Positions 1-64,000 of a DNA stretch of 64,000 bases are shown one piece after another. The position numbers and the translations under genes are program-made. How positions within the stretch are numbered: position 1 is the first letter of the stretch; each line of letters begins with the position of its first letter. Source of the stretch: Natrinema sp. HArc-T2 (lineage in GTDB: Archaea; Halobacteriota; Halobacteria; Halobacteriales; Natrialbaceae). The DNA lies in contig NZ_JBGUAZ010000004.1 of NCBI RefSeq assembly GCF_041821085.1, positions 248,001 to 312,000 on the forward strand, read 5' to 3'. A model generated the notes under the pieces. The model was not told where the DNA came from. It searched no databases and saw only the letters and a list, made by a program, of their open reading frames with translations.

Positions 1-944
1 CGCGAGCGCACGAGGGTCGGCAACTCCAACCCGCCGGCGACGGCGAGACAGGAGACGAATGCGGTCGTTCCAAGTTTGCCACCCGCACCGGCGAGGGCGG
101 GCGCGACCACGACGTAGACGAGCCCACAGACGAGGCCGGCCCCCGCGACCTGGCCGAGGGTCTCGAGCCGGTCGGCACTCGACATGCCGACGAACGAGGC
201 ACAGAAGGCGACGGAAGCCAGCGTCGACCCCAGCGCGGGCAGGACGATCGGGAACGCGAGGCCGGCAGCCAACCCGACCGCTGCGGACGCGACGACCGCA
301 CTCGCGCCGGCGTGCGTGCGCAAGATGACAGTTGCGACTGCTGTGACGACGGCGACGACGACGATCGCAGGCACGACGCCCCAGACGAGTGTGCTACCGG
401 CGGCGTAGTCGGCACCGAGCAGGGTCACGCTCGTGAGACAACCAAAGAGTGCGAGCGTGCCGTATTTGCCACCGAAGCCGCCGAAGACGTCCGCCGTCGC
501 GACGAACGCGAGCCCGGCGACCGTTCCCGCGATCGCGACCCCCTCGAGCGATGGGAGGACGGTCGAGGAGACCATCCCGACGAACGACCCACAGTAGGCC
601 GCGCCGCCGACCTGCGGCAGGACAAGGCCGACGGCCAGTCCGACGAGCGCAGAGGCACGAACCGGCCCGAGACCGGCGTGAACGTTCAGCCCGTACGTCA
701 GGACTGCCGCCGTGGCAACCGCGAGCGCGTCGACGGTATCCGTTCGATCGAGACCGATCGCGTCGGCGCTCGAGAGACGCTGACGTTCCGTCTCGGCGAC
801 GACGGTGCCCGTGAGCGCGACGCCGAACGGAACGCTCAGGAGCCCGATCGAGAGGTCAGGCGGCGCGCGAACGGCACCGAGGAGTAACACCGCAGGCGTG
901 ACGAGCAACGCGACGTAGCCAACGAGTCGAACCGGACCGTACAC
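1..944 (-). CDS. Multi-pass membrane protein with internal duplication (3' end outside window)
   Basis: The reading frame is open from a GTG at 944 (in-frame TAA just upstream) to the window edge, giving about 314 residues without the C-terminus. It is almost entirely hydrophobic helices separated by short Gly/Ala-rich turns. Two segments clearly repeat each other: one has a C-GSFVGM motif followed about 30 residues later by GFGGKYGT, the other has C-ASFVGM followed by GAGGKLGT, so the protein arose by internal duplication. I do not recognise a named family. The duplicated topology suggests a transporter or channel-like fold, but no substrate can be inferred. It is transcribed in the same direction as the SDR gene upstream of it, with a gap of about 110 bases. 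Confidence 0.6.
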   Translation of the reverse strand, partial: MYGPVRLVGYVALLVTPAVLLLGAVRAPPDLSIGLLSVPFGVALTGTVVAETERQRLSSADAIGLDRTDTVDALAVATAAVLTYGLNVHAGLGPVRASALVGLAVGLVLPQVGGAAYCGSFVGMVSSTVLPSLEGVAIAGTVAGLAFVATADVFGGFGGKYGTLALFGCLTSVTLLGADYAAGSTLVWGVVPAIVVVAVVTAVATVILRTHAGASAVVASAAVGLAAGLAFPIVLPALGSTLASVAFCASFVGMSSADRLETLGQVAGAGLVCGLVYVVVAPALAGAGGKLGTTAFVSCLAVAGGLELPTLVRS

Positions 945-1055
945 ACGCCGCTTCTCGAGCGAGGAGATCCGAATTGGTTACGATTCTGAAATCGAACCCC
1001 GACGTTCGGATCGGAACCGCGATCGTGCGCGACAGCGCTACGGACGCCTGCTGGT

Positions 1056-1841
1056 CTAGCTCCGCAGCAGGCCGCCGTCGATCGGGATCTCTGCCCCGTT
1101 GACGAAACTCGCACGGGGACTCGAGAGGAAGGCGACCACGTCACCGAGCTCGCGGGGCTCGCCGATGCGATTCATCGGGATGTCGCTGGCCATCGCCGCC
1201 AGCCCCTCCTCGTAGTCGTCGTAGGTGCCCCGTTCGACCCTGGCATCGATGAGTTCCTCGATTCGGGCCGTCTCGATCGTCCCTGGCAGCACTGCGTTGG
1301 CCCGGATCTCGGGGGCGAACTCCCGGGAAATAGTCTTGACGAGGCCGATCACGCCGCGGCGCACCGAGTTCGACAGCAGCAGGCCGTCGACGACTTCCCG
1401 GACGGTTCTGGAGGTGATACAGGTGATCGTCCCGTGGTCGGACTCGAGCAGGTGCTCGTAGCTCTCCTCGATCGTCCAGACGACGCTCATCACCAGCAGG
1501 TCGTAGGCCTGGTACCAGTCCTGTTCGTCGGTCTCGAGGAAGGTCGTACTCGGCGGTCCACCCGAGGACGTGACGAGGTGGTCGAGGCCGCCGAAGGCGT
1601 CGACGGTCTCGCGGACGAGGTGGGAGACGTCGTCGGGATCGGTCAGATCGGCCTGCACCGCGAGCACGTCGCCCGTCCCCATCGCGTCAAGTTCATCGCG
1701 GGCGCCTTTGAGCCGTTCCTCGTCGCGGCCACAGATCGCAACGTTCGCACCGTCTTCGGCGAGTGCCTGTGCGCTCGCAAAGCCGAGGCCGCTCGAGGCG
1801 GCGGTCACCAACGCCGAATTGCCGTCGAGTTCGAGATCCAT
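1056..1841 (-). CDS. Short-chain dehydrogenase/reductase-like protein lacking YxxxK
   Basis: A 261-residue Rossmann protein of classical SDR length. The N-terminal cofactor motif TAASSGLG is present around residues 13-20, followed by a typical CGRDEERL loop and the SSGG segment. The catalytic region reads SNSVR where active SDRs have YxxxK, so the Tyr is Ser and the Lys is Arg. This places it in the divergent 'SNxxR' SDR subgroup whose chemistry I cannot assign. The ATG at 1841 was chosen because the Rossmann strand starts a few residues later; an in-frame upstream extension lacks SDR similarity. The SMR exporter diverges from its 5' side. Confidence 0.8.
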   Translation of the reverse strand: MDLELDGNSALVTAASSGLGFASAQALAEDGANVAICGRDEERLKGARDELDAMGTGDVLAVQADLTDPDDVSHLVRETVDAFGGLDHLVTSSGGPPSTTFLETDEQDWYQAYDLLVMSVVWTIEESYEHLLESDHGTITCITSRTVREVVDGLLLSNSVRRGVIGLVKTISREFAPEIRANAVLPGTIETARIEELIDARVERGTYDDYEEGLAAMASDIPMNRIGEPRELGDVVAFLSSPRASFVNGAEIPIDGGLLRS

Positions 1842-1955
1842 GTCCGAACCGACGGGAGCGGTGTACAAATCACTCGGGGAGCCGGCAGGTGGTCCCGCCG
1901 TGGCCGTCGAGAACCGCGACACTATCGGTCGACGAGAACGGACTGGATATCACCG

Positions 1956-2279
1956 ATGTCATGGCCGCTGCTGTTCGTTGCGGGACTGTTCGAAATCGCA
2001 TGGGCGATCGGGCTCCACTACTCCGACGGGCTCTCGAAACCGGTGCCGACGGTTGGAACAGCGGTCGCGCTCGTTGTAAGCATGGTATTGCTCGCGCAAG
2101 CGGTGCAGAACCTCCCGATCGGCACCGCGTACGCGGTCTGGACGGGGATCGGCGCGGTCGGGACGGCAACGCTCGGCATCATGCTGTTCGACGAACCAGC
2201 AACGCTCGTTCGGCTCGCGTTCATCTTCTGTATCGTCGTCGGGGTCGTCGGTCTCAACGTCGTCTCGAGCGGGCACTGA
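1956..2279 (+). CDS. sugE: SMR family exporter, SugE/Gdx type
   Basis: A 107-residue, four-helix small multidrug resistance protein. The N-terminus MSWPLLFVAGLFEIAWAIGL carries the essential membrane Glu (residue 13) in the SugE/Gdx context, and the later GTAYAVWTGIGAVG signature is also SugE-like rather than EmrE-like. Gdx members are antiparallel dimers that exchange guanidinium for protons; substrate assignment here is by subfamily resemblance only. The ATG at 1956 places the family start correctly; upstream in-frame sequence is antisense to the SDR gene. No guanidine riboswitch was recognised in the roughly 110-base leader region. Confidence 0.87.
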   Translation: MSWPLLFVAGLFEIAWAIGLHYSDGLSKPVPTVGTAVALVVSMVLLAQAVQNLPIGTAYAVWTGIGAVGTATLGIMLFDEPATLVRLAFIFCIVVGVVGLNVVSSGH

Positions 2280-2299
2280 CCGCGGTAAATGTGGGCTGC

Positions 2300-2758
2300 T
2301 CAGTCCTGATGGCGAACCCGAACCATCCCTTCCGACGTGACGCCAACGATCAGCGGTGTCGACACCTGCCGGCCCGTAACCGCGTTGCCGGCGGCGTCGC
2401 TGACGACTTTCATCAGATCTGGGGCGGTGTAATCGACCTTGACGCCGGCCTCGTCGCAGGCGTCGTAGACCAGCTCGGGCACGTCGTAGAGGTCGGTTCC
2501 GGCGGGAACGCGAACTCGGACCGGCGCGCGAAGCGCCTCCGCGAACGCGACCGTCTCGCGGGCTTTCGCGACGTTCTCGCGGGCGCTTGACTCGATCGAA
2601 GAGACGTTCGCTCGCGAGGTACCAAGCGCATCGGCGATATCAGCCTGCGAGACGTCGCGTTCGCGTAACGCGAGCACCTGTGCCTGTCGATAGGTCAGCA
2701 CGCTGGTCTCGGGATCGAAGCCGATCTCCGCTAGGAGTTCCTCGATATCGTCGATCAC
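2300..2758 (-). CDS. Tfx family DNA-binding protein
   Basis: About 152 residues from the GTG at 2758. The N-terminal half is a helix-turn-helix with LTYRQAQVLALRE, then SQADIADALGTSRANVSSIE, the hallmark of the archaeal Tfx family, first described as a DNA-binding protein from Methanothermobacter near a formylmethanofuran dehydrogenase operon. The C-terminal half is an alpha/beta domain ending in GVTSEGMVRVRHQ. The start is uncertain: an in-frame ATG at 2869 would add an Arg-rich 37-residue extension unlike the family. It lies tail to tail with the SMR exporter (20-base gap), so there is no shared promoter. Target genes are unknown. Confidence 0.82.
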   Translation of the reverse strand: MIDDIEELLAEIGFDPETSVLTYRQAQVLALRERDVSQADIADALGTSRANVSSIESSARENVAKARETVAFAEALRAPVRVRVPAGTDLYDVPELVYDACDEAGVKVDYTAPDLMKVVSDAAGNAVTGRQVSTPLIVGVTSEGMVRVRHQD

Positions 2759-2909
2759 GGCGACCCGCCTCCGCCGACGCTGCAGGCTCGCGTGGCCATA
2801 GTAGCCTCTAGCCGTCGGCGGCATCAAAGCTTCCACGGTCCCGGCATCGGACGACCGCGATGGCGACACAGAAGTCGGACCAGCGTGTCGAGAACGAAAC
2901 CGATCGTCG

Positions 2910-3266
2910 TCAGTCGGCGGAGTGGCTGGACACGGACTGGTCGTGTTCGGTCGGCGTCCCGGTCAGCGACTGGCGTGCGCGCCGGACCAGCGAGCGGCCA
3001 AATCGGACGACGTTCCCAGGACCGTCGTGCGGGCTGGGCGAACGATAGGAGACGATCAGCGACCACATCGTCGCGACGCCGAGCGACCCCAGCGCGGAAA
3101 ACGACATCCCCATCGTCGCGTACGTTCCCGCGTAGATCGCCCCGATCGTCATCGACGGCACGCTCGAGCCAAGCGGCACGTTCGCCGTCGCATCACGCAC
3201 TGTCGGGGCGAGAAAGGCGATCGAAAGGACGCTGCCAGCCAGGAAGACGAGATCTTGCCACATCAT
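2910..3266 (-). CDS. Small membrane protein of unknown function
   Basis: A 118-residue protein beginning with two adjacent Met codons (3266 and 3263); translation from an upstream ATG at 3323 is less likely because it adds a polar tail before the first helix. It has an N-terminal hydrophobic segment (WQDLVFLAGSVLSIAFLAP), a central Gly/Ala/Met-rich region with two possible helices, and a basic then Ser/His-rich C-terminal tail. The layout resembles small two- to three-helix haloarchaeal membrane proteins of unknown role. It is the same strand as the Tfx regulator but separated by about 150 bases. Confidence 0.6.
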   Translation of the reverse strand: MMWQDLVFLAGSVLSIAFLAPTVRDATANVPLGSSVPSMTIGAIYAGTYATMGMSFSALGSLGVATMWSLIVSYRSPSPHDGPGNVVRFGRSLVRRARQSLTGTPTEHDQSVSSHSAD

Positions 3267-3390
3267 ACCCACCACTAACTCGGTAGTGAGTAAATACTTC
3301 TCGGTATCAAACGGGGTCGACACACCGATCGAGAGTCACGGGGACCCGGAGACACGACGTGGGCTGCGCTCGGGACACCGACACTGGCAC

Positions 3391-3469
3391 ATACGGTCTG
3401 TTGTACCGATGTACCGGCGCAACCGCAGCTCGGGTCGCAGGTGCACCGAAACTGACTGACAGTAGTCCG
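3391..3469. repeat. Intergenic palindromic repeat, copy A
   Basis: An imperfect inverted repeat of about 79 bp. One end reads ATACGGTCTGTTGT and the other, on the opposite strand, CGGACTACTGTCAGTC. The reverse complement of this copy aligns along its length with copy E at 49374-49455. It abuts the stop codon of the metallo-beta-lactamase gene. No coding potential. Confidence 0.65.
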
Positions 3470-3470
3470 A

Positions 3471-4463
3471 TCAGTACTCGAGTTCCCAGCGCTCCTCGTC
3501 GAGATCGGCGAGCGTCTCAGCGACACCGTCTGCCAGCCGATACTCGGTTCCCTCTCGAACGACGGTTCCGTCGCGTTCTAGGTGTTCCAGGTGGGCATAG
3601 GATTCGCCGGGCCCGTGGAGGATGTGAATGTCCTCGAGCTCTCCGAATAGGTCGGCGCTGACGGTCCAGGTATCACAGGGACCGAGCCGATTCAGCGCGT
3701 CGAGCACCCGCCAGGAGCGTTCTTCGTGGTGATCGATGATGTACTGGGCACGAGCGGTGGGGTCGTCGATCGGCGCGCGGTGGCCCGGCCACGCGCGGTC
3801 GTAGTCGGCGTCGACGATTCCCTGTAGCGCACGGAGGTACGTCTCGAGCGGGCGCTCGACACGGATGTCCGCACCGCCAACATTGGGTGTGTAGACCGGC
3901 AACAGCGCGTCCCCGGAGAAGACGTGCCGTTTGCCATCGATCGTCGCCTCGAACATACAAAGCCCAGCCGCGTGGCCGGAGGTGTGGACGACCTCGAGAT
4001 CGATTTCGTTGACGGTGAACGTCTCACCGTCCTCGAAGGACGTTACGGTCGGCGTTTCGACGGTCGTCTCGTCGTCGGTCATCCGGTCGACGAGCACCGC
4101 CTGCTTGTCCTCGGGCATCCCCCACTCGTCGAAGTAGCGCTGCTGACGGTCGTACATTGCGTTCCAGGCGTCTGTATCGTCTGCGACCAGGGCCGCATCG
4201 GCGGCGTGGACGTACACGTCAGCACCGCTTTCGGCCTGAATCTCGCCGGCTAGCCCGCAGTGGTCGTGGTGCCAGTGGGTCAGAAGGATTCGGTCGATAT
4301 CCGCCAGTCCGAGACCGTGTTCGGAAAGTGCCGCCTCGAGTTGCCGGCGAGTCGTCGCCATCCAGTCGCCGGTATCGATCAACGTCACTTCCGAGCCATC
4401 GGCGAACAGATACGCGTTGTTATCACCTTCGAACGCAGCATTCGCCAGCGAGAGCCGTTGCAT
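3471..4463 (-). CDS. MBL-fold metallo-hydrolase
   Basis: A 330-residue metallo-beta-lactamase fold protein. The core motif THWHHDH (HxHxDH) is followed by the third metal-binding His in HTSGHAAG, the bridging Asp in FSGDALL and the final His in WPGH, so the dinuclear site is complete. The C-terminal about 80 residues (IDHHEERSWRVLDAL onward) look like the helical/winged-helix tail of glyoxalase II-like hydrolases of the LACTB2 type. The substrate is unknown. ATG 4463 is preferred over the ATG at 4472 because it directly precedes the first beta strand. Confidence 0.83.
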   Translation of the reverse strand: MQRLSLANAAFEGDNNAYLFADGSEVTLIDTGDWMATTRRQLEAALSEHGLGLADIDRILLTHWHHDHCGLAGEIQAESGADVYVHAADAALVADDTDAWNAMYDRQQRYFDEWGMPEDKQAVLVDRMTDDETTVETPTVTSFEDGETFTVNEIDLEVVHTSGHAAGLCMFEATIDGKRHVFSGDALLPVYTPNVGGADIRVERPLETYLRALQGIVDADYDRAWPGHRAPIDDPTARAQYIIDHHEERSWRVLDALNRLGPCDTWTVSADLFGELEDIHILHGPGESYAHLEHLERDGTVVREGTEYRLADGVAETLADLDEERWELEY

Positions 4464-4835
4464 GAACCACATATATCACGCTCATTGAGAAAACGTTGTC
4501 TGAAGCGGCACGGGAGAACCGGGCCCGTAGTCACAGGCCGACTGCTGTCACGTGGTCCCGACACACCTATCGCGAGTCGCGGACCCGCCGGCACCCACTG
4601 GCAGGCGCCCGCATCAAACTGACTGTTGCAAACAGTCGGCTTCTCGCGCGCAAAGAACTATTTTTCTGACGCCAAGCACGGCGGTCGAGACGAAAACAAC
4701 CGTCAACGTGCAGTCGATCGGATCGGGGACGACTGCAATCAAAATATCGACGCCGTCGGTTGTCTCGGCGGCTGTATCGTGTTCTCGGGCCTGTCCGGGC
4801 TCGCCACGGCCCGCGTCGACTGTCCACTCGAGACG
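4464..4835. other. Gene-free gap of about 370 bases with repeat and hairpin
   Basis: No convincing gene. It holds palindromic repeat copy B (4538-4608), a perfect 7-bp stem with 3-base loop at 4621-4637 (GACTGTT/AACAGTC), and an AT-rich tract near 4655-4666. The hairpin lies downstream of the TRAM gene and could act in its 3' end formation. Confidence 0.4.
4538..4608. repeat. Intergenic palindromic repeat, copy B
   Basis: About 71 bp, related to the other palindromic repeats. The left end CGACTGCTGTCACGTGGT pairs imperfectly with the right end GGCACCCACTGGCAGGCG. The right half closely matches copy C (CCGGCACCCACTG). More diverged than copies A and E. Confidence 0.5.
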
Positions 4836-5309
4836 CTAGGAGCCCCAGAAGTTCTCGCGGCTACCGAGTCGCTCACGATCGGGCGAGCGACCGTCATCGG
4901 GTTCGTCATCGATGTCGTCTGCCGTTGCGGATTCGTCGTCCTCACCGTCGCCGTCCTCGTCGGCCTCGTCGGCCTCCATGGGAAGGAGCTCGAGTTCCTC
5001 CGCCCGCGCGTGATTGCTGTGGACTCGCGTAATCTCGACGCGAGCGCGCGCTTCCGGCAGGACACCATCGACCATCACGATGAACCCGTCCTCGGTTCGA
5101 CCGACACCGGCACCGCTTTCGTGCATGTCGACGACGTCGATGACGACCTCCTCGCCTGCCTTGACTGGCTGGGTTTTGAGATCCTCGATCGGCTGGTTGT
5201 AGTGATTACACCACTCCTTGCCACCCCGGTCGCCGTAGTGCTGGCACCCCATCCCCGAGATCCGTTCGGAGAACTCCGGGCAGTCGTCAGCGAGTGGACA
5301 GTCTGCCAT
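4836..5309 (-). CDS. TRAM domain protein with N-terminal Cys cluster
   Basis: A 157-residue protein. The N-terminus has four Cys (residues 4, 10, 22 and 34) with the order C-x5-C-x11-C-x11-C, suggesting a zinc or Fe-S site. The middle (about 45-105) is a TRAM domain: PVKAGEEVVIDVVDMHESGAG, then GVLPEARARVEITRV, the OB-like RNA-binding fold also found in tRNA methylthiotransferases. The tail is a long Asp/Glu-rich disordered stretch ending ENFWGS. Small TRAM proteins act as RNA chaperones in some archaea; that role is an inference here. The start at 5309 directly precedes the Cys region. Confidence 0.83.
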   Translation of the reverse strand: MADCPLADDCPEFSERISGMGCQHYGDRGGKEWCNHYNQPIEDLKTQPVKAGEEVVIDVVDMHESGAGVGRTEDGFIVMVDGVLPEARARVEITRVHSNHARAEELELLPMEADEADEDGDGEDDESATADDIDDEPDDGRSPDRERLGSRENFWGS

Positions 5310-5515
5310 GCACAGTACTACTAGCGGCGGTGTTAAACCGTTTCCGTCTTCGAGATGGCGAACACCACTGAAAGAAACGCTGGTAGCAAGCAACAGAAAT
5401 ATTGAAAGCAGATCTAACCTAGCTCGAATAATTATTAAAATATGGTAGCTGAACAGGGGGTGAATTACTTCCGATTTCGAAAAGGTTTACGGGGTGGGCG
5501 TTGCAGTATCCCATG

Positions 5516-6307
5516 ATGAAAATTCTCGTTACGGTCAAAGAGGTGGCGACCGTCGAAGACGAGTTCGAAATCGAGGGAACCGAAATCGCAGGCCAGTACC
5601 TCGGTGCCGACTTGAACGAATGGGACGACTACGCGATCGAAGAGGCCGTCCAGCTCCAGGAAGACGGGATCGCCGACGAGGTCGTCGCGGTCACCATCGG
5701 CCCGGAAGACTGTGAACAGACCATCCGCCAGGCGCTCGCGAAGGGGGCCGACCGCGCCGTCCGCGTCTGGGACGACGCCCTCGAAGACGTCGACCTGCTC
5801 GACGTCAACGCCAAGACGGAGATCCTCAGCGCCGTTATCGAGGCCGAAGAGCCCGATCTCGTGCTCTCGGGTGTGCAAGCCGGCGACGACAGCTTCGGCG
5901 CGACCGGCGTCTCGGTCGCCGAAGAGATCGGCTTCCAGTGGGGTGCCGTCGTCAACCACTTAGAACACGATCTCGAGGACGGCGTCGCGTCGGTCCGCCG
6001 CGAACTCGAGGGTGGCGTCGAGGAGCTGACCGACATCGAACTGCCCGCCGTGTTGACGATCCAGACGGGGATTAACGAGCCCCGCTATGCAAGCCTGCGT
6101 GGCATTCGCCAGGCCCAGCGCAAGGAACTCAACGTCCAGACGCTCGATGATATCGGCGTCGACGAGAGCACGATCGAAACCGAACTCGAGCTGACGGAGA
6201 TGTACGAGCCCGAAAGCGAAAGTGACGCGACCGTCTGGGAAGGCAGCGCCGACGAGACGGCTGGAGAGCTCGGTGAGCTGCTTCGCGACAAGGGGGTGGC
6301 ACAATGA
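5516..6307 (+). CDS. etfB: Electron transfer flavoprotein, beta subunit
   Basis: A 263-residue ETF beta (FixA) protein starting MKILVTVKEVA. It has the AMP-binding ETF beta fold, with DYAIEEAVQLQE, KGADRAVRVWD and DLVLSGVQAGDDSFGATG in the usual order. The C-terminal TIQTGINEPRYASLRGI motif is the ETF-beta signature that contacts the alpha subunit. ETF carries electrons from acyl-CoA and other flavin dehydrogenases to the quinone pool. Two tandem ATG codons (5513 and 5516) exist; the second fits the family start. The stop overlaps the etfA start by 4 bases (ATGA), so translation is coupled. An AT-rich promoter-like tract lies near 5429-5445. Confidence 0.93.
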   Translation: MKILVTVKEVATVEDEFEIEGTEIAGQYLGADLNEWDDYAIEEAVQLQEDGIADEVVAVTIGPEDCEQTIRQALAKGADRAVRVWDDALEDVDLLDVNAKTEILSAVIEAEEPDLVLSGVQAGDDSFGATGVSVAEEIGFQWGAVVNHLEHDLEDGVASVRRELEGGVEELTDIELPAVLTIQTGINEPRYASLRGIRQAQRKELNVQTLDDIGVDESTIETELELTEMYEPESESDATVWEGSADETAGELGELLRDKGVAQ

Positions 6308-7257
6308 CGGACGTCCTCGCAGTCGCGGACCACCGCCGCGGTGACCTCCGCGACGTCAGCTACGAGATCATCACCGCCGGTCGCGAACTCGCCGACGAAA
6401 CCGGTGGCGACCTCCATCTGGCTGTCATCAGCGGCACCGTCGACGACTTCGCCGACAAGCTCAACCGCGAGGGCGTCGACGCCATCCACACCGTCGACCA
6501 CGGCGAAGAGTTCAACCACGACGTCTACGCGCAGGCGGTCACGCAGCTCTACGACGAGCTCGCACCCCAGTTCATCGTGACACCCAACAGCGTCAACGGG
6601 CTCGATTACGCGCCCGCCGTCGCGAACGAACTCGACCTGCCGATCGTCACCGACACCGTCGACCTCGAGGCCGACGGCGAGACCCTGATTGCTACTCGCG
6701 AGATGTACGGCGGCAAGGTCGAGACGACCACCCAACTCGAGGGTGACGCCGTCGTCACGATCCGCGGTGCCGAGTGGCCCGCTGCCGAAGGCACCGGCGA
6801 CGCCGCGATCGAGGCCTTCGACGCCGACATCGACGAGGACGCGATCGGCTCGACCGTCACCGGCTTCGAGGAAGTCGGCGGTGGCGACGTCGATATCAGC
6901 GAGGCCGAGTTGCTGGTCTCGGTCGGTCGCGGGATCGAAGAAGAGGAGAACCTCGAGATGATCCGCGACCTGGCCGACGCTTTGGACGCGACGCTGTCGT
7001 CCTCGCGCCCGATCGTCGACAACGGCTGGCTGCCCAAGAACCGTCAGGTCGGCCAGTCCGGGAAGGTCGTCACGCCCGACGTTTACATCGCGATCGGTAT
7101 CTCCGGGGCGGTCCAGCACGTCGCCGGCATGAAAGGCTCCGATACGATCGTCGCGATCAACACCGACCCCAACGCGCCGATCATGGACATCGCCGACTAC
7201 GCCATCGTCGACGACCTCTTCGATGTCGTCCCCGAACTCATCGACGAGTTCCAGTAA
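6304..7257 (+). CDS. etfA: Electron transfer flavoprotein, alpha subunit
   Basis: A 317-residue ETF alpha (FixB). The N-terminal domain is followed by the FAD-binding domain with [40 protein letters not shown] and [10 protein letters not shown], in the canonical order. It forms the FAD-containing heterodimer with EtfB. The length matches the family. The 3' end is odd: the last 11 codons, the stop and 12 further bases recur exactly 137 bases downstream (see the repeat at 7225-7409). The gene itself is intact and needs neither copy to be repaired. Confidence 0.94.
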
Positions 7258-7409
7258 CCACACCGCGAACGAGCATCGCGAGTGAGCGGCTTTTTGGTCC
7301 AGATTTTTTCGCGAGTGGTCGCGAACCCGTGAGCGACCCGAGCGAAAAAAGGTGGTCGCACGTCGTCCCCGAACTCATCGACGAGTTCCAGTAACCACAC
7401 CGCGAACGA
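7225..7409 (+). repeat. Duplicated etfA 3' end flanking a hairpin spacer
   Basis: A perfect 48-bp direct repeat, 7225-7272 and 7362-7409. The first copy encodes the last 11 etfA codons ([10 protein letters not shown] and stop) plus 15 downstream bases, and the second repeats them outside the gene. The 89-bp spacer holds a hairpin with arms TTTTTTCGC and GCGAAAAAA. After both copies there is a similar GTGAGCG...GGCTTT segment. The T-rich spacer may act as a transcription terminator. A related arrangement follows the radical SAM gene at 10730. Confidence 0.85.
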
Positions 7410-7571
7410 CGTGAGCGAGCGGCTTTCCTCGTGAACGCAGTGAACGAGGGCTCGGCAGAGCTGCGCCCTTCCGGTGTTTTTGGTCGATATCTTTCGTAGG
7501 AGTCTCTAATCGTGCAAAAATTTCGTTTCGGATCCGTCAGCTACTTTTCTACCCACTCCTAAGCGCGGTTG

Positions 7572-8414
7572 ATGGAACTGCTGGAGCGCCGACGGGCACT
7601 GATCGAAAAGCGCCTCGTCGAGGTGGTCGAAGGGGTCGAGCCCGAGACGCTCTCCAACGAAGTTCGCCATATCGCGCTCTCCGGGGGGAAGCGTGTCCGA
7701 CCGATGGTGACGCTGTTGGCCTGCGAAACGGTGGGTGGACGGGCAGAGGACGCCGTCGAGTTCGGCGTCGGAATCGAACTCGTCCATACGGCGTCGCTCG
7801 TTATCGACGACATCATCGATCGCTCCGAACTCCGACGCGGGACGACCAGCGCCTGGGCTGAATTCGGTCACGGCCCGGCGATCATCACCAGCGACGGCTT
7901 ACTGGGCGAGGCGTTCGCGCTCTTTTCGCCCGATCCGGACGCGACCCGCGTCGTCGCCGACGCGATGGTCGAACTCGGTGTCGGCGAGGCGACCGAACTG
8001 GCAGCCCAGCCAGCCAACGAAGACGAGTACATGACACTCGCTCGCCGGAAGACCGGCGCGCTGTTCCGGGCTGCTGCCGAACTGGGAGCCATCGCCGCCG
8101 ACTCCGATCCCGTCACGGTCGATGCGCTGGGCGAATACGCAGAACGGGTCGGCGTTGCCTTCCAGATCAGAGACGACGTGTTAGACGCCGTCGCCGATCC
8201 CGAAGCGCTCGGCAAACCGACCGGTCACGACGCTGCTCTCGAGCGACCGTCGGTCGTTCAAGTGACCGATCTCACGCCGGACGAGGCCAACGCCGCTGCC
8301 CGGCGGGAAGCCGACCGCGCGATCGACGCCCTGGATCGCGTTGAGGTCGCTGATTCCGACGCCCGACAGTATCTCCTCGAGCTCGCGGAGTTCGTCGTTC
8401 AGCGCGAACGGTAA
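7572..8414 (+). CDS. idsA: Polyprenyl (geranylgeranyl-type) diphosphate synthase
   Basis: A 280-residue trans-isoprenyl diphosphate synthase. It has the substrate-binding GGKRVRP motif (residues 39-45), the first Asp-rich motif DDIID (79-83) and the second motif FQIRDDVLD (Asp 201, 202 and 205). These bind the Mg-diphosphate groups of IPP and the allylic substrate. In haloarchaea such enzymes make C20 and C25 chains for ether lipids, and C20 feeds the carotenoid/retinal route whose later genes lie at 43.6-45.4 kb. Product chain length cannot be read securely here. It is a little shorter than many homologues (about 340). ATG 7572 follows a TTG that could also initiate. Confidence 0.87.
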   Translation: MELLERRRALIEKRLVEVVEGVEPETLSNEVRHIALSGGKRVRPMVTLLACETVGGRAEDAVEFGVGIELVHTASLVIDDIIDRSELRRGTTSAWAEFGHGPAIITSDGLLGEAFALFSPDPDATRVVADAMVELGVGEATELAAQPANEDEYMTLARRKTGALFRAAAELGAIAADSDPVTVDALGEYAERVGVAFQIRDDVLDAVADPEALGKPTGHDAALERPSVVQVTDLTPDEANAAARREADRAIDALDRVEVADSDARQYLLELAEFVVQRER

Positions 8415-8423
8415 CGCAACTCG

Positions 8424-9539
8424 TCAGACCCGATCGGCCTGTCGCGTTCCCTCCTCACGCCCCGCGTCGGACAGTCGTGATTCCGCGACGGCAAACGTAA
8501 GCGTACTTGCGATTCCGAGTACCGTCCCTGCCGTCAGCGCTGCCGCCAGATAAGCGATCTCGACCTTGCCGAGGAAGAACGCGCTCACCGCGTGGAGGAC
8601 GACCGCGATCGAGAGTACGTAAAAGGGCGCATTGAGATAGCGCCACTCGAGCGAGCCAGCGATGTACTCGTCGGTAATCTGGCCGAGACTGGTCGTCAGT
8701 CCGGCAGCGGCAAACCAGTGAATCGAGCCGTAGACGAGCGCGGCGAGCATGACGGGAGCCTCGAGGTCGCCACCGGTCGATGTCCGGACGGCCTCGAGGC
8801 TGTCGTGTCCGCTGACGCCTCCGAGAACGAACAGAGCGGCGGCGACGACGTACGCAAACAGGGTCGTCCGACCGGCATACAGCGATCGGCGAGCGCGTTC
8901 GACCGCTGTGTCGAGTCGATCGCCGAGGCCGAGCCCGCGCGAGATGAGATACAGGCCGAGCAGCGTCGACGTCGTTCCCAACACGAGCCCGGGGAGGTTC
9001 AGGACGGCTCCGACCAGTGCGAGCGGGTAGATCAACAGGAGAATGCCAAGCGGGATGAGGACTGTCCCGCGCGTCTCGGGGTCGTCTAACACCTGTTTGA
9101 TCGTGTAGTACATCGACTCTAAGTTCTGAGCCTGCCGAACGACGACCCGGCGAACGCCGTCGATGGGCACCCGCGAGCGGATGATCGGGATGACGGATTC
9201 GTCCTGTGCGCCGTCGGTGATCACGAGTGCGGTGACGTCTTCGCCGGTCGAGAGGCTCGCGAGGACGGTGTCGACCTCGTCGCCGACCTCGCGGTTGGCG
9301 CTGACGTCGCCCTGATCGTTACCGGTGACGACGGCGACCTCGACGCTCTCGTCGCGCTCGGCGAGATCGTCGTAGATGTGCAACCCCTGGAAGATAACGT
9401 TGACGTCCGAGTCCTCCGGATCCGCGGTCGCGAGGGCGACGGCTGCCTCCTCGACCGGGTCGCGACCGATGACCGGCGTCGAGAAGCCGGTCTTGCGGCC
9501 GAGATCGTCGTCGAGGTCGACACAGAGGACCAGCAGCAT
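8424..9539 (-). CDS. DUF373 family membrane protein
   Basis: A 371-residue archaeal DUF373 protein. The N-terminal about 140 residues are soluble, starting MLLVLCVDLDDDLGRK with an Asp-rich first strand and then VTGNDQGD, ALVITDGAQDE and VVRQAQNLES, which are conserved blocks of the family. The remainder has about six transmembrane helices. Function is unknown; the family is nearly universal in archaea. It converges on the prenyl synthase (9-base gap) and diverges from the radical SAM gene, sharing a 195-base region rich in palindromes. Confidence 0.87.
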   Translation of the reverse strand: MLLVLCVDLDDDLGRKTGFSTPVIGRDPVEEAAVALATADPEDSDVNVIFQGLHIYDDLAERDESVEVAVVTGNDQGDVSANREVGDEVDTVLASLSTGEDVTALVITDGAQDESVIPIIRSRVPIDGVRRVVVRQAQNLESMYYTIKQVLDDPETRGTVLIPLGILLLIYPLALVGAVLNLPGLVLGTTSTLLGLYLISRGLGLGDRLDTAVERARRSLYAGRTTLFAYVVAAALFVLGGVSGHDSLEAVRTSTGGDLEAPVMLAALVYGSIHWFAAAGLTTSLGQITDEYIAGSLEWRYLNAPFYVLSIAVVLHAVSAFFLGKVEIAYLAAALTAGTVLGIASTLTFAVAESRLSDAGREEGTRQADRV

Positions 9540-9616
9540 CGGGTTGTGGTTGCACGCCGCGCTATTTCCGTCTTCTGGGACAGCCTATCTCATCACGCGT
9601 CCGACGAGTATCGGAT

Positions 9617-9670
9617 CGTCTCGAGACGGTCGAATGCACCGTTCGAGCGATCCGTCCCACGGGACGGATC
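9617..9670. promoter_or_regulatory. Palindrome pair in divergent promoter region
   Basis: Two perfect dyads: CGTCTCGAGACG at 9617-9628 and a 22-base inverted repeat at 9649-9670 (10-bp arms GATCCGTCCC/GGGACGGATC, 2-base loop). They sit between the DUF373 gene (start 9539, minus) and the radical SAM gene (start 9735, plus). They could be regulator-binding sites or RNA hairpins; no regulator is assigned. Confidence 0.4.
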
Positions 9671-9734
9671 AACGAAGCACAGCGACGCCGTAATCCGCAC
9701 CCCTTTTGAGGCTCGGACGGCTACGGTTGTTCGA

Positions 9735-10730
9735 ATGATCTCGAAGGGCTGTGAGCAGTGCGCGAAAGGTGGGAAGATGGTGCTGTTCGTCTACGGCTAC
9801 TGCGACCAGCGCGACTGCTTTTACTGCCCGCTCGGCGAGAATCGCAAGAACGTCACCGACGTCTACGCCAACGAGCGACTCGTCGAAGACGACGAGGACG
9901 TCCTCACCGAAGCCCACCGGATGGACGCGCTCGGCACGTCGATCACCGGCGGCGAACCTCAGGAGGCACTGGGACGGACCTGTCACTACCTCGAGTTGCT
10001 CAAAGACGAGTTCGGCGAGGACCACCATACTCACCTCTACACCGGAATTACGGGTGGTCGCGAGAACATGCGACGGCTCTCCGAAGCGGGCTTGGACGAG
10101 ATTCGCTTCCACCCACCACTCGAGCAGTGGGGTAACCTCCACGGTTCCGAGTGGGAGGAGATCCTCTATATCGCCCGCGAAGAAGGCCTCACGCCCGCCT
10201 TCGAGATTCCCGGCATCCGCGCCGAAGAGGAGTTCCTCGAGTTCTTAGATGAAGGCGCAGCGGAGTTCTGTAACGTCAACGAGTTCGAGATGAGCGACGG
10301 GAACTACCGTCGGATGCAGGAACAGGGGTTCGAACTCAAAGAAGACCACATGAGCGCCGTCGACGGCTCCCGCGAGGACATCCTCGAGGCCATGGGCGAC
10401 CACGAACGAGTCTACTTCTGTACCTCCGTGTTCAAGGACGCGGCCCAGCACCGCCGCCGCCTGAAGCGCATGGCCCGCAACGTCCGCCGCGAATTCGACG
10501 ACGTCACCGACGACGGTACCCTCGTCTACGGGAAGACCTACGCCGACCCCGAACGACTCGAGGCCCTCGGTGTCCCCGAGGAATTCTACACCGTCAAGAC
10601 GAACCACGTCGAAGTCGCCTGGTGGCTCCTCGAAGAGATGATCGAGGAAGGCGATCTCGAAGACGGCGAGATCGTCGAGCAGTATCCGACCTACGATGGC
10701 CAGGTCGTCGAGCGGACGCCGTTAGCGTAG
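9735..10730 (+). CDS. Archaeal radical SAM protein with CX4CX2C cluster motif
   Basis: A 331-residue radical SAM enzyme related to archaeal pyruvate-formate-lyase-activating-like proteins. The N-terminus has CEQCAKGGKMVLF, a two-Cys motif, followed by GYCDQRDCFYCPLGE, where the [4Fe-4S]-binding Cys are spaced CX4CX2C rather than the classical CX3CX2C. SAM-binding GGEPQEAL follows about 50 residues later. The substrate is unknown. ATG 9735 is chosen because the motif starts five residues later; the in-frame upstream extension crosses the DUF373 promoter region. The last residues (GQVVERTPLA) are repeated in degenerate form downstream. Confidence 0.85.
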   Translation: MISKGCEQCAKGGKMVLFVYGYCDQRDCFYCPLGENRKNVTDVYANERLVEDDEDVLTEAHRMDALGTSITGGEPQEALGRTCHYLELLKDEFGEDHHTHLYTGITGGRENMRRLSEAGLDEIRFHPPLEQWGNLHGSEWEEILYIAREEGLTPAFEIPGIRAEEEFLEFLDEGAAEFCNVNEFEMSDGNYRRMQEQGFELKEDHMSAVDGSREDILEAMGDHERVYFCTSVFKDAAQHRRRLKRMARNVRREFDDVTDDGTLVYGKTYADPERLEALGVPEEFYTVKTNHVEVAWWLLEEMIEEGDLEDGEIVEQYPTYDGQVVERTPLA

Positions 10731-10837
10731 GTACCGTGGGCTGTTTTGGTGCAGGTTTTTGCGCGAGGGAGAGTCGAACGAACCCGAGCGGAAAACGATG
10801 CACGTGGCAAGTTGTCGAACGGACGCTGCCGGCCTGA
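10698..10837 (+). repeat. Degenerate duplication of the radical SAM gene 3' end
   Basis: The gene ends with codons for GQVVERTPLA and a stop (10698-10730). At 10805-10837 the sequence reads WQVVERTLPA and a stop, with substitutions mostly in third codon positions. Between them lies a spacer (10739-10804) that resembles the etfA spacer at 7288-7361 in order: GGCTGTTTTGGTGCAG, a T-run, GCGCGAG, then GAACCCGAGCGGAAAA. An older instance of the same duplication event type is the simplest reading. Confidence 0.7.
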
Positions 10838-11012
10838 TCGCGAACAAACAGTGTGAGCGAGCCGTCTTTTGCACTGTATAACGATCGTCCCGCAGCGTAC
10901 AACACCCAAAAACGGTCGTTCCAGTTCGTTTCCGATCCGTTCGCCGTCGATCGAGTTGTAGCCGTTTATCGAGGCTGTAGTAATGGCGACCGTCTCGGAA
11001 GACGTGGCTACG

Positions 11013-11714
11013 ATGCAATTCCGAAACGCCGCAGTAATCGCCGTTGCACTGCTTGTGGCTCTTTCCGGGTGTAGTGCCCTCGGAGGCACTCAAGCCGGTG
11101 AGCCGACAAACGAGACCGACACGAAGTCAGTGACTGAGTCGAACGCGAACGGATCCGACGACTCGGATAACACGTCGAGTGATGTCGAACCGACCGAGGA
11201 AGACACGAGCACGGATGGTGGTGACGCCACCGCAACTGCAGCGTGGTCTCCACCCGAAGAACCGAACCGACCGATGGAGGATAACCGTGAGGACCGGATC
11301 AAGTCCGTCACATTCGTCGACAAAGTGCCCGCGGAAAGCGGTGAGGGATACTCGAACTTCAACCTCGAGGTCGTCGCCAATACCAGTATGGAGAACGTCG
11401 ATCCGCCGGAACACGGCGACGTGGAGGGCGAGCCGTACTTCTTCGTCAAGATCAACGAAGACGAGCAGAAGATCATCGAGCGCACAGAAGAAGTCCGGAT
11501 GACGGAAAACGGCACGTTCACAATCGACGTTCGGCCAGCCGGGATCGAAGAATTCGGCGCGGGCTCACTGACCGTCGAAGTCTTCCTGATGGACGAAGAC
11601 AAAGACTGGGACGACATCTACGCCTCGGTTGGCACGGAGATTCAGTACACTCCGGACACGAGCACTGACAGCTCGAATTCGACCACCACCGATTCGGAGT
11701 CGACTGAGAGCTAA
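11013..11714 (+). CDS. Haloarchaeal lipoprotein
   Basis: A 233-residue exported protein. From ATG 11013 it has a short basic start, a hydrophobic stretch (AAVIAVALLVALSGC) and a lipobox LSGC with Cys around residue 20, so it should be lipid-anchored on the outside of the membrane via the Sec route. A Thr/Ser/Asp-rich linker to about residue 80 is followed by a beta-rich domain (VTFVDKVPAESGEGYSNF, then PYFFVKINEDEQKI) resembling Ig-like folds. An in-frame ATG at 10983 would bury the signal peptide. No function is recognised. Confidence 0.75.
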   Translation: MQFRNAAVIAVALLVALSGCSALGGTQAGEPTNETDTKSVTESNANGSDDSDNTSSDVEPTEEDTSTDGGDATATAAWSPPEEPNRPMEDNREDRIKSVTFVDKVPAESGEGYSNFNLEVVANTSMENVDPPEHGDVEGEPYFFVKINEDEQKIIERTEEVRMTENGTFTIDVRPAGIEEFGAGSLTVEVFLMDEDKDWDDIYASVGTEIQYTPDTSTDSSNSTTTDSESTES

Positions 11715-11746
11715 GCGTCGGCCCCGGGCGGTGACGGTCCGATCGA

Positions 11747-13114
11747 TCAGTCGAAATTGGTCAGGTCGACGCCCGGCAACGTGATGAGATTCTCCCGCCC
11801 GATGCGGAGTTTCTCGATCTCGCCGTCGTCGTCCATCTTCGACAGCAACTGCGAAACCTTGGCGTTCGACCAGCCGGTTTCAGAGACGATAGACGCCTGT
11901 TTCATCCGACCGCCGTTTTGTTTGAGCAGGCGGAGGACGCGCTCCTCGTCACTCAACAGTTCGGGATCGATGTCGTGGTGGTCGGATTCTTCGAACTCGA
12001 GGCTCGTTCCGTGCCCACGTTCACCATCGCTATCCTCAGCGACAGACTTGCCAGTTGTCGTCGAACCAGACGACGAGTTCACACCGGTTGCGGGCTCGGA
12101 CCGGTTGGCGGTATCCGTGGCCGGCGTGGCATGGTCGTTGGGATCGCGGTCGCCGAACCCGATCCACTTCAGCGATGGCAGTCGATCGGTCGGTATCTGC
12201 GATTCGATCTTGCCGTCACGTTGAGCCAACAGGTAGCCGCCGGTCCCGATGGCAGCGACGATTACGAGGGCGCCCCCGATCAGCCACCCCGACATCGACA
12301 GCGGAACGGTCCCGGTCCGAACGAACACGATCTCGAGTTCGTCGGTAGTAAAGTCATAGGGACCGTCCCAGGAGAGTTGCGTCGGTGTCTCGAGGGCATA
12401 CTTGGACGGCGCTTCGATGACGAGACGCTGCCCCGCAGTCAACCCCATCCACGTTCCGTGTTCCGACTGGAACGCGTCACCGACGTGGATTCGATCACTG
12501 TCGACGGTTGCGAAGTTCGTCCAGGTGAACGAATATGAGACCACACCGATCTGGACGTCCTCGTTTGTGGTCGCTACTTCATTGCTGTCGTCACCATCAG
12601 TCGACGAATCGATGATGCGTGGTTCGTTCCACTGAACGTCTTCGATCGACATCTCACGACCGGTTTCTTGTTGAGCGATGCGGCGGAAGTGCTCGAACTG
12701 TTCGGGGTCGGATTTGATAGGTCGCTCGCCGGCCTCGACCTGATCGGCGTACTCTCGAAAGACAGCAGTCTCGCTCTCATTCGTGAGGAGAAACCGACTT
12801 TCGATCGTCCAGCGAACGTCACCGTTATCGCGAACGGTGAGCCGGATTACCTGCTTTGGATCGGCTTCTGCTGTGGGATTACTCGACTGCACTGCAGTGA
12901 GAGGTGACACTGACCGATCGACCGATCGTGCGTGGGAGTCACTCGATATCGGGGACGATATTCGCTCCAGCGATGTCGGGGACTGATCGGCGACTGCAGC
13001 CGGCTGTTCGGGTGAGGGTAAAGCGGCTGCAGCAGGTAAAGCGACCACCGCTCCCAGGAAAGACGCCGCCAGGAGGGCTGAGAGGGCAACTGTGATGGCG
13101 GTGGATACCCGCAT
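11747..13114 (-). CDS. Membrane-anchored winged-helix regulator (DUF7345/DUF7343-type)
   Basis: A 455-residue protein starting at ATG 13114 with a signal peptide (STAITVALSALLAASFLGA). The outer domain, about 80-270, is beta-rich (VIRLTVRDNGDVRWTIESRF, TWMGLTAGQRLVIEAP). One transmembrane helix (GWLIGGALVIVAAIGTGGYLL, about residue 280) follows, then a Ser/Thr/Asp linker and a C-terminal winged helix: LSDEERVLRLLKQNGGRMKQ, SKVSQLLSKMDDDGEIEK. The topology suggests a sensor that binds DNA from the membrane. It is convergent with the lipoprotein gene (32-base gap) and divergent from the exported protein at 13317. Domain names are from family memory. Confidence 0.78.
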   Translation of the reverse strand: MRVSTAITVALSALLAASFLGAVVALPAAAALPSPEQPAAVADQSPTSLERISSPISSDSHARSVDRSVSPLTAVQSSNPTAEADPKQVIRLTVRDNGDVRWTIESRFLLTNESETAVFREYADQVEAGERPIKSDPEQFEHFRRIAQQETGREMSIEDVQWNEPRIIDSSTDGDDSNEVATTNEDVQIGVVSYSFTWTNFATVDSDRIHVGDAFQSEHGTWMGLTAGQRLVIEAPSKYALETPTQLSWDGPYDFTTDELEIVFVRTGTVPLSMSGWLIGGALVIVAAIGTGGYLLAQRDGKIESQIPTDRLPSLKWIGFGDRDPNDHATPATDTANRSEPATGVNSSSGSTTTGKSVAEDSDGERGHGTSLEFEESDHHDIDPELLSDEERVLRLLKQNGGRMKQASIVSETGWSNAKVSQLLSKMDDDGEIEKLRIGRENLITLPGVDLTNFD

Positions 13115-13316
13115 TCGTACCAACGGGTGGTTTCCCGGGGGAAAAAACCCTTTCCATCGAAAAATAAAATCTTACCGGCGGAAGTGAAACGTCTCGACGG
13201 TGGAGAGCGGTTCTGCTTTCGGTGTCAAGACCGTATTAGCAGCGTTTTATTTATCAGTACCGTGATCAGATAGCAGTGCGACCAGTTTTTGTATCAGGGG
13301 TGTTTACGGCTGGACG

Positions 13317-14552
13317 ATGAACCGCGCGATCACGCCCCTCCTCGCACTGCTGCTCGTCTCATCCCTGACTGTCGTCCCTGGGATGGCGACACCTGGAGTC
13401 TCAGCAGGCGCGCCCGCATCGATGTCGGTTCAAAATCAGGTCGCCACGGCCGACTCGACCAACAGCGAGCTGCTAACGGTGTCGAACACGACGAATCGTC
13501 TCTCGCTCGAGGAAGAGTCGAGAAGCGAGTACGCCGAATACGGCCCCGACCTTGGCGTAGCACTCGCAAGTACAGACGACGAGCTTCGGATCGATCACGC
13601 CCAGTATGCGACTATCGATCGGCAGTTTGACGATGCGACCGCGGAGGAACGACGTGCGTTACTCCAAACCGCATACGATCAGTTGAAAAACCGCTCGGAC
13701 ACTCTCAGGACGCGTGAAGAGCAGGCTGTAAGAGCACATGCTGCCGGAGAGATCTCGAGCACACAGCTCTTGCAGACACTGCTTCGAAACCAGCAGGAAG
13801 CAGCCGCCCTCTCCGAAGCGTTCGGTGAACTCGAAGAGCGTTCGGATCGCGTTCCTGGTAGTTCACTGTCGGTCGAAGACCAGCAGGATCAACTCGAGCT
13901 GTACCGCACTACGATTCGGTCGCGATTGAAGTCGGCTGCATACGGTGAGAACGACAGCAAGGACTATCTTGCTATTGAAACGTCGGAGAATGGGTACGTC
14001 ATCGCTTCTCTCGGCGAGAGCTACATCCGGGAAGCAGTCCGGTTTGACAATCGAGACACGTCGCGACCGACCCAATTCGACGACATCTTGGATGCGTACG
14101 AGCACAGCCGCCAGCTGTATCCCTGGGCATACGAAACGGTTCAGTCACCGTCGTTCAACGAATACACCACGGTACAACTGTACCGGATCGACAACAACCA
14201 CGATCAGGGCCATCTCATGGCGTATCTCGACGGCGGAACGGGTGATATTTATCGAGAGATGCAGGTTCTCGATTACAAGTCGCTACCCGAAAGCGAAAAC
14301 GGCAACACTGCGGTCACGAGCGGACTCGAGCTGTCGATCAGGGAAACAAAAGCGAACGGGCTAGCTACCGTAACGGTAACCGACGAAGAGACAGGAGAGC
14401 CCCAATCGGCAACGATCACGATCGACGGGTTCACGGTTGGAACGACAGCCGACGACGGCAGTCTCTGGTACGTGCCGCCCGGAGACGAGTACGAACTGCA
14501 GGCAGAAACGGAAGCCGGGACGACCGCTACCGTCACCCTCTCGAGTTCCTAA
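13317..14552 (+). CDS. Exported protein with C-terminal carboxypeptidase-regulatory-like domain
   Basis: A 411-residue protein with a signal peptide (TPLLALLLVSSLTVVPGMA). The mature N-terminal half is helical and charged (ERRALLQTAYDQLKNRSDTL, LLRNQQEAAALSEAF), predicted to form coiled coils. The C-terminus, from about residue 345, is a beta-sandwich with VTVTDEETGEPQSATITIDG, the pattern of carboxypeptidase-regulatory-like repeats. No transmembrane anchor is visible at the C-terminus. It probably belongs to a haloarchaeal DUF7096/DUF7094-like group, from memory. It diverges from the membrane winged-helix gene, with a TTTTATTTATC promoter-like tract near 13245-13256. Confidence 0.68.
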   Translation: MNRAITPLLALLLVSSLTVVPGMATPGVSAGAPASMSVQNQVATADSTNSELLTVSNTTNRLSLEEESRSEYAEYGPDLGVALASTDDELRIDHAQYATIDRQFDDATAEERRALLQTAYDQLKNRSDTLRTREEQAVRAHAAGEISSTQLLQTLLRNQQEAAALSEAFGELEERSDRVPGSSLSVEDQQDQLELYRTTIRSRLKSAAYGENDSKDYLAIETSENGYVIASLGESYIREAVRFDNRDTSRPTQFDDILDAYEHSRQLYPWAYETVQSPSFNEYTTVQLYRIDNNHDQGHLMAYLDGGTGDIYREMQVLDYKSLPESENGNTAVTSGLELSIRETKANGLATVTVTDEETGEPQSATITIDGFTVGTTADDGSLWYVPPGDEYELQAETEAGTTATVTLSSS

Positions 14553-14630
14553 TCGAAGGGGAAACACAAGCCCAGAAATCGACTGCTATTACTCGATGGT
14601 CGGCTGAACGATCGCCGATGTGTGGCCGAG

Positions 14631-14640
14631 TCTTTATATC
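14631..14640 (+). promoter_or_regulatory. TATA box for pilin-like gene
   Basis: TCTTTATATC is centred about 28 bases before the GTG at 14664. This spacing matches an archaeal promoter making a nearly leaderless mRNA and decides the start codon. Confidence 0.6.
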
Positions 14641-14663
14641 ACAACACGCGGCCAAGAGGTGTT

Positions 14664-15158
14664 GTGACCGAGGAGACGGACTTCGCTACGGCTACCGACA
14701 CGCGTGCCACGAGCCCGATCGTCGGGGTACTCATGGTGATTGCACTCACCGTCTGCCTGGCAGCTGTCATCGCAGTCAGCGTCGGGGCGTGGTCACTCGA
14801 GCCGGCCAGTCCAACCACGACATTCGAACTGTCAGCCGATGGGAACAACTCTGCAATCGTGATCACGCACGTCACGGGAGATCCCATCGATGTCGAGACG
14901 CTGTCAGTCACGATCGCGATCAACGGCACGACGCTGGCTGCACAACCACCGGTTCCGTTTGTCGGTGCGAGTGGGTTCGACGGGACGCCTGAGGGCCCGT
15001 TCAACGCGAAAAGCGACACGACGTGGACGGCAGGAGAGCGTGCCGGCGTGTCGATCGCCGGGACGAACAGTCCAACGCTTGCAGCGGGCGACTCGGTCAG
15101 CGTCACGCTCGCCGTCGACGGGCGAGAAGTGGCTACCCTCGAGGCGACGGCAAGCTGA
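14664..15158 (+). CDS. Type IV pilin-like protein (archaellin/pilin N-terminus)
   Basis: A 164-residue protein from GTG 14664, selected by the TATA box 28 bases upstream. The N-terminus reads TDTRATSPIVGVLMVIALTVCLAAVIA, the class III (PibD-processed) haloarchaeal pilin pattern RA-x-SPIVGVLL, with cleavage expected before the hydrophobic helix. The rest is a beta-rich head (TTTFELSADGNNSAIVITHV, TWTAGERAGVSIAG) typical of DUF1628-like pilins. It may form a pilus or a minor pilin. The nearby genes are also surface proteins. A GTG at 14622 is possible but precedes the predicted transcription start. Confidence 0.82.
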   Translation: MTEETDFATATDTRATSPIVGVLMVIALTVCLAAVIAVSVGAWSLEPASPTTTFELSADGNNSAIVITHVTGDPIDVETLSVTIAINGTTLAAQPPVPFVGASGFDGTPEGPFNAKSDTTWTAGERAGVSIAGTNSPTLAAGDSVSVTLAVDGREVATLEATAS

Positions 15159-15169
15159 GTCCTGATCGG

Positions 15170-15793
15170 TTATTTCGGCGCGCGACCGATCGTCGTGATC
15201 GCGACGTCGGGGTCGTACGACGGGCCCATGAAGGCGTGTTTGACCTCCTCGAAGCCGGCGGTCTTGAACATCTGATCGGCCTCGTATTCGTCGTAAAAGA
15301 GCATGATCGAGTCGGCCAGCAGTTGGCTGACGACGTTATCGGGATAGTTCGGCCCGACGACGAGGACCTGTCCGCCGGGTTTGAGGACGCGGCGGAACTC
15401 CCGAAGCGCGAGGATCGGATTCGGCCAGTACTCGATCGAACCCGATGACCAGACGACGTCGAACGTATCCGTCGCGAACGGCAGTCGTTCGGCGTCACCC
15501 CGATGGAAGTGAACCGGCGGTGCGCGTTTGCCGAACTTCTCGTAGGCCTGTTCGAGCTGGTGTTCACTCTGGTCGAGCGCATAAACCTCGTCGACGTGCT
15601 CGAGCAAGCCTTCGGTCGCGAAGCCGGTCCCACAGCCGACGTCGAGGACGGTCATCTCCTCCTCGATATCGAGCAGGGAGAGCGCATCGTTGCGCATCTC
15701 CTCGGTCCAGATGAAGGGGTTCACCTGATCGTAGACCCGCGAGAGGTACTTATAAAACAGTCGGGCACGGGCCTTGTTCTCGAGAAGTCCCAT
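15170..15793 (-). CDS. Class I SAM methyltransferase, quinone-biosynthesis type
   Basis: A 207-residue Rossmann methyltransferase. The SAM motif VLDVGCGTGFAT (about residues 48-59), the ALDQS acidic strand end, GDAERLPF and LKPGGQVLVVGP are all in order. The N-terminal ARLFYKYLSRVYDQVNPF and WTEEMR segments resemble the plant/cyanobacterial MPBQ methyltransferase (VTE3) and haloarchaeal menaquinone methyltransferases, so a ring C-methylation in quinone synthesis is likely but unproven. ATG 15793 is preferred over 15853. It is convergent with the pilin gene (11-base gap). Confidence 0.8.
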   Translation of the reverse strand: MGLLENKARARLFYKYLSRVYDQVNPFIWTEEMRNDALSLLDIEEEMTVLDVGCGTGFATEGLLEHVDEVYALDQSEHQLEQAYEKFGKRAPPVHFHRGDAERLPFATDTFDVVWSSGSIEYWPNPILALREFRRVLKPGGQVLVVGPNYPDNVVSQLLADSIMLFYDEYEADQMFKTAGFEEVKHAFMGPSYDPDVAITTIGRAPK

Positions 15794-15950
15794 TAGTGAT
15801 TGATTTCGATCCGATCGACATATGTCTGCTGTTCCCGGCGCTATGAGATGCAACTAACACGAAATTACTGGCTGTTCGAGATGGACACACACTGAGTCAC
15901 TTTCGCAACTACCATATACACGCTCTGGCAAACGTCTGATTGCTTAGAGT

Positions 15951-16283
15951 ATGCCGAGGCCAGAGGTTCTCGAACGAATTAAGTCGGTCGAAGACGAGGC
16001 CGACGAGATCGTCGCATTGGCAGAAAACGACCGCGACGAGCGAATAGCCGAGGCCCGGAAACGTGCCGAGGAAATTCGCACAGAAGCGGAACAGGAGGCG
16101 CAGGAGGTAAAAGAGCGCCGTCTGGAGGAAGCTCGCGAAGAGATCGATGCGGAATGCGAGCAGGTCCTCGAAGAAGGAGAACAGGAGCGCGAGGCACTCG
16201 CCGAGCGCGCCCGTGACCGGGTCGACGAAGTGACCGACCACGTCGTCGAACTGTTCCAGGAGGACGTCCATGCTCAGACCTGA
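15951..16283 (+). CDS. atpH: A-type ATP synthase subunit H (peripheral stalk)
   Basis: A 110-residue, almost wholly helical, charged protein (RIKSVEDEADEIVALAE, then runs of ERR/EAREE heptads), forming a coiled coil. Subunit H pairs with E in the peripheral stalk that stops A3B3 rotating. It is the first gene of the cluster. The coding end overlaps the next start by 14 bases, indicating coupled translation. A probable promoter lies in the AT-richer 15895-15935 stretch (CCATATACACG). Confidence 0.9.
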   Translation: MPRPEVLERIKSVEDEADEIVALAENDRDERIAEARKRAEEIRTEAEQEAQEVKERRLEEAREEIDAECEQVLEEGEQEREALAERARDRVDEVTDHVVELFQEDVHAQT

Positions 16284-18510
16284 ACGGATGAGCAAGGTCT
16301 CGGTGACCGGTTCCCGGGGCGTTATGCCCACGGTCATCGAGACGATCCACGGACTGAACCTGGTACATCTCTCGGACTACGACGGCTCGTGGGAGGGCTT
16401 CGACAACGGCAATCCCATCGCCGGCGCCGATCAGGCATCCGAGAAGTTGGTGACCGTCCGCGCCCTCCAGAGCACCCTGGAGCTGTCGACCGACGAGGCC
16501 GAACCGGGGAGCATCGACGAGGAGTGGGAAGCGCGACTCGAGGAGATCCGCACGCGGGTCAACGAACTCGACGATCGCCGCGGAGAAATCACCAACGAGC
16601 TGCGACAGATCGACGAGAAGATCAACCGCGTCGCGCCCTTTGCGGAACTGGGCATCGACCTCGACCTGCTGTCGGGGTACGAGACGGTCGACGTGGTCGT
16701 CGTCGAAGGTGACGTCGACGCGATCGAGGACGCCGTCGCCGCGACCGACGAGATTCGGGCCTTCGAGACGTTCACCGGTGGCGATGTCGTGGCGATCGTC
16801 GCCGCACCTACCGAGGACACCGACGAGGCGCCGATCGACGACGCACTGGTCGGTGTCGACGTCACCCGACACGAGGTGCCCGAGACCGAGCAGAGTCCCG
16901 ACGCGTACGTCGCAGAGCTCGAGGACGAAAAGCAATCCCTCGAGTCCCGACGTGACGAGATCGACGCGGAACTCGAGGAGATCAAACAGGCGGAAGCCGA
17001 CTTCCTCCTGCGCGTCGAAGAGCGGCTGACGATCGAGGTCCAGCAGGCGGAAGCGCCGCTGCAGTTCGCGACGACCGATCGCGCGTTCATCGCGGAGGGC
17101 TGGATCCCGACCGACGACTACGACCGACTCGTCGCTACGTTGAACGACGCAGTCGGCGACAGCGTCGAGATCGAAGAACTCGAGCGGGCCGATTACGACC
17201 GCCACGGCGCACACGCCCACACTGAAGACGTACAGGAGGGCGCGCCGTCGGCAGCCGACGAAGAGGACGAATCGCCCGCCGAAGCGGACGACCAACAGCA
17301 GAAAGCGGTTACCGACGGTGGCTCGACGGTCACGATGGGCGACGAGCCGCCGACGATCCAGAACAATCCGGGTCCAGCGAAGCCGTTCGAACTGCTCGTG
17401 CAGGCAGTCAACCGGCCGAAATACAGCGAACTGGATCCGACGGTCTTCCTGTTCCTGACGTTCCCGGCGTTCTTCGGGTTCATGATCGGTGACGCCGGCT
17501 ACGGCATCATCTACATGGCCCTCGGAGGCTACATGGCAACGCAGGTCGACAGCGAAGCGATATCCAGTCTCGGCGGCGTCGCCGTCTGGGCTGGTCTGTT
17601 CACGACCATCTTCGGGTTCATCTACGGCGAGATCTTCGGACTGCACATCCTCGGAGAGGTCGTCTGGCACGACATGCTGAACGTCGAGCTGCTCCCGCTG
17701 AACAAGGGACTTGAGCCGGCAGCGGCCGACTTCGCGCTTGGCTGGATGGTCATTAGCGTGCTGGCCGGGATTCTCCACCTCAACATTGGATACATCCTGG
17801 ACTTCTACGAGAACCTCAGCCACGGCTTCAAAGACGCCCTCTTCCACAGTGGATCCTGGATCCTGATGCTCAACGGCATCTGGGTCTGGATCTTCTCGAC
17901 GCAGGGCGAGAGTGCGAAGCCGAACTTCCTGTTCACGACGTTCGCAAGCGACGGGCCGTTCCCGATCGGCTTCACCGGGTTCCCGGAGTGGGGACTCGTC
18001 ACGATCCCAGGACTCGATTTCCTGTTGACGGCCCCGCTGCTGGCCTTCTTGATCGGGCTCGTGATGCTGATCGTCAGCGAACCCGTCGAGGCCGTCGAAG
18101 CGCTCGACGTCGTCGTGAACGTCTTCTCGTACACCCGGATGGGCGCAGTGTTGCTCGCGAAGGCCGGTATGGCGTTCGTGGTCAACCTGCTGTTCTTCGG
18201 CGCCTACGAGGACCCCAACGGGGAGTTCCACTTCCTTCGAACGCACGAGCCGAGCTACGTCGCCGAACACTACGGCGAGGGTGCCGAGGTCGTCTTCAAC
18301 GGCCTCATGCACTCGGGCACTGCTGCCCTACTCGGCGGACTTGTGATTCTCGTACTCGGACACGTGGTCGTGCTAGCACTTGGCGTGACAAGCGCCGGCT
18401 TACAGGCCGTTCGTCTCGAGTACGTCGAATTCTTTAACAAGTTTTATGAAGGCGGTGGGGAGAACTACGAACCGTTCGGAACCGATCGAAACCACACTGA
18501 GGACTACTAA
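16270..18510 (+). CDS. atpI: A-type ATP synthase subunit I/a
   Basis: A 746-residue V/A-type subunit a. The N-terminal about 360 residues are cytoplasmic, with coiled coils (EEWEARLEEIRTRVNELDD) and a charged, acidic insertion near 330-355. The C-terminal half has about seven to eight helices: PTVFLFLTFPAFFGFMIGD, FTTIFGFIYGEIFGLH and LALGVTSAGLQAVRLEYVEF. The last segment contains the conserved Arg that faces the c-ring carboxylate during proton translocation. The ATG at 16270 overlaps atpH; the start MLRPERMSKV matches haloarchaeal homologues. It is the proton half-channel subunit. Confidence 0.94.
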   Translation: MLRPERMSKVSVTGSRGVMPTVIETIHGLNLVHLSDYDGSWEGFDNGNPIAGADQASEKLVTVRALQSTLELSTDEAEPGSIDEEWEARLEEIRTRVNELDDRRGEITNELRQIDEKINRVAPFAELGIDLDLLSGYETVDVVVVEGDVDAIEDAVAATDEIRAFETFTGGDVVAIVAAPTEDTDEAPIDDALVGVDVTRHEVPETEQSPDAYVAELEDEKQSLESRRDEIDAELEEIKQAEADFLLRVEERLTIEVQQAEAPLQFATTDRAFIAEGWIPTDDYDRLVATLNDAVGDSVEIEELERADYDRHGAHAHTEDVQEGAPSAADEEDESPAEADDQQQKAVTDGGSTVTMGDEPPTIQNNPGPAKPFELLVQAVNRPKYSELDPTVFLFLTFPAFFGFMIGDAGYGIIYMALGGYMATQVDSEAISSLGGVAVWAGLFTTIFGFIYGEIFGLHILGEVVWHDMLNVELLPLNKGLEPAAADFALGWMVISVLAGILHLNIGYILDFYENLSHGFKDALFHSGSWILMLNGIWVWIFSTQGESAKPNFLFTTFASDGPFPIGFTGFPEWGLVTIPGLDFLLTAPLLAFLIGLVMLIVSEPVEAVEALDVVVNVFSYTRMGAVLLAKAGMAFVVNLLFFGAYEDPNGEFHFLRTHEPSYVAEHYGEGAEVVFNGLMHSGTAALLGGLVILVLGHVVVLALGVTSAGLQAVRLEYVEFFNKFYEGGGENYEPFGTDRNHTEDY

Positions 18511-18512
18511 CA

Positions 18513-18767
18513 ATGAGTGAAATTGAACTCGCGGACGTTGTACTGCAGGCAGGACAGGCGGCTGGACCAACTCTCGAAAACGCTGGCGCGGCGGCGATCG
18601 CCGTCGGCCTCGCGGCGCTCGCAGCGGGCTATGCCGAGCGTGGTATCGGCGCAGCTGCAGTCGGCGCCATCGCTGAAGACGACGACATGTTCGTTCCAGG
18701 CCTGATCATGACCGTCCTCCCAGAGACGCTCGTGATCCTGGCCCTGGTCGTCGTCTTCATCGTGTAA
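18513..18767 (+). CDS. atpK: A-type ATP synthase subunit K/c (rotor)
   Basis: An 84-residue two-helix proteolipid. The first helix is Gly/Ala-rich (AAAIAVGLAALAAGYAERG) and the second carries the essential carboxylate in VLPETLVILALVV. A single hairpin, as in most archaea. It is the c-ring subunit that carries ions past subunit a. It starts three bases after the atpI stop. The polar loop GAIAEDDDMF contacts the central stalk. Confidence 0.93.
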   Translation: MSEIELADVVLQAGQAAGPTLENAGAAAIAVGLAALAAGYAERGIGAAAVGAIAEDDDMFVPGLIMTVLPETLVILALVVVFIV

Positions 18768-18789
18768 AAGCAACCCCCCTTCTTCACCA

Positions 18790-19371
18790 ATGAGTTTGGA
18801 CACAGTCGTCAAAGACATTCGAGACGAGGCCAACGCGCGTGCGGAGGACATCCGCGCGGAGGGCGAAACGCGCGCCGAGGAGATCGAATCGGCCGCCGAG
18901 TCCGACGCCGAGGATATCCTCGCCGACGCGGAAGCTGCGGTCGACCGCGAAATCGACCAACTCCGCGAACAGCGTCTCTCCAGTGCGAAGCTGGAGGCGA
19001 AACAGAAGCGTCTGGAGGCCCGCCGTGACGTCCTCGGAGAGGTCCGGGAAGCAGTCGAGGCCGAACTCGCCGCCCTCGAGGGCGACACTCGCGAGGAACT
19101 GACCCGCGAGCTGCTCGAGGCCGCAAGCGACGAGTTCGACGCAGGTGACGACGTCAGCGTCTATGGTCGCAGCGACGACCAGGCACTGCTCGAGTCGATC
19201 GTCGACGAGTACGACGGCTACGAGTACGCCGGAGACGTCGACTGTCTCGGCGGCGTCGTCGTCGAGAGCGAGCAGTCCCGCGTCCGGGTCAACAACACGT
19301 TCGACTCGGTTCTCGAGGACGTGTGGGAGGACAACCTCCAGGAGATCAGCAACCGACTCTTCGAGCAATGA
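18790..19371 (+). CDS. atpE: A-type ATP synthase subunit E
   Basis: A 193-residue peripheral-stalk subunit. The N-terminal half is a long alternating charged helix (DIRDEANARAEDIRAEGETR) that pairs with H; the C-terminal half is a globular alpha/beta domain ending LGGVVVESEQSRVRVNNTFD, the subunit E signature that binds the A/B head. The stop overlaps atpC by 4 bases (ATGA), and 22 bases separate it from atpK. Confidence 0.93.
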   Translation: MSLDTVVKDIRDEANARAEDIRAEGETRAEEIESAAESDAEDILADAEAAVDREIDQLREQRLSSAKLEAKQKRLEARRDVLGEVREAVEAELAALEGDTREELTRELLEAASDEFDAGDDVSVYGRSDDQALLESIVDEYDGYEYAGDVDCLGGVVVESEQSRVRVNNTFDSVLEDVWEDNLQEISNRLFEQ

Positions 19372-20435
19372 GCGCAGGAGCCTCGAATCCGGAATACGTG
19401 AACGCTCGCGTTCGGTCGCGCCGAGCCTCGCTGTTCTCGGACGAAGACTATCGCAAGCTGATCCGGATGGGGCCGAGCGAGATCGCGCGGTTCATGGAGG
19501 AGACCGAGTACGAACGCGAGATCAACGAGCTCGGAACGCGCTTTTCGGGTGTCGACCTGATCGAGTACGCGCTCAACCGCAATCTCGCAAAGCACTTCGA
19601 CGATCTGATCGACTGGTCGCAGGGGCGACTCTACGACCTCATCGCTCGGTACCTCCGGAAGTTCGACGTCTGGAACCTGAAGACGATCTTCCGCGGGATC
19701 TACACCGACAGTGATCCCGAGGACATCCGGACGGATCTCATCCGTGCCGGCGAACTCGAAGACCGGACTGTCGATCGCCTCCTCGAGGCCGACACGATCG
19801 AGGACGCAATCGAAGTGCTCTACGGCACGATGTACTACGAGGCGCTGACCGAGGCCTTCGAGGAATACGAAGAGACCGGCGCGCTCGTCCCCCTCGAGAA
19901 CGCCCTAGATCGAGAGTTCTACGAGAACTTGCTCGCAGACGTCTCCCGTGGCCCGGGTGACGAGCCACAGGAAGGCCCGATAGCGAACTACATCGAGTTC
20001 CTACAGGCCGAGATCGACTTCCGGAACGCCCGGAACGCGTTGCGCCTCGCCCGCAGCGGGGCCGACCTCGATCCCGCAGCCTACTACATCGACGGCGGCG
20101 TCCTGTTCGACGAGTCCGACCTCAATCGGCTCGTCGGCGACTACGACGCGCTCGTCGATCACATCGCCGAGAACCGCCACTACGGCGACCGCCTCTCGGA
20201 GGCGCTCGATCAGTTGCGCGGTGCTGACAGCCTTATCCAGTTCGAGCACGCACTAGACGCTGCGTTGCTCGAGTACTCGGATACGCTCTCGAGCATCTAC
20301 CCGACCTCGATTTCGGCCGTGTTGTCGTACATCCTCGCGAAAGAGCGCGAGGTCGAGAACATCCGTGCCATCGCACGGGGCCGTGAGGTCGGACTCGACG
20401 AAAACAAGATCGAAGAGGAACTGGTGGTGCTATGA
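19368..20435 (+). CDS. atpC: A-type ATP synthase subunit C (central-stalk adaptor)
   Basis: A 355-residue, helical V/A-type subunit C/d, which docks the central stalk onto the c-ring. Recognisable blocks include SNPEYVNARVRSRRASLFSD, EFLQAEIDFRNARNALRLAR and the C-terminal AYILAKEREVENIRAIARGR (here SYILAKEREVENIRAIARG), strongly conserved in the family. ATG 19368 overlaps the atpE stop; an in-frame ATG at 19323 inside atpE is rejected as start. The stop overlaps atpF by 4 bases. Confidence 0.93.
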   Translation: MSAGASNPEYVNARVRSRRASLFSDEDYRKLIRMGPSEIARFMEETEYEREINELGTRFSGVDLIEYALNRNLAKHFDDLIDWSQGRLYDLIARYLRKFDVWNLKTIFRGIYTDSDPEDIRTDLIRAGELEDRTVDRLLEADTIEDAIEVLYGTMYYEALTEAFEEYEETGALVPLENALDREFYENLLADVSRGPGDEPQEGPIANYIEFLQAEIDFRNARNALRLARSGADLDPAAYYIDGGVLFDESDLNRLVGDYDALVDHIAENRHYGDRLSEALDQLRGADSLIQFEHALDAALLEYSDTLSSIYPTSISAVLSYILAKEREVENIRAIARGREVGLDENKIEEELVVL

Positions 20436-20764
20436 GCCAGGTAATCGCAGTCGTCGGCAGCCCGGAGTTTACGACCGGCTTCCGCCTCGCGGGGGTCAGC
20501 CGGTTCGAGAACGTGCCAGACGACGAGAAAGACGAACAGCTAGACGACGCCGCGACAGCCGCTCTCGAAGACGAGGGCGTCGGGATCGTCGTCATGCACG
20601 ACGACGACCTCGAGCACCTGTCGCGTAACGTTCGCCAGGAGGTCGAGACGAGCGTCGAGCCAGTCGTCGTCACGATCGGGAGCGGCACCGGTGGCGGCGG
20701 CCTGCGCGAGCAGATCAAACGCGCGATCGGTATCGACCTGATGGAAGAGGACGAAGACAGCTAA
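20432..20764 (+). CDS. atpF: A-type ATP synthase subunit F
   Basis: A 110-residue central-stalk subunit with the Rossmann-like F fold: IAVVGSPEFTTGFRLAGV at the start, an EGVGIVVMHDDDLEHL strand-helix pair and VVTIGSGTGGG. It rotates with D. The ATG overlaps the atpC stop by 4 bases, and atpA begins 3 bases after its stop. Confidence 0.93.
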   Translation: MSQVIAVVGSPEFTTGFRLAGVSRFENVPDDEKDEQLDDAATAALEDEGVGIVVMHDDDLEHLSRNVRQEVETSVEPVVVTIGSGTGGGGLREQIKRAIGIDLMEEDEDS

Positions 20765-20767
20765 ACT

Positions 20768-22531
20768 ATGAGCCAGGCAGAAGACATCGAATCCGTCGAC
20801 GAAGACGGTGTAATCGAAAGCGTGAGCGGTCCCGTCGTGACCGCCACGGACCTCGACGCCCGGATGAACGACGTCGTCTACGTCGGCGACGAAGGACTGA
20901 TGGGCGAGGTCATCGAGATCGAAGGGAACCTGACCACGATTCAGGTCTACGAGGAAACCTCCGGCGTCGGCCCGGGCGAACCCGTCCAGAACACGGGCGA
21001 GCCCCTTTCCGTCGACCTCGGACCCGGCATGCTGGACTCCATCTACGACGGCGTCCAGCGGCCACTCGACGTCCTCGAGGAGAAGATGGGGACCGCGTTC
21101 CTCGACCGTGGGGTCGACGCCCCCGGAATCGACCTTGAGAAGAAGTGGGACTTCAACCCCGAAGTCGAGGAAGGCGACACGGTCGAACCCGGCGACGTCG
21201 TCGGGATCGTCGAAGAGACCGTTACCATCGACCACAAGGTCATGGTGCCACCGGACTACGAGGGCGGCGAGGTCACGTCGATCGAGGCCGGCGAGTTCAC
21301 GGTCGAGGAGACCGTCGTCGAACTCGACAGCGGCGAAGAGATCCAGATGCACCAGGAGTGGCCGGTCCGTGAAGCCCGGCCCGCCGGTGAAAAAGAGACG
21401 CCGACCGAGCCCCTCGTGACCGGGCAGCGCATTCAGGACGGCCTATTCCCGCTCGCGAAGGGTGGGACGGCGGCGATTCCCGGGCCCTTCGGCTCCGGGA
21501 AGACCGTCACCCAGCAGCAACTCGCCAAGTGGTCCGACGCGGACATCGTCGTCTACATCGGCTGTGGCGAGCGTGGCAACGAGATGACCGAGGTCATCGA
21601 GGACTTCCCGGAACTGCCGGACCCGCAGACCGGGAACCCGCTGATGGCTCGGACCTGTCTCATCGCCAATACGTCGAATATGCCCGTCGCAGCCCGTGAG
21701 TCCTGTATCTACACTGGGATCACGATCGCAGAGTACTACCGTGACATGGGCTACGACGTCGCGCTGATGGCCGACTCCACCTCGCGGTGGGCAGAGGCCA
21801 TGCGGGAGATCTCGAGCCGACTCGAGGAGATGCCCGGCGAAGAGGGCTACCCCGCATATCTGGCGGCTGCACTTTCCGAGTTCTACGAGCGCGCCGGCAA
21901 GTTCCAGCTGATCAACGGCGGCGAAGGCTCGATTTCGGTCGTCGGTGCGGTCTCCCCGCCCGGCGGCGACTTCTCCGAGCCAGTTACCCAGAACACCCTG
22001 CGTATCGTCAAGACGTTCTGGGCGCTTGACGCCGACCTCGCAGAGCGTCGGCACTTCCCGGCGATTAACTGGAACGAGTCCTACTCGCTGTACAAGGACC
22101 AGCTCGACCCGTGGTGGGAATCGAACGTCGAGAGCGACTGGCCCGAGGTTCGCCAGTGGGCCGTCGACGTGTTAGACGAGGAGGACGAACTTCAAGAGAT
22201 CGTCCAGCTCGTCGGTAAGGACGCGCTGCCGGAAGACCAGCAGCTGACCCTCGAGGTCGCACGCTACCTGCGTGAGGCGTGGCTCCAGCAGAACGCGCTC
22301 CACGACGTCGACACTTACTGCGAACCCGAGAAGACCTACCGGATGCTCCAGGCGATCAACACGTTCAGCGACGAGGCCTTCGAGGCGCTCGAGGCTGGCG
22401 TCCCGGTCGAGGAGATCCAGGACGTCGACGCTGCGCCGCGGCTCAACCGGATGGGCACGGCCGAAGAGTGGAACGAGTTCATCGACGAGATCGAGAACGA
22501 CCTCCAAGAACAACTCCGCGCACTGTACTAA
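20768..22531 (+). CDS. atpA: A-type ATP synthase catalytic subunit A
   Basis: A 587-residue catalytic subunit. The Walker A GPFGSGKT is at residues 239-246, the catalytic-Glu segment GCGERGNEM follows, and Walker B is [14 protein letters not shown]. The long non-homologous region of about 90 residues that distinguishes A from B subunits ([12 protein letters not shown]... ) is present at about 115-200. No intein is present, although inteins occur at the P-loop in some archaeal atpA. It binds and hydrolyses or makes ATP in the A3B3 head. Confidence 0.97.
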
Positions 22532-22533
22532 CA

Positions 22534-23949
22534 ATGAAAGAGTACCAGACAATCACGGAAATCAGCGGTCCGCTGGTGTTCGCCGAGGTCGACGAGCCGG
22601 TCGGGTACGACGAAATCGTCGAAATCGAGACCCCACAGGGCGACACCCTTCGCGGACAGGTACTGGAATCGAGCGAGGGTATCGTCTCGATCCAGGTGTT
22701 CGAAGGCACGGGCGGGATCGACCGCAACGCCTCCGTTCGCTTCCTGGGCGAGACGATGAAGATGCCCGTCACCGAGGATCTGCTCGGGCGGGTGTTAGAC
22801 GGCTCCGGGAACCCGATCGACGGCGGCCCGGAGATCGTCCCCGACAAGCGACAGGACATCGTCGGCGAAGCGATCAACCCCTTCTCCCGGGAGTACCCCG
22901 AGGAGTTCATCCAGACCGGTGTGTCGGCCATCGACGGCATGAACACGCTGGTCCGTGGCCAGAAGCTGCCGATCTTCTCCGGCTCGGGGCTGCCCCACAA
23001 CGAACTCGCACTCCAGATCGCCCGACAGGCGACCGTGCCAGAAGAGGAAGAAGGCGAGGACGGCGACGGCTCCGAATTCGCAGTCATCTTCGGTGCGATG
23101 GGGATCACCGCCGAAGAGGCAAACGAGTTCATGGACGACTTCGAGCGCACCGGTGCGCTCGAGCGCTCCGTCGTCTTCATGAACCTCGCGGACGACCCGG
23201 CAGTCGAGCGCCAGGTCACGCCGCGACTCGCCTTGACGACAGCCGAGTACCTGGCCTTCGAGAAGGACTACCACGTGCTGGTCATCCTGACGGACATGAC
23301 CAACTACTGTGAGGCACTGCGAGAGATCGGTGCCGCACGTGAGGAGGTTCCGGGTCGACGTGGCTACCCCGGCTACATGTACACCGACCTGGCACAGCTC
23401 TACGAGCGTGCCGGTCGAATCGAGGGCAAGGAAGGATCGGTCACGCAGATCCCGATCCTGACGATGCCCGGCGACGACGACACGCACCCGATTCCGGACC
23501 TGACTGGCTACATTACCGAAGGCCAGATCATGATGGACCGGGACCTGAACAGCCAGGGGATCGAACCGCCGGTCAACGTCCTGCCAAGCCTCTCGCGGCT
23601 GATGGACGACGGGATCGGCGAGGGCCTCACGCGCGAGGATCACGGCGACGTCTCCGACCAGATGTACGCCGCGTACGCGGAAGGTGAGGACCTGCGCGAC
23701 CTCGTGAACATTGTCGGTCGCGAGGCGCTGTCCGAGCGTGACAACAAGTTCCTCGACTTCGCCGACCGCTTCGAGGAAGAGTTCGTCCAGCAGGGGTACG
23801 ACACCAACCGCTCGATCGACGAAACGCTCGAGCTCGGCTGGGATCTGCTCTCGGACCTGCCGAAGACGGAACTCAACCGGATCGACGAGGAGCTCATCGA
23901 CGAGCACTACCGCGAAGACGAGACGGCCGAAGCCGTCCAGGCCGACTAA
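22534..23949 (+). CDS. atpB: A-type ATP synthase regulatory subunit B
   Basis: A 471-residue non-catalytic head subunit, starting [16 protein letters not shown]. The usual P-loop is degenerate ([10 protein letters not shown] in place of GxxxxGKT), as is normal for subunit B, and the conserved [19 protein letters not shown] and [18 protein letters not shown] blocks are intact. A Gly/Asp/Glu insertion ([13 protein letters not shown]) sits around 175-190. The start at 22534 is set by the 2-base gap from atpA; a longer in-frame extension overlaps atpA and is spurious. Confidence 0.96.
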
Positions 23950-24128
23950 GCGACCGCTCGCTTCGTTTCCTTCTTTCAGGCGTCGTCGCCAAGTCACGTC
24001 TCTCGTCTACAGATCGCATCTCACAACAGCGCCAGTAGTGGCTGGCTCCCCACCGGGTGGTGACAGTTATTATCAGTAATGTGTCTAATCGAAACTATCG
24101 TATGTGCCGCCGACAATCCGTGGTACGC

Positions 24129-25745
24129 ATGCACAAACCACTGCTTGTCCCGGAGTTCCTAGACCGGGCACGAACGCACTACGGTGACGACGAAGCAGTC
24201 GTCGCCACCACGGGGGAGCGGTTTACGTACAACGAACTCGGCGAGCGCGCCGATCGGTTCTCTGCAGCGCTTCAGGAACGAGGCATCGAGAAAGGCGACC
24301 GCGTCGCGGTACTGGACCCGAACACCCACTATCACCTCGAGGCGGCCTACGGGATCATGCAAACGGGGGCGATCCACACGCCGCTGAACTATCGGCTGAC
24401 ACCGGATGACTTCGCATATATCCTGTCGGATGCGGGCGTCGACGCGATCTACGCCGATTACGACTACGCCGACAGGATCGAGGAAATCCGCGACGAGGTG
24501 CCGACGGAGACGTTCATCACGAACGATGTCGACGCGGTCGAGGGCGGAGAGTGGGAAAGCTTCGACGACGTACTCGACGAGGCGGGCACCGACTACGATC
24601 GACCCGAGATGGCCGAAGACGAGATAATCACGATCAACTACACCTCGGGGACGACGGGTGATCCAAAGGGCGTCTGTCGCACCCATCGCTGTGAGACGAT
24701 TCACGCGTACCTGACGGTTGGCCATCAAAGCCTGACCGACGACGACATCTATCTGTGGACGCTGCCGATGTTCCACGCGAACGGGTGGGGGCACATCTTC
24801 GCGGTGACAGGGATCGGCGCGAAGCACGTCTGTACGCGCGGGATCGACGCCGGGGAGATCTTCGAGACCGTCCGCTCGGAGGACGTCTCCTACATGTGTG
24901 GTGCGCCGACGGTGCTGAACATGCTCATCGACTACTACGAACAGAACGAGCCCGAGACGACCGGCGGCGCAGACGTGCGGCTCGCAACCGCCGGCAGCGC
25001 ACCGCCGGAGGCGACCATCCGGACCGTCGAAGACGAGTTCGGCTGGTACCTGAAACACGTCTACGGCGCGACCGAGACCGGACCGCTGATCACCACCTCC
25101 GACGCTCGTCGGCACTTCGACGACGACAGTGACGACCGGTTCCGGATCAAGAAACGGCAAGGACTGGCCTATCTCGGTACCGAAATCCGGGTCGTCGACG
25201 AGGACGGCAACGACGTCCCCCGCGACGACGAGACGATCGGCGAGGTCGTCGTCCGCGGCAACCAGATCATGGAGAAATACTGGGGCAAGCCCGAGGCGAC
25301 TGAGGAGGCCTTCAGCGACCGGATCGAGGGGTACTACCACATGGGCGATCTCGCCACCATCGACGAGAACGGCATGCTCTCGATCCAGGACCGCAAGAAA
25401 GACATCATCATCTCCGGTGGCGAGAACATCTCGAGTATCGAACTCGAGGACACGCTGTTCGACCACCCCGAAGTGTCTGACGTGGCGGTGATCCCGGCAC
25501 CCAGCGACGAGTGGGGGGAAACGCCGAAGGCGTTCGTCGTTCCCGCAAGCGGCGATCCGAACGAGCCAGGCGTGACCGAAGCGGAACTCGAGGACTTCAC
25601 CCGGGAGAACCTCGCGGGCTACAAGACCATCCACCGGGTCGAGTTCGTCAAGCAACTGCCGACGACGGCGACGGGCAAAGTCCAGAAGTACGAACTCCGG
25701 CAGGAAGAGTGGGAGGACGAAGAACGGATGGTTGGACAGGGGTAA
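24129..25745 (+). CDS. AMP-forming acyl-CoA synthetase / acyl-acid ligase
   Basis: A roughly 538-residue ANL-superfamily adenylate-forming enzyme. It has the P-loop-like YTSGTTGDPKGV, the YGATETGP acyl/AMP motif, YHMGDLATIDENG and DRKKDIIISGGENISS, then a catalytic Lys in TATGKVQKYEL, in canonical order, so both half-reactions are supported. The substrate is a medium-chain or aromatic acid, not determinable here. It lies between atpB and atpD on the same strand, 180 bases after atpB. Starts at 24102 or 24057 are also open; ATG 24129 matches the family N-terminus (HKPLLVPEFLDRA). Confidence 0.9.
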   Translation: MHKPLLVPEFLDRARTHYGDDEAVVATTGERFTYNELGERADRFSAALQERGIEKGDRVAVLDPNTHYHLEAAYGIMQTGAIHTPLNYRLTPDDFAYILSDAGVDAIYADYDYADRIEEIRDEVPTETFITNDVDAVEGGEWESFDDVLDEAGTDYDRPEMAEDEIITINYTSGTTGDPKGVCRTHRCETIHAYLTVGHQSLTDDDIYLWTLPMFHANGWGHIFAVTGIGAKHVCTRGIDAGEIFETVRSEDVSYMCGAPTVLNMLIDYYEQNEPETTGGADVRLATAGSAPPEATIRTVEDEFGWYLKHVYGATETGPLITTSDARRHFDDDSDDRFRIKKRQGLAYLGTEIRVVDEDGNDVPRDDETIGEVVVRGNQIMEKYWGKPEATEEAFSDRIEGYYHMGDLATIDENGMLSIQDRKKDIIISGGENISSIELEDTLFDHPEVSDVAVIPAPSDEWGETPKAFVVPASGDPNEPGVTEAELEDFTRENLAGYKTIHRVEFVKQLPTTATGKVQKYELRQEEWEDEERMVGQG

Positions 25746-25840
25746 CGCGGTCGTCTCGGTTCGACTCCCACCGCCGTCGGGGCCAGCCGACCGACATCGA
25801 TCACCACACGATCCCGTACACGGGCGCGAGCACGCGCGGA

Positions 25841-25854
25841 AACTGTAAACAGTT
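25841..25854. promoter_or_regulatory. Dyad upstream of atpD
   Basis: AACTGTAAACAGTT, a 6-bp inverted repeat with a 2-base centre, overlaps a possible TATA region (CAGTTATCC) about 30 bases before the atpD ATG. A separate 12-base dyad CCCGTACACGGG lies at about 25813-25824. They suggest that atpD has its own promoter. Confidence 0.35.
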
Positions 25855-25884
25855 ATCCGACTGGGACTGCTATCCCCCCACAAG

Positions 25885-26631
25885 ATGGCCAACGATGTCA
25901 AGCCCACCCGCAAGAACTTGATGGCGATCGAGGATCGCATCGAGCTCTCCGAGCGGGGACACGGCACGCTCGAGAAGAAACGCGACGGGCTCATCATGGA
26001 GTTCATGGACATTCTGGACAAAGCCCAGGACGTCCGCGGCGACCTCGCCGACGACTACGAGGCAGCCCAGCAAAAGATCAACATGGCTCGTGCGATGGAG
26101 GGTGACGTCGCCGTCCGCGGTGCCGCAGCGGCACTGCAGGAACACCCCGAGATCACGACCGAGTCCAAAAACATCATGGGCGTCGTCGTCCCACAGATCG
26201 AGTCCTCTCGGGTTTCGAAGAGTCTCGATCAGCGTGGCTACGGGATCATGGGCACCTCTGCCCGCATCGACGAGGCCGCCGAGGCCTACGAAGATCTCTT
26301 AGAGAGCATTATTCTCGCCGCCGAGGTCGAGACGGCGATGAAGAAAATGCTCCGGGAGATCGAAACCACCAAGCGCCGCGTCAACGCCCTCGAGTTCAAG
26401 CTCCTGCCGGAACTCTACGAGAATCAGGAGTACATCGAACAGAAGCTCGAAGAGCAAGAGCGCGAGGAGACGTTCCGCCTGAAGAAGATCAAGGAGAAAA
26501 AGGAGCAAGAAGAGAAGGAGGCCCGCGAGGAAGAAGCCGAGGAAGCCGAGGCGGAGACGGACGAGACGGCAGACGAACTCGAGGACGTCCAGCCGGATAC
26601 CGCCGCGCAATCCCCAGCAGCCAACCAGTAA
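25885..26631 (+). CDS. atpD: A-type ATP synthase subunit D (central shaft)
   Basis: A 248-residue central-shaft subunit. [20 protein letters not shown] and LLEKKRDGL-type text ([13 protein letters not shown]) are the family N-terminal signature; [20 protein letters not shown] and [16 protein letters not shown] are the mid and C-terminal signatures. The usual family length is about 210; this protein has a roughly 35-residue Glu/Asp-rich C-terminal tail after the last heptads. It is separated from the rest of the atp cluster by the acyl-CoA synthetase. Confidence 0.94.
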
Positions 26632-26664
26632 GTCACGTCGAGCCGTCAGATCGATTTGATTCCG

Positions 26665-27072
26665 ATGGCCTGTTCCAACTGCGGTACGGCCACGATTTCG
26701 TTTGCCGTTCCGGAAGAGTACCGTACGGACGCGCCGTCGGCAGCCAGCGTCGTTTCGTTCTGCCCGCACTGTCTGACCCTCGAGCCAGCCACCGGTGAGG
26801 CAACTCAGACGAGCGAGGGAGACCCCGAGTTTACCCGGGTCAGCGATGGGTTTCCGACTCAGCCCGCACGTGCGGTCCCGCTTGCGCTCGCAATCGGCCT
26901 CTGTTCGTCACTCGCGACGAACCGCACTGCAATCGAGCTGTTGCTGAGAGAAGTCGAACGAGCCGGCACTGATCCGTTGCTGGTGCTCGACCGGCTGGTC
27001 GCCGATCCATCGGTCGACCCGGCGATCGATCTCGAGCGGCGACGCCACCAGCTCGAGCAACTGCTCTACTGA
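26665..27072 (+). CDS. Small zinc-ribbon protein (DUF6276-type)
   Basis: A 135-residue protein starting MACSNCGTATISF. Two CxxC pairs, CSNC near residue 3 and CPHC near 36, suggest a zinc ribbon. The rest is helical (ARAVPLALAIGLCSSLATNR, ELLLREVERAGTDPLLVLDRL). It follows atpD by about 33 bases on the same strand and may be co-transcribed. The family name is from memory; function is unknown. A TTG at 26658 lies just upstream but the ATG at 26665 is more likely. Confidence 0.72.
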   Translation: MACSNCGTATISFAVPEEYRTDAPSAASVVSFCPHCLTLEPATGEATQTSEGDPEFTRVSDGFPTQPARAVPLALAIGLCSSLATNRTAIELLLREVERAGTDPLLVLDRLVADPSVDPAIDLERRRHQLEQLLY

Positions 27073-27199
27073 CGGTATCGGCTGTGCGCTGCTGGACTAA
27101 ACTGACGTGTACGAACAACACAGAGACCGCCAGCGTGAGACGCTGACGCTCGCTGATACGGGACGCGAGAGTGAGCGCAGTCCAGGTACCTGTTAGCAG

Positions 27200-27598
27200 T
27201 TACTTGCCCGTCGGCCGCACGCTATTGCTGACGGCCTGTTTCACCTGCAGGGCGGCACTGGCTGCCAGCCCGCGGGCGACTTCGTCGCGTTCGTCGTCGG
27301 TGATGACCTCCTCGGCAGCCACGGCGTCCTCGAGGTCAGGCGTGAAGCCGGCGCTGACGGGGTGGCCGACCGGCGGCCGAACGGCGACAGTGACCTGCGG
27401 GCCGGTCATGCCACTCGAGACGTCGGCGTCGACGACGTATTCGTTGGGGAGGAACTCGCGTGTGCGCGCAGCGATCCGCGAGACGTCGCGGTGAAGCAGT
27501 CGTTTCTGCGCACTCGAGAGGTCCGGAACGTCCGCCGCGGCACGCTGCCCAGCCCCAGTCTCGCCCGGTAGCCCTGCGTACGGCGTATTTCCGTTCAT
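27200..27598 (-). CDS. Conserved haloarchaeal protein (DUF5811-type)
   Basis: A 132-residue acidic protein, start MNGNTPYAGLPGE at 27598. The central block (LSSAQKRLLHRDVSRIAART, EFLPNEYVVDADVSSGMTGP) looks like a small alpha/beta domain, followed by QVTVAVRPPVGHPVSAGF and a helical C-terminus. No membrane segment. It is downstream of the arginine decarboxylase on the same strand, with a 59-base gap, so the two may be co-transcribed. Function unknown; family label from memory. Confidence 0.7.
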   Translation of the reverse strand: MNGNTPYAGLPGETGAGQRAAADVPDLSSAQKRLLHRDVSRIAARTREFLPNEYVVDADVSSGMTGPQVTVAVRPPVGHPVSAGFTPDLEDAVAAEEVITDDERDEVARGLAASAALQVKQAVSNSVRPTGK

Positions 27599-27657
27599 GA
27601 GAAGTGTGTACCCGTAGCAACGAACTGCCGGGTGAAAAGGGTTCGCCTTCAAGCAGT

Positions 27658-28137
27658 CTACAGGATCGGCTCGCTTTCGCCGTACACCGCGAGGACGACG
27701 GCGGTCGTGTATCGGCCCGAATCGGCCTGGTGGCTCTCGACGGCGATGCGTGGCTCGGTAAACACCCAGTCGCGCAGGTTCTGGCCCGCGGCGAGCCCTT
27801 CGCGGACCCGGCGCTCGACGTCCTCACGGTCCATCTCGCCGGACGTCTCGTAGAATAGTCCAGGACCGTCGTCGACTGACTGAGACCACGCGAGCGCGGC
27901 GCTCGCGCGACCGGGACCAGCGGTTGTCGCCCGGGCTTCGACGACAGTCAAGCGCTCGCCGGCAGGGCCGAGATCGGGGGCAGTACCGACAGCTTCGACG
28001 TGGGTCTCGGCGGGGATCACCGAGGACACCGAAACGAGGTTGTAGTTCTCGACGCCGGCGTCGGCGAGCGCGGCGTCGTAGGACGACATCGCCGTGGGGC
28101 CCGATGCGGTTCCCCAGACGACTCGAATCGTGCTCAT
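27658..28137 (-). CDS. pdaD: Pyruvoyl-dependent arginine decarboxylase
   Basis: A 159-residue proenzyme. Self-cleavage should occur between Ser38 and Ser39 in LVSVSSVIP, converting the second Ser to the pyruvoyl group of the alpha chain. The Gly/Ser-rich N-terminus and the GMGHAW-less short C-terminus match PvlArgDC. The enzyme converts arginine to agmatine, which archaea need for the agmatidine wobble base of tRNA-Ile and for polyamine synthesis. ATG 28137 is chosen because it precedes the family N-terminus (STIRVVWGTASGP); a start at 28209 would add unrelated residues. Confidence 0.9.
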   Translation of the reverse strand: MSTIRVVWGTASGPTAMSSYDAALADAGVENYNLVSVSSVIPAETHVEAVGTAPDLGPAGERLTVVEARATTAGPGRASAALAWSQSVDDGPGLFYETSGEMDREDVERRVREGLAAGQNLRDWVFTEPRIAVESHQADSGRYTTAVVLAVYGESEPIL

Positions 28138-28235
28138 ACTCGTTCTCGGGGCCGGGCAGCGTAAGGCGTTGCGATTCATTCGAGCGACAGTAATACCAAT
28201 TGTTATCACCGAGACGATCGAAGTGTTAGGAAACT

Positions 28236-28673
28236 ATGGTCTTTGACCGCCGATCCCTGCTTGGGAGTGCCGTTGCGCTCTCGATCCCAGCCCTCTCGGG
28301 GTGTGTTCGTTTCCAAGGAAAACAGGGCACCGACCCTGACTCAGTGCAGGCAAGTGGCCAAGGTGCAGGTGCTGCGGATGTCTCCGTCCATAACCTCCAC
28401 GATGAGCCGGTCACGATCTCGATTCACGCCGAGAACATCGAAGAGAATAGGAATCAGGAAGACGAGGTTCCGATCGCCGAAACGGTAACACTCGAGTCCG
28501 CACAGACGCACACAGTCAACAACAAAACGCGGTTTGGTTCGGAATACACGGTGTCAGTGTCCTTGGATAACGTGTACACCGAAGAGGCGACCTGGACGCC
28601 CGACAGTGGTGGCGGTCTCCACGTCATTTATGACGGGTCTGAGAACTTCATCTTCGCCGACGAGTTCGCCTGA
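28236..28673 (+). CDS. Small Tat-exported lipoprotein
   Basis: A 145-residue protein with a twin-arginine signal (DRRSLLGSAVALSIPALSGC) and lipobox LSGC with the lipidated Cys at about residue 23. The mature part is a single beta-sandwich-like domain (ADVSVHNLHDEPVTISIHAE, TVSVSLDNVYTEEATWTPD). It resembles haloarchaeal Ig-like lipoproteins. No function is recognised. It diverges from the arginine decarboxylase gene. Confidence 0.72.
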   Translation: MVFDRRSLLGSAVALSIPALSGCVRFQGKQGTDPDSVQASGQGAGAADVSVHNLHDEPVTISIHAENIEENRNQEDEVPIAETVTLESAQTHTVNNKTRFGSEYTVSVSLDNVYTEEATWTPDSGGGLHVIYDGSENFIFADEFA

Positions 28674-28885
28674 TTCGAGGTTGTAACCGGTTTCAGACAC
28701 CCGCACGACTCGCCAGCGCAGCCCTGTCGCGCTGTGAGAGAGTCAGTGCCAGATTGCGACACGGTCTCTCTGAACCGTCGAGTTGTATGAAATCGGCAGC
28801 GTTCGACCCGATCCACCGAACGCAGTCTCGATAACGCCACTTCGAACGCCTATCGAAATCGAACCCCCGCCAGCCGTCGGCGGTG

Positions 28886-30118
28886 TTACTGGTAGAAGTA
28901 GCCTGCCGACGAAACCACGTCGCTCGAGTCGTCCTCTTCGATCTTCTCTAAGGCATCGACGAAGTCCTGATGAATGACCTCGTCGCGGTCGTTACGGATG
29001 GCAAACATGCCAGCTTCGGTGGCGAGGCTCTCGATTTCGGCGCCGGAGTAGCCGTCGGTGTCGGCGGCCAATTCGGCGAAGTCGACATCGTCGGCGACGT
29101 TCATGTCGCGTGTGTGGATCTCGAGGATCTGTTCGCGCCCGGACTCGTCGGGTTCGGGCACTTCGATGAGGCGGTCGAACCGACCGGGGCGGAGGATGGC
29201 CCGATCGAGCATGTCGAAGCGGTTGGTCGCGGCGATGATGCGGATCTCGCCACGGGCCTCGAACCCGTCCATCTCGGAGAGCAGTTGCATCATCGTTCGC
29301 TGGACCTCGGCGTCGCCGGAGGTTTTGGACTCGGTCCGACGGGTCGCGATGGCGTCGATCTCGTCGATGAAGATGATGGCTGGTTCGCGCTCGCGGGCCA
29401 TCTCGAAGAGGTCACGGACGAGCCTCGAACCCTCGCCGATGAACTTGCGGACGAGTTCCGAGCCGGCCATCTTGATGAAGGTGGCGTCGGTCTCGTGGGC
29501 GACGGCTTTCGCGAGCATCGTTTTGCCGGTGCCCGGCGGGCCGTACAGGAGCACGCCGCTCGGGGGATCGATGCCGACCTCGTCGAACAGTTCGGGTTCG
29601 GACAGTGGCTGCTCGACGGCCTCGCGGACCTCGCGGACCTGCTCGTCGATGCCGCCGATGTCGGCGTAGGTGACCGCGGGTTTCTCGGTGATCTCCATCG
29701 ACTGGGCGCGCGCGTCGGTCTCGGCGTTCAGAACCGTCTGGATCGCAAAGGAGTCGTTGACGGCGACGCGGTCGCCGGGCTCGACGCGGTCGACCATCCG
29801 CGGAGAGACATCGGTGAGCACTTCCTGATTGTTGCCGTGTTGCTTGACGATGACCTGCGCGTCGTCGAGGACGTCCTCGACGGTGGCGATGTACAGCGAC
29901 GAGCTCTTGAGCATCTCGTTTTCGCGTTCGATCCGATCGACTTTGTCCTGGAGGCGCTCGCGGCGGTCCTCGGCGTCATCGAGCTGGGCTGACAGCTGCT
30001 CGTTGACGTCGACGATATCCTCGTAATGCCCGCGAAGCGCCTCGAGCCGCTCGTCGTCGGGAAGATCGGAGTCGATATCGCGGTGAGGTCGGTCGGGAAT
30101 AGACGGGCTTCGAGACAT
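28886..30118 (-). CDS. pan: Proteasome-activating nucleotidase (PAN)
   Basis: A 410-residue AAA+ ATPase. An N-terminal coiled coil (LSAQLDDAEDRRERLQDKVD) is followed by an OB domain, then the AAA domain: Walker A GPPGTGKT, Walker B IIFIDEIDA, the pore loop with FIG and the second region of homology with LRPGRFDR. The C-terminus ends FYQ, the HbYX motif that opens the 20S proteasome gate. It unfolds substrates for the archaeal proteasome. The gap to the lipoprotein gene is about 210 bases. Confidence 0.97.
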   Translation of the reverse strand: MSRSPSIPDRPHRDIDSDLPDDERLEALRGHYEDIVDVNEQLSAQLDDAEDRRERLQDKVDRIERENEMLKSSSLYIATVEDVLDDAQVIVKQHGNNQEVLTDVSPRMVDRVEPGDRVAVNDSFAIQTVLNAETDARAQSMEITEKPAVTYADIGGIDEQVREVREAVEQPLSEPELFDEVGIDPPSGVLLYGPPGTGKTMLAKAVAHETDATFIKMAGSELVRKFIGEGSRLVRDLFEMAREREPAIIFIDEIDAIATRRTESKTSGDAEVQRTMMQLLSEMDGFEARGEIRIIAATNRFDMLDRAILRPGRFDRLIEVPEPDESGREQILEIHTRDMNVADDVDFAELAADTDGYSGAEIESLATEAGMFAIRNDRDEVIHQDFVDALEKIEEDDSSDVVSSAGYFYQ

Positions 30119-30239
30119 CCTGATATACGCCGATAAGATATGGACAGTAAATGTGCCTTTGGGTCGCGGAGGCAGAGCTATTGGGTATCGTTACTGTCCA
30201 CCCAGCAATTGCAAGCGATCGGGAGTGAACGTGCTCAGA

Positions 30240-32033
30240 TTAGTCGAGCAGCGACTCGAACTCGTCGAGACGCTCGCCGTAGGTCTCGAGCGCGCGGTCG
30301 ATCGGGTCCGAACTGCTCATGTCGACGCCCGCGATCCGCAGGAGCTCGAGGGGATACTCGCGGGAGCCCCGCTTGAGGAACTCGAGGTAGTCCTTGGCAG
30401 CGGGTTGGCCGCGTTCCAAGACGTCGTCAACGATCGCGAGCGCGGCGGAGATACCGGTCGCGTACTGGTAGACGTAGAAGGCCCGATAGAAGTGAGGAAT
30501 GCGCATCCACTCGCGGGCGATCCGGTCGTCGATGGCGGCAGGTTCGTAGTAGTCTTCCTTGAGCCCTCGATAAAGGTCGTCCAGCCGATCGGCGGTCAGC
30601 GGCTCGCCTGCCTCCTCGAGGCGGTGGGTTTCGTGTTCGAACTCCGCAAACAGCGTCTGGCGATAGAGCGTCGAGCGCACGCGCTCTACGAACTCGTTCA
30701 AGACGTGTTTGCGGAACTCGGGATCGTCGACCGTCTCGAGCAAGTGGTTGGTCAGCAGGGCCTCGTTGACCGTGCTGGCGACTTCGGCGACGAAGATTTC
30801 GTAGCTCGAGTAGACGTAGGGCTGTTCGTCCTTGGTGAGTTCGGAGTGCATCGAGTGGCCGAGTTCGTGGGCCAGCGTGTACATCGAGGCGATGTCCTGC
30901 TGGTAGTTCAGCAGGATAAACGGCTGAGTGTCGTAGGTGCCACCCGAGTACGCGCCGGACTGTTTGCCCTCGTTCTCGTAGACGTCGACCCACCGAGAGT
31001 CGAGACCCTCGGCGACGCGGGACTGGTACTCCTCGCCCAGCGGTGCGAGCGCGTCGACGACGTACTCGGTCGCCTGCTCGTACTCGAGGTCGGGTCCTTC
31101 GTCACCAGTCAGCGGCATGTAAAGGTCCCACATCTGCAGTTCGTCGACATCCAGCGCCTGCCGCTTGAGGTTGGCGTGATGGTGGAGCTTGTCGATGTTG
31201 TCGTGGACGGTGTCGACGAGCGTGTCGTAGACATCGACGGGGACGTTCGGGCCGTCGAGGGCGGCTTCGCGTGCCGTGTCGTAGTTGCGTGCCTGTGCCG
31301 TCTTTACGTCGGCTTTGACGCTGTTTTTGTAGCTCGCTGCGACCGTGTTCCGGACGGATTCCCACTCGTCGAAGTAGTTCTCGTAGACGCGTTTGCGGAA
31401 GTCCCGATCGGGCCGTTTGAGCAGATTTGTGAAGTTACTCTGGGTGATCTCGACGGCCTCGCCTTCGGGGTCCTCGATGGTCGGGAACGCCATGTCGGCG
31501 TTCGAGAGCATGGTGTAGACTTCGCCCGTCGCGCCGGTCACCTCACTCAAGTCCGCCAGCAGCGCTTCGACCTCAGCCGAGCGCGTGTGCGGTTTCATCC
31601 GGAGCACGTCGTCGACGTAGTGGTCGTAGGTCTCGAGGTCGGATTCCTCGTCGACCATCTCGTCGAACTCCTCGCGGGTCAGTTCCTGGAGTTCGGGGTC
31701 GATAAACGACGCCGCAGACTGGGCGTCGACAGCAAGCGACTGTGCGCGGGCAGTCAGCGCCTGGTAGTGCTGGTCGGTCGTGTCCTCGTCGCGGCGCATG
31801 CGGGCGTAGGCCGCGACCGTCGACACCTCGCGCATGAGCTCGTCGCGTAACTCGAGCACTTCGAGGAGGGTTTCGGCGTCGTCGGTCGTCTGTCCCTCGT
31901 AGGACGCGAGGTCCTCGACGCGTTCGGCGACTGCCTCGTAGGCGGCCTCCCAGTCATCGTCGGTCGCGTAGATGCTCTCGAGGTCCCAGGTATATTCCTC
32001 ATCGACCTCGGAGCGGTCGGGAACGGAACTCAT
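30240..32033 (-). CDS. pepF: Oligoendopeptidase F (M3 family)
   Basis: A 597-residue M3 metallopeptidase. The zinc site HELGH is at 389-393 with the third ligand Glu about 28 residues later. PAYSGGTYDTQPFILLN and SRWVDVYENEGK blocks before it, and IASMYTLAHELGHSMHS around it, are PepF signatures. It degrades cytoplasmic oligopeptides of about 7-17 residues. ATG 32033 directly precedes the conserved helical N-terminus (SSVPDRSEVDEEYTWDL); a longer in-frame 5' extension runs into the palindromic repeat and is rejected. It follows PAN at a 120-base distance on the same strand. Confidence 0.95.
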   Translation of the reverse strand: MSSVPDRSEVDEEYTWDLESIYATDDDWEAAYEAVAERVEDLASYEGQTTDDAETLLEVLELRDELMREVSTVAAYARMRRDEDTTDQHYQALTARAQSLAVDAQSAASFIDPELQELTREEFDEMVDEESDLETYDHYVDDVLRMKPHTRSAEVEALLADLSEVTGATGEVYTMLSNADMAFPTIEDPEGEAVEITQSNFTNLLKRPDRDFRKRVYENYFDEWESVRNTVAASYKNSVKADVKTAQARNYDTAREAALDGPNVPVDVYDTLVDTVHDNIDKLHHHANLKRQALDVDELQMWDLYMPLTGDEGPDLEYEQATEYVVDALAPLGEEYQSRVAEGLDSRWVDVYENEGKQSGAYSGGTYDTQPFILLNYQQDIASMYTLAHELGHSMHSELTKDEQPYVYSSYEIFVAEVASTVNEALLTNHLLETVDDPEFRKHVLNEFVERVRSTLYRQTLFAEFEHETHRLEEAGEPLTADRLDDLYRGLKEDYYEPAAIDDRIAREWMRIPHFYRAFYVYQYATGISAALAIVDDVLERGQPAAKDYLEFLKRGSREYPLELLRIAGVDMSSSDPIDRALETYGERLDEFESLLD

Positions 32034-32093
32034 AGCTCCGGTTTCGGAGCCCCCGCGGTAAAGCGTGTCGGACCCTTTCACGGCGTATCCGAG

Positions 32094-32170
32094 ACCGTCT
32101 GCTGTTTCGCTATCCCGGTGGAGTCGCCGGGCAGTCGCGGGCCCACCGGCACCCACTGCCAGCAGTCAGT
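32094..32170. repeat. Intergenic palindromic repeat, copy C
   Basis: About 77 bp: left end ACCGTCTGCTGTTTCGCTATCCCGG-type sequence (first 20: ACCGTCTGCTGTTTCGCTAT), right end CCGGCACCCACTGCCAGCAG. The two ends pair imperfectly, and the right half resembles copy B. It lies between pepF and the PQQ-repeat gene. Confidence 0.6.
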
Positions 32171-32231
32171 GTCAGTCGGCACTATATTCAGTCATAATTA
32201 TCTTTTGTAGCCGGCACGCTACAAAGAGACG

Positions 32232-33530
32232 ATGCAACAGATTTCACGGCGAGCGATGATCGGAGCGTGTGGGGCGTCGCTCGCGTTCGGTGCGGGCTGT
32301 CTCGGTGACACGGCTGATTCAGACGGAACCGGGCCCAATCAAGGGACAGGGAACAACTGGTGGGCATCGTTCCGTGCCGGGCCGTCGAACACGGGATCCG
32401 TCGACACGGCCATTCCGACGGCGGAACCAACAGAGCGATGGACTGCGGAGCTCGCTCGGGAACCGAAGACCGCAGCCATCGTCGACAGAACCGCGTATCT
32501 CGCTGCCGGCTCGACGCTCCACGCGATCGGCCTCGAGTCGGGCAAAACACAGTGGACGGTCGCCCTCGAGAGCGATCGGACCGCCGCGCCAGCCGTGACT
32601 GACGACGCCGTGGTCTGTCCGACCGGTTCCGGGCTGATCGTCGTCAACCGCGATGGAAAAGACAGGCGACGGATCGGGTTCGATGGCGACGTGTCGAGTC
32701 TGCGCTGGACGACACAGCAACAGGTCCAGTCGAAGCCGTCGTCACCGACCGTCGCCGACGGCACGGCCTACGTCGGAACGTCGAACGGCGATCTCATCGC
32801 GGTCGCGCTCGACGAGGATGGCGTGACGTGGCAGTCCTCCGCGACGGTCGGCTGGACAACCCTCTCGCAGGCCCGGCAGTCGGGTGCCGTCGTCTCCTCG
32901 CCCGCCGTCGCGGGCGGCCGGGTGATCGTCGGTACCGAGGCGGGTATTGCAGCGTTCGACGCGACCAGCGGCTCGAGCGAGTGGACTCACGAAACCGACC
33001 GCGCAGTGCGATCAGCGCCGGCTGTCGTGGATGGCATGGTCTACGTCGGCGGCACGAAGCCGTTCGCACTCGAAGCCAACAGTGGCGACCTCGAGTGGCA
33101 GGCCGAGGATGCGTTCACGGCGATGGCCGACCGCCGGTCGAACAGGTGGACCGGGGCGCGTCAACTCCAGCAGCGAGTGGCGATGGAGCCGTCAGTCGCA
33201 GTCGCCGACGAGCTCGTCGTCGTCCACGAACCGGACGAACGACTGGTGGCACTCGAGCGAAGCGACGGCAGCACGCGGTGGGAGACGCCGCTCGAGCGCA
33301 TCGAGCCGATGGCGGTCCAGTACGCGCCGAGCTGGTCGTCGCCGGCGATTGCCGGTGACGTGGTCGTCGTCGGAACGTCACAGGGACTCGTCGCCGCCTC
33401 GCTGACCGACGGCGAGGGACTGTGGCGAGTTTCGACCGAGAGTCGCGTCGTCGCATCACCTGCGGTTGCCGACGGGACGGTCGTCGTCGGCGATAGCAGT
33501 GGGATGGTCTATGCACTCGCGGAGACTTAG
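32232..33530 (+). CDS. Exported PQQ-like beta-propeller lipoprotein
   Basis: A 432-residue protein with a Tat-type signal (SRRAMIGACGASLAFGAGC) whose Cys near residue 19 may be lipidated. The body is a set of PQQ-like propeller repeats: short blades ending in G-x-x-x-W (GKTQWTVALES, GVTWQSSATV, GSSEWTHETD, GDLEWQAED, GSTRWETPLE, GEGLWRVSTES) separated by GTAYVG/GMVYVGG strands. Such propellers often hold quinone cofactors or act as scaffolds; the outer-surface role is unknown. A TTATCTTTTG promoter-like element lies about 30 bases before the ATG. Confidence 0.85.
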   Translation: MQQISRRAMIGACGASLAFGAGCLGDTADSDGTGPNQGTGNNWWASFRAGPSNTGSVDTAIPTAEPTERWTAELAREPKTAAIVDRTAYLAAGSTLHAIGLESGKTQWTVALESDRTAAPAVTDDAVVCPTGSGLIVVNRDGKDRRRIGFDGDVSSLRWTTQQQVQSKPSSPTVADGTAYVGTSNGDLIAVALDEDGVTWQSSATVGWTTLSQARQSGAVVSSPAVAGGRVIVGTEAGIAAFDATSGSSEWTHETDRAVRSAPAVVDGMVYVGGTKPFALEANSGDLEWQAEDAFTAMADRRSNRWTGARQLQQRVAMEPSVAVADELVVVHEPDERLVALERSDGSTRWETPLERIEPMAVQYAPSWSSPAIAGDVVVVGTSQGLVAASLTDGEGLWRVSTESRVVASPAVADGTVVVGDSSGMVYALAET

Positions 33531-33563
33531 ATTTCGGCGTCGACCGTAATCGCTCGTTCGACT

Positions 33564-34403
33564 CTACCGTATCCCGTCGGCGACCTGACCGGCGACTCGC
33601 GCTCCCGTCCGCCGTTCGATGCGACGGCGGTCGAACACGGCGCGAGCGCTCTCGGCGGCGTCGTCGTCGGTCTCGAACGTGAGGTCGGGATAGGCTACGT
33701 CGGTCAAGACGAGCGGCTCCGGCGGTGCCGGCGCGATACCCTCGGGACCGGGCAGCGGCTCGGGCTCGAACACCCGATCGAGTTTCGCGAACGACGACTC
33801 GCCGCTCCCGATCTCACAGGCCAGCGAGACGAGTCGTCGGACGAGTTCGCGGGTGAATCCGCCCGCGCTGGCAGTGACGACGAGGTAGTCGCCGTCTCTG
33901 GTCGCTGTCAGCGCCAAGGTTCGTTCGGTGTTGTGATCGTCGGGTGTCAGATTCGCCACGTCGTGCGTTCCGGATAGCGCCTCACAGGCGGTCAAAAAGT
34001 GCTCGTCGTCGATCAGAGCTATCTCGGAATCAGCCGGGACGTCGGATGGTGCGTACAGGTGATAGGTGTACGTCCGGCGGCTCGCGTGATGAGTCGCGTG
34101 GAACCCGTCGGGTGCGTCGGCGCTCGCCCACGCGCGCACGTCGGCGGGGAGTTCGGCATTGAGCGCCCGCGGCGTGAGCCAGCCGGGGGCCTCGAGTGCG
34201 ATCGTCTGGGCGAGCGCGGAGACGCCCGCGTCGGTGCGACCGGCAGCGGCGTAGCCGTCGGGTTTGTCGGCATCGGACTCGAGGACCCCGAGTGCCCGAA
34301 GCGCGTCGAAAATGGTGTCCTCGACGGTTGGAACATCGGGCTGGCGCTGGTAGCCGTAGTAGTCCGTGCCGTCATAGGCGATCCGGAACGCGCGGAGGAG
34401 CAT
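33564..34403 (-). CDS. truA: tRNA pseudouridine synthase A
   Basis: A 279-residue TruA. The catalytic Asp58 is in AGRTDAGVSALA, preceded by the substrate-binding YDGTDYYGYQRQ. The rest follows archaeal TruA with FTRELVRRLVSLACEIG. It isomerises uridines at positions 38-40 of the tRNA anticodon arm. ATG 34403 precedes LLRAFRIAYDGT. It is convergent with the propeller gene. Confidence 0.95.
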   Translation of the reverse strand: MLLRAFRIAYDGTDYYGYQRQPDVPTVEDTIFDALRALGVLESDADKPDGYAAAGRTDAGVSALAQTIALEAPGWLTPRALNAELPADVRAWASADAPDGFHATHHASRRTYTYHLYAPSDVPADSEIALIDDEHFLTACEALSGTHDVANLTPDDHNTERTLALTATRDGDYLVVTASAGGFTRELVRRLVSLACEIGSGESSFAKLDRVFEPEPLPGPEGIAPAPPEPLVLTDVAYPDLTFETDDDAAESARAVFDRRRIERRTGARVAGQVADGIR

Positions 34404-34541
34404 GGAATCTCGAGTCGATCCAGCGGGGCCAGCGGGTTATACTGTTCGCTGTGGACTCGGACGGATGCAAGCAATGCGGCGAGAGCGCGAACATCAGCGC
34501 GCCGATCTCGAGACCGATCCGAGGCTGGTCTCGGTCGACCG

Positions 34542-35039
34542 TTACAGTTCGTCGTCGGTGTCGTAGCCGTCAGAGTCTGTATCGTCGATCTCGATCTCGG
34601 TCTCGTCGACATCGAATTCGTCGGTCTCGAGTGGCGACCCATCGGCAGTGATCGTTCCATCCTGAATCTCGATCGTGACACCGTCGTCGTCGGACGACGC
34701 CCCCAACAGCTGGCTGGTCGCCGATTCGACTTCCCGATTGATCGACCAGGCGAACCGCAGTACCGACTCGAATTCGGTGCCGACCTCGCGGACGCTGCGC
34801 TGGTCGGCAAGCGTCCCCAGACTCTGTGCGCCCTCCGGGTGGAGGTATTGGATCGGGTGGTCGGTTGGGACTTCCCGCAGGTCGAGATCGAACGACCAGA
34901 GATACGGCAGGAGCTGGAGGGCGTAGCCCTGCGGTTTGGGTGCCCGCCGGCCAGCTGCGGTCAACGCGACGGTCTTCGCCGTCGACTCGCTGTCGGTGTC
35001 GAAGGAGACGCCCGGTATGCCCGGAATGGTGACTCGCAT
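34542..35039 (-). CDS. Conserved acidic protein of unknown function
   Basis: A 165-residue protein. The ordered part is residues 1-125: VTIPGIPGVSFDTDSES, then a helical stretch (GYALQLLPYLWSFDLDLREV) and QSLGTLADQRSVREVGTEFE. The tail (VDETEIEIDDTDSDGYDTDDEL) is a near-pure acidic disordered extension. No membrane segment and no recognised domain. It lies between truA and the SDR gene on the same strand. The haloarchaeal acidic composition supports a real gene. Confidence 0.65.
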   Translation of the reverse strand: MRVTIPGIPGVSFDTDSESTAKTVALTAAGRRAPKPQGYALQLLPYLWSFDLDLREVPTDHPIQYLHPEGAQSLGTLADQRSVREVGTEFESVLRFAWSINREVESATSQLLGASSDDDGVTIEIQDGTITADGSPLETDEFDVDETEIEIDDTDSDGYDTDDEL

Positions 35040-35096
35040 ACTCGAGTGAGAGAGTCACGGACGGGTGAGTCCACACCCGGCACACCCAACCCCGTT

Positions 35097-35840
35097 TTAT
35101 CGGATGGTGTCGGCGAACTTGTCCCGCCGGTAGAGATCGAGTTCGGTCACGCTCGAGCCGCCCCGACTCGCGGCAAAGCGGATCGCCTCGGCGATTTCCT
35201 CTGGTTCGGTCGCCTCCCCCTCGTCGAAGCGCTCGACGAAGGGGTCGCCGTCGGTGCTCCCGAACTGCGAGCGGACTTCGGAGGGGTTGACGATCGTGAC
35301 GCCGACGCCGTCGTCGCCGACCTGGGCGGCGACGCTCTTGGCGAAGCCCCGAACCCACCACTTCGACGCGGCATAGACAGGGTTGAACGGTCGCGGGTAC
35401 TGGCCGGCGAAACTGCCGACGAAGATCAGGTGCCCACCGCGCTCGCGGACGTGCGGAACCGCCGCCCGTGTCGCGTAGAAGACACCGTCGACGTTGGTCT
35501 CCTGCATCGTCTCGTACTCGTCGGTTGTCAGCGCCTCGACGTCGCTCCCGCGGGCCAGCCCCGCGTTGTTAACCAACACGTCGATCCCGCCAAAGCGGTC
35601 GACGGTCGTCTCGATGAGTGCATCGATGTCGTCCTCCTCGCGGACGTCCGTCGGGACGACCAGCGTCTCGACGTCGTGGTCGGCCTCGAGGTCGTCGGCA
35701 ACTGCTTCCAGTTGCGCCTCGCTTCGCGCCGCGAGAACAACGTTTGCACCCGCCGCCGCGAGTTCGTGGCAGGTCGCCGCACCGATCCCGGAACTCGCAC
35801 CCGTGACGATCGCCGTTTGCTGCTCGAGTGTGGTAGACAT
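35097..35840 (-). CDS. Short-chain dehydrogenase/reductase
   Basis: A 247-residue classical SDR. The NAD(P) motif TGASSGIG is near residues 11-18, NNAG at about 85, the active-site Ser in FVGSFAG and YAASK (Tyr-x3-Lys) near 150-154, all intact. Substrate unknown; similar haloarchaeal SDRs reduce ketones or sugars. Two adjacent Met codons at 35843 and 35840 exist; either is possible. Unlike the SDR at 1056 it keeps the full catalytic tetrad. Confidence 0.9.
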   Translation of the reverse strand: MSTTLEQQTAIVTGASSGIGAATCHELAAAGANVVLAARSEAQLEAVADDLEADHDVETLVVPTDVREEDDIDALIETTVDRFGGIDVLVNNAGLARGSDVEALTTDEYETMQETNVDGVFYATRAAVPHVRERGGHLIFVGSFAGQYPRPFNPVYAASKWWVRGFAKSVAAQVGDDGVGVTIVNPSEVRSQFGSTDGDPFVERFDEGEATEPEEIAEAIRFAASRGGSSVTELDLYRRDKFADTIR

Positions 35841-35921
35841 CATTGCCCACATCGACGGGCAGATGCTAAAAACGATGGCCGCGGTATCCGATATCCCGGT
35901 CGAAAGCGAGGGAACCGGTAG

Positions 35922-37454
35922 TCAGTAGTCCTCGAGCGCGTACAGTTTGCCGTATTTCTCGGTGACGTACTCGAGGAAGTGATCGGCGGTCAGGTCCTCG
36001 CCAGTGGCCCGTTCGATCAGGTCGGGCGTGACGAAGTGTTTGCCGTGCTGGTGGATGTGCTCGCGGAGCCAGCCGTTGAGGTCGTCGAACTCGCCCTCGC
36101 GGATCTCCTCGTCGAACGGGCCGCGGTCATCCTCGGCAGCGGCGTACAACTGTGCGGCGAGGACCGAGCCCAGCGAGTACGTCGGGAAGTAGCCGAAGTC
36201 GCCGTGCGACCAGTGGATGTCCTGCAGACAGCCCTCCGCGTCCGTCTCGGGACGGACGCCCAGATACTCCTCGTACTTGTCGTTCCAGACCTGCGGGACC
36301 TCTGAGACCTCGAGATCGCCACGGATCAGATCGCGCTCGATCTCGAAGCGGATCACGATGTGAAGGTGGTAGGTGAGTTCGTCCGCCTCGACGCGAATGA
36401 GGTTGTCGTCGTAAACCTGATTTGCGGCTTCGTAGGCCGCGTCAGGAGAGACGTCCTCGAGCCCCGGGAACCGCTCGCGGGCAACCGGCAGGAAATGTTC
36501 CCAGAAGGGGCGGGAACGACCGATGTGGTTCTCCCAGAGCCGGGACTGGGATTCGTGGACCGACAGGTCGCGGGCTTCGCCAAGCGGCGTACCGTAGCCC
36601 TCGTCGGGGAGGCCGAGCGTGTAGTTCGCGTGGCCGAACTCGTGGATGGTCGAGGTGATCGACCCCAGCAGGTCTTCCTCGTCGAAGCGGGTCGTCACGC
36701 GGGCGTCGAACTGCGTCCCCGAGGAGAACGGATGCGGCGCGGTATCGAGCCGCCCCCGGTCCCAGTCGTAGCCGAGCGAACCCAGCACGTCGCGTGCGAG
36801 CGCTTCCTGATCGTCGTCGTCGAACTCCCCCGCAAAGGCGTCAGTGGCGAGGTCAGCGTCACTATCTTGGATCGCGTCGATCAGTGGGACGAGTTCCTCT
36901 CGCAGGCGCTCTAGGACCCGTTCGGCAGTCTCGAGGTCGATGTAGGGCTCGTAGTCCGCAAAGAGGACGGCGTAGGGATCGGCATCGGGATCGATATGGG
37001 CGGCGTACTCGCGTTTGAGTTCGACCAGTTTCTCGAGGGTCGGTGCGAACTGCTCGAAGTCGTCCTCCTCGCGGGCCTGCTTCCACGTCGGATGGGCGTT
37101 CGACGCCGTCGCGGAGAGTTCTTCGACGAGTTCTTGGGGAACGCTCGTCTCGCGGTCGTACTGGCGTCGGGTCTCGCGGACGACCGCGGCCTGCTCGTCG
37201 GTGAGGTCGTCGTCCTCAAGGTCGTCGAGCAGCTGTCCGGTTTCGTCGGCAGTCAGGAGTTCGTGACTGAGCGACGACAGCGTCGAGAGTTGCTGGGCTC
37301 GGGCCGGCGTCCCCTCGTCGGGCATCACAACCTCCTGGTCCCATCGCAGGATACCGGCGGCGTTGCCAACGTTCGAGATGCGCTGGACGCGTCGTTCGAA
37401 CTGCTCGTACGTGTCGGCCTCGGTCGCATCGCTTCCAGCCTGATCGGTCGCCAT
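35922..37454 (-). CDS. Thermostable carboxypeptidase (M32 family)
   Basis: A 510-residue M32 metallocarboxypeptidase. HPF is at 241-243, DARVT at 250-254, the zinc site HEFGH at 271-275, and HESQSRLWEN about 30 residues later supplies the third ligand Glu. The C-terminal HQHGK and YFPTYSLGSVLAAQL blocks are also family-typical. It removes C-terminal residues from peptides with wide specificity. It is in a peptidase-rich segment (PepF, M32, M20), consistent with peptide turnover. Confidence 0.94.
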   Translation of the reverse strand: MATDQAGSDATEADTYEQFERRVQRISNVGNAAGILRWDQEVVMPDEGTPARAQQLSTLSSLSHELLTADETGQLLDDLEDDDLTDEQAAVVRETRRQYDRETSVPQELVEELSATASNAHPTWKQAREEDDFEQFAPTLEKLVELKREYAAHIDPDADPYAVLFADYEPYIDLETAERVLERLREELVPLIDAIQDSDADLATDAFAGEFDDDDQEALARDVLGSLGYDWDRGRLDTAPHPFSSGTQFDARVTTRFDEEDLLGSITSTIHEFGHANYTLGLPDEGYGTPLGEARDLSVHESQSRLWENHIGRSRPFWEHFLPVARERFPGLEDVSPDAAYEAANQVYDDNLIRVEADELTYHLHIVIRFEIERDLIRGDLEVSEVPQVWNDKYEEYLGVRPETDAEGCLQDIHWSHGDFGYFPTYSLGSVLAAQLYAAAEDDRGPFDEEIREGEFDDLNGWLREHIHQHGKHFVTPDLIERATGEDLTADHFLEYVTEKYGKLYALEDY

Positions 37455-37538
37455 AGCCGTATCGTTCGCTCGGAGCCGGTATCAACGTCTGGGTTCCGGT
37501 GGCTCGAGTCGTCGCGAGAATCGGCGGCGATAGTGGGA

Positions 37539-37610
37539 CGGACTCCTGGCAGTGTCGGCACACCCCCAACCCGTTACACGGATGCGTCGAGACCCAGTGA
37601 CAGCAGTCCG
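37539..37610. repeat. Intergenic palindromic repeat, copy D
   Basis: About 72 bp. The left end CGGACTCCTGGCAGTGTCGG and the right end, on the other strand, CGGACTGCTGTCACTGGG are near copies. The left end shares CGGACTCCTG with copy E. It lies between the M32 gene and the CDGSH gene. Confidence 0.65.
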
Positions 37611-37669
37611 TCTGAGCCAGAGAAGGCAGTCAACCGCCGTCGAAATGATGTCAGACGTTCTTTAAGTCG

Positions 37670-37882
37670 TTACTCGTCGACGGGCTGACGAGGCTGGTCG
37701 CTGTCGTCGTCCTCGTACTTGTATACGACGCCGTCTTCTTCGTCTGCCGTGACAGTATGTGCGCCGTCACAGAACGGCTTGTCGTCGGACAGACCACACT
37801 GGCAGACGTAGATGTCGCCATCGTGGTCGTCTGGGTCGATCGCAGTCGGTTCGCGTTCCTCGTGAGTGACTTCGCGTGCCAT
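37670..37882 (-). CDS. CDGSH iron-sulfur domain protein
   Basis: A 70-residue protein. The CDGSH-type [2Fe-2S] signature is YVCQCGLSDDKPFCDGAH (Cys-x-Cys, then Cys and His), giving the three-Cys, one-His cluster. The N-terminus contains acidic and basic turns, and the C-terminus (YKYEDDDSDQPR) is acidic. Such proteins transfer electrons or sense redox state; partner unknown. A TATA-like GGTATATGGG box on the minus strand at about 37905-37915 lies some 27 bases before ATG 37882, so the mRNA is probably leaderless. Confidence 0.85.
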   Translation of the reverse strand: MAREVTHEEREPTAIDPDDHDGDIYVCQCGLSDDKPFCDGAHTVTADEEDGVVYKYEDDDSDQPRQPVDE

Positions 37883-37944
37883 CAACTGGGGTAACGAACG
37901 GCTGCCCCATATACCTAAGCGAACTTATGTGTTACCAGGTTGTG

Positions 37945-38030
37945 CTCGTCCCACCAGGGGACGAGTGTCCCACGGTTTCGTCCGTGATACGTATCCCATT
38001 TGTCAGGACATAGATTGATATCATATCAAT
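37945..38030. promoter_or_regulatory. Hairpin and perfect dyad in the CDGSH/38109 gap
   Basis: Two features: a perfect 8-bp hairpin with 5-base loop at 37945-37965 (CTCGTCCC/GGGACGAG), and a perfect 8-bp inverted repeat with one central base at 38014-38030 (ATTGATATCATATCAAT). The dyad looks like a dimeric-regulator operator placed before the membrane gene at 38109. Confidence 0.5.
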
Positions 38031-38108
38031 TGCAGTCCCCCTCGAGAGTATACCCCCAGTAGAACGTGCAAGCACCGGCCTGTTCCGCGGGGATCCGTAG
38101 CTATCAGT

Positions 38109-38477
38109 ATGGCAATCGCATCACCAGTCGCGTCGGTCATCGTGTTCCTCGTGAGCCTGCTGATCGGTGCGCTCGGCATCTACGCCGGCGCACGCGTCAT
38201 CGTCGGACGGACTGGCTACGATCACGCCATCGTCACCGCGCTGATCGGCGCGATCGTCTGGGCCATCGTCGGCTTCACTGTCGGGTGGATCCCCCTCGTC
38301 GGCCCGTTGGTCGCCCTGCTGGCCTACGTCGCGGTCATCAACTGGCGATATCCCGGTGACTGGACCGCCGCGGCGATGATCGGCCTCGTCGCCTGGATCA
38401 CCGTCCTGATCGTCCTCTACGTCCTCGCCGCGGTCGGCATTACGAGTTTCGGCGCGGTCGGCGTTCCGGGCCTCTGA
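38109..38477 (+). CDS. Small membrane protein of unknown function
   Basis: A 122-residue protein with four predicted helices: SVIVFLVSLLIGALGIYAGA, ALIGAIVWAIVGFTVGWIPL, LVALLAYVAVINW and AAAMIGLVAWITVLIVLYVL. Charged residues are sparse and lie at the loops. No family is recognised. It is preceded by a perfect dyad and a GAGTATACC promoter-like element, and is convergent with the M20 gene. Confidence 0.65.
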   Translation: MAIASPVASVIVFLVSLLIGALGIYAGARVIVGRTGYDHAIVTALIGAIVWAIVGFTVGWIPLVGPLVALLAYVAVINWRYPGDWTAAAMIGLVAWITVLIVLYVLAAVGITSFGAVGVPGL

Positions 38478-38505
38478 TCAACCGAGTGGAGTACTGTCAG
38501 CGGGT

Positions 38506-39591
38506 TTAGTGTGATGGCGGCCACGTCTCCGCGACCCACCGGTAGGTCTCGCGACAGCGCTCGAGGACGGCGATCGAGACGCTCTCGCCGTCGGTGTGGG
38601 CCTCGCCGGGCTCGGAAGGGCCGTAGATCACACACTCCGTGCCGGCGTCCGAGAGCCAGCCCGCGTCGGTCGCGTGGGGTTTGGTGACGTGTTCGGGGTC
38701 GGCATCTTGTGCCGCCGTTGCGGCCTCGAGAACCGCATCGGCAAAGGACGCGTCCTCGCACTGCATCGGCGGCCAGTCCTGGTCGACGGTCCACTCGATT
38801 CCCTCGCGGTCCGCGATCCGCTCGAGGGGGGCGCGCTCGCCCGGCACCGTCCGCTCGTCGACGGTGAACGAACAGCGGGCAGGGACGACGTTCCACGCGG
38901 AGCCACCCTCGATCTCGGTGACGGTGAGGCGTCCCTCGATGATCTCGCCCGCGACGTCGACCGACGGGGGCTCAAGTGCCCGAACACGGTCGATCGCGTC
39001 CGTCGCGCGGTAGATGGCGTTCTCGCCGGCGTCGGCCTCGCTGGCGTGGGCCGCGGTTCCGTGGGCAGTGATCGTACTTCCGCGTCGGCCCTTGTGCGCG
39101 ACGGCGACATCGGTGACGTTCGGCCCCGAGTAGTTGGTCGAGCCCTCACCGACGATGGCGTACTCCGGGGAGAACCCCTGCTCGATCGCGTGGCGTGCGC
39201 CGACACCGCCGACTTCCTCGCCGACGAAACTCGCGAATACGAGTTCACCGGCGGGGGTGGCATCATGGAACGCGAGCAGGGCAGCCACGAGCGCGCCTTT
39301 CATATCCGCCGTCCCACGGCCATAGAGTCGACCGTCTCGTTCCTCGACGGTGTATGCATCGCCCATCTCGGTGACTTGCGAGTCAACCGGCTCGACAACA
39401 TCGTGGTGGCCGACGAGTGCGAGTGTCTCGTCGCCACTGCCTTTCCGGGCGAATACGTTCCCGACCTCGTCTCGGCGTACGTCGGCGTCGGTCTCGCGGC
39501 GCAGCCACGACTCGAGGAAGTCACCGGCAGCAGTCTCGTCTCCGTGGCTGGGAATCGAAACGAGCTCGCGCGTCAACTCGACGAGAGTCAT
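38506..39591 (-). CDS. M20 family peptidase/deacylase
   Basis: A 361-residue M20 protein (ArgE/DapE/ACY1/CPG2 group). Metal ligands: GHHDVVEP (His, Asp), the bridging Asp in GRGTADMKGALVA, catalytic Glu-Glu in FVGEEVGGVG, and a C-terminal His in KPHATDAGW. A lid/dimerisation domain lies between. The substrate may be acetylornithine, succinyl-diaminopimelate or a carboxypeptidase substrate; the sequence does not decide. The upstream gene on the same strand is the HemAT-like transducer, with a 93-base gap. Confidence 0.88.
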   Translation of the reverse strand: MTLVELTRELVSIPSHGDETAAGDFLESWLRRETDADVRRDEVGNVFARKGSGDETLALVGHHDVVEPVDSQVTEMGDAYTVEERDGRLYGRGTADMKGALVAALLAFHDATPAGELVFASFVGEEVGGVGARHAIEQGFSPEYAIVGEGSTNYSGPNVTDVAVAHKGRRGSTITAHGTAAHASEADAGENAIYRATDAIDRVRALEPPSVDVAGEIIEGRLTVTEIEGGSAWNVVPARCSFTVDERTVPGERAPLERIADREGIEWTVDQDWPPMQCEDASFADAVLEAATAAQDADPEHVTKPHATDAGWLSDAGTECVIYGPSEPGEAHTDGESVSIAVLERCRETYRWVAETWPPSH

Positions 39592-39684
39592 GCGGAGGCA
39601 ATCACCGGCAGTCGTGTTCAGTGCACCGAAAAGGCTGGGGAGACTGCTGTCGTTGCGGAGGAGGGCAGCAAACGCCGTTCGTCG

Positions 39685-41328
39685 TCAGTCAACTTGCTCG
39701 TAGACCGGCGGCTCCGTCTCCTGTTCGTCGTCGGTGAGCCGCGCGACCGAGTCGCGCACTTCGCGGAGGCTGGCCGTCTGTTCTTGGCTCGCCGCCGCGA
39801 CCGATTCCGCCGCATTCGCGACCTTGTCAGCCGACTGGGACAGTTCCGCGAGCGTCTCGGCAGTTGCTTCGACGCCCCGTGCCTGCTGGTCGGCCGCCGC
39901 CGTCACGTCTTCCATGCCCGTCGCCGTCTGCTGTGCCGACTCGTGGATCGACTCGAGCGAGTGGACGGTCTCTCTAACCCGGTCGGTGCCGGCGTCGACA
40001 CGGGTGACCGTCTCCTCGGTCGTCGCGACCGTCGCGCTGGCGTCCTCGCGGACGGCTTCGACGGTGTCTTCGATCTCCGCGAGATCCGATTTGGTCTGTT
40101 CGGCGAACGAGCGCACTTCGTTGGCGATCACACCCATCGTGTCACCGTCACCGCCGCCACGAGAGGACTCGATCTTCGCGTTCGCTGCCAGCACCGTCGT
40201 TCGCTCGGCGAGGTCGTCGAGTCGGTCGACGATCTCGTCGATCTCTTCGGTCCGCTCTGCGAGCGAGTCGACGGCCTCGGCGACGCGGTCGGTCGCGTTT
40301 TCGATCGCCTCGAGTTCGTCCAAGGCGTCGTCGGCGGCTTCGACCCCTTCGGCAGCGAGTTGCTCGGTCCGGTCGCTTTCCTTGCTGACTTGGTCTGCCA
40401 CGCTTGCGACCTCCTCGACGGCGGCGCTCACTTCGTCGAGTTCGCGTGCGGCCCGCGTGACACCGGCAGCCTGTGACTCGGTGTGCTGGCTGATCGCCTC
40501 GGCGCGCTTTGCGACCACCTCGCCCGACTCGTGGAGTTCGGACAGCGGGGCCTGCACGTCGGTTTCGACCTCGCTGGCGAGGCGCTTGCGCTGTTCGATC
40601 GACTCCTCGAGTCGCTTCGCGTAGGAGTCCACGTAGGTTTCGGTCGCGATCTGCATGTCGAGGTTGATGATTCGGAGCAGCGAGAGGATGTCCATCATGC
40701 CGTCGTCGATGGCATCTCTGACGGCTGCTTCGAACGACTCCTCGAGCCCGTCGTCGATATCGTCATCGCTGCCGCCGAATCCCAGCGCGCCGACGACTTT
40801 GCCGAGTCCGCCCTCGTCGCTCTCGGCGTCGCGTTCTGCCGCCCACTCCTCGATCGCGTCGACGACTTGATCTTGGACCCGCTCGTTCATCCGCGAGAGC
40901 AGCAGATCGTAGTAGACGCCGTATTGGCCCACGTAGTGTTTCAGCGGCATATCGAGCATTTCGTGGAGCTTTCCGATCCGGGTCCGGTTTTCGAAGTACG
41001 ACAGATCGTAGTCCCCCGTCGCCAGCGAGACGAGATACGCCTGCTGGGTCTGTTTGAGCGCCTCGACGCCCTTCGGCGACCGATTGATGACCTTCCGCGT
41101 GCCCTCGTACTGCAGAATGTTCTCGTAGAAGTCGTCGGAAATCTCCTGGCGATTGTCCCGTAACAGCGGCTCGAGATCCGAGAGTCGCTGTTGATCGGTT
41201 TCGTCGAATCCGATGAAGTGTTTTCGCCACTCGACCTCGTCTTCGTCGAGGCCAATGCGATCAACGAGTTCGTCGACATCGAGAAAACCGTTGAGTCCCC
41301 CCTTACCGAACGTCTGCTCCGGTTGCAT
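39685..41328 (-). CDS. Globin-coupled aerotaxis transducer (HemAT-type)
   Basis: A 547-residue soluble transducer with no transmembrane helix. Residues 1-190 are a globin sensor; the proximal haem ligand is His122 in RIGKLHEMLDMPLKHYVGQY (His within KLHEM). A linker leads to a long methyl-accepting coiled coil with the signalling tip around LAERTTVLAANAKIESSRGG and VIANEVRSFAEQT. The archaeal HemAT group senses oxygen and steers swimming via CheA/CheW. Other chemotaxis genes are not in the window. It begins at ATG 41328 with a TTAAC/GTTAA dyad just upstream. Confidence 0.93.
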   Translation of the reverse strand: MQPEQTFGKGGLNGFLDVDELVDRIGLDEDEVEWRKHFIGFDETDQQRLSDLEPLLRDNRQEISDDFYENILQYEGTRKVINRSPKGVEALKQTQQAYLVSLATGDYDLSYFENRTRIGKLHEMLDMPLKHYVGQYGVYYDLLLSRMNERVQDQVVDAIEEWAAERDAESDEGGLGKVVGALGFGGSDDDIDDGLEESFEAAVRDAIDDGMMDILSLLRIINLDMQIATETYVDSYAKRLEESIEQRKRLASEVETDVQAPLSELHESGEVVAKRAEAISQHTESQAAGVTRAARELDEVSAAVEEVASVADQVSKESDRTEQLAAEGVEAADDALDELEAIENATDRVAEAVDSLAERTEEIDEIVDRLDDLAERTTVLAANAKIESSRGGGDGDTMGVIANEVRSFAEQTKSDLAEIEDTVEAVREDASATVATTEETVTRVDAGTDRVRETVHSLESIHESAQQTATGMEDVTAAADQQARGVEATAETLAELSQSADKVANAAESVAAASQEQTASLREVRDSVARLTDDEQETEPPVYEQVD

Positions 41329-41666
41329 ACCAACACTCTAGTTAACCGGTCAGTTAAGATTCCGTTGATGTTCCCGTCGAATAGGAACGTACGCTTCTAT
41401 CACTGTTAGAAACAACTACCGGTATCGTCACCTTCCTCGGACAACACGGTTCCCATCGTCCGGACTCGAGACGCCCTCGTCAGTGGCGACAGGCGTCGAG
41501 ACACGATCGAGCCCCCGGGGACTCTTGTCCGACAACAGAGTGTATCGTACAGCGGCGATCGGTGGTTCCAGAACGGCTACGGTCTCCCGAAGACTGCAAG
41601 CATGCATCGAGCTGTCGGCACGAGGTGCTGTGAAACCCTTATAGGCGTACGTGAATCAGTTTACGT
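41329..41666. other. Divergent intergenic region of about 340 bases
   Basis: Between the HemAT gene and the PIN-ATPase gene. It holds a 16-base dyad (41342-41357, TTAACCGGTCAGTTAA) next to the HemAT start and a TATA-like CTTATAGG (41638-41645) about 25 bases before the PIN-ATPase ATG. The GC-rich middle shows no gene. Confidence 0.45.
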
Positions 41667-43544
41667 ATGAACGTCGTGCCGGATACGAGCGTGGTCATCG
41701 ATGGCCGCGTTTCGGCGACAATCGAAGACGGGCAGTTCGAGGGAGCGACGATCTGTGTGCCCGAAGCAGTCGTCGCGGAACTCGAGGCGCAGGCAAACGA
41801 CGGACTCGACAGCGGCTGGGACGGTCTAGAGGAGCTCCAGCGGCTGGCCGAGCTGGCCGACGAGGGCGTCGTCGACCTCGAGTACGTCGGCGAGCGGCCA
41901 AGCGCCATCGAGCGCGGCCACGCCTCCGAGGGCGAGATCGACGCCCTGATCCGTGATCTCGCGGAGGACCTCGACGCAACCTTCGTCACCAGCGACGTCG
42001 TTCAGGCGGAGGTCGCACAGGCGAAGGGACTCGACGTCGAACACGTCTCGCCCGAGGTTCGCAGAGTCGGCACGCTGGCCGTCGAGGAGTACTTCGACGA
42101 CCAAACGATGAGCGTCCACCTGAAAACGGACGCTATCCCGCGGGCCAAACGCGGCGAACTCGGCGCAATGGCCTACGAGGAGATCGCCGACGAGCCCGTA
42201 GACGAGGCGACGATGGACGAGTACGCCCGCGAGGTCATCGACGGTGCCAAGGAGGCCCACGACGGCTTCATCGAGCTCTCAGAGCCGGGCATGACAATCG
42301 TCCAGTTCCGGGATTACCGGATCGCGATCGGTCGCCCGCCGTTCTCGGACGGGATCGAGATCACCGCCGTCCGCCCGATCGCCCAGACAGACATCGACGA
42401 CTACGAGCACGCCGACGAACTCAAAGAGCGACTGCTCGAGCGCCAGCGTGGCGTCCTCATTTCGGGTGCGCCCGGGGCCGGGAAGTCGACGTTCGCACAG
42501 GCGGTCGCCCGCTACATCTCCGATCACGACTACTCGGTCAAGACGATGGAGAAACCACGGGACCTGCAGGTCGGCCCCGACATCACCCAGTATACCGAAC
42601 TGGGCGGCGAGATGGCCAAAACGGCCGACGCCCTGTTGATGGTCCGACCGGACTACACGATCTACGACGAGGTCCGCAAGACCGACGACTTCGAGGTCTT
42701 CGCAGACATGCGGCTGGCGGGTGTGGGCATGATCGGTGTCGTCCACGCGACCAGACCGATCGACTCGCTCCAGCGGCTCGTCGGTCGGGTCGAACTCGGG
42801 ATGATTCCCCAGGTCGCCGACACCGTCGTCTACATCGAAGCCGGGAAAGTCGAGACGGTCTACGACGTCAAGACGACGGTCAAAGTGCCTGCCGGACTCA
42901 CCGAAGAGGACCTCGCCCGGCCCGTCATCCAGGTTACGAACTTCCAGACCGGCGAGCCCGAATACGAGATCTACACGTTCAACCGTCAGGTCGTCACCGT
43001 CCCACTGAAAGACGAGGAGGGCGGCCCCAGCAGCGAGTCCGGCGTCGACCGCATCGCCAAACAGGAGATCGAACGCGAGATCCGCTCGGTCGCCCGTGGC
43101 TACGTCGATGTCCAACTCAAAAGCCAGGACAAAGCCATCGTCTACGTCGAAGAAGACGACATCTCGAGCGTCATCGGCAAAGGCGGCGGTCGGATCACCG
43201 ATATCGAAAACCGGCTGGGGATCGATATCGACGTTCGCACGCACGACGAGAACCCCCACTACGGTACTGGCGACGGTGGTGGCGGCGGCGCGAGCGCCAA
43301 CAGCGCCGGTGGCGGGTCACAGGCCGGCCAGATGGTCCAACCCGAGATCACCTCCCGGCACATCGTCATCCCCGTCGACGGCAACCACGGCGAAACCGTC
43401 GAGATTCAGGCCGCCGGTGACTACCTCTTTACGGCGACGGTGAGCCGCGGCGGCGAAATCCAGGTCTCGCGTGGGAGTGCGATCGCGGAGGAACTCGAGC
43501 GAGCGATCGATCGGAAAGACCCGGTCACAGTCGTCCCGTCGTAG
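41667..43544 (+). CDS. PIN domain - PilT-type ATPase - KH domain protein
   Basis: A 625-residue three-part protein. Residues 1-140 are a PIN domain (VPDTSVVIDGRVSA with the catalytic Asp, then LDATFVTSDVVQA). Residues about 235-450 are a VirB11/PilT-type P-loop ATPase with Walker A GAPGAGKST and the Asp-box/Walker B region (VRPDYTIYDEVRKTDDF). Residues 480-525 are a KH RNA-binding domain (VYVEEDDISSVIGKGGGRIT, with GKGG), followed by a Gly-rich linker and a C-terminal beta domain. The combination suggests an RNA-processing or decay motor. The family is archaeal-wide and its substrates are unknown. The mRNA is probably leaderless. Confidence 0.9.
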   Translation: MNVVPDTSVVIDGRVSATIEDGQFEGATICVPEAVVAELEAQANDGLDSGWDGLEELQRLAELADEGVVDLEYVGERPSAIERGHASEGEIDALIRDLAEDLDATFVTSDVVQAEVAQAKGLDVEHVSPEVRRVGTLAVEEYFDDQTMSVHLKTDAIPRAKRGELGAMAYEEIADEPVDEATMDEYAREVIDGAKEAHDGFIELSEPGMTIVQFRDYRIAIGRPPFSDGIEITAVRPIAQTDIDDYEHADELKERLLERQRGVLISGAPGAGKSTFAQAVARYISDHDYSVKTMEKPRDLQVGPDITQYTELGGEMAKTADALLMVRPDYTIYDEVRKTDDFEVFADMRLAGVGMIGVVHATRPIDSLQRLVGRVELGMIPQVADTVVYIEAGKVETVYDVKTTVKVPAGLTEEDLARPVIQVTNFQTGEPEYEIYTFNRQVVTVPLKDEEGGPSSESGVDRIAKQEIEREIRSVARGYVDVQLKSQDKAIVYVEEDDISSVIGKGGGRITDIENRLGIDIDVRTHDENPHYGTGDGGGGGASANSAGGGSQAGQMVQPEITSRHIVIPVDGNHGETVEIQAAGDYLFTATVSRGGEIQVSRGSAIAEELERAIDRKDPVTVVPS

Positions 43545-43589
43545 AACACGCCGCGAGCCAGCCGAGTGATCGGCGCTCCAGACGGAGCC

Positions 43590-44654
43590 CTATGGCGACC
43601 AGAGCCGCTGTTCTCGGTCGAGCAACGTGACGATGACCACGTGCGGAAGCGTCAGGACGGCGATCGTCACCAGATAGAGCGCGAGCACGTCGGGGACGGT
43701 CGCGGGCGTGCGCGGGACGGCGAGCCCGATCACAACGAGGACAAGCAATCCGCCTGCGGTCAGCGGCGCCGCATCGCGGGCGAAGCGACGAGACGCGGTG
43801 CCGATCGCCTCCCGTTCGAGCGCCCCGCCGGCGACGGCGTCGACGAGCATCGTTCTGAGGATATGCCGGAGGGAGTGCCAGAAACAGAAGTAGAGCCCGA
43901 TCGCGAGGATCGGCGGGACGATTGCGAAGTAGGCGACGAGCCCGATCGTCTCCGCGGTGTCGACGATCCACGGGCCACGATCACCGTCGCTCGTCCGGAG
44001 GAAGCCGAGACCCGTCGCGAGCACGATGAGGGAGCCGAAGCCGATCGCGACGGCTGCCCGCACCGACGCGGAGAACGCCGGCTCGAGCGCAGTCGCCGCG
44101 TCGGGGTCGAACAGCCCGACGAGTGTCTCGGCGACGAATGCGTACTGGGCCGGAAACGCGACCAGCGGGACGAGCATCGGAAGCCCGCCCCGGACGACGA
44201 GAGCGAGGAGCCGGCTGGCCCGCGTCTCGAGATGGGGGGCACGGACAAGTGCGAGCAGGGCGTAGACGTCGCCTTGCCCCCAGTGGACGAGCGTGACGAA
44301 GATAAAGAGGACGAACGCGACGACGGGGGCGAGAAACCAGACGGCGGCGTACGCGGTGCCGACCAGCAGATAGAGGCTGCCGACGAATGCGAGCGACCGC
44401 AGGGTGACGGGGTCGCCCCGGGCCCGCGGCAACACGAGGTGGTCGACGGCCCCGTGGGGAAGCCCGAGGACGACGACGCTGAGCGCCAGCGGAACGTACT
44501 GGTACGCGAGCGGCGGCGAGCCCACGAGGATCGTGACCGAGACGACGGTGACGATAAGCACCAGTCCGACGCCGAGGCACAGGCGAGCAGCCAGTCGACG
44601 GGCCGCGGCATCCGTGTGGAGGACACCGCCACTGGAGGTCGTGTCACCGGTCAT
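43590..44654 (-). CDS. blh: Beta-carotene 15,15'-dioxygenase (Brp/Blh family)
   Basis: A 354-residue integral membrane protein with about 9-10 helices. The conserved His residues of the family are present: LPHGAVDHLVL, LVHWGQGD, FWHSLRHILR and LTLPHVVIVTLLD. It cleaves beta-carotene to two retinals, the chromophore of the two rhodopsins upstream. Its ATG lies 11 bases inside the crtY coding end, so translation is coupled. Start at 44654 (MTGDTTSSGG). Confidence 0.92.
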   Translation of the reverse strand: MTGDTTSSGGVLHTDAAARRLAARLCLGVGLVLIVTVVSVTILVGSPPLAYQYVPLALSVVVLGLPHGAVDHLVLPRARGDPVTLRSLAFVGSLYLLVGTAYAAVWFLAPVVAFVLFIFVTLVHWGQGDVYALLALVRAPHLETRASRLLALVVRGGLPMLVPLVAFPAQYAFVAETLVGLFDPDAATALEPAFSASVRAAVAIGFGSLIVLATGLGFLRTSDGDRGPWIVDTAETIGLVAYFAIVPPILAIGLYFCFWHSLRHILRTMLVDAVAGGALEREAIGTASRRFARDAAPLTAGGLLVLVVIGLAVPRTPATVPDVLALYLVTIAVLTLPHVVIVTLLDREQRLWSP

Positions 44655-45426
44655 CAGAGTTCGCGGCGATTCGGGTCGCCACCCTGGCGAGGGACGGGAG
44701 TTCGTGGACGTGCTCGAGCAGCCACATGTACATGACGAGTCCCTGAACGAGGAAGACGTTGGTCACGAGAAAGAACAGCGCTTCCTCGATCGGAAGTCCC
44801 AGGGGCGCAAAGCCGATCGTGTGGACGTCCGAGATGGCCCAGACGCCGAGTTCGATCGCGATACGGTCGACGATCCAGAGGTAGATCGTCGGCACCGCGA
44901 TGGCGACAACCAGCGGGCGACGGACGTCCCAGAGGTACGTGAGGCCAAACCCCCACTGGATGGCGAGGATCGGCCCGGCCCAGAGCAACAGCCAGCCGAG
45001 ATAGTACGTCGAGGTGTCGGCAGCCAACAGCCAGCCGACGCCGGCGATCGACAGGCCGCCCCCGACGCCGAGCAGCCGGTGCGTGAGGGGGATCGCCAGC
45101 GATCGATCGGCGGTCGCCGGCAGCTGGAACAGCCAGAACGCGGTCAGTATCGGCTGGAGAACGAAGAAGAGGTATTCCTCGATCGGCGTGTGCCAGACCG
45201 TCGCGACGACCGCTCCCTCGCCGTACCACCAGACCTCCTCGGGGATCAGGTGATTCGTCAACGGCGTCGTATAGATGACAGCGAGGCCGATCAGGATGGC
45301 GAGTCCGGAGAGTGGCCGAGCGCCCCACCAGGCCCGATCGCGTCGACGCGCGAGCCAGCCCAGAACCAAAAGCGGCGGGAGGATGAACGTGAGGTGAACA
45401 CCGAAGTACGTGAGTGGAACGGTCAT
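44644..45426 (-). CDS. crtY: Lycopene beta-cyclase (CrtYcd-type)
   Basis: A 260-residue membrane protein with two copies of the roughly 100-residue CrtYc/CrtYd-type domain: the first has TPLTNHLIPEEVWWYGEGAV and HTPIEEYLFF, the second has VDRIAIELGVWAISD and LPIEEALFF. The PxEE(Y/A)LFF motif is the cyclase hallmark. In haloarchaea both halves are fused in one chain, as here. It makes beta-carotene from lycopene. The 165-base gap upstream separates it from hop; it overlaps blh by 11 bases. Confidence 0.94.
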   Translation of the reverse strand: MTVPLTYFGVHLTFILPPLLVLGWLARRRDRAWWGARPLSGLAILIGLAVIYTTPLTNHLIPEEVWWYGEGAVVATVWHTPIEEYLFFVLQPILTAFWLFQLPATADRSLAIPLTHRLLGVGGGLSIAGVGWLLAADTSTYYLGWLLLWAGPILAIQWGFGLTYLWDVRRPLVVAIAVPTIYLWIVDRIAIELGVWAISDVHTIGFAPLGLPIEEALFFLVTNVFLVQGLVMYMWLLEHVHELPSLARVATRIAANSDDR

Positions 45427-45592
45427 GAGTGTGCCGGCGTGTGCTGCCGGTTCTCCGCTGGGAGCGGGCCTCGTGGTCGGACTAGGGACGGCGTCGACAA
45501 AGCCCCAAATCCGAACTGGTTAGGCCCGTTCGGGACCCGAGGCGACGCATCGGTGCTGACACGGGTGCCGGATCGACTCGAAACCGGGACGG

Positions 45593-46462
45593 TCAGTCGT
45601 CCGACGGCCCGGACCCGGGGAGGCTGGCACCGTAGTTCGCGCCGCCGGTGATCGATTCCGGCTCGTCGACGACGTAGAACATGGCAAGGAACGTCACGAC
45701 GTACTTCGTGATGATGTCGAGGACGCTGTAGCCCCACGAGGTGATCGCGACGTCTAAGATCGCGACCCCTTCGACGCCGAGCATCCAGAGGATCGGATAG
45801 CCGAACCAGCCGACGACGGTGAGGAGTTTGAGCGTCCGGAACAGATCCGACGTTCCCGTTCGCTCGGCCTCGGCGGTCCAATCGACGAGGATAACGTACA
45901 CGATCACGAGGAAGAAGATCGACCCCAGCACGAACCACCACCAGCGCAGCACCAACGAGGACGTGGTCAGTGCGGCTGCCAGGCCGGTGACACACATCGC
46001 GATAGTAAACGCACAGGTTGTGAGAATCTTCGTCCAGTTCGACCCGGCGATCATTCCGAGCACGATCAGGATGAACGGCGTGGAGAAGGTCCACGTGAGG
46101 TACCGGCCCCACATCACCAGGACGCCGTCCGCACCGGTCGTCGTCGCACCCGCCGCCGGGTGACCCGCCGGCATCTCGATAACGCTCAGCGTCAGCCCCG
46201 ACGTGAGGCCGGTGTAACTCGAGATCGAGACGACGGAGATCAGCAGCAGTGCGGTCGCGATCGCCTTCGCACGCGGATCGGTAAGCGAGCGTCCGAGGTA
46301 GACGATCCCGAGAATCGTGAGGCCGGCGAGGGCGATGTTGACGACGAACGACAGCGCGAGCAGCGTGTTGCCGCCACCGAAGACGTACTCGAACAGTTCC
46401 GCGTCGGTCGGCCCGGTTTGGAGCACGTGTGCCCGGATAGCGAACGCGACAAGTGACTGCAT
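45593..46462 (-). CDS. hop: Halorhodopsin, light-driven chloride pump
   Basis: A 289-residue seven-helix type I rhodopsin. The retinal Lys253 is in SVLDIITKYV. Helix C reads WGRYLTWTFSTPFILIV: Thr123 and Ser127 replace the bacteriorhodopsin Asp85 and Thr89, and Val134 is at the Asp96 site, giving TSV rather than the usual TSA of Natronomonas-type halorhodopsin. The chloride-binding RYLTW-STP segment is intact. It imports chloride on illumination. The C-terminus ends in GPSDD. The 198-base gap to bop holds its own promoter. Confidence 0.95.
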   Translation of the reverse strand: MQSLVAFAIRAHVLQTGPTDAELFEYVFGGGNTLLALSFVVNIALAGLTILGIVYLGRSLTDPRAKAIATALLLISVVSISSYTGLTSGLTLSVIEMPAGHPAAGATTTGADGVLVMWGRYLTWTFSTPFILIVLGMIAGSNWTKILTTCAFTIAMCVTGLAAALTTSSLVLRWWWFVLGSIFFLVIVYVILVDWTAEAERTGTSDLFRTLKLLTVVGWFGYPILWMLGVEGVAILDVAITSWGYSVLDIITKYVVTFLAMFYVVDEPESITGGANYGASLPGSGPSDD

Positions 46463-46487
46463 GCGTACACGTTACGTCAGCATCATT

Positions 46488-46501
46488 ACCCATAAACGGG
46501 T
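46488..46501 (-). promoter_or_regulatory. Promoter dyad for hop
   Basis: ACCCGTTTATGGGT on the minus strand: a TATA-like core framed by a 4-bp inverted repeat, about 26-39 bases before the hop ATG. Such dyad-framed TATA boxes suggest regulated transcription. Confidence 0.45.
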
Positions 46502-46659
46502 GTTCGTACAAATGCGGAACCTCATCGGTGTTGAGCGGTCAGCGTGCGGGAAGCGGCCAGCGCCGCGATCGCACCGGGAGCCGAGCAGGACGTGGTATCG
46601 ACCCCGTACGAGAGGGCGGTGCCGACTGGAGCGTCATCGAGCAGCGTCCGACTGGGTCG

Positions 46660-47400
46660 TCACGCGGCCGCAGCGGACGGCGTGGCGGCCCGTTCCAGGA
46701 CAGAGCGGCTCCGGAGCAGGATCACCCCGAAGCCGACCTTTGCCGAGAGATCGAGCACCATGAACGCGGCGGTCTCCCAGTACAACGGAAGGATGCCGAA
46801 CGTCCCTTCGGTGCCGAGGATCCAGACCACCGGGTAGAGGAGCCACAGCACGATGACCAGGTTGCGAAGGGTGCCAAACAGCGACGCAACCTCCGACGAC
46901 CGGTCGCGTGCGTTCTTCGAGAGGGTCCCGACGAGCACGTACAGGAGCGCGAGCAGGGCGCCGGTGCTGATGCCCCACCACGCGATCCGGGTGCCGGGAG
47001 TCGCCGCGAACGCCGCGACCGCGCCGGTCCCGATCATGAAGACGTCGAGGCCGATCAGTGTCGCGATCGTGTTGCGGTGTGCTCCCGCCAGCAGCGAGAG
47101 GTCGAGCAACAGCAGCGGCGTCGTGAACAGCCAGTCAGCGTAGCGTGCCCAGTAAATCGTGAGCGCCTCGTCGCCGACCATGACTTCGGTGACGCCAAAG
47201 CCCGTCGCCATCGCGAAATACATCGCCGCGGCGATCGCCGTAATGAAGATCGTGATGATGTAGAACTCCTGCATCTTCCGGTCGCGAACACCGCGCCCCC
47301 GACCGACGAAGTACAGGGTTCCGAGGGTCATTCCGATCGTTCCGATCCACAACCACAGGGATTCCGGACCGACTAGTGCGGTCATGGTCAAGCGTAGCAT
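46660..47400 (-). CDS. bop: Bacteriorhodopsin, light-driven proton pump
   Basis: A 246-residue seven-helix type I rhodopsin. Helix C reads [18 protein letters not shown] with Asp89 (BR Asp85), Thr93 (Thr89) and Asp100 (Asp96), the full proton-pump triad. Asp119, Glu198 (Glu194), Glu209 (Glu204), Asp217 (Asp212) and retinal-binding Lys221 are also present, so proton uptake and release groups are complete. ATG 47400 is preferred because the MLRL start parallels the MLEL presequence of the Halobacterium protein, and a TATA-like box precedes it; ATG 47385 is the alternative. It is the first gene of the bop-hop-crtY-blh row. Confidence 0.96.
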
Positions 47401-47428
47401 CCCGCATAATATGCCGATTGAGCCTAAC

Positions 47429-47438
47429 GAATATAACC
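47429..47438 (-). promoter_or_regulatory. TATA box for bop
   Basis: On the minus strand GGTTATATTC, centred about 34 bases before ATG 47400, giving a short leader. On the plus strand a GTGTATATTTCG box at about 47489-47500 may serve the divergent 4-TM gene. Confidence 0.45.
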
Positions 47439-47550
47439 CTCAGACAGGAGTGTATGTCCGGAATTCTGACGCTGGGCACGAAATCGGAGTGTATATTTCG
47501 ACGGCCTGTGTTCGGCCATCTGAACCGACGACGATCGTACTCTCGAGCTG

Positions 47551-48159
47551 ATGACTTCAACTGACCCGAACGATCCGATTGCGGACGCACTCCTCGGCGA
47601 GTCGACGTACGAACGACTTCGAGTGGAGCGATATGCGCTGATCAAGCGACGGATTCCTCAGAAACTCGTCTACCAGAGCGGCCTGTTACTCGCGCTCGCA
47701 CTCGTCGTGCCGATCGCGGCCACCTATCCGACGTCGGTCCAGGCAGTCTTCCCGGGCGGTGATCCCCTGTGGGCGTCGCCGCTCGTCCTCTGGCTCGGCG
47801 TGTACGCCGGCGGCATCGAGCTCGGAACCGCGGCGTGTCTCGTCGCGGTCGCGATCGTTCGACAGAGTCGTGAACCGCAGCTCTCGGAGTCACAGGCGCA
47901 CGTATTACTGAACGTCGAGGACGTTGCGTCGATGTTCGGGCTGACAACCGGCGGATTCGCCATCCTGCTCACGGTTGGCTTCTTCTTGCTCGGCCATGCG
48001 GGAGGCGAAACGTTCCAGGCGGTCATCGACTCCGCGCCGCGAAACCCGTACGGACAGACCGGCGTCTCAGTGCCCGTGATCGCAGTCGGCGCAGCAGCGG
48101 CGATCAGTTCCGGTGTCGTTTACCTAATCAGCCGGTATCTCGCGCCGAAGTCGCAGTGA
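47551..48159 (+). CDS. Four-helix membrane protein divergent from bop
   Basis: A 202-residue protein with an Asp-rich cytoplasmic N-terminus (TSTDPNDPIADALL) and four predicted helices: LVYQSGLLLALALVVPIAAT, LVLWLGVYAGGIELGTAACL, TTGGFAILLTVGFFLLGHA and VSVPVIAVGAAAAISSGVVY. No retinal Lys and no recognised family. It starts 150 bases from bop on the other strand, so the two may share regulation. It might help rhodopsin folding, membrane organisation or sensing, but nothing in the sequence shows this. Confidence 0.65.
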   Translation: MTSTDPNDPIADALLGESTYERLRVERYALIKRRIPQKLVYQSGLLLALALVVPIAATYPTSVQAVFPGGDPLWASPLVLWLGVYAGGIELGTAACLVAVAIVRQSREPQLSESQAHVLLNVEDVASMFGLTTGGFAILLTVGFFLLGHAGGETFQAVIDSAPRNPYGQTGVSVPVIAVGAAAAISSGVVYLISRYLAPKSQ

Positions 48160-48474
48160 AAACGCAGCCTGAAGCAGCCGGACCCGCTCGAGCAGCCGTG
48201 AGTTCTAGGTCTCGAGGGAGAGTGCGATCGCGGAAACAGTGCGCGCGCGAGGATCACAGTTTGTCCTGCCCTCGTACGAGGGGCCACGGGGGATCCACGA
48301 ACGAACGGAACGCGACGTTTCTCGATGCAATAAGTGGACGGACAGTCAGCAACACGCCCGGCATCCGACCATGTGACTGTGGACCATAGGCAGCAGTACT
48401 AGCTGTTCAAGGATTAGCTTCATATAGGAGACAATCATTTGGTGAAGCAGAGAGAAACAACGTGATTTACACAG
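48160..48474. other. Gene-free gap of about 315 bases
   Basis: No supported gene or RNA. A perfect 14-base dyad CCCTCGTACGAGGG lies near 48269-48282, and a TATA-like CATATAGG near 48421-48428 precedes nadE by about 50 bases. The AT-richer 3' third is the nadE promoter region. Confidence 0.4.
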
Positions 48475-49374
48475 ATGGGAGTAGATAGTAAGACGATCGT
48501 CTATCCGAGAACCAACCGTACGAACGGGCCACTTTTTACGGATCAGCAGTCGCTCGAGCGGATCCGCGAGCGGATCGTCGCTGAAATTCAGGCGACGGTC
48601 GCCGACGCGAACGCCGAAGGCGTCGTCGTCGCGATGAGCGGCGGGATCGACTCGACGCTAACGGCAGCACTGGCGGTCGAAGCCGTCGGCAGCGAGCGGG
48701 TCCTCGGACTGGGATTGCCCTGTCACATGACCGACGACATCCACGCGAGCGACGCCCGCACGATCGCCGACGGCATGGGAATCGACTTCGAGGAGATTCA
48801 GTTGCGACCGTTGCTCGAGTGTTTCGAGGACACGGTCGGAAGCGAGGTCGAGCCGTCGACTGACGACGAGCGACCCAACGAGCGCACCCACGAACTCGGG
48901 AACGCGACGGCGCGGTTGCGGATGCTGACGGCCTACTACGCGGCGAACCGCCAGTCACGGGTCGTCCTCGGGACGGCGAACCGCTCGGAGCGGCTGCTCG
49001 GGTACTTCACCAAGTACGGAGACGGTGCGGCTGATATCCACCCGCTCGGCGACTGCTACAAGACGGAGGTGCGAGCGCTCGCGGAACAGATCGGGTTGCC
49101 CCGTCGGGTCATCGCCAAGGAGCCGACGGCAGGGTTCTGGGCGACTCAGACCGACGCCGGGGAACTCGGTGCGCGCTACGCCGTGATCGATCCGCTACTC
49201 TATCGGTTCGTCGAGGAAGGACGCCCGCTCGAGGAGGCCGCTGCGGGGCTCAGGATCGACCGCGAGACGGCGGCGGAAATCACGTCTCGATACGCCGAGA
49301 CGGCGCACAAACGCACCGTTCCGCCGACGCCGGGAATCGCCGACCGCGGCGGGACAGGAGCCCAGTTCGACTGA
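48475..49374 (+). CDS. nadE: NAD+ synthase
   Basis: A 299-residue ammonia-type NAD synthetase. The pyrophosphatase motif SGGIDS is at residues 55-60; NRSERLLGYFTKYGDGAADI and LGDCYKTEVRALAEQIGLP follow in the canonical order, and the product-binding EPTAGFWATQTDAGELG is near the C-terminus. It amidates nicotinate adenine dinucleotide with ATP. It is about 35 residues longer at the N-terminus than most, though the start at 48475 is the first good ATG. The stop codon overlaps repeat copy E. Confidence 0.93.
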   Translation: MGVDSKTIVYPRTNRTNGPLFTDQQSLERIRERIVAEIQATVADANAEGVVVAMSGGIDSTLTAALAVEAVGSERVLGLGLPCHMTDDIHASDARTIADGMGIDFEEIQLRPLLECFEDTVGSEVEPSTDDERPNERTHELGNATARLRMLTAYYAANRQSRVVLGTANRSERLLGYFTKYGDGAADIHPLGDCYKTEVRALAEQIGLPRRVIAKEPTAGFWATQTDAGELGARYAVIDPLLYRFVEEGRPLEEAAAGLRIDRETAAEITSRYAETAHKRTVPPTPGIADRGGTGAQFD

Positions 49375-49455
49375 TACGGACTCCTGTCAGTCGGTTCGGG
49401 TACACCCGCGACCCGCACTGCGGGCCTACCGGGACATCGGGACAGCAGACCGTAT
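49374..49455. repeat. Intergenic palindromic repeat, copy E
   Basis: The clearest copy, 82 bp. The left end ATACGGACTCCTGTCAGTCG and the right end, reverse-complemented, ATACGGTCTGCTGTCCCGAT. The middle has CCCGC-ACT-GCGGG. It begins in the nadE stop codon and matches copy A over its full length in the opposite orientation. Confidence 0.75.
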
Positions 49456-49498
49456 GACTGCCAGTCGGACGCTCGCACGAAATACCGGCTCTAATCGG

Positions 49499-49912
49499 CT
49501 AGCGTTCGAGGTCGACGTCGTAGAGCGTCGGGTTGCGCCACCAGAACAGCCCCCACGCCAAGAGGAAGCCGGCGCTCATCGCGAGGATATCCAGCACCGT
49601 GCCGGGGAGGCCGACGCCGACCAGCGCCACGAGTGCGATCGCCGACCCCAGTATCGCCCCCGTCACGACGAACAGGATGTCCCCGGCGATTTTTGCCCGC
49701 GATTGGCGCCAGTACGGTTGGCGCTCCTCGTCGTACCAGATCCCGACGTAGATCAAGACCGGCGCCATCGCCGCGATAACCGTAATCGATCGATACGTCT
49801 CCGGAAGTACCGCCGGCACCAGCACGAACAGGTTGAGCAGGTTCGAGACCAGCACCGCAAGAAACAGTCCGATCGTCAGCCAGGCCCACCGCGGGAGCCG
49901 CGCTTTGTCCAT
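49499..49912 (-). CDS. Small membrane protein of unknown function
   Basis: A 137-residue protein with four predicted helices: RWAWLTIGLFLAVLVSNLLN, SITVIAAMAPVLIYVGIWYD, AGDILFVVTGAILGSAIALV and LDILAMSAGFLLAWGLFWWR. The C-terminus is short and charged. ATG 49912 (MDKARLPRW) is preferred over a GTG at 49927. No family is recognised. It lies 45 bases from the regulator at 49958 on the same strand. Confidence 0.68.
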   Translation of the reverse strand: MDKARLPRWAWLTIGLFLAVLVSNLLNLFVLVPAVLPETYRSITVIAAMAPVLIYVGIWYDEERQPYWRQSRAKIAGDILFVVTGAILGSAIALVALVGVGLPGTVLDILAMSAGFLLAWGLFWWRNPTLYDVDLER

Positions 49913-49957
49913 ACCGGAGAGGCTCACCGCTGGGAATTAATCTTGGCGTTCTGGACG

Positions 49958-50251
49958 TTATTCCGCACAGCAGGCGTCCTTTTTCGGGGACTCGTCGACA
50001 CCGTTCCCGTCAGCCGCGACGGGTTCCTCGAGTCGATAGAGACTCTGCCGAGCGTCCGCAAAGTAGATGTCCTCGTCGACGATTCCGATCCCTTCGAGAC
50101 GCTCGAGGGCGTATCGCACCGTCCGGGCTGAGAGCATCGATTCCTCGACGATCTGTTTCTGTGTCAAGGGTCCGTCATACTCGAGAACCTTGAAGACGAG
50201 TTTCGCGCTTGGTGGCAAATCTTCGATCTCCTCCCCGTCGGTCTCTGCCAT
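49958..50251 (-). CDS. Small winged-helix transcriptional regulator
   Basis: A 97-residue winged helix from ATG 50251: LPPSAKLVFKVLEYDGPLTQ, then KQIVEESMLSARTVRYALERLEGIGIVDEDIY, a MarR/ArsR-like wHTH. The C-terminus (KKDACCAE) carries a Cys pair, perhaps redox-sensitive. A longer upstream extension with basic sequence is unlikely. It is upstream of the 4-TM gene at 49499 and might regulate it or the exported-protein module. Confidence 0.75.
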   Translation of the reverse strand: MAETDGEEIEDLPPSAKLVFKVLEYDGPLTQKQIVEESMLSARTVRYALERLEGIGIVDEDIYFADARQSLYRLEEPVAADGNGVDESPKKDACCAE

Positions 50252-50472
50252 ACTACGAATCGAACGTCCCCAGCAGTATAAAAGTTGAGCCTTACCAAAA
50301 ATAAGATCGTGATAAAGCGCTGTATTTTTCGTTCCGTGAAGCACCTCGCGGGGTGTCGAACAGGATGGAAACCGATCAACGGATAGACCGCCCTCGTTCG
50401 TGCTCGGGTCGTCAGCGGTTCCCGAATACGTCCGTCAACATCGTTGCGGACCTTCGCGAGAACCGCACTGGC

Positions 50473-51657
50473 CTACAGCTGGTTCCAGATCTCCTCGTCG
50501 TCCTCGAAGCCGTCCGGATCGTCGGCAGCTGCGAACTCGTCGATCCCCTCGAGTTCAGAGACATCACCAGACGGTAACTCCCCATCAGTGTCCACGACAG
50601 TCGACTGACTTGTGAGGTCCATCTCGGGCCAGGCAGTCTCCTCCCAGAGTCCCCGGTCGGTGTAGTAGTAGATGACACCGTCGCTGAGGACCGCAAACAG
50701 GTCCCGTTGCTCGTCGTGGACGACCCGCTCGTTCGTATCGATCGCGACGTCGACGACGTCCTCGAGCGTATCGAGCGCGACGTGATAATCGCCGATCCAC
50801 ATCGGGATCGACCCCCGTGAGATCCACTCGGCGTAACGCTGTTCGTGGACCGCCCGGCGGGCGGCGTCGATGTCTGCGGGCGACCGGCGGGTGACGAACA
50901 CTGCACCGGCGAGTGCGAGCGTCCCGAGCACTGACAGCCCACCGATCAGTACCGGACTCCGGGCCTCGGTCGTCCGAGTAAGTCCGCTTTGATGGCTGTG
51001 AGTTGCCGAATCCGACAGTGACCCGTCGAGCCAGTAGGCCTCCTCCGTGATCGTCACCGGTGCTGTCGTCGTTATCGTCCCCTGATGGTGACCGGTATCG
51101 TACTCAGTGCGAACCTCCATCGTCAACTCGACCGAGCCGACGCCAGCGACCTCGCGCTCGAGTTGTCGCTGTCGCTGGCGGAGGGATTCGATATCGATCG
51201 TCGCGTTCGACGTCGCGACGCCGTTGTCGACCGACGGCGACTCGCGCAACACGGGCCGTGTCTCGTTCCAGAACGACTCGCCGTTGCGGGTCGCTTCGAA
51301 CCGAAGTAACAGCTCGTGGGTAACGTCACCGTCCTCGATAGGCGTCCCCCCGGTCGCGTTTTGCACCCTCGTCTCGGGCTGGACCGTTAGCTCCGGTGAC
51401 TCGTTGAGCAGATAGACCGAACTATCGGTGAGCCGGTCGCCTTCCGTCCAGAGCGTGCTGTTTTGGGTAACGACGGCACTCGTCCCGACGTCAGCCGTGA
51501 CGCGTTCCTCATCGAACTGCGGTGTCGTCGTCGTGACCGGGTTCGCGACGGCCCAGCCGGTCGCAGCGATCGAGAGAACACCGACGACAGCCAGCACGAT
51601 CGCGATCTCCCGCCCGGATCTGGCAAGCACCAACTCGAGTCGTGGACTGTCGATCAT
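50473..51657 (-). CDS. DUF5305-type membrane protein
   Basis: A 394-residue protein. A transmembrane helix is near residues 17-40 (REIAIVLAVVGVLSIAATGWA), followed by a large extracellular domain (ELTVQPETRVQNATGG, VGSVELTMEVRTEYDTG, GTITTTAPVTITEEAYW), a second helix (SPVLIGGLSVLGTLALAGAV) and a cytoplasmic domain with a helical GDYHVALDTLEDVVDVAIDT region. DUF5305 genes commonly sit beside archaeal SipW-type signal peptidases, as here (the next gene). Probable partner in export or assembly of the DUF1102 proteins. Confidence 0.8.
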   Translation of the reverse strand: MIDSPRLELVLARSGREIAIVLAVVGVLSIAATGWAVANPVTTTTPQFDEERVTADVGTSAVVTQNSTLWTEGDRLTDSSVYLLNESPELTVQPETRVQNATGGTPIEDGDVTHELLLRFEATRNGESFWNETRPVLRESPSVDNGVATSNATIDIESLRQRQRQLEREVAGVGSVELTMEVRTEYDTGHHQGTITTTAPVTITEEAYWLDGSLSDSATHSHQSGLTRTTEARSPVLIGGLSVLGTLALAGAVFVTRRSPADIDAARRAVHEQRYAEWISRGSIPMWIGDYHVALDTLEDVVDVAIDTNERVVHDEQRDLFAVLSDGVIYYYTDRGLWEETAWPEMDLTSQSTVVDTDGELPSGDVSELEGIDEFAAADDPDGFEDDEEIWNQL

Positions 51658-51808
51658 CCGTCGTCCCTCCCGTCCCTGTCTCCCCCGGTCCGGGCTCGTC
51701 GGTCGAACCCGCCCGCTGGCCGACCGGTTCGGTTTCGAACTGGTCGGTCATCGGGACAATACATACGTCAACCGAAGTAATCGACCATCATAAGAATAGT
51801 GGCTCGAG

Positions 51809-52990
51809 CTACTCTCGGTTGCGAAGCCACGCGCGAAGCCGTCGCTCGAGCCGTGTCGAGAGCGGGACGTGATCGGCCCCGGATCGAACGCGAAGGTCGC
51901 CGCTACCGAACAGCAGGAGAATAAGGACGACGGTGAGCCCGACGATAACGCCGTTGACCGCTCCGATCGCAACGAACGGATGCACACCGTGGAGCCAGAC
52001 CAGCAGCGACGGTGGCAGGACGGCGAGATACCGGTACTCGCCGAGGTGGCGCGTGTACTCTCCAGTTTCAGCGGGTGCAGACAGTCGAACCGTCGTCTCA
52101 CCGCTCCCGCGGATGCCGATCGTCTGCCACCCCGGATCGGCCCTGACCCCGTTGCTTTCGGCCTCGTGGACGACGACCACCGGCAGGTAGCCGGCGTTGT
52201 CGACCGACCGCGTGAGTTCGGTCGTCACCCCCGGCGCGACGATCTGCGGATCGTCGGTCGGTGACTCGGTGCTGACGAGTCCGTACTCGTAGGTCCCCGA
52301 CGGGACGACCATCGCCGCAGTCGCGAACGTAACGAACACGAGCAACACCAGCCCGAGCGTGGTCCAGAACGCGATCACGTTCTCGCGCGAGCGGCGTCTG
52401 GTCGTCTCGCGTCGCGCGGGCCCGAGTCGCTCGAGCAGCGTCCCAAAGCCGAGCATGGCGACGCCGATGGCGACGAGCATGGCACCGGTGCCGTTGCTCG
52501 AGCCGGTCGTCGTCAACCCAAGGATCGAGGCACCAGTTTCGACGGCCCCTTGCACGAGCCCCTGGATTCCCATGATCGCCGTTCCGAGGAACGGAATCGT
52601 TACCACTTCGCCGTTTATCTGCAACGCTTCGGCGACGATCTGGCCGTCGCTGACCGGCGGCTCGCCGCCGTCCTGGTCGGTAAACGGGTTCGCATCGCCT
52701 TTCGTAACGTATCCACCTTCGGTCTCGCCAACCACGCGGTGGGTCGTCAGCCCGCCGCTATGGAGCTCTCTGGCCTGGAAGACGACGACATCACCGTCCT
52801 CGACGTCGCCGGTGACAGCAGTTGGGATTGCGACGAACCCGTCGCCAGCGTCCATCGTGGGCTCCATGCTCCCGGTGGCGACGTAGCCGAGCAGGATCGG
52901 CTGGCCGAGCAGTTGTCCGACGAGTAGCAAGACGACGACCAACGCGAGGGCGTACCCGAGCCCTCGCTTGAGGAGTGTACCAGCAGTCAT
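51809..52990 (-). CDS. Archaeal signal peptidase I (S26B, SipW-like)
   Basis: A 393-residue S26B enzyme. The catalytic Ser41 is in ATGSMEPTM, His84 in LTTHRVVG and Asp99 in VTKGDANPFTDQ, the Ser-His-Asp arrangement of ER/archaeal/SipW-type enzymes rather than Ser-Lys. The signal-peptidase core is followed by a roughly 200-residue beta-rich extension (TFATAAMVVPSGTYEYGL, ETTVRLSAPAETGEYTRHL) and two helices. The unusual length and the neighbours suggest a dedicated processing enzyme for the DUF1102-type substrates, as SipW processes TasA. Confidence 0.9.
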   Translation of the reverse strand: MTAGTLLKRGLGYALALVVVLLLVGQLLGQPILLGYVATGSMEPTMDAGDGFVAIPTAVTGDVEDGDVVVFQARELHSGGLTTHRVVGETEGGYVTKGDANPFTDQDGGEPPVSDGQIVAEALQINGEVVTIPFLGTAIMGIQGLVQGAVETGASILGLTTTGSSNGTGAMLVAIGVAMLGFGTLLERLGPARRETTRRRSRENVIAFWTTLGLVLLVFVTFATAAMVVPSGTYEYGLVSTESPTDDPQIVAPGVTTELTRSVDNAGYLPVVVVHEAESNGVRADPGWQTIGIRGSGETTVRLSAPAETGEYTRHLGEYRYLAVLPPSLLVWLHGVHPFVAIGAVNGVIVGLTVVLILLLFGSGDLRVRSGADHVPLSTRLERRLRAWLRNRE

Positions 52991-53107
52991 CGACGAGTTG
53001 CGAGGACGGTCATGGATAGCTGACTGTTCGACTGTACGAACGTTCTGTGGCAGTATAAAGTCCGCGAGAGGTGCGAGAGTTCAGTGAGATGCGACTCCGA
53101 GCCGCGA

Positions 53108-54250
53108 TTAGCGAACGATCGCCCACCGGCGGTTCGCCGACACCGCCAAGAACAACAGCCCCGCCGTCGCCGGCGGTGCAAGCGCTGCCGTCGTCACCGC
53201 CGCGAGTTCGCGGTTCTGCAGTGTACCCACCGCTGGCTCCGCGACCGATACCTCGCCCGCGGGGACGCCGCTGACTGCGATTTCGTAGGTCCCCGGTGTC
53301 GCGAACTCCCGCTCGAATGTCACCGTCCGCTCGCTGTTCGCCGGAATCGAGACGGCCCGGCTGTCGACGACGATGCCGTCGACCGCTACCTCGAGCGTCC
53401 GATCGACCCCCCTGTCGGTCGGATTCGTGACTGTCGCCCGAACGGTGGTCGCGTCGCCTGTGGTGACCGTTGTGCTATCGACACTAGCGTTGACGACGTC
53501 GATCGGCGGCCCCCCGACGGTCACCGACTGGCTGCCTGCTCCCGTGATTCCCACCTCGTACGTGCCGGGCCAGTACATCGTGCGTTCGAACGTGACCGTT
53601 CGTTCTTCCCCCGGCTCGAGGTCGATCGTGCGCTGATCGACGACGGTTCCGTCGACGGTGAGCTGTGCTGTGGTCTCGCCCGACGCGTCACCGAAGTTGC
53701 GATAGGTCGCGGTCGCCGTGATCGTGTCTCCAGTCTCGAGCGTCGTCGACGAGACGTTCAGGTCCGAACGTTCGATCTCCGGCGATGGGTCGTGGTCTTC
53801 CTCGTCGTCGTATTGTACAGTGAGCGTGAACGTCTCCGTTCCTCCCTGTGCGACGTTGGTATCGACGGCAACGCCGATGTGTTCGGTGTCGCCGGCGGCG
53901 GGGTCGAGTGGATTCGAACTGGTGATCGTGTTGGTTGGATCGTCCCCTTCGTAGAACGTGAGCCCGCTGACGTTGTGCTCGATCCAGACTCGTTCGACGG
54001 TCTCGTTGGTGACCGTGATCGTGAAGACATCGTCCGCGCGTGTGATCGCGCGGTCGTTGAGTTTCTCGAGGTTTAGCTCGAGTTGGCCGTCCTCGATCGC
54101 GGCGTAGTCGCCGTTCGGTGAGGAAGACTCGAGTATAATCCCGCCGGAGGTATCGTCCTTGAGGGTCATAGCAGCAGTCGATACTGCAAGAACGGTAGTG
54201 AGGAGAAGGGCGACGGCGAGTAATAATACTCTATTTCTATTGGGGGACAT
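53108..54250 (-). CDS. Exported CARDB-repeat protein
   Basis: A 380-residue protein with a signal peptide (RVLLLAVALLLTTVLAVSTA). The N-terminal domain (about 30-150) is beta-rich and TasA/DUF1102-like (ITRADDVFTITVTNETVERV). Two CARDB-type Ig repeats follow: SDLNVSSTTLETGDTITATA to SQSVTVGG, and NASVDSTTVTTGDATTVRAT to GEVSVAEP. A C-terminal helix (VTTAALAPPATAGLLFLAVSAN) anchors it. It starts 93 bases from the DUF1102 gene on the same strand, and probably belongs to the same surface assembly. Confidence 0.82.
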   Translation of the reverse strand: MSPNRNRVLLLAVALLLTTVLAVSTAAMTLKDDTSGGIILESSSPNGDYAAIEDGQLELNLEKLNDRAITRADDVFTITVTNETVERVWIEHNVSGLTFYEGDDPTNTITSSNPLDPAAGDTEHIGVAVDTNVAQGGTETFTLTVQYDDEEDHDPSPEIERSDLNVSSTTLETGDTITATATYRNFGDASGETTAQLTVDGTVVDQRTIDLEPGEERTVTFERTMYWPGTYEVGITGAGSQSVTVGGPPIDVVNASVDSTTVTTGDATTVRATVTNPTDRGVDRTLEVAVDGIVVDSRAVSIPANSERTVTFEREFATPGTYEIAVSGVPAGEVSVAEPAVGTLQNRELAAVTTAALAPPATAGLLFLAVSANRRWAIVR

Positions 54251-54342
54251 AGTCGTTGACGCTATCGATATATTTTATTAACTAACAGCCAACAACAATC
54301 AAAAGGCATACCCCAGAAATGTGTGCCGCTATTGGCTATTCC

Positions 54343-54876
54343 TTATGAAGTTGATTCTGCAGCAACGATGGTAACATTCTCGATGCTGCTCGGGTCACCT
54401 TGATTCGTATCGATCTTGATGTCAACCACAAGTGTGGCAGACTGGTTACCGACTGTAACCGAATTACCGGACCCGACAATGGAATTTCCATCAGTACCAG
54501 AGATACCGTCCGATTCCGAACTATACTGGAAGTCGATCACCGATCTGTTGACTGGATCTTCGTTTTTGATGTAAACTTCCTTGTTTCCATCATTTGCGTT
54601 GTTTTCGATGGTAAGCGCACCATTCACAGTAGTGGTGGCGTTATCATTCAGACTGTTAAATCCAAACGTGATAATGTCCTCTCCGGCTGCTCCCTGATCA
54701 TCCTTAACAACATACTCACCATCTCCAGTCAGATTGAGATAGCCATTACTATCGCCATTGACCACGAATTCGGCGTCACGGTCCGCGGTCACCTGAGTAA
54801 ACGCGCCCGACGCGATCACCACACCACCCATCATAACCACCATACCGAGCGTCATCAGCACTTTTTTTCTGTTCAT
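54343..54876 (-). CDS. DUF1102 exported protein (TasA/camelysin-like)
   Basis: A 177-residue protein with a SipW-type signal: NRKKVLMTLGMVVMMGGVVI, then ASGAFTQVTADRDAEF, which resembles the camelysin/TasA/DUF1102 cleavage region ...GAF-x-x-V-x-A-x-R-x-x-V. The mature part is beta-rich (GYLNLTGDGEYVVKDDQ, SATLVVDIKIDTNQGDPSS). It is likely cleaved by the signal peptidase at 51809. The gene is notably AT-rich for this genome. TasA-like proteins form donor-strand surface fibres; fibre formation here is inference. Confidence 0.83.
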   Translation of the reverse strand: MNRKKVLMTLGMVVMMGGVVIASGAFTQVTADRDAEFVVNGDSNGYLNLTGDGEYVVKDDQGAAGEDIITFGFNSLNDNATTTVNGALTIENNANDGNKEVYIKNEDPVNRSVIDFQYSSESDGISGTDGNSIVGSGNSVTVGNQSATLVVDIKIDTNQGDPSSIENVTIVAAESTS

Positions 54877-55137
54877 TGTTATTTTGTCAGTTGGTATTTG
54901 GCACCGGAATCGTAGGTATCGATTACCGGGCCATCTCTATTCCGTCGTAGGGACGGTATCCACTTTGTATTGAGTATCCAGAATAGCTGAAAGATTGGCT
55001 ATACTGACGTTCAAGGTTTTCCTGAACATTGTCACGACCATCTCGAACAGTACGCATTGACCCAAGAACTTCCCAGACAACAGTACTCGGCAGCAAGTCT
55101 TATCTATCAACAGTTCGAATATTCATGCGAAAGGGGG
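54877..55137. promoter_or_regulatory. AT-rich divergent promoter region
   Basis: About 260 bases, without a gene, between the minus-strand DUF1102 gene and the plus-strand winged-helix/DUF1102 pair. It contains TATA-like sequences for both directions (GTCTTATCTATC near 55098 for the plus genes), so the two DUF1102 units could share control. Confidence 0.4.
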
Positions 55138-55710
55138 ATGGCGACGACCAGTGAAAGCAAAGCGGCTACATCGAAGACTGCAGGTCAGGGCGAAGAGTCG
55201 CGACAAGGCGAGATTTTCGACCTACTGAGCAATCAGCGCCGTCGCTACGCCATTCACTACTGCAAGCGCGAGGACGACCCCGTCACGCTCAGCGACCTCG
55301 CCGAACACGTCGCTGCCTGGGAACTCAACAAAGAGGTCGAGGAAATTACCTCCACCGAGCGAAAGCGCGTCTACACCTCACTTCAGCAGAGCCATCTGCC
55401 GACACTCGAGCGCGCCAATGTAATCGAGTTCGACGACCGCACGATCGAACTCACCGACGAGGCTGCCGAACTCGAGGTCTATCTCGACGTCGTACCCGGC
55501 GATTCGATCCCGTGGGGCGTCTATTATCTGGGGCTAACGGTGATCGGCTCGGTTGTGATGGCTGGGTTGTGGCTCGAAATCGTACCGACCGATATAATTC
55601 CGGAACTCGGCTGGGCGACATTAGTATTTGGTCTATTTGCCGTTTCGGCTATCGTGCACGTGGTACAGAACCGGCGGATGCGACTCGGTGAAATGGAGCG
55701 ACCACCATGA
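55138..55710 (+). CDS. Membrane winged-helix regulator (DUF7344-type)
   Basis: A 190-residue protein. Residues 25-110 are a winged helix (EIFDLLSNQRRRYAIHYCKR, VTLSDLAEHVAAWELNKE, ERKRVYTSLQQSHLPTLERA), the DUF7344 pattern. Two C-terminal helices follow (PWGVYYLGLTVIGSVVMAGL, LGWATLVFGLFAVSAIVHVV). The stop codon overlaps the next ATG (TGA at 55708), so the DUF1102 protein is translationally coupled. It may sense envelope state and control its neighbours. Confidence 0.82.
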   Translation: MATTSESKAATSKTAGQGEESRQGEIFDLLSNQRRRYAIHYCKREDDPVTLSDLAEHVAAWELNKEVEEITSTERKRVYTSLQQSHLPTLERANVIEFDDRTIELTDEAAELEVYLDVVPGDSIPWGVYYLGLTVIGSVVMAGLWLEIVPTDIIPELGWATLVFGLFAVSAIVHVVQNRRMRLGEMERPP

Positions 55711-56585
55711 AGGTGATCAAGAATCTGGCGCTTGTGTTCATTGTAGTAGGAGCGGTGTTGCTGGGTGGGCCAGTATTTGGCTTCAGTTCGTTTGCTGCCG
55801 ACCGAGATGCGGATGTTAACGTTGCAGATGATACGTCGGCATATCTCGGCATCTTCGACAATTCACCGAACCAAAGCGCAGATGTAATTTCAAAGAATGG
55901 TGGGGAGGGAACAGTCTACTATCTCGATGACAACACTGGCACCTTTGATGCTGCAGCTATCGACGCGGAGGTCATCGAATTTTCTGGGAGTTCGACAGGT
56001 CTTGTTGCACAGGTTGATACCACGGATACCACCCATGATTTCGCTGTGGGAGTCTCATGTGGAACTTCGGATCTAAAAGATACTGGGAACGTGACCATTC
56101 ATCTGAACGCGAGCGACAATCCTACGATTGATCTTGAAAGAACGACGAGTAGCCAGATTGAGGTAGACTGTAAAGGCAAAAGCAGTGCCCTCTTTGAGGT
56201 AACGAGTGCAGCGTCGACAGGAGACAATAATAATACCGCTGTGATAGACATCAAGAACAACGGTGCCGCAGAGACCGTGAAGGGTATCAGCATCGATAGC
56301 ACTAGCTCGAGCGCTGACACAGTCAACAACGGAAATAATCCAGAGATCATTATTGGCAACAGTAACGTAAACAGGAACAAGAAAAACAAAAACAAGATCC
56401 TTATCGATGGAACGGAGTACAAAGTCAAAGGGGGAGAGGACATTGCCAGCGGAGAGACGGTACAAATAACGATTAGCGAATTTAGAGATGGCACCAGTAC
56501 CGTCGAGATGAGCGGAAAAACGGTCGAATTTAGTCTGTATAGCAGTAATAGTAAAATACAGACGATACAAACTACTCTCTCATAA
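55707..56585 (+). CDS. DUF1102 exported protein, Lys/Asn-rich
   Basis: A 292-residue paralogue of the gene at 54343. The N-terminus has a hydrophobic segment (LALVFIVVGAVLLGGPVFGF) and the same ADRDADVNVADDTSAYLGI motif. A middle block has Cys residues (SCGTSDLKD, DCKGKSSALF). The C-terminal third is unusually Asn/Lys-rich (NVNRNKKNKNKILIDGTEYK), contrary to the acidic, Lys-poor norm of haloarchaea, and the gene is AT-rich, which hints at transfer or fast surface evolution. Coupled to the winged-helix gene. Probable substrate of the SipW-like peptidase. Confidence 0.78.
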   Translation: MKVIKNLALVFIVVGAVLLGGPVFGFSSFAADRDADVNVADDTSAYLGIFDNSPNQSADVISKNGGEGTVYYLDDNTGTFDAAAIDAEVIEFSGSSTGLVAQVDTTDTTHDFAVGVSCGTSDLKDTGNVTIHLNASDNPTIDLERTTSSQIEVDCKGKSSALFEVTSAASTGDNNNTAVIDIKNNGAAETVKGISIDSTSSSADTVNNGNNPEIIIGNSNVNRNKKNKNKILIDGTEYKVKGGEDIASGETVQITISEFRDGTSTVEMSGKTVEFSLYSSNSKIQTIQTTLS

Positions 56586-56687
56586 TCGTGCTACTAACGG
56601 CGACTCAAAAATAGTCTCCATTTCGGTTGATAGTGAGCCGTCATCCAATGCGAACGCCTTTTTAGCCCTGCTCCCGGATTTTGCTCC

Positions 56688-57002
56688 ATGTCGACCGAAT
56701 CGATCAGCGACCGGCGCGAACACATCCGCTCGGTGGGCGTGACGGCGTTGTCCGCGCTGCTGGGTGTCGCCGCGGCGCTGGCCTCTGCGGCCTGGGTTGG
56801 GGTCTCCGAGGCAGCCGCCCAGAACACGCAGGCGCTCGCGTTCGTCCTCGGCGCGATCTTCGTCCAGTACGTTCTCATCAACGCTGCAGGGATCTACGAG
56901 GAAGACGAGTTCGGGACGAAACACTACCTGTTCGTCGCGTTCATGACCTTCGCGCTGTGGTTTGTCACGTGGGGCATCCTGCTGACTGCGGAGGCGTCCT
57001 AA
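56688..57002 (+). CDS. EMC6-like membrane protein
   Basis: A 104-residue protein with three helices: VGVTALSALLGVAAALASAA, ALAFVLGAIFVQYVLINAAG and HYLFVAFMTFALWFVTWGIL, matching the archaeal EMC6-like family, related to a core subunit of the eukaryotic ER membrane protein complex. A CTTTTTAGCC promoter box lies about 26 bases before the ATG, so the mRNA is nearly leaderless. It is separated by 1 base from the ABCE1 gene, and the two are probably co-transcribed. Confidence 0.8.
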   Translation: MSTESISDRREHIRSVGVTALSALLGVAAALASAAWVGVSEAAAQNTQALAFVLGAIFVQYVLINAAGIYEEDEFGTKHYLFVAFMTFALWFVTWGILLTAEAS

Positions 57003-57003
57003 G

Positions 57004-58818
57004 ATGGCAGACGACAGCATCGCCGTCGTAGACCTAGACCGGTGTCAGCCCGACCGGTGTAGCTACGAGTGCAAGAACTACTGTCCGCCGAATCGCACCG
57101 GCAAGGAGTGTATCACCCTCCGCGGCGAGGAAACTGACGAGGGCCAACCCGAGCAGATCCACATCTCCGAAGAGATCTGTCTGGGCGAAACCTGCGGGAT
57201 CTGCGTCGAGAAATGTCCGTTCGATGCGATCGAGATCATCAACCTCCCGAAGGAGCTCCAGGACGATCCGGCCCACCGCTACGGCGAGAACGCTTTCTCG
57301 CTATACGGGCTGCCCGCACCACAGGACGGGCAGGTGACCGGCATTCTGGGCCCCAACGGAATCGGGAAGACGACCGCCGTCCGCATTCTGGCCGGCGAAC
57401 TCGAGCCAAACCTTGGCCGCCACGAAGAAGAGCCGGGGTGGGACGAGGTGCTCGAGGCCTACCGCGGGACCGAGCTCCAGGATTACATCGCGGATGTCCG
57501 CGACGGCGACGTCACAATCGCGCGAAAGCCCCAGTACGTCGACCAGATTCCCAATAGCTTCGATGGCAACACCCGCGAACTGCTCGAGCGGACCAACGAA
57601 CGCGGTGCACTCGACTCGCTCGTCGAGCGGCTCTCGATCGGCCCGGTCATGGACCAGTCGATCGACGACCTCTCGGGTGGCGAACTCCAGCGAGTCGCCA
57701 TCGCGGCCACACTCGCTCGTGATACGGACTTCTACTTCTTAGACGAGATCACGCCCTATCTGGACATCGGCCAGCGCGTGACGGCGGCGCGGCTGATCCG
57801 CGAACTCGCCGAGGAGGAGGACAAATCGATGCTCGTCATCGAACACGACCTCGCGATCCTGGATCTGCTCGCCGATACGCTCCACGTCGCCTACGGTGAG
57901 CCCGGGGCCTACGGTGTCATCACCTCGCCGAAATCCGTCCGCAACGGGATCAACGAGTACCTCTCGGGGTATCTCGACAACGAGAACATGCGGATCCGGC
58001 CGAACCCCATCGAGTTCGAGGAACACGCACCGCGAACGGCGACCGCCGCCGACGCGCTCGTGGAGTACCCCGACCTCACCAAGAGCTACGGCGACGGCGA
58101 GTTCACTCTCGAGGTCGAGGGCGGGACGATCCGCGAAAACGAAGTGCTCGGTATCGTCGGTCCCAACGGGATCGGGAAGTCGACGTTCGCGAAGCTGTTG
58201 ACAGGCAATCTCGAACCCGACGAGGGCGATGCCGATCTCGACCTCGATATTTCCTACAAGCCCCAGTACGTCACTATCGACCAGCACATGCGGGTCGACG
58301 CCTTCCTGTCCTCGATTACCGACCAGTTCGGCTCGTCGTACTGGAACACCGAGATCGCCCAGCCGCTGCAACTCGAGCGGATCATGGAGCAGAACCTCTC
58401 GGATCTCTCCGGCGGTGAGCGCCAGCGGGTCGCCATCGCGGCCTGTCTCTCCGACTCGGCGGACCTCTACCTGCTCGACGAACCCTCGGCGCATCTGGAC
58501 GTCGAACAGCGCGTGCAGGCGACCAGCGCGATCCGACGATACGCCGAACAGCAGGACGCCACCGTGCTAGTCATCGACCACGACATCTACATGATGGACC
58601 TGCTCGCCGACCGGCTGATGGTCTTCGACGGCGAACCCGCCGTCCACGGTCGCGCCGGCCAACCCCAGCCGATGCGCGACGGCATGAACGAGTTCCTCGC
58701 GAACCTCGAGGTCACGTTCCGTCGGGACGAGCGCACCTCGCGCCCGCGGATCAACAAGCCCGAGTCCCAGCTGGATCGCCAGCAGAAAAGCGAAGGCGAG
58801 TACTACTACGCGCCGTAG
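57004..58818 (+). CDS. Ribosome recycling factor ABCE1 (Rli1)
   Basis: A 604-residue ABCE1. The N-terminal domain has the two [4Fe-4S] sites: CQPDRCSYECKNYCPP and CLGETCGICVEKCPF. NBD1 has Walker A GPNGIGKT, signature LSGGE and Walker B FYFLDEITPYLD, which keeps the catalytic Glu but replaces the usual EPSSYLD by EITPYLD. NBD2 has GPNGIGKS, LSGGE and YLLDEPSAHLD. It splits 70S-type ribosomes after termination. The C-terminus ends GEYYYAP. Immediately follows the EMC6-like gene. Confidence 0.97.
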   Translation: MADDSIAVVDLDRCQPDRCSYECKNYCPPNRTGKECITLRGEETDEGQPEQIHISEEICLGETCGICVEKCPFDAIEIINLPKELQDDPAHRYGENAFSLYGLPAPQDGQVTGILGPNGIGKTTAVRILAGELEPNLGRHEEEPGWDEVLEAYRGTELQDYIADVRDGDVTIARKPQYVDQIPNSFDGNTRELLERTNERGALDSLVERLSIGPVMDQSIDDLSGGELQRVAIAATLARDTDFYFLDEITPYLDIGQRVTAARLIRELAEEEDKSMLVIEHDLAILDLLADTLHVAYGEPGAYGVITSPKSVRNGINEYLSGYLDNENMRIRPNPIEFEEHAPRTATAADALVEYPDLTKSYGDGEFTLEVEGGTIRENEVLGIVGPNGIGKSTFAKLLTGNLEPDEGDADLDLDISYKPQYVTIDQHMRVDAFLSSITDQFGSSYWNTEIAQPLQLERIMEQNLSDLSGGERQRVAIAACLSDSADLYLLDEPSAHLDVEQRVQATSAIRRYAEQQDATVLVIDHDIYMMDLLADRLMVFDGEPAVHGRAGQPQPMRDGMNEFLANLEVTFRRDERTSRPRINKPESQLDRQQKSEGEYYYAP

Positions 58819-58903
58819 GTTCGCAGGTCTGTTCCGACTCTTCGAGGGTGAGTAGGTTGCCGAGCAGAGCGCTTATACTCGAACGGACAGTCATGGAGAC
58901 AGT

Positions 58904-60076
58904 ATGCCCTCCACTGATGAAACGGACACGACCGACGAGTCCGTTGGCCGCCGAACGTTGCTCCGTGCGAGGGAGGTGTTGCAGTCGTCTTCGTCCGGAG
59001 TCAAACGTGCCGTCCGATCCGGTGGGAGGAGTGCGATTTCGAAGACTGGTGCTGACGACGGTACATTCCTGCACAGGAAACACGACGACCGATCGTATCG
59101 GCTGTACGTACCACCCGACTACGACCCCGACGAACCAGTGCCGTTGCTCGTATTGCTTCATGGGTGCCGGCAAACGCCGACAGCGTTCGCCGCCGCAACC
59201 GGGATGAACGAGGTTGCCGCGGACGAGACGTTTCTGGTCGCCTACCCGAAGCAGTCGATTTTCGGAAACCCACTCCGGTGTTGGAACTGGTACGACGACG
59301 CGGACGCCACACGCGGGAACGGCGAACTCGCCTGGCTCGCCGACCTCACGCGCAGCGTGACAGCTGAGTTCGCCGTCGATGCGGATCGAGTTTACGTCGC
59401 CGGCCTCTCGGCCGGCGGGTCGATGGCGGCTCGAGCGCTCGTCGAATACGCCGACCTGTTCGCTGCAGCGGGCGTTCACAGCGGGCCTGCGTACGACGCC
59501 GTCGGGAGTACGGTTGCAGCACTGTCACAGATGTATCGTGGCGACGGCCAGGGCGGGCTCGAGGCGGGGATCGAAGCGTACGAGGCGATGGAAGAGCGCT
59601 CGCGTGCGATCCCGACGATCGTTTTCCACGGGACCGACGACGACGTCGTTGACGTGACGAACGCCCGGCAACTCACCGAGGGGACACTCCGAGCGAGCCA
59701 CCTCGGGGTCGACGGCAACGAACAGACGCTCGAGATCGAGCCCGACCGGGTGGAGACAGGCACAAGCGGTCCGTACGAGTATGCCAGACGCCAGTATCAC
59801 GACGGGACAGGGACACTCGTCGTCGAGGAGTGGCTCGTCGATGGCATGGGCCACGCGTGGGCCGGCGGCAGTCCCGACGAGCAGTTCACCGCACCCGACG
59901 GACCGGACGCGAGTCGCCTCCTGTGGGAGTTCGTCAGCGAGTACGAGCGGTCGACGCTCGAGACCGCAGCCGACGCCCGGTGGACGCTGCCGGTCGTCGG
60001 TCCGGTCTCGCGTAGCCGGCTCGCTCGGGTGCCAGCGCAGGTGCGAGCGGCGTTCTCACGACTGATCGAAGGATAA
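58904..60076 (+). CDS. PHB depolymerase-like alpha/beta esterase
   Basis: A 390-residue protein. An unstructured basic N-terminus of about 45 residues leads to an alpha/beta hydrolase of the LpqC/PHB depolymerase group: oxyanion motif LLHGCRQT, nucleophile elbow GLSAGGSMA, an Asp in FHGTDDDVV, and the catalytic His in GMGHAWAGG. It may hydrolyse polyhydroxyalkanoate or feruloyl/acetyl esters. No clear signal peptide is seen, so a cytoplasmic role is likely. Separate from the ABCE1 gene by 85 bases. Confidence 0.88.
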   Translation: MPSTDETDTTDESVGRRTLLRAREVLQSSSSGVKRAVRSGGRSAISKTGADDGTFLHRKHDDRSYRLYVPPDYDPDEPVPLLVLLHGCRQTPTAFAAATGMNEVAADETFLVAYPKQSIFGNPLRCWNWYDDADATRGNGELAWLADLTRSVTAEFAVDADRVYVAGLSAGGSMAARALVEYADLFAAAGVHSGPAYDAVGSTVAALSQMYRGDGQGGLEAGIEAYEAMEERSRAIPTIVFHGTDDDVVDVTNARQLTEGTLRASHLGVDGNEQTLEIEPDRVETGTSGPYEYARRQYHDGTGTLVVEEWLVDGMGHAWAGGSPDEQFTAPDGPDASRLLWEFVSEYERSTLETAADARWTLPVVGPVSRSRLARVPAQVRAAFSRLIEG

Positions 60077-60167
60077 GTGGCGACTCGAGAGACGTCTACA
60101 ACAGGTAGCAACGAAGCGCCCCACTCTCGTCGATCGACGGTCGACGCCAAAGCGTGTAGAAACGGAC

Positions 60168-60689
60168 TTAGCTAATCAGTCGCTGACAGCTCCCACAGAG
60201 GTTCTCTTCTTTGATGTCGACCTCGCGGACCGTCGGCGAGAAGTTCATCACACAGCGGTTGTTATCGCAGTGCTCGAGGCCGTAGGTGTGGCCGATCTCG
60301 TGGACGATTTCCTTGCGGACCCGGTCTTCGAAGATGTCGGCGGCGCTTTGATTCGAGAAGCCGCCGTCGCTCGAGGTCTGGAGCCGGTAGGTAGAGACGA
60401 CGCTGCCGCTGCCGTCGAGATAGGCGAGCCCGAAGACGTAGTTACGACGCCGATAGAAGAGGTCGTGGGGCGTGATCGCGATATTTTTCGTGCCGCGGCC
60501 GACTCGTTCGGCAAGTTGGATGAACGTCTCGGCAGAGTATTGGTTCCGGTCGGAGTCGTACGCACCGTTGGGAACCGACTGCGAATCGTTGATCGACACG
60601 TCGCAGTCGTAGACCGATCGCAACGCCGCGGAGGCCGCCCGCTTGACCTCAGCGGAGACGTTCCCGACCGGTACGATATCGACGAGCAT
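60168..60689 (-). CDS. amzA: Archaemetzincin zinc protease
   Basis: A 173-residue archaemetzincin. The metzincin motif HEIGHTYGLEH is at 130-140, followed by CDNNRCVM, giving the two Cys plus CGSC near the C-terminus that make a second zinc site. ATG 60689 is chosen because a TATA box (GTTTATGCC on the minus strand, 60712-60720) lies about 25 bases upstream; a much longer upstream in-frame stretch overlaps the UPF0146 gene on the other strand and is spurious. The substrate is not known. Confidence 0.93.
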   Translation of the reverse strand: MLVDIVPVGNVSAEVKRAASAALRSVYDCDVSINDSQSVPNGAYDSDRNQYSAETFIQLAERVGRGTKNIAITPHDLFYRRRNYVFGLAYLDGSGSVVSTYRLQTSSDGGFSNQSAADIFEDRVRKEIVHEIGHTYGLEHCDNNRCVMNFSPTVREVDIKEENLCGSCQRLIS

Positions 60690-60728
60690 AGCAAGGGCTA
60701 TGACCGCGGGTGGCATAAACGTCCCGCC

Positions 60729-61154
60729 ATGGCCGACTCTCGCCGGAATCCCGACGCAATAATCGAGTTCCTCGCTGCGTACGAGCGAGTCGTCGAAGTC
60801 GGGATCGGTCGCCGGACAGAGCTCGCCCGAGCCCTCGCCGAGCGCGGGGTGACAGTCACCGCAACGGACATCTACGACCGTGACGTGCCAGCGAGTGTGA
60901 CGTTCGTCCGTGACGATATCGTCGATCCCGACTCGTCGGTCTACGCGAACGCGGACGCGATCTACGCACGGAACCTGCCGCCGGAACTGCACCGTCCGGC
61001 GCTCGCGGTCGCCCGAAACGCCGACGCCGACTTCCTGTTTACGACCCTGGGCGGTGACCAGCCCGCGGTTCCAGTCGAACGGAAGACGATCGAATCCGGG
61101 ACGCTGTACGTTGCTCGAGCGCCAGGAGCGACCGGAACTGACTGGCGCGAATGA
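60729..61154 (+). CDS. UPF0146 family protein
   Basis: A 141-residue Rossmann-like protein starting MADSRRNPDAIIEF. VVEVGIGRRTELARALAERG is a nucleotide/SAM-binding-like strand-loop-helix, and TATDIYDRDVPASVTFVRDD follows. UPF0146 is archaeal-wide and of unknown function; a methyltransferase-like fold is likely but it lacks the classical SAM motif order. It diverges from the archaemetzincin by 40 bases and overlaps the end of the next gene's leader. Confidence 0.85.
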   Translation: MADSRRNPDAIIEFLAAYERVVEVGIGRRTELARALAERGVTVTATDIYDRDVPASVTFVRDDIVDPDSSVYANADAIYARNLPPELHRPALAVARNADADFLFTTLGGDQPAVPVERKTIESGTLYVARAPGATGTDWRE

Positions 61155-61184
61155 ATTATCCGGTCGCGACACGTTCACGAATTC

Positions 61185-61820
61185 GTGAACGCCGAGACCG
61201 TCGCGTATGCCGTTGCAGCCGTCGGTGCGATCGTCGCGCTGACAGCGCTTGTCGTCGGTATCAGTACGCTTCTCTGGCTTCTGGTCCGACTGTTTACGAT
61301 CCCTGGCGTCGTCGTCCACGAGTTCGCCCACAAGCAGGCCTGTGAACTGGTCGGCGTACCCGTTCTCGAGGTCGTGTACTTCCGGTTCGGCGATCCGGCG
61401 GGGTACGTCCGCCACGCCCAGCCCAAACGGTATCGGGAGGCGTTCGTCGTCAGCGTTGCCCCGTTTCTGGTCAACACGGTCGTCGCGTTCGCCATCTTTC
61501 TCGGCCTCGCGGCGCTCGTCTCGACGACCGGCGATCTGCGAGGTGCCTCGAGCGGAACGATCGCTTTCGCTGTCGGTCTCGGCTGGCTGGGGCTCTCGAT
61601 CGGGATGCACGCGTTTCCGAGCACCGGGGACGCGAACACGCTCTGGCGTCGCTCGCGACTCGAGTGGCGCCAGTCGCCGACGGTGTTGCTCGGGATTCCG
61701 GTCGTCGTCGTGATCTACGTCGCGAATCTACTCTCGTGGCTGTGGGCGGACGTGCTCTACGCGCTCGGGCTGGGGGTCCTGGCGTTTTTGGTCGTCGGCA
61801 CGGTGCCAGTGTCGATCTGA
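61185..61820 (+). CDS. Membrane metalloprotease-like protein with HEFAH motif
   Basis: A 211-residue protein from GTG 61185. It begins with a hydrophobic helix ([20 protein letters not shown]), then [19 protein letters not shown], where HEFAH is an HExxH zinc motif near the membrane, as in site-2 (M50) proteases or DUF3267 proteins. Three or more further helices follow ([54 protein letters not shown]). The second M50 zinc site (NPxxD) is not evident. It may be an intramembrane protease or a metal-binding membrane protein. Confidence 0.7.
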
Positions 61821-61894
61821 TCGGGACGTCTCGGGTGACCAGCCACAAAGTCCGAAAGGGTGGTTTTTATCCTCGGCGGCCCGTCCGAACGGGT

Positions 61895-62776
61895 ATGCAC
61901 GCAGATGCCGTCGTCCTCGATATCGACGGGGTGCTCGTCGACGTCGCCGACTCCTACCGGCGCGCGATCGTCGAGTCCGTCGACGCGGTCTACGATCGGA
62001 CGATCCGGAAAGACGACATTCAGGAGTTCAAGGATGCAGGCGGATTCAACAACGACTGGGAGCTGACCTACGCCGCTGCACTCTACGTGCTGGCAGCCGA
62101 GGAAGGGTACAGCGAGTCACTCGAGACGTTCACCGACGAGATCGCCGCTGCGGGCGGCGGCCTCGAGGCAGCCGAAACCGTCGTCCGCGAGGCGATCGGT
62201 GCCCAGGCAACCCAGCGCGTGACCGACCGCTGGGACCACGAGCGGCTCCGCGATGTCTTTCAGCAGTTGTATCTCGGCGACGAACTCTATCGCGGGCTCG
62301 AGGACGGCGAACCCGATCTCGACCGGGAGACGCCGGGGTTCATCCACGACGAACCGGTGTTGCTCGAGGCCGACGCCCGAGATCGGCTGCTCGAGGGATA
62401 CGACGTGGGCGTGCTCACTGGACGACCGGAAGCCGAAGCCGAGATCGCCTTAGAGCGAGTCGGGCTCGACGATGCGATCCCGGTCGACCGTCGCTTCACG
62501 ATGGACGACTGGGAGGAGGGGAAACCACACCCGAAAGCGTTGACGATCCTCGCGGAGCGGTTCGACGCGGCCAGCGTCGCGTTTGTCGGTGACACGTTAG
62601 ACGACGTTCGGACGGCGGTCAACGCGAGCGAGACCGATTCCGCCCGCGAGTATCACGGGATCGGCGTCCTGACTGGCGGGCTGACCGGCGAAGAGGGACG
62701 CCGGAAATACGAGCGCGAAGGGGCAACAGCAGTGCTCGAATCGGTCAACGCGGTTCCCGGCTGGCTCGAGTCGTAG
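61895..62776 (+). CDS. HAD family hydrolase
   Basis: A 293-residue HAD phosphatase. [12 protein letters not shown] supplies the nucleophile Asp-x-Asp, LTGRPEAEA the Thr, KPHPKALT the Lys and FVGDTLDDV the terminal Asp, in order. An alpha-helical cap ([20 protein letters not shown]) is inserted after the first motif. It resembles the HAD-SF-IA hypothetical group found across archaea. Substrate unknown. A GTTTTTATCC TATA box is about 27 bases before ATG 61895, giving a leaderless mRNA. Confidence 0.9.
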
Positions 62777-62827
62777 GCCCGATGCGAGCAGTCACGCACG
62801 TCCGAGTGCGGAGTTGCTCCGACGGCA

Positions 62828-63385
62828 TCACGCGGATGGCTCGTCGAATCGGTGGCACGACTCGAACCGCTCGTCCGTCAGGTAGACGCTCCCGTCCCGA
62901 ACGGTGACGGCGATAGCATCGAGCGCGTCACCGCGACACGGGCCTGCCGTACAGATGCCATCACCGCACTCGAACCGCGCGCCGTGTTTGTGACACACCA
63001 GCTGCTCGTCGTGGACGATCGCGCCGGAACCCGGATCGAGTCGAACCTCGGGTTTGTGTGGACACGAGTTTCGCCATGCGGACACATCGTCACCCACGCG
63101 TCGGAGGATCAGCTCCGTTCCCCGATTGCCTGATCTGGCCTCACACCTGAGCGTCCCGTCCGAGGGAACGTCCGCGAGCGGGGCGACGTAACGGGGGTTG
63201 TCGCACTCGGTTCGTTCGTCCACAGATGGGGCGCTGGCACCGTCGTCTGCCGTCCCGTCGCCGCCACCGTCGATACTGAATCGAAACGTCGCGTCGTCGG
63301 TAGAGACGTCGCCCTCGTCGCCGTAGACCCGAACCGACGTCGATTCGTCGCTTCCCTCTAGCGTTACCCGGACGGAATCAGTCAT
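62828..63385 (-). CDS. Rieske [2Fe-2S] protein
   Basis: A 185-residue soluble protein. The Rieske cluster motif is CPH at 108-110 and CHKH at 131-134 (C-x-H and C-x2-H), with a standard spacing. The N-terminal about 55 residues form a beta strand region (SVRVTLEGSDESTSVRVYGD), perhaps a half-Ig or ferredoxin-like domain. There is no transmembrane anchor, so it is a ferredoxin-like donor rather than the bc1 subunit. ATG 63385 is chosen over a near upstream alternative. It converges with the HAD gene. Confidence 0.88.
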   Translation of the reverse strand: MTDSVRVTLEGSDESTSVRVYGDEGDVSTDDATFRFSIDGGGDGTADDGASAPSVDERTECDNPRYVAPLADVPSDGTLRCEARSGNRGTELILRRVGDDVSAWRNSCPHKPEVRLDPGSGAIVHDEQLVCHKHGARFECGDGICTAGPCRGDALDAIAVTVRDGSVYLTDERFESCHRFDEPSA

Positions 63386-63518
63386 ACCCACCCATTTTTG
63401 GCCAGCCTAAAAATACGTTCCGCCTCCGGGCGCTGATCGACAGGAGTTGTGCAAGCAGACTGGTTCGACTTTCGAAGCTGCGCGGTACTCCTTTCCCGTA
63501 GCCGAGCGAAGGGACGGT

Positions 63519-63767
63519 ATGGACGACGCTGAAGTCACCGTCGACGTCGAGGTCGAAGTCGAAGTGGATTCCAACGAACTCGAGATCGAGGTCGGAGACG
63601 AACGCGAGTTCGAGGCCGAGCTCGAGGCCAGCGGGCTGACGATCGAAGTCGAAGCGACGGTCGAAGTCGAAGGTGAAGCGGACGAAGAATTCGAGGAGGC
63701 CGACGAAGAGGAGGACGAAGAAGAAAGTAAAGACGAGGAGGAAGAAACGGACGAGGACGACGAGTAA
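63519..63767 (+). CDS. Extremely acidic small protein
   Basis: An 82-residue protein, mostly Asp/Glu with alternating Val (VTVDVEVEVEVDSNELEIEV), ending in EEEETDEDDE. The alternating pattern suggests short beta strands or an unstructured polyanion. The true start is probably ATG 63519, after a promoter-like stretch; an upstream frame is not supported. Codon use fits the genome, but composition bias leaves its reality uncertain. It lies between two convergent or divergent genes and could be an acidic RNA/ion-binding tail-like protein. Confidence 0.5.
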   Translation: MDDAEVTVDVEVEVEVDSNELEIEVGDEREFEAELEASGLTIEVEATVEVEGEADEEFEEADEEEDEEESKDEEEETDEDDE

Positions 63768-63866
63768 ATCGGGACATCGCGCTCGCTTCTGTCTGCGATC
63801 CCCCGGTCCACTTCGAGGTTCGCGCATGTCGAAAAAGGCTATGTGCTGGCACCGGTACGCCACCGC

Positions 63867-64000
63867 ATGACCTGGACGGTAATGCCGACGTTCAACGAGT
63901 ACGAGACGGCCCGCGAGGAATTTTCGTGGGAACTTCCCGACGAGTACAATCCCGCCGTCGATTTCCTTCGGAAACACGAGGACACGAGTCGAACGGCGCT
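63867..64000 (+). CDS. Acyl-CoA synthetase, N-terminal fragment (cut by window edge)
   Basis: The reading frame starts at ATG 63867 and runs off the window after 44 codons. The N-terminus (TWTVMPTFNEYETAREEF, then WELPDEYNPAVDFLRKHEDT) matches haloarchaeal AMP-forming acyl-CoA/acetyl-CoA synthetases, before the ATP-binding core. A CTATGTGC promoter-like region is about 25 bases upstream. It is a different enzyme from the one at 24129. Confidence 0.65.
   Translation, partial: MTWTVMPTFNEYETAREEFSWELPDEYNPAVDFLRKHEDTSRTA

Follow-up and report, generated by a model that had tools for sequence, protein, structure and literature searches.

A probable variant of the Taf-type pilus locus in the haloarchaeon Natrinema sp. 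HArc-T2, with a predicted change in the export route of its pilins

A group of six genes in Natrinema sp. HArc-T2 raises the question of what a haloarchaeon would assemble with two secreted proteins, several membrane proteins and a signal peptidase encoded beside them. The genes lie in a 64-kb window, the whole stretch of DNA that was analysed, and the initial annotation proposed that they form an undescribed surface-fibre module. All six ORFs are intact. On the reverse strand are the genes for a DUF5305 protein, presumably an accessory membrane protein (50473..51657; Pfam PF17231, 3.8e-50; TM segments near residues 9-39 and 234-256), an S26B-type signal peptidase, a CARDB protein and the secreted protein P0004. 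A divergent intergenic region of 261 bases (54877..55137), where the promoters in both directions presumably lie, separates these from a forward-strand pair that encodes a DUF7344 winged-helix protein with C-terminal TM segments (55138..55710; Pfam PF24035, 8.1e-30) and the second secreted protein, P0006. The presumed regulator is taken to start at ATG 55138 rather than TTG 55057 because its orthologues begin MATTSES, and its gene shares four bases, ATGA, with that of P0006. The gene content given initially was thus borne out, including a membrane winged-helix regulator coupled to one of the secreted proteins. PHROGs gave a single significant match, between a family of unknown function and the CARDB protein. 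Downstream, a small ORF for a membrane protein (56681-57002), which we take to be possibly EMC6-like, directly precedes the ABCE1 gene (57004-58818).

This combination of genes is found again in most of 80 named haloarchaeal loci, usually with a regulator and a TafC-type gene divergent from genes for TafE, CARDB, peptidase and DUF5305, an association far beyond chance. The DUF5305 gene adjoins the peptidase gene in most relatives, and NadE and/or ABCE1 neighbour the taf-type loci in nearly 30 Natrialbaceae loci. The names TafE and TafC are those of NCBIfam models and belong to the Tat-fimbriae (Taf/tafi) reported by Galeva et al. (2025, iScience), as cited in PMC12687288. We consider it quite likely that the locus of the window is a divergent, tafi-like member of this Taf type, that is, a variant of a known system.

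The protein most directly tied to a solved structure is P0004 (54343..54876, reverse strand; 177 aa, no cysteine). It matches the NCBIfam TafE model at 4.7e-26 and 91.6 bits, below the cut-off of 155 bits, and the solved tafi pilin itself scores 77.3 bits. The DUF1102 (TasA/camelysin-like) label attached initially to both secreted proteins did not hold, in that Pfam gave no match for P0004, P0006 or 76 aligned family members. A profile of CARDB-adjacent pilins does match one PDB chain, 9p0a_C ('Pilin', 1.7e-40), and the Natrinema gari protein that is orthologous to P0004 by position agrees with 9p0a in 215 of 215 residues; VIA-align lists that entry as 'Structure of Natrinema sp. J7-2 Tafi pilus'. 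For the predicted model of P0004 (pLDDT 79.8), too, the top VIA-align match is 9p0a_C (Z 10.2, rmsd 2.2, 115 residues), with the Pyrobaculum bundling pilus (7ueg) second at Z 8.7 (119 residues, 13% identity). The Foldseek search by itself gave nothing below 1e-3, and its best match (2.4e-3) was again 7ueg. The matches to the Sulfolobus thread and FimA-type pilins, with Z about 6.5, are interspersed with unrelated beta domains that score about as high, and they count for nothing by themselves. The predicted fold of P0004 is therefore like that of the solved haloarchaeal tafi pilus and of the Pyrobaculum bundling pilus. This agrees with the notion of a surface-fibre module that has its own ER/archaeal-type signal peptidase. 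The comparison with TasA folds that had been called for came out only in part: the TasA-related Pyrobaculum pilus is matched, and TasA itself is absent among the matches listed, which does not exclude it.

The solved chain of 9p0a covers 188 of the 215 residues, as would be expected if a signal of about 27 residues had been cut off. P0004 carries a donor-strand-like motif, AFTQVTADR (residues 25-33; 54778..54804, reverse strand), in which A25, F26, V29, A31 and R33 are invariant in 49 sequences of the TafE family. The general form of the motif, GAF..V.ADR, is present in 93 of 106 TafE, 67 of 79 TafC and 2 of 31 CARDB proteins, with a background of 277 in 2310. We propose P0004 as the shaft subunit.

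P0006 (55707..56585, forward strand; 292 aa) matches the NCBIfam TafC model at 7.4e-5 with 22 bits, below the cut-off of 410. Its N-terminal domain is pilin-like, and hhalign relates TafC to TafE at 96.8% (E 4e-10). The structural model is confident only to about residue 155, and the best matches found with it, weak as it is beyond that residue, were generic Ig-like domains with Z of 8 or less. P0006 has its own donor-strand-like motif, GFSSFAADR (residues 25-33; 55779..55805, forward strand). The presence of this motif ahead of a variable C-terminus would suit a terminal or minor subunit. Cysteines at residues 118 and 155 (56058-56060 and 56169-56171) are invariant in 27 TafC-type proteins, which suggests a disulfide. 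The Pfam bactofilin model is matched by 11 of 27 TafC-type secreted proteins (best 5.5e-24), among them L104:5730-6557:- and L106:5671-6552:-, and not by P0006; the matching relatives apparently have a secreted beta-solenoid behind the pilin-like domain.

The CARDB protein (53108..54250, reverse strand; Pfam CARDB 3.5e-12) consists of a signal, a pilin-like domain, CARDB repeats and a C-terminal TM helix (352-370). The pilin-like domain, at about residues 33-151 (53798..54154, reverse strand), was found in addition to what had been annotated. It aligns with TafE in hhalign at 98.7% (E 1.3e-15); none of 60 column shuffles exceeded 0.3%, and the reversed control reached 0.4%. The CARDB protein thus has both a pilin-like domain and a membrane anchor but lacks the N-terminal donor motif, and for this reason it may be the membrane-anchored acceptor at the base of the fibre. 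Very long CARDB-type proteins of 1000-1300 aa occur inside or beside the taf locus of some relatives (L087 10759-14760, L092 8903-12223 and L086 6677-9751), and their first residues resemble the signal of archaeal type IV pilins (RGVSPVVGVVLLVAIVLIG).

The signal peptidase (51809..52990, reverse strand) passes the archaeal signal peptidase model TIGR02228 (1.3e-15, 57.6 bits against a cut-off of 51.85), and its long C-terminal extension, also seen in the initial annotation, amounts to about 230 extra residues, which include additional TM segments flanking an extracellular region. Residues S41, H84, D99 and D105, which we take to be catalytic by analogy with archaeal S26B enzymes, are invariant in 13 relatives. 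The archaeal model together with the conserved Ser, His and Asp residues places the protein in S26B, the catalytic roles being assigned by that analogy. The SipW model scores lower (6.6e-9, 35.6 bits, cut-off 190). A further pilin-like domain was sought in the extension and rejected, with hhalign values of 0.1-0.7% only.

The reading that best joins these components is a fibre built by strand exchange. The precursors of P0004 and P0006 would cross the membrane, in this lineage probably by Sec rather than Tat, and would then be cut beside the GAF..V.ADR motif, for which the peptidase of the locus is the likeliest enzyme. The freed N-terminus would be donated to a neighbouring subunit as the strand that completes its beta-sandwich. 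The shaft would consist of P0004, with P0006 as a terminal or minor subunit, and the CARDB protein, through its acceptor domain and C-terminal TM helix, would hold the fibre base at the membrane. The DUF7344 protein may act as a membrane-bound regulator. What the analysis establishes is the gene content, the conservation of the locus, the homologies, the fold predicted for P0004 and the differences between signal peptides, from which cleavage, strand exchange, the roles of the subunits, regulation and the export route are inferred. Part of this scheme is drawn by analogy with Bacillus subtilis: F26 and V29 of TafE can presumably be aligned onto F29 and I32 of TasA, and the hydrophobic positions of the TafE motif resemble those of the TasA donor strand. 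Both systems have a dedicated peptidase of the ER/archaeal type and a Phe just after the likely cut. In TasA, an N-terminal strand of residues 28-38 (F29, I32, F39) enters the next subunit to form fibres (PMC9674648), and cleavage by the ER-type SipW leaves Phe at P2' (PMC10269814). There are also differences from the TasA/SipW/TapA system: the peptidase of the locus is far below the SipW cut-off and has the extra extension, a CARDB anchor stands in place of TapA, and TasA is not among the best fold matches of the P0004 model.

The signals of the two subunits start MNRKKV (P0004) and MKVIKN (P0006), and neither is the twin-arginine signal of their relatives, a point that had not been annotated. 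Of the 55 loci used for comparison, 52 have twin arginines in the CARDB-adjacent pilin. Natrinema limicola, N. hispanicum DSM 18328 and Natribaculum breve have NRKN instead, and the window, with NRKK, adds a fourth case. The two kinds of signal differ in the hydropathy of their cores with no overlap: the mean is 1.77 and the maximum 2.28 in 97 RR signals, and the four RK signals fall at 2.31-2.67 (Mann-Whitney p 3.6e-4, which is only a guide with related sequences). On a tree of mature pilins (signal columns left out, 147 columns, quick search), the RK rows need two changes, forced by the starred branches. There is perhaps an even chance that the pilin has moved from Tat to Sec at least twice, in the window lineage and in that of N. 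hispanicum, N. limicola and Natribaculum breve, with the same peptidase and the same membrane-anchored, pilin-like CARDB base kept, so that one assembly could take up subunits that fold either within the cell or outside it. In most Natrialbaceae the TafC proteins are without RR, and in Haloferacaceae they have it; mixed signals within one locus are therefore common.

The pilus could also be as described with its RK pilin still a Tat substrate, the hydrophobic core offsetting the lost second arginine, and this we regard as a possibility worth keeping in mind, if somewhat short of even. Lysine and a hydrophobic core do occur together here, and in E. coli more hydrophobic cores act as suppressors that can rescue Tat export of signals with a broken twin arginine (PMC5539426, PMC7317946). 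However, two Tat substrates stayed unprocessed in Haloferax volcanii when tested in their KK forms (PMC2945643), lysine substitution is poorly tolerated, SRP or SecA would be expected to take such signals first in vivo, and the twin arginines are retained in nearly all the comparison loci just described. Because the Haloferax and E. coli work cuts both ways, we put the predicted switch of the window pilins from Tat to Sec somewhere between an even chance and fairly likely.

NCBIfam names TafE an adapter, and P0004 might accordingly be only that, with the shaft made from another pilin, for example one from a second taf-like locus of the same genome. This second locus (L008 4741-10309, at about 54.7-60.3 kb of contig C2) has a DUF7344 regulator with a short TafC-like gene, a peptidase, DUF5305 and two TafE-like genes, whose products carry true twin-arginine signals (MERRKF, MKRRQF); there is no adjacent CARDB gene. 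The gene at the position of P0004 in N. gari, however, encodes the very chain of the Tafi pilus structure, and the search of the HArc-T2 genome for TafA gave a best score of 33 bits against a cut-off of 190, with nothing over 1e-7, which makes the adapter role for P0004 unlikely. Among 195 genomes of the order, 14 have a TafA at 1e-20, which exceeds its cut-off in 11, and HArc-T2 is not one of the 14; the N. gari pilin that agrees with 9p0a throughout is likewise without a TafA-level score.

The peptidase of the window is closest to those of N. hispanicum and N. limicola (up to 86%), and its pilin is closest, at 47%, to that of an unclassified Halobacteriales MAG (L147), with which it clusters together with L173 (SH-aLRT 95). 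In Natribaculum breve it is the pilin that clusters with Natrinema, and the peptidase does not. Since pilin kinship does not follow peptidase kinship, the pilin gene seems to move between otherwise vertical loci and that of the window was probably swapped, on moderate evidence from few columns. The pilin genes of the window have a GC of 0.47, against about 0.64 around them. A recent foreign origin argued from low GC alone is weak, as the pilins of relatives are low too (mean 0.56, minimum 0.43). Divergence and low GC might also be taken as signs of a decaying or silent locus, but as the pilins of relatives are low in GC too, all six ORFs are intact, and motifs and catalytic residues are kept, decay is very improbable.

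The locus thus shares its content with tafi loci, namely the peptidase, CARDB, DUF5305, DUF7344 and two subunit genes, and its P0004 model has the fold of the solved tafi pilus; a TafA subunit and twin-arginine signals on the subunits are both lacking. The locus is not classed as strict Tat-fimbriae, since a search for the defining twin arginines in its subunits found none. With the Natrinema sp. J7-2 Tafi pilus and the N. gari JCM 14663 locus it has locus position, partner genes and pilin fold in common, but its pilin reaches only 24% identity where the two align and has RK where the 9p0a relative has RR. A canonical tafA neighbourhood (L083) contains DUF5305, CARDB, TafE, TafA, DUF7344, TafC and the peptidase; the window has all of these except TafA, but its TafC and TafE score below cut-off and its gene order differs. 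The Pyrobaculum bundling pilus is likened to it by the predicted pilin fold. That the genes make up a separate, undescribed matrix or pilus system, as first proposed, finds some backing in the lack of a Pfam family for the subunits and in Taf scores below cut-off but deserves almost no credence, being contradicted by components that match tafA loci and by positional orthology to the solved tafi pilin, in keeping with the NCBIfam names, the title of 9p0a and the cited report on Tat-fimbriae.

An orphan-looking haloarchaeal module is in this way placed in a known pilus system, and the role suggested for the CARDB protein is a new proposal. If the export switch is real, the closely related RR and RK loci within one genus constitute a natural experiment, and their comparison would address whether a strand-exchanging pilin must fold before it is exported.
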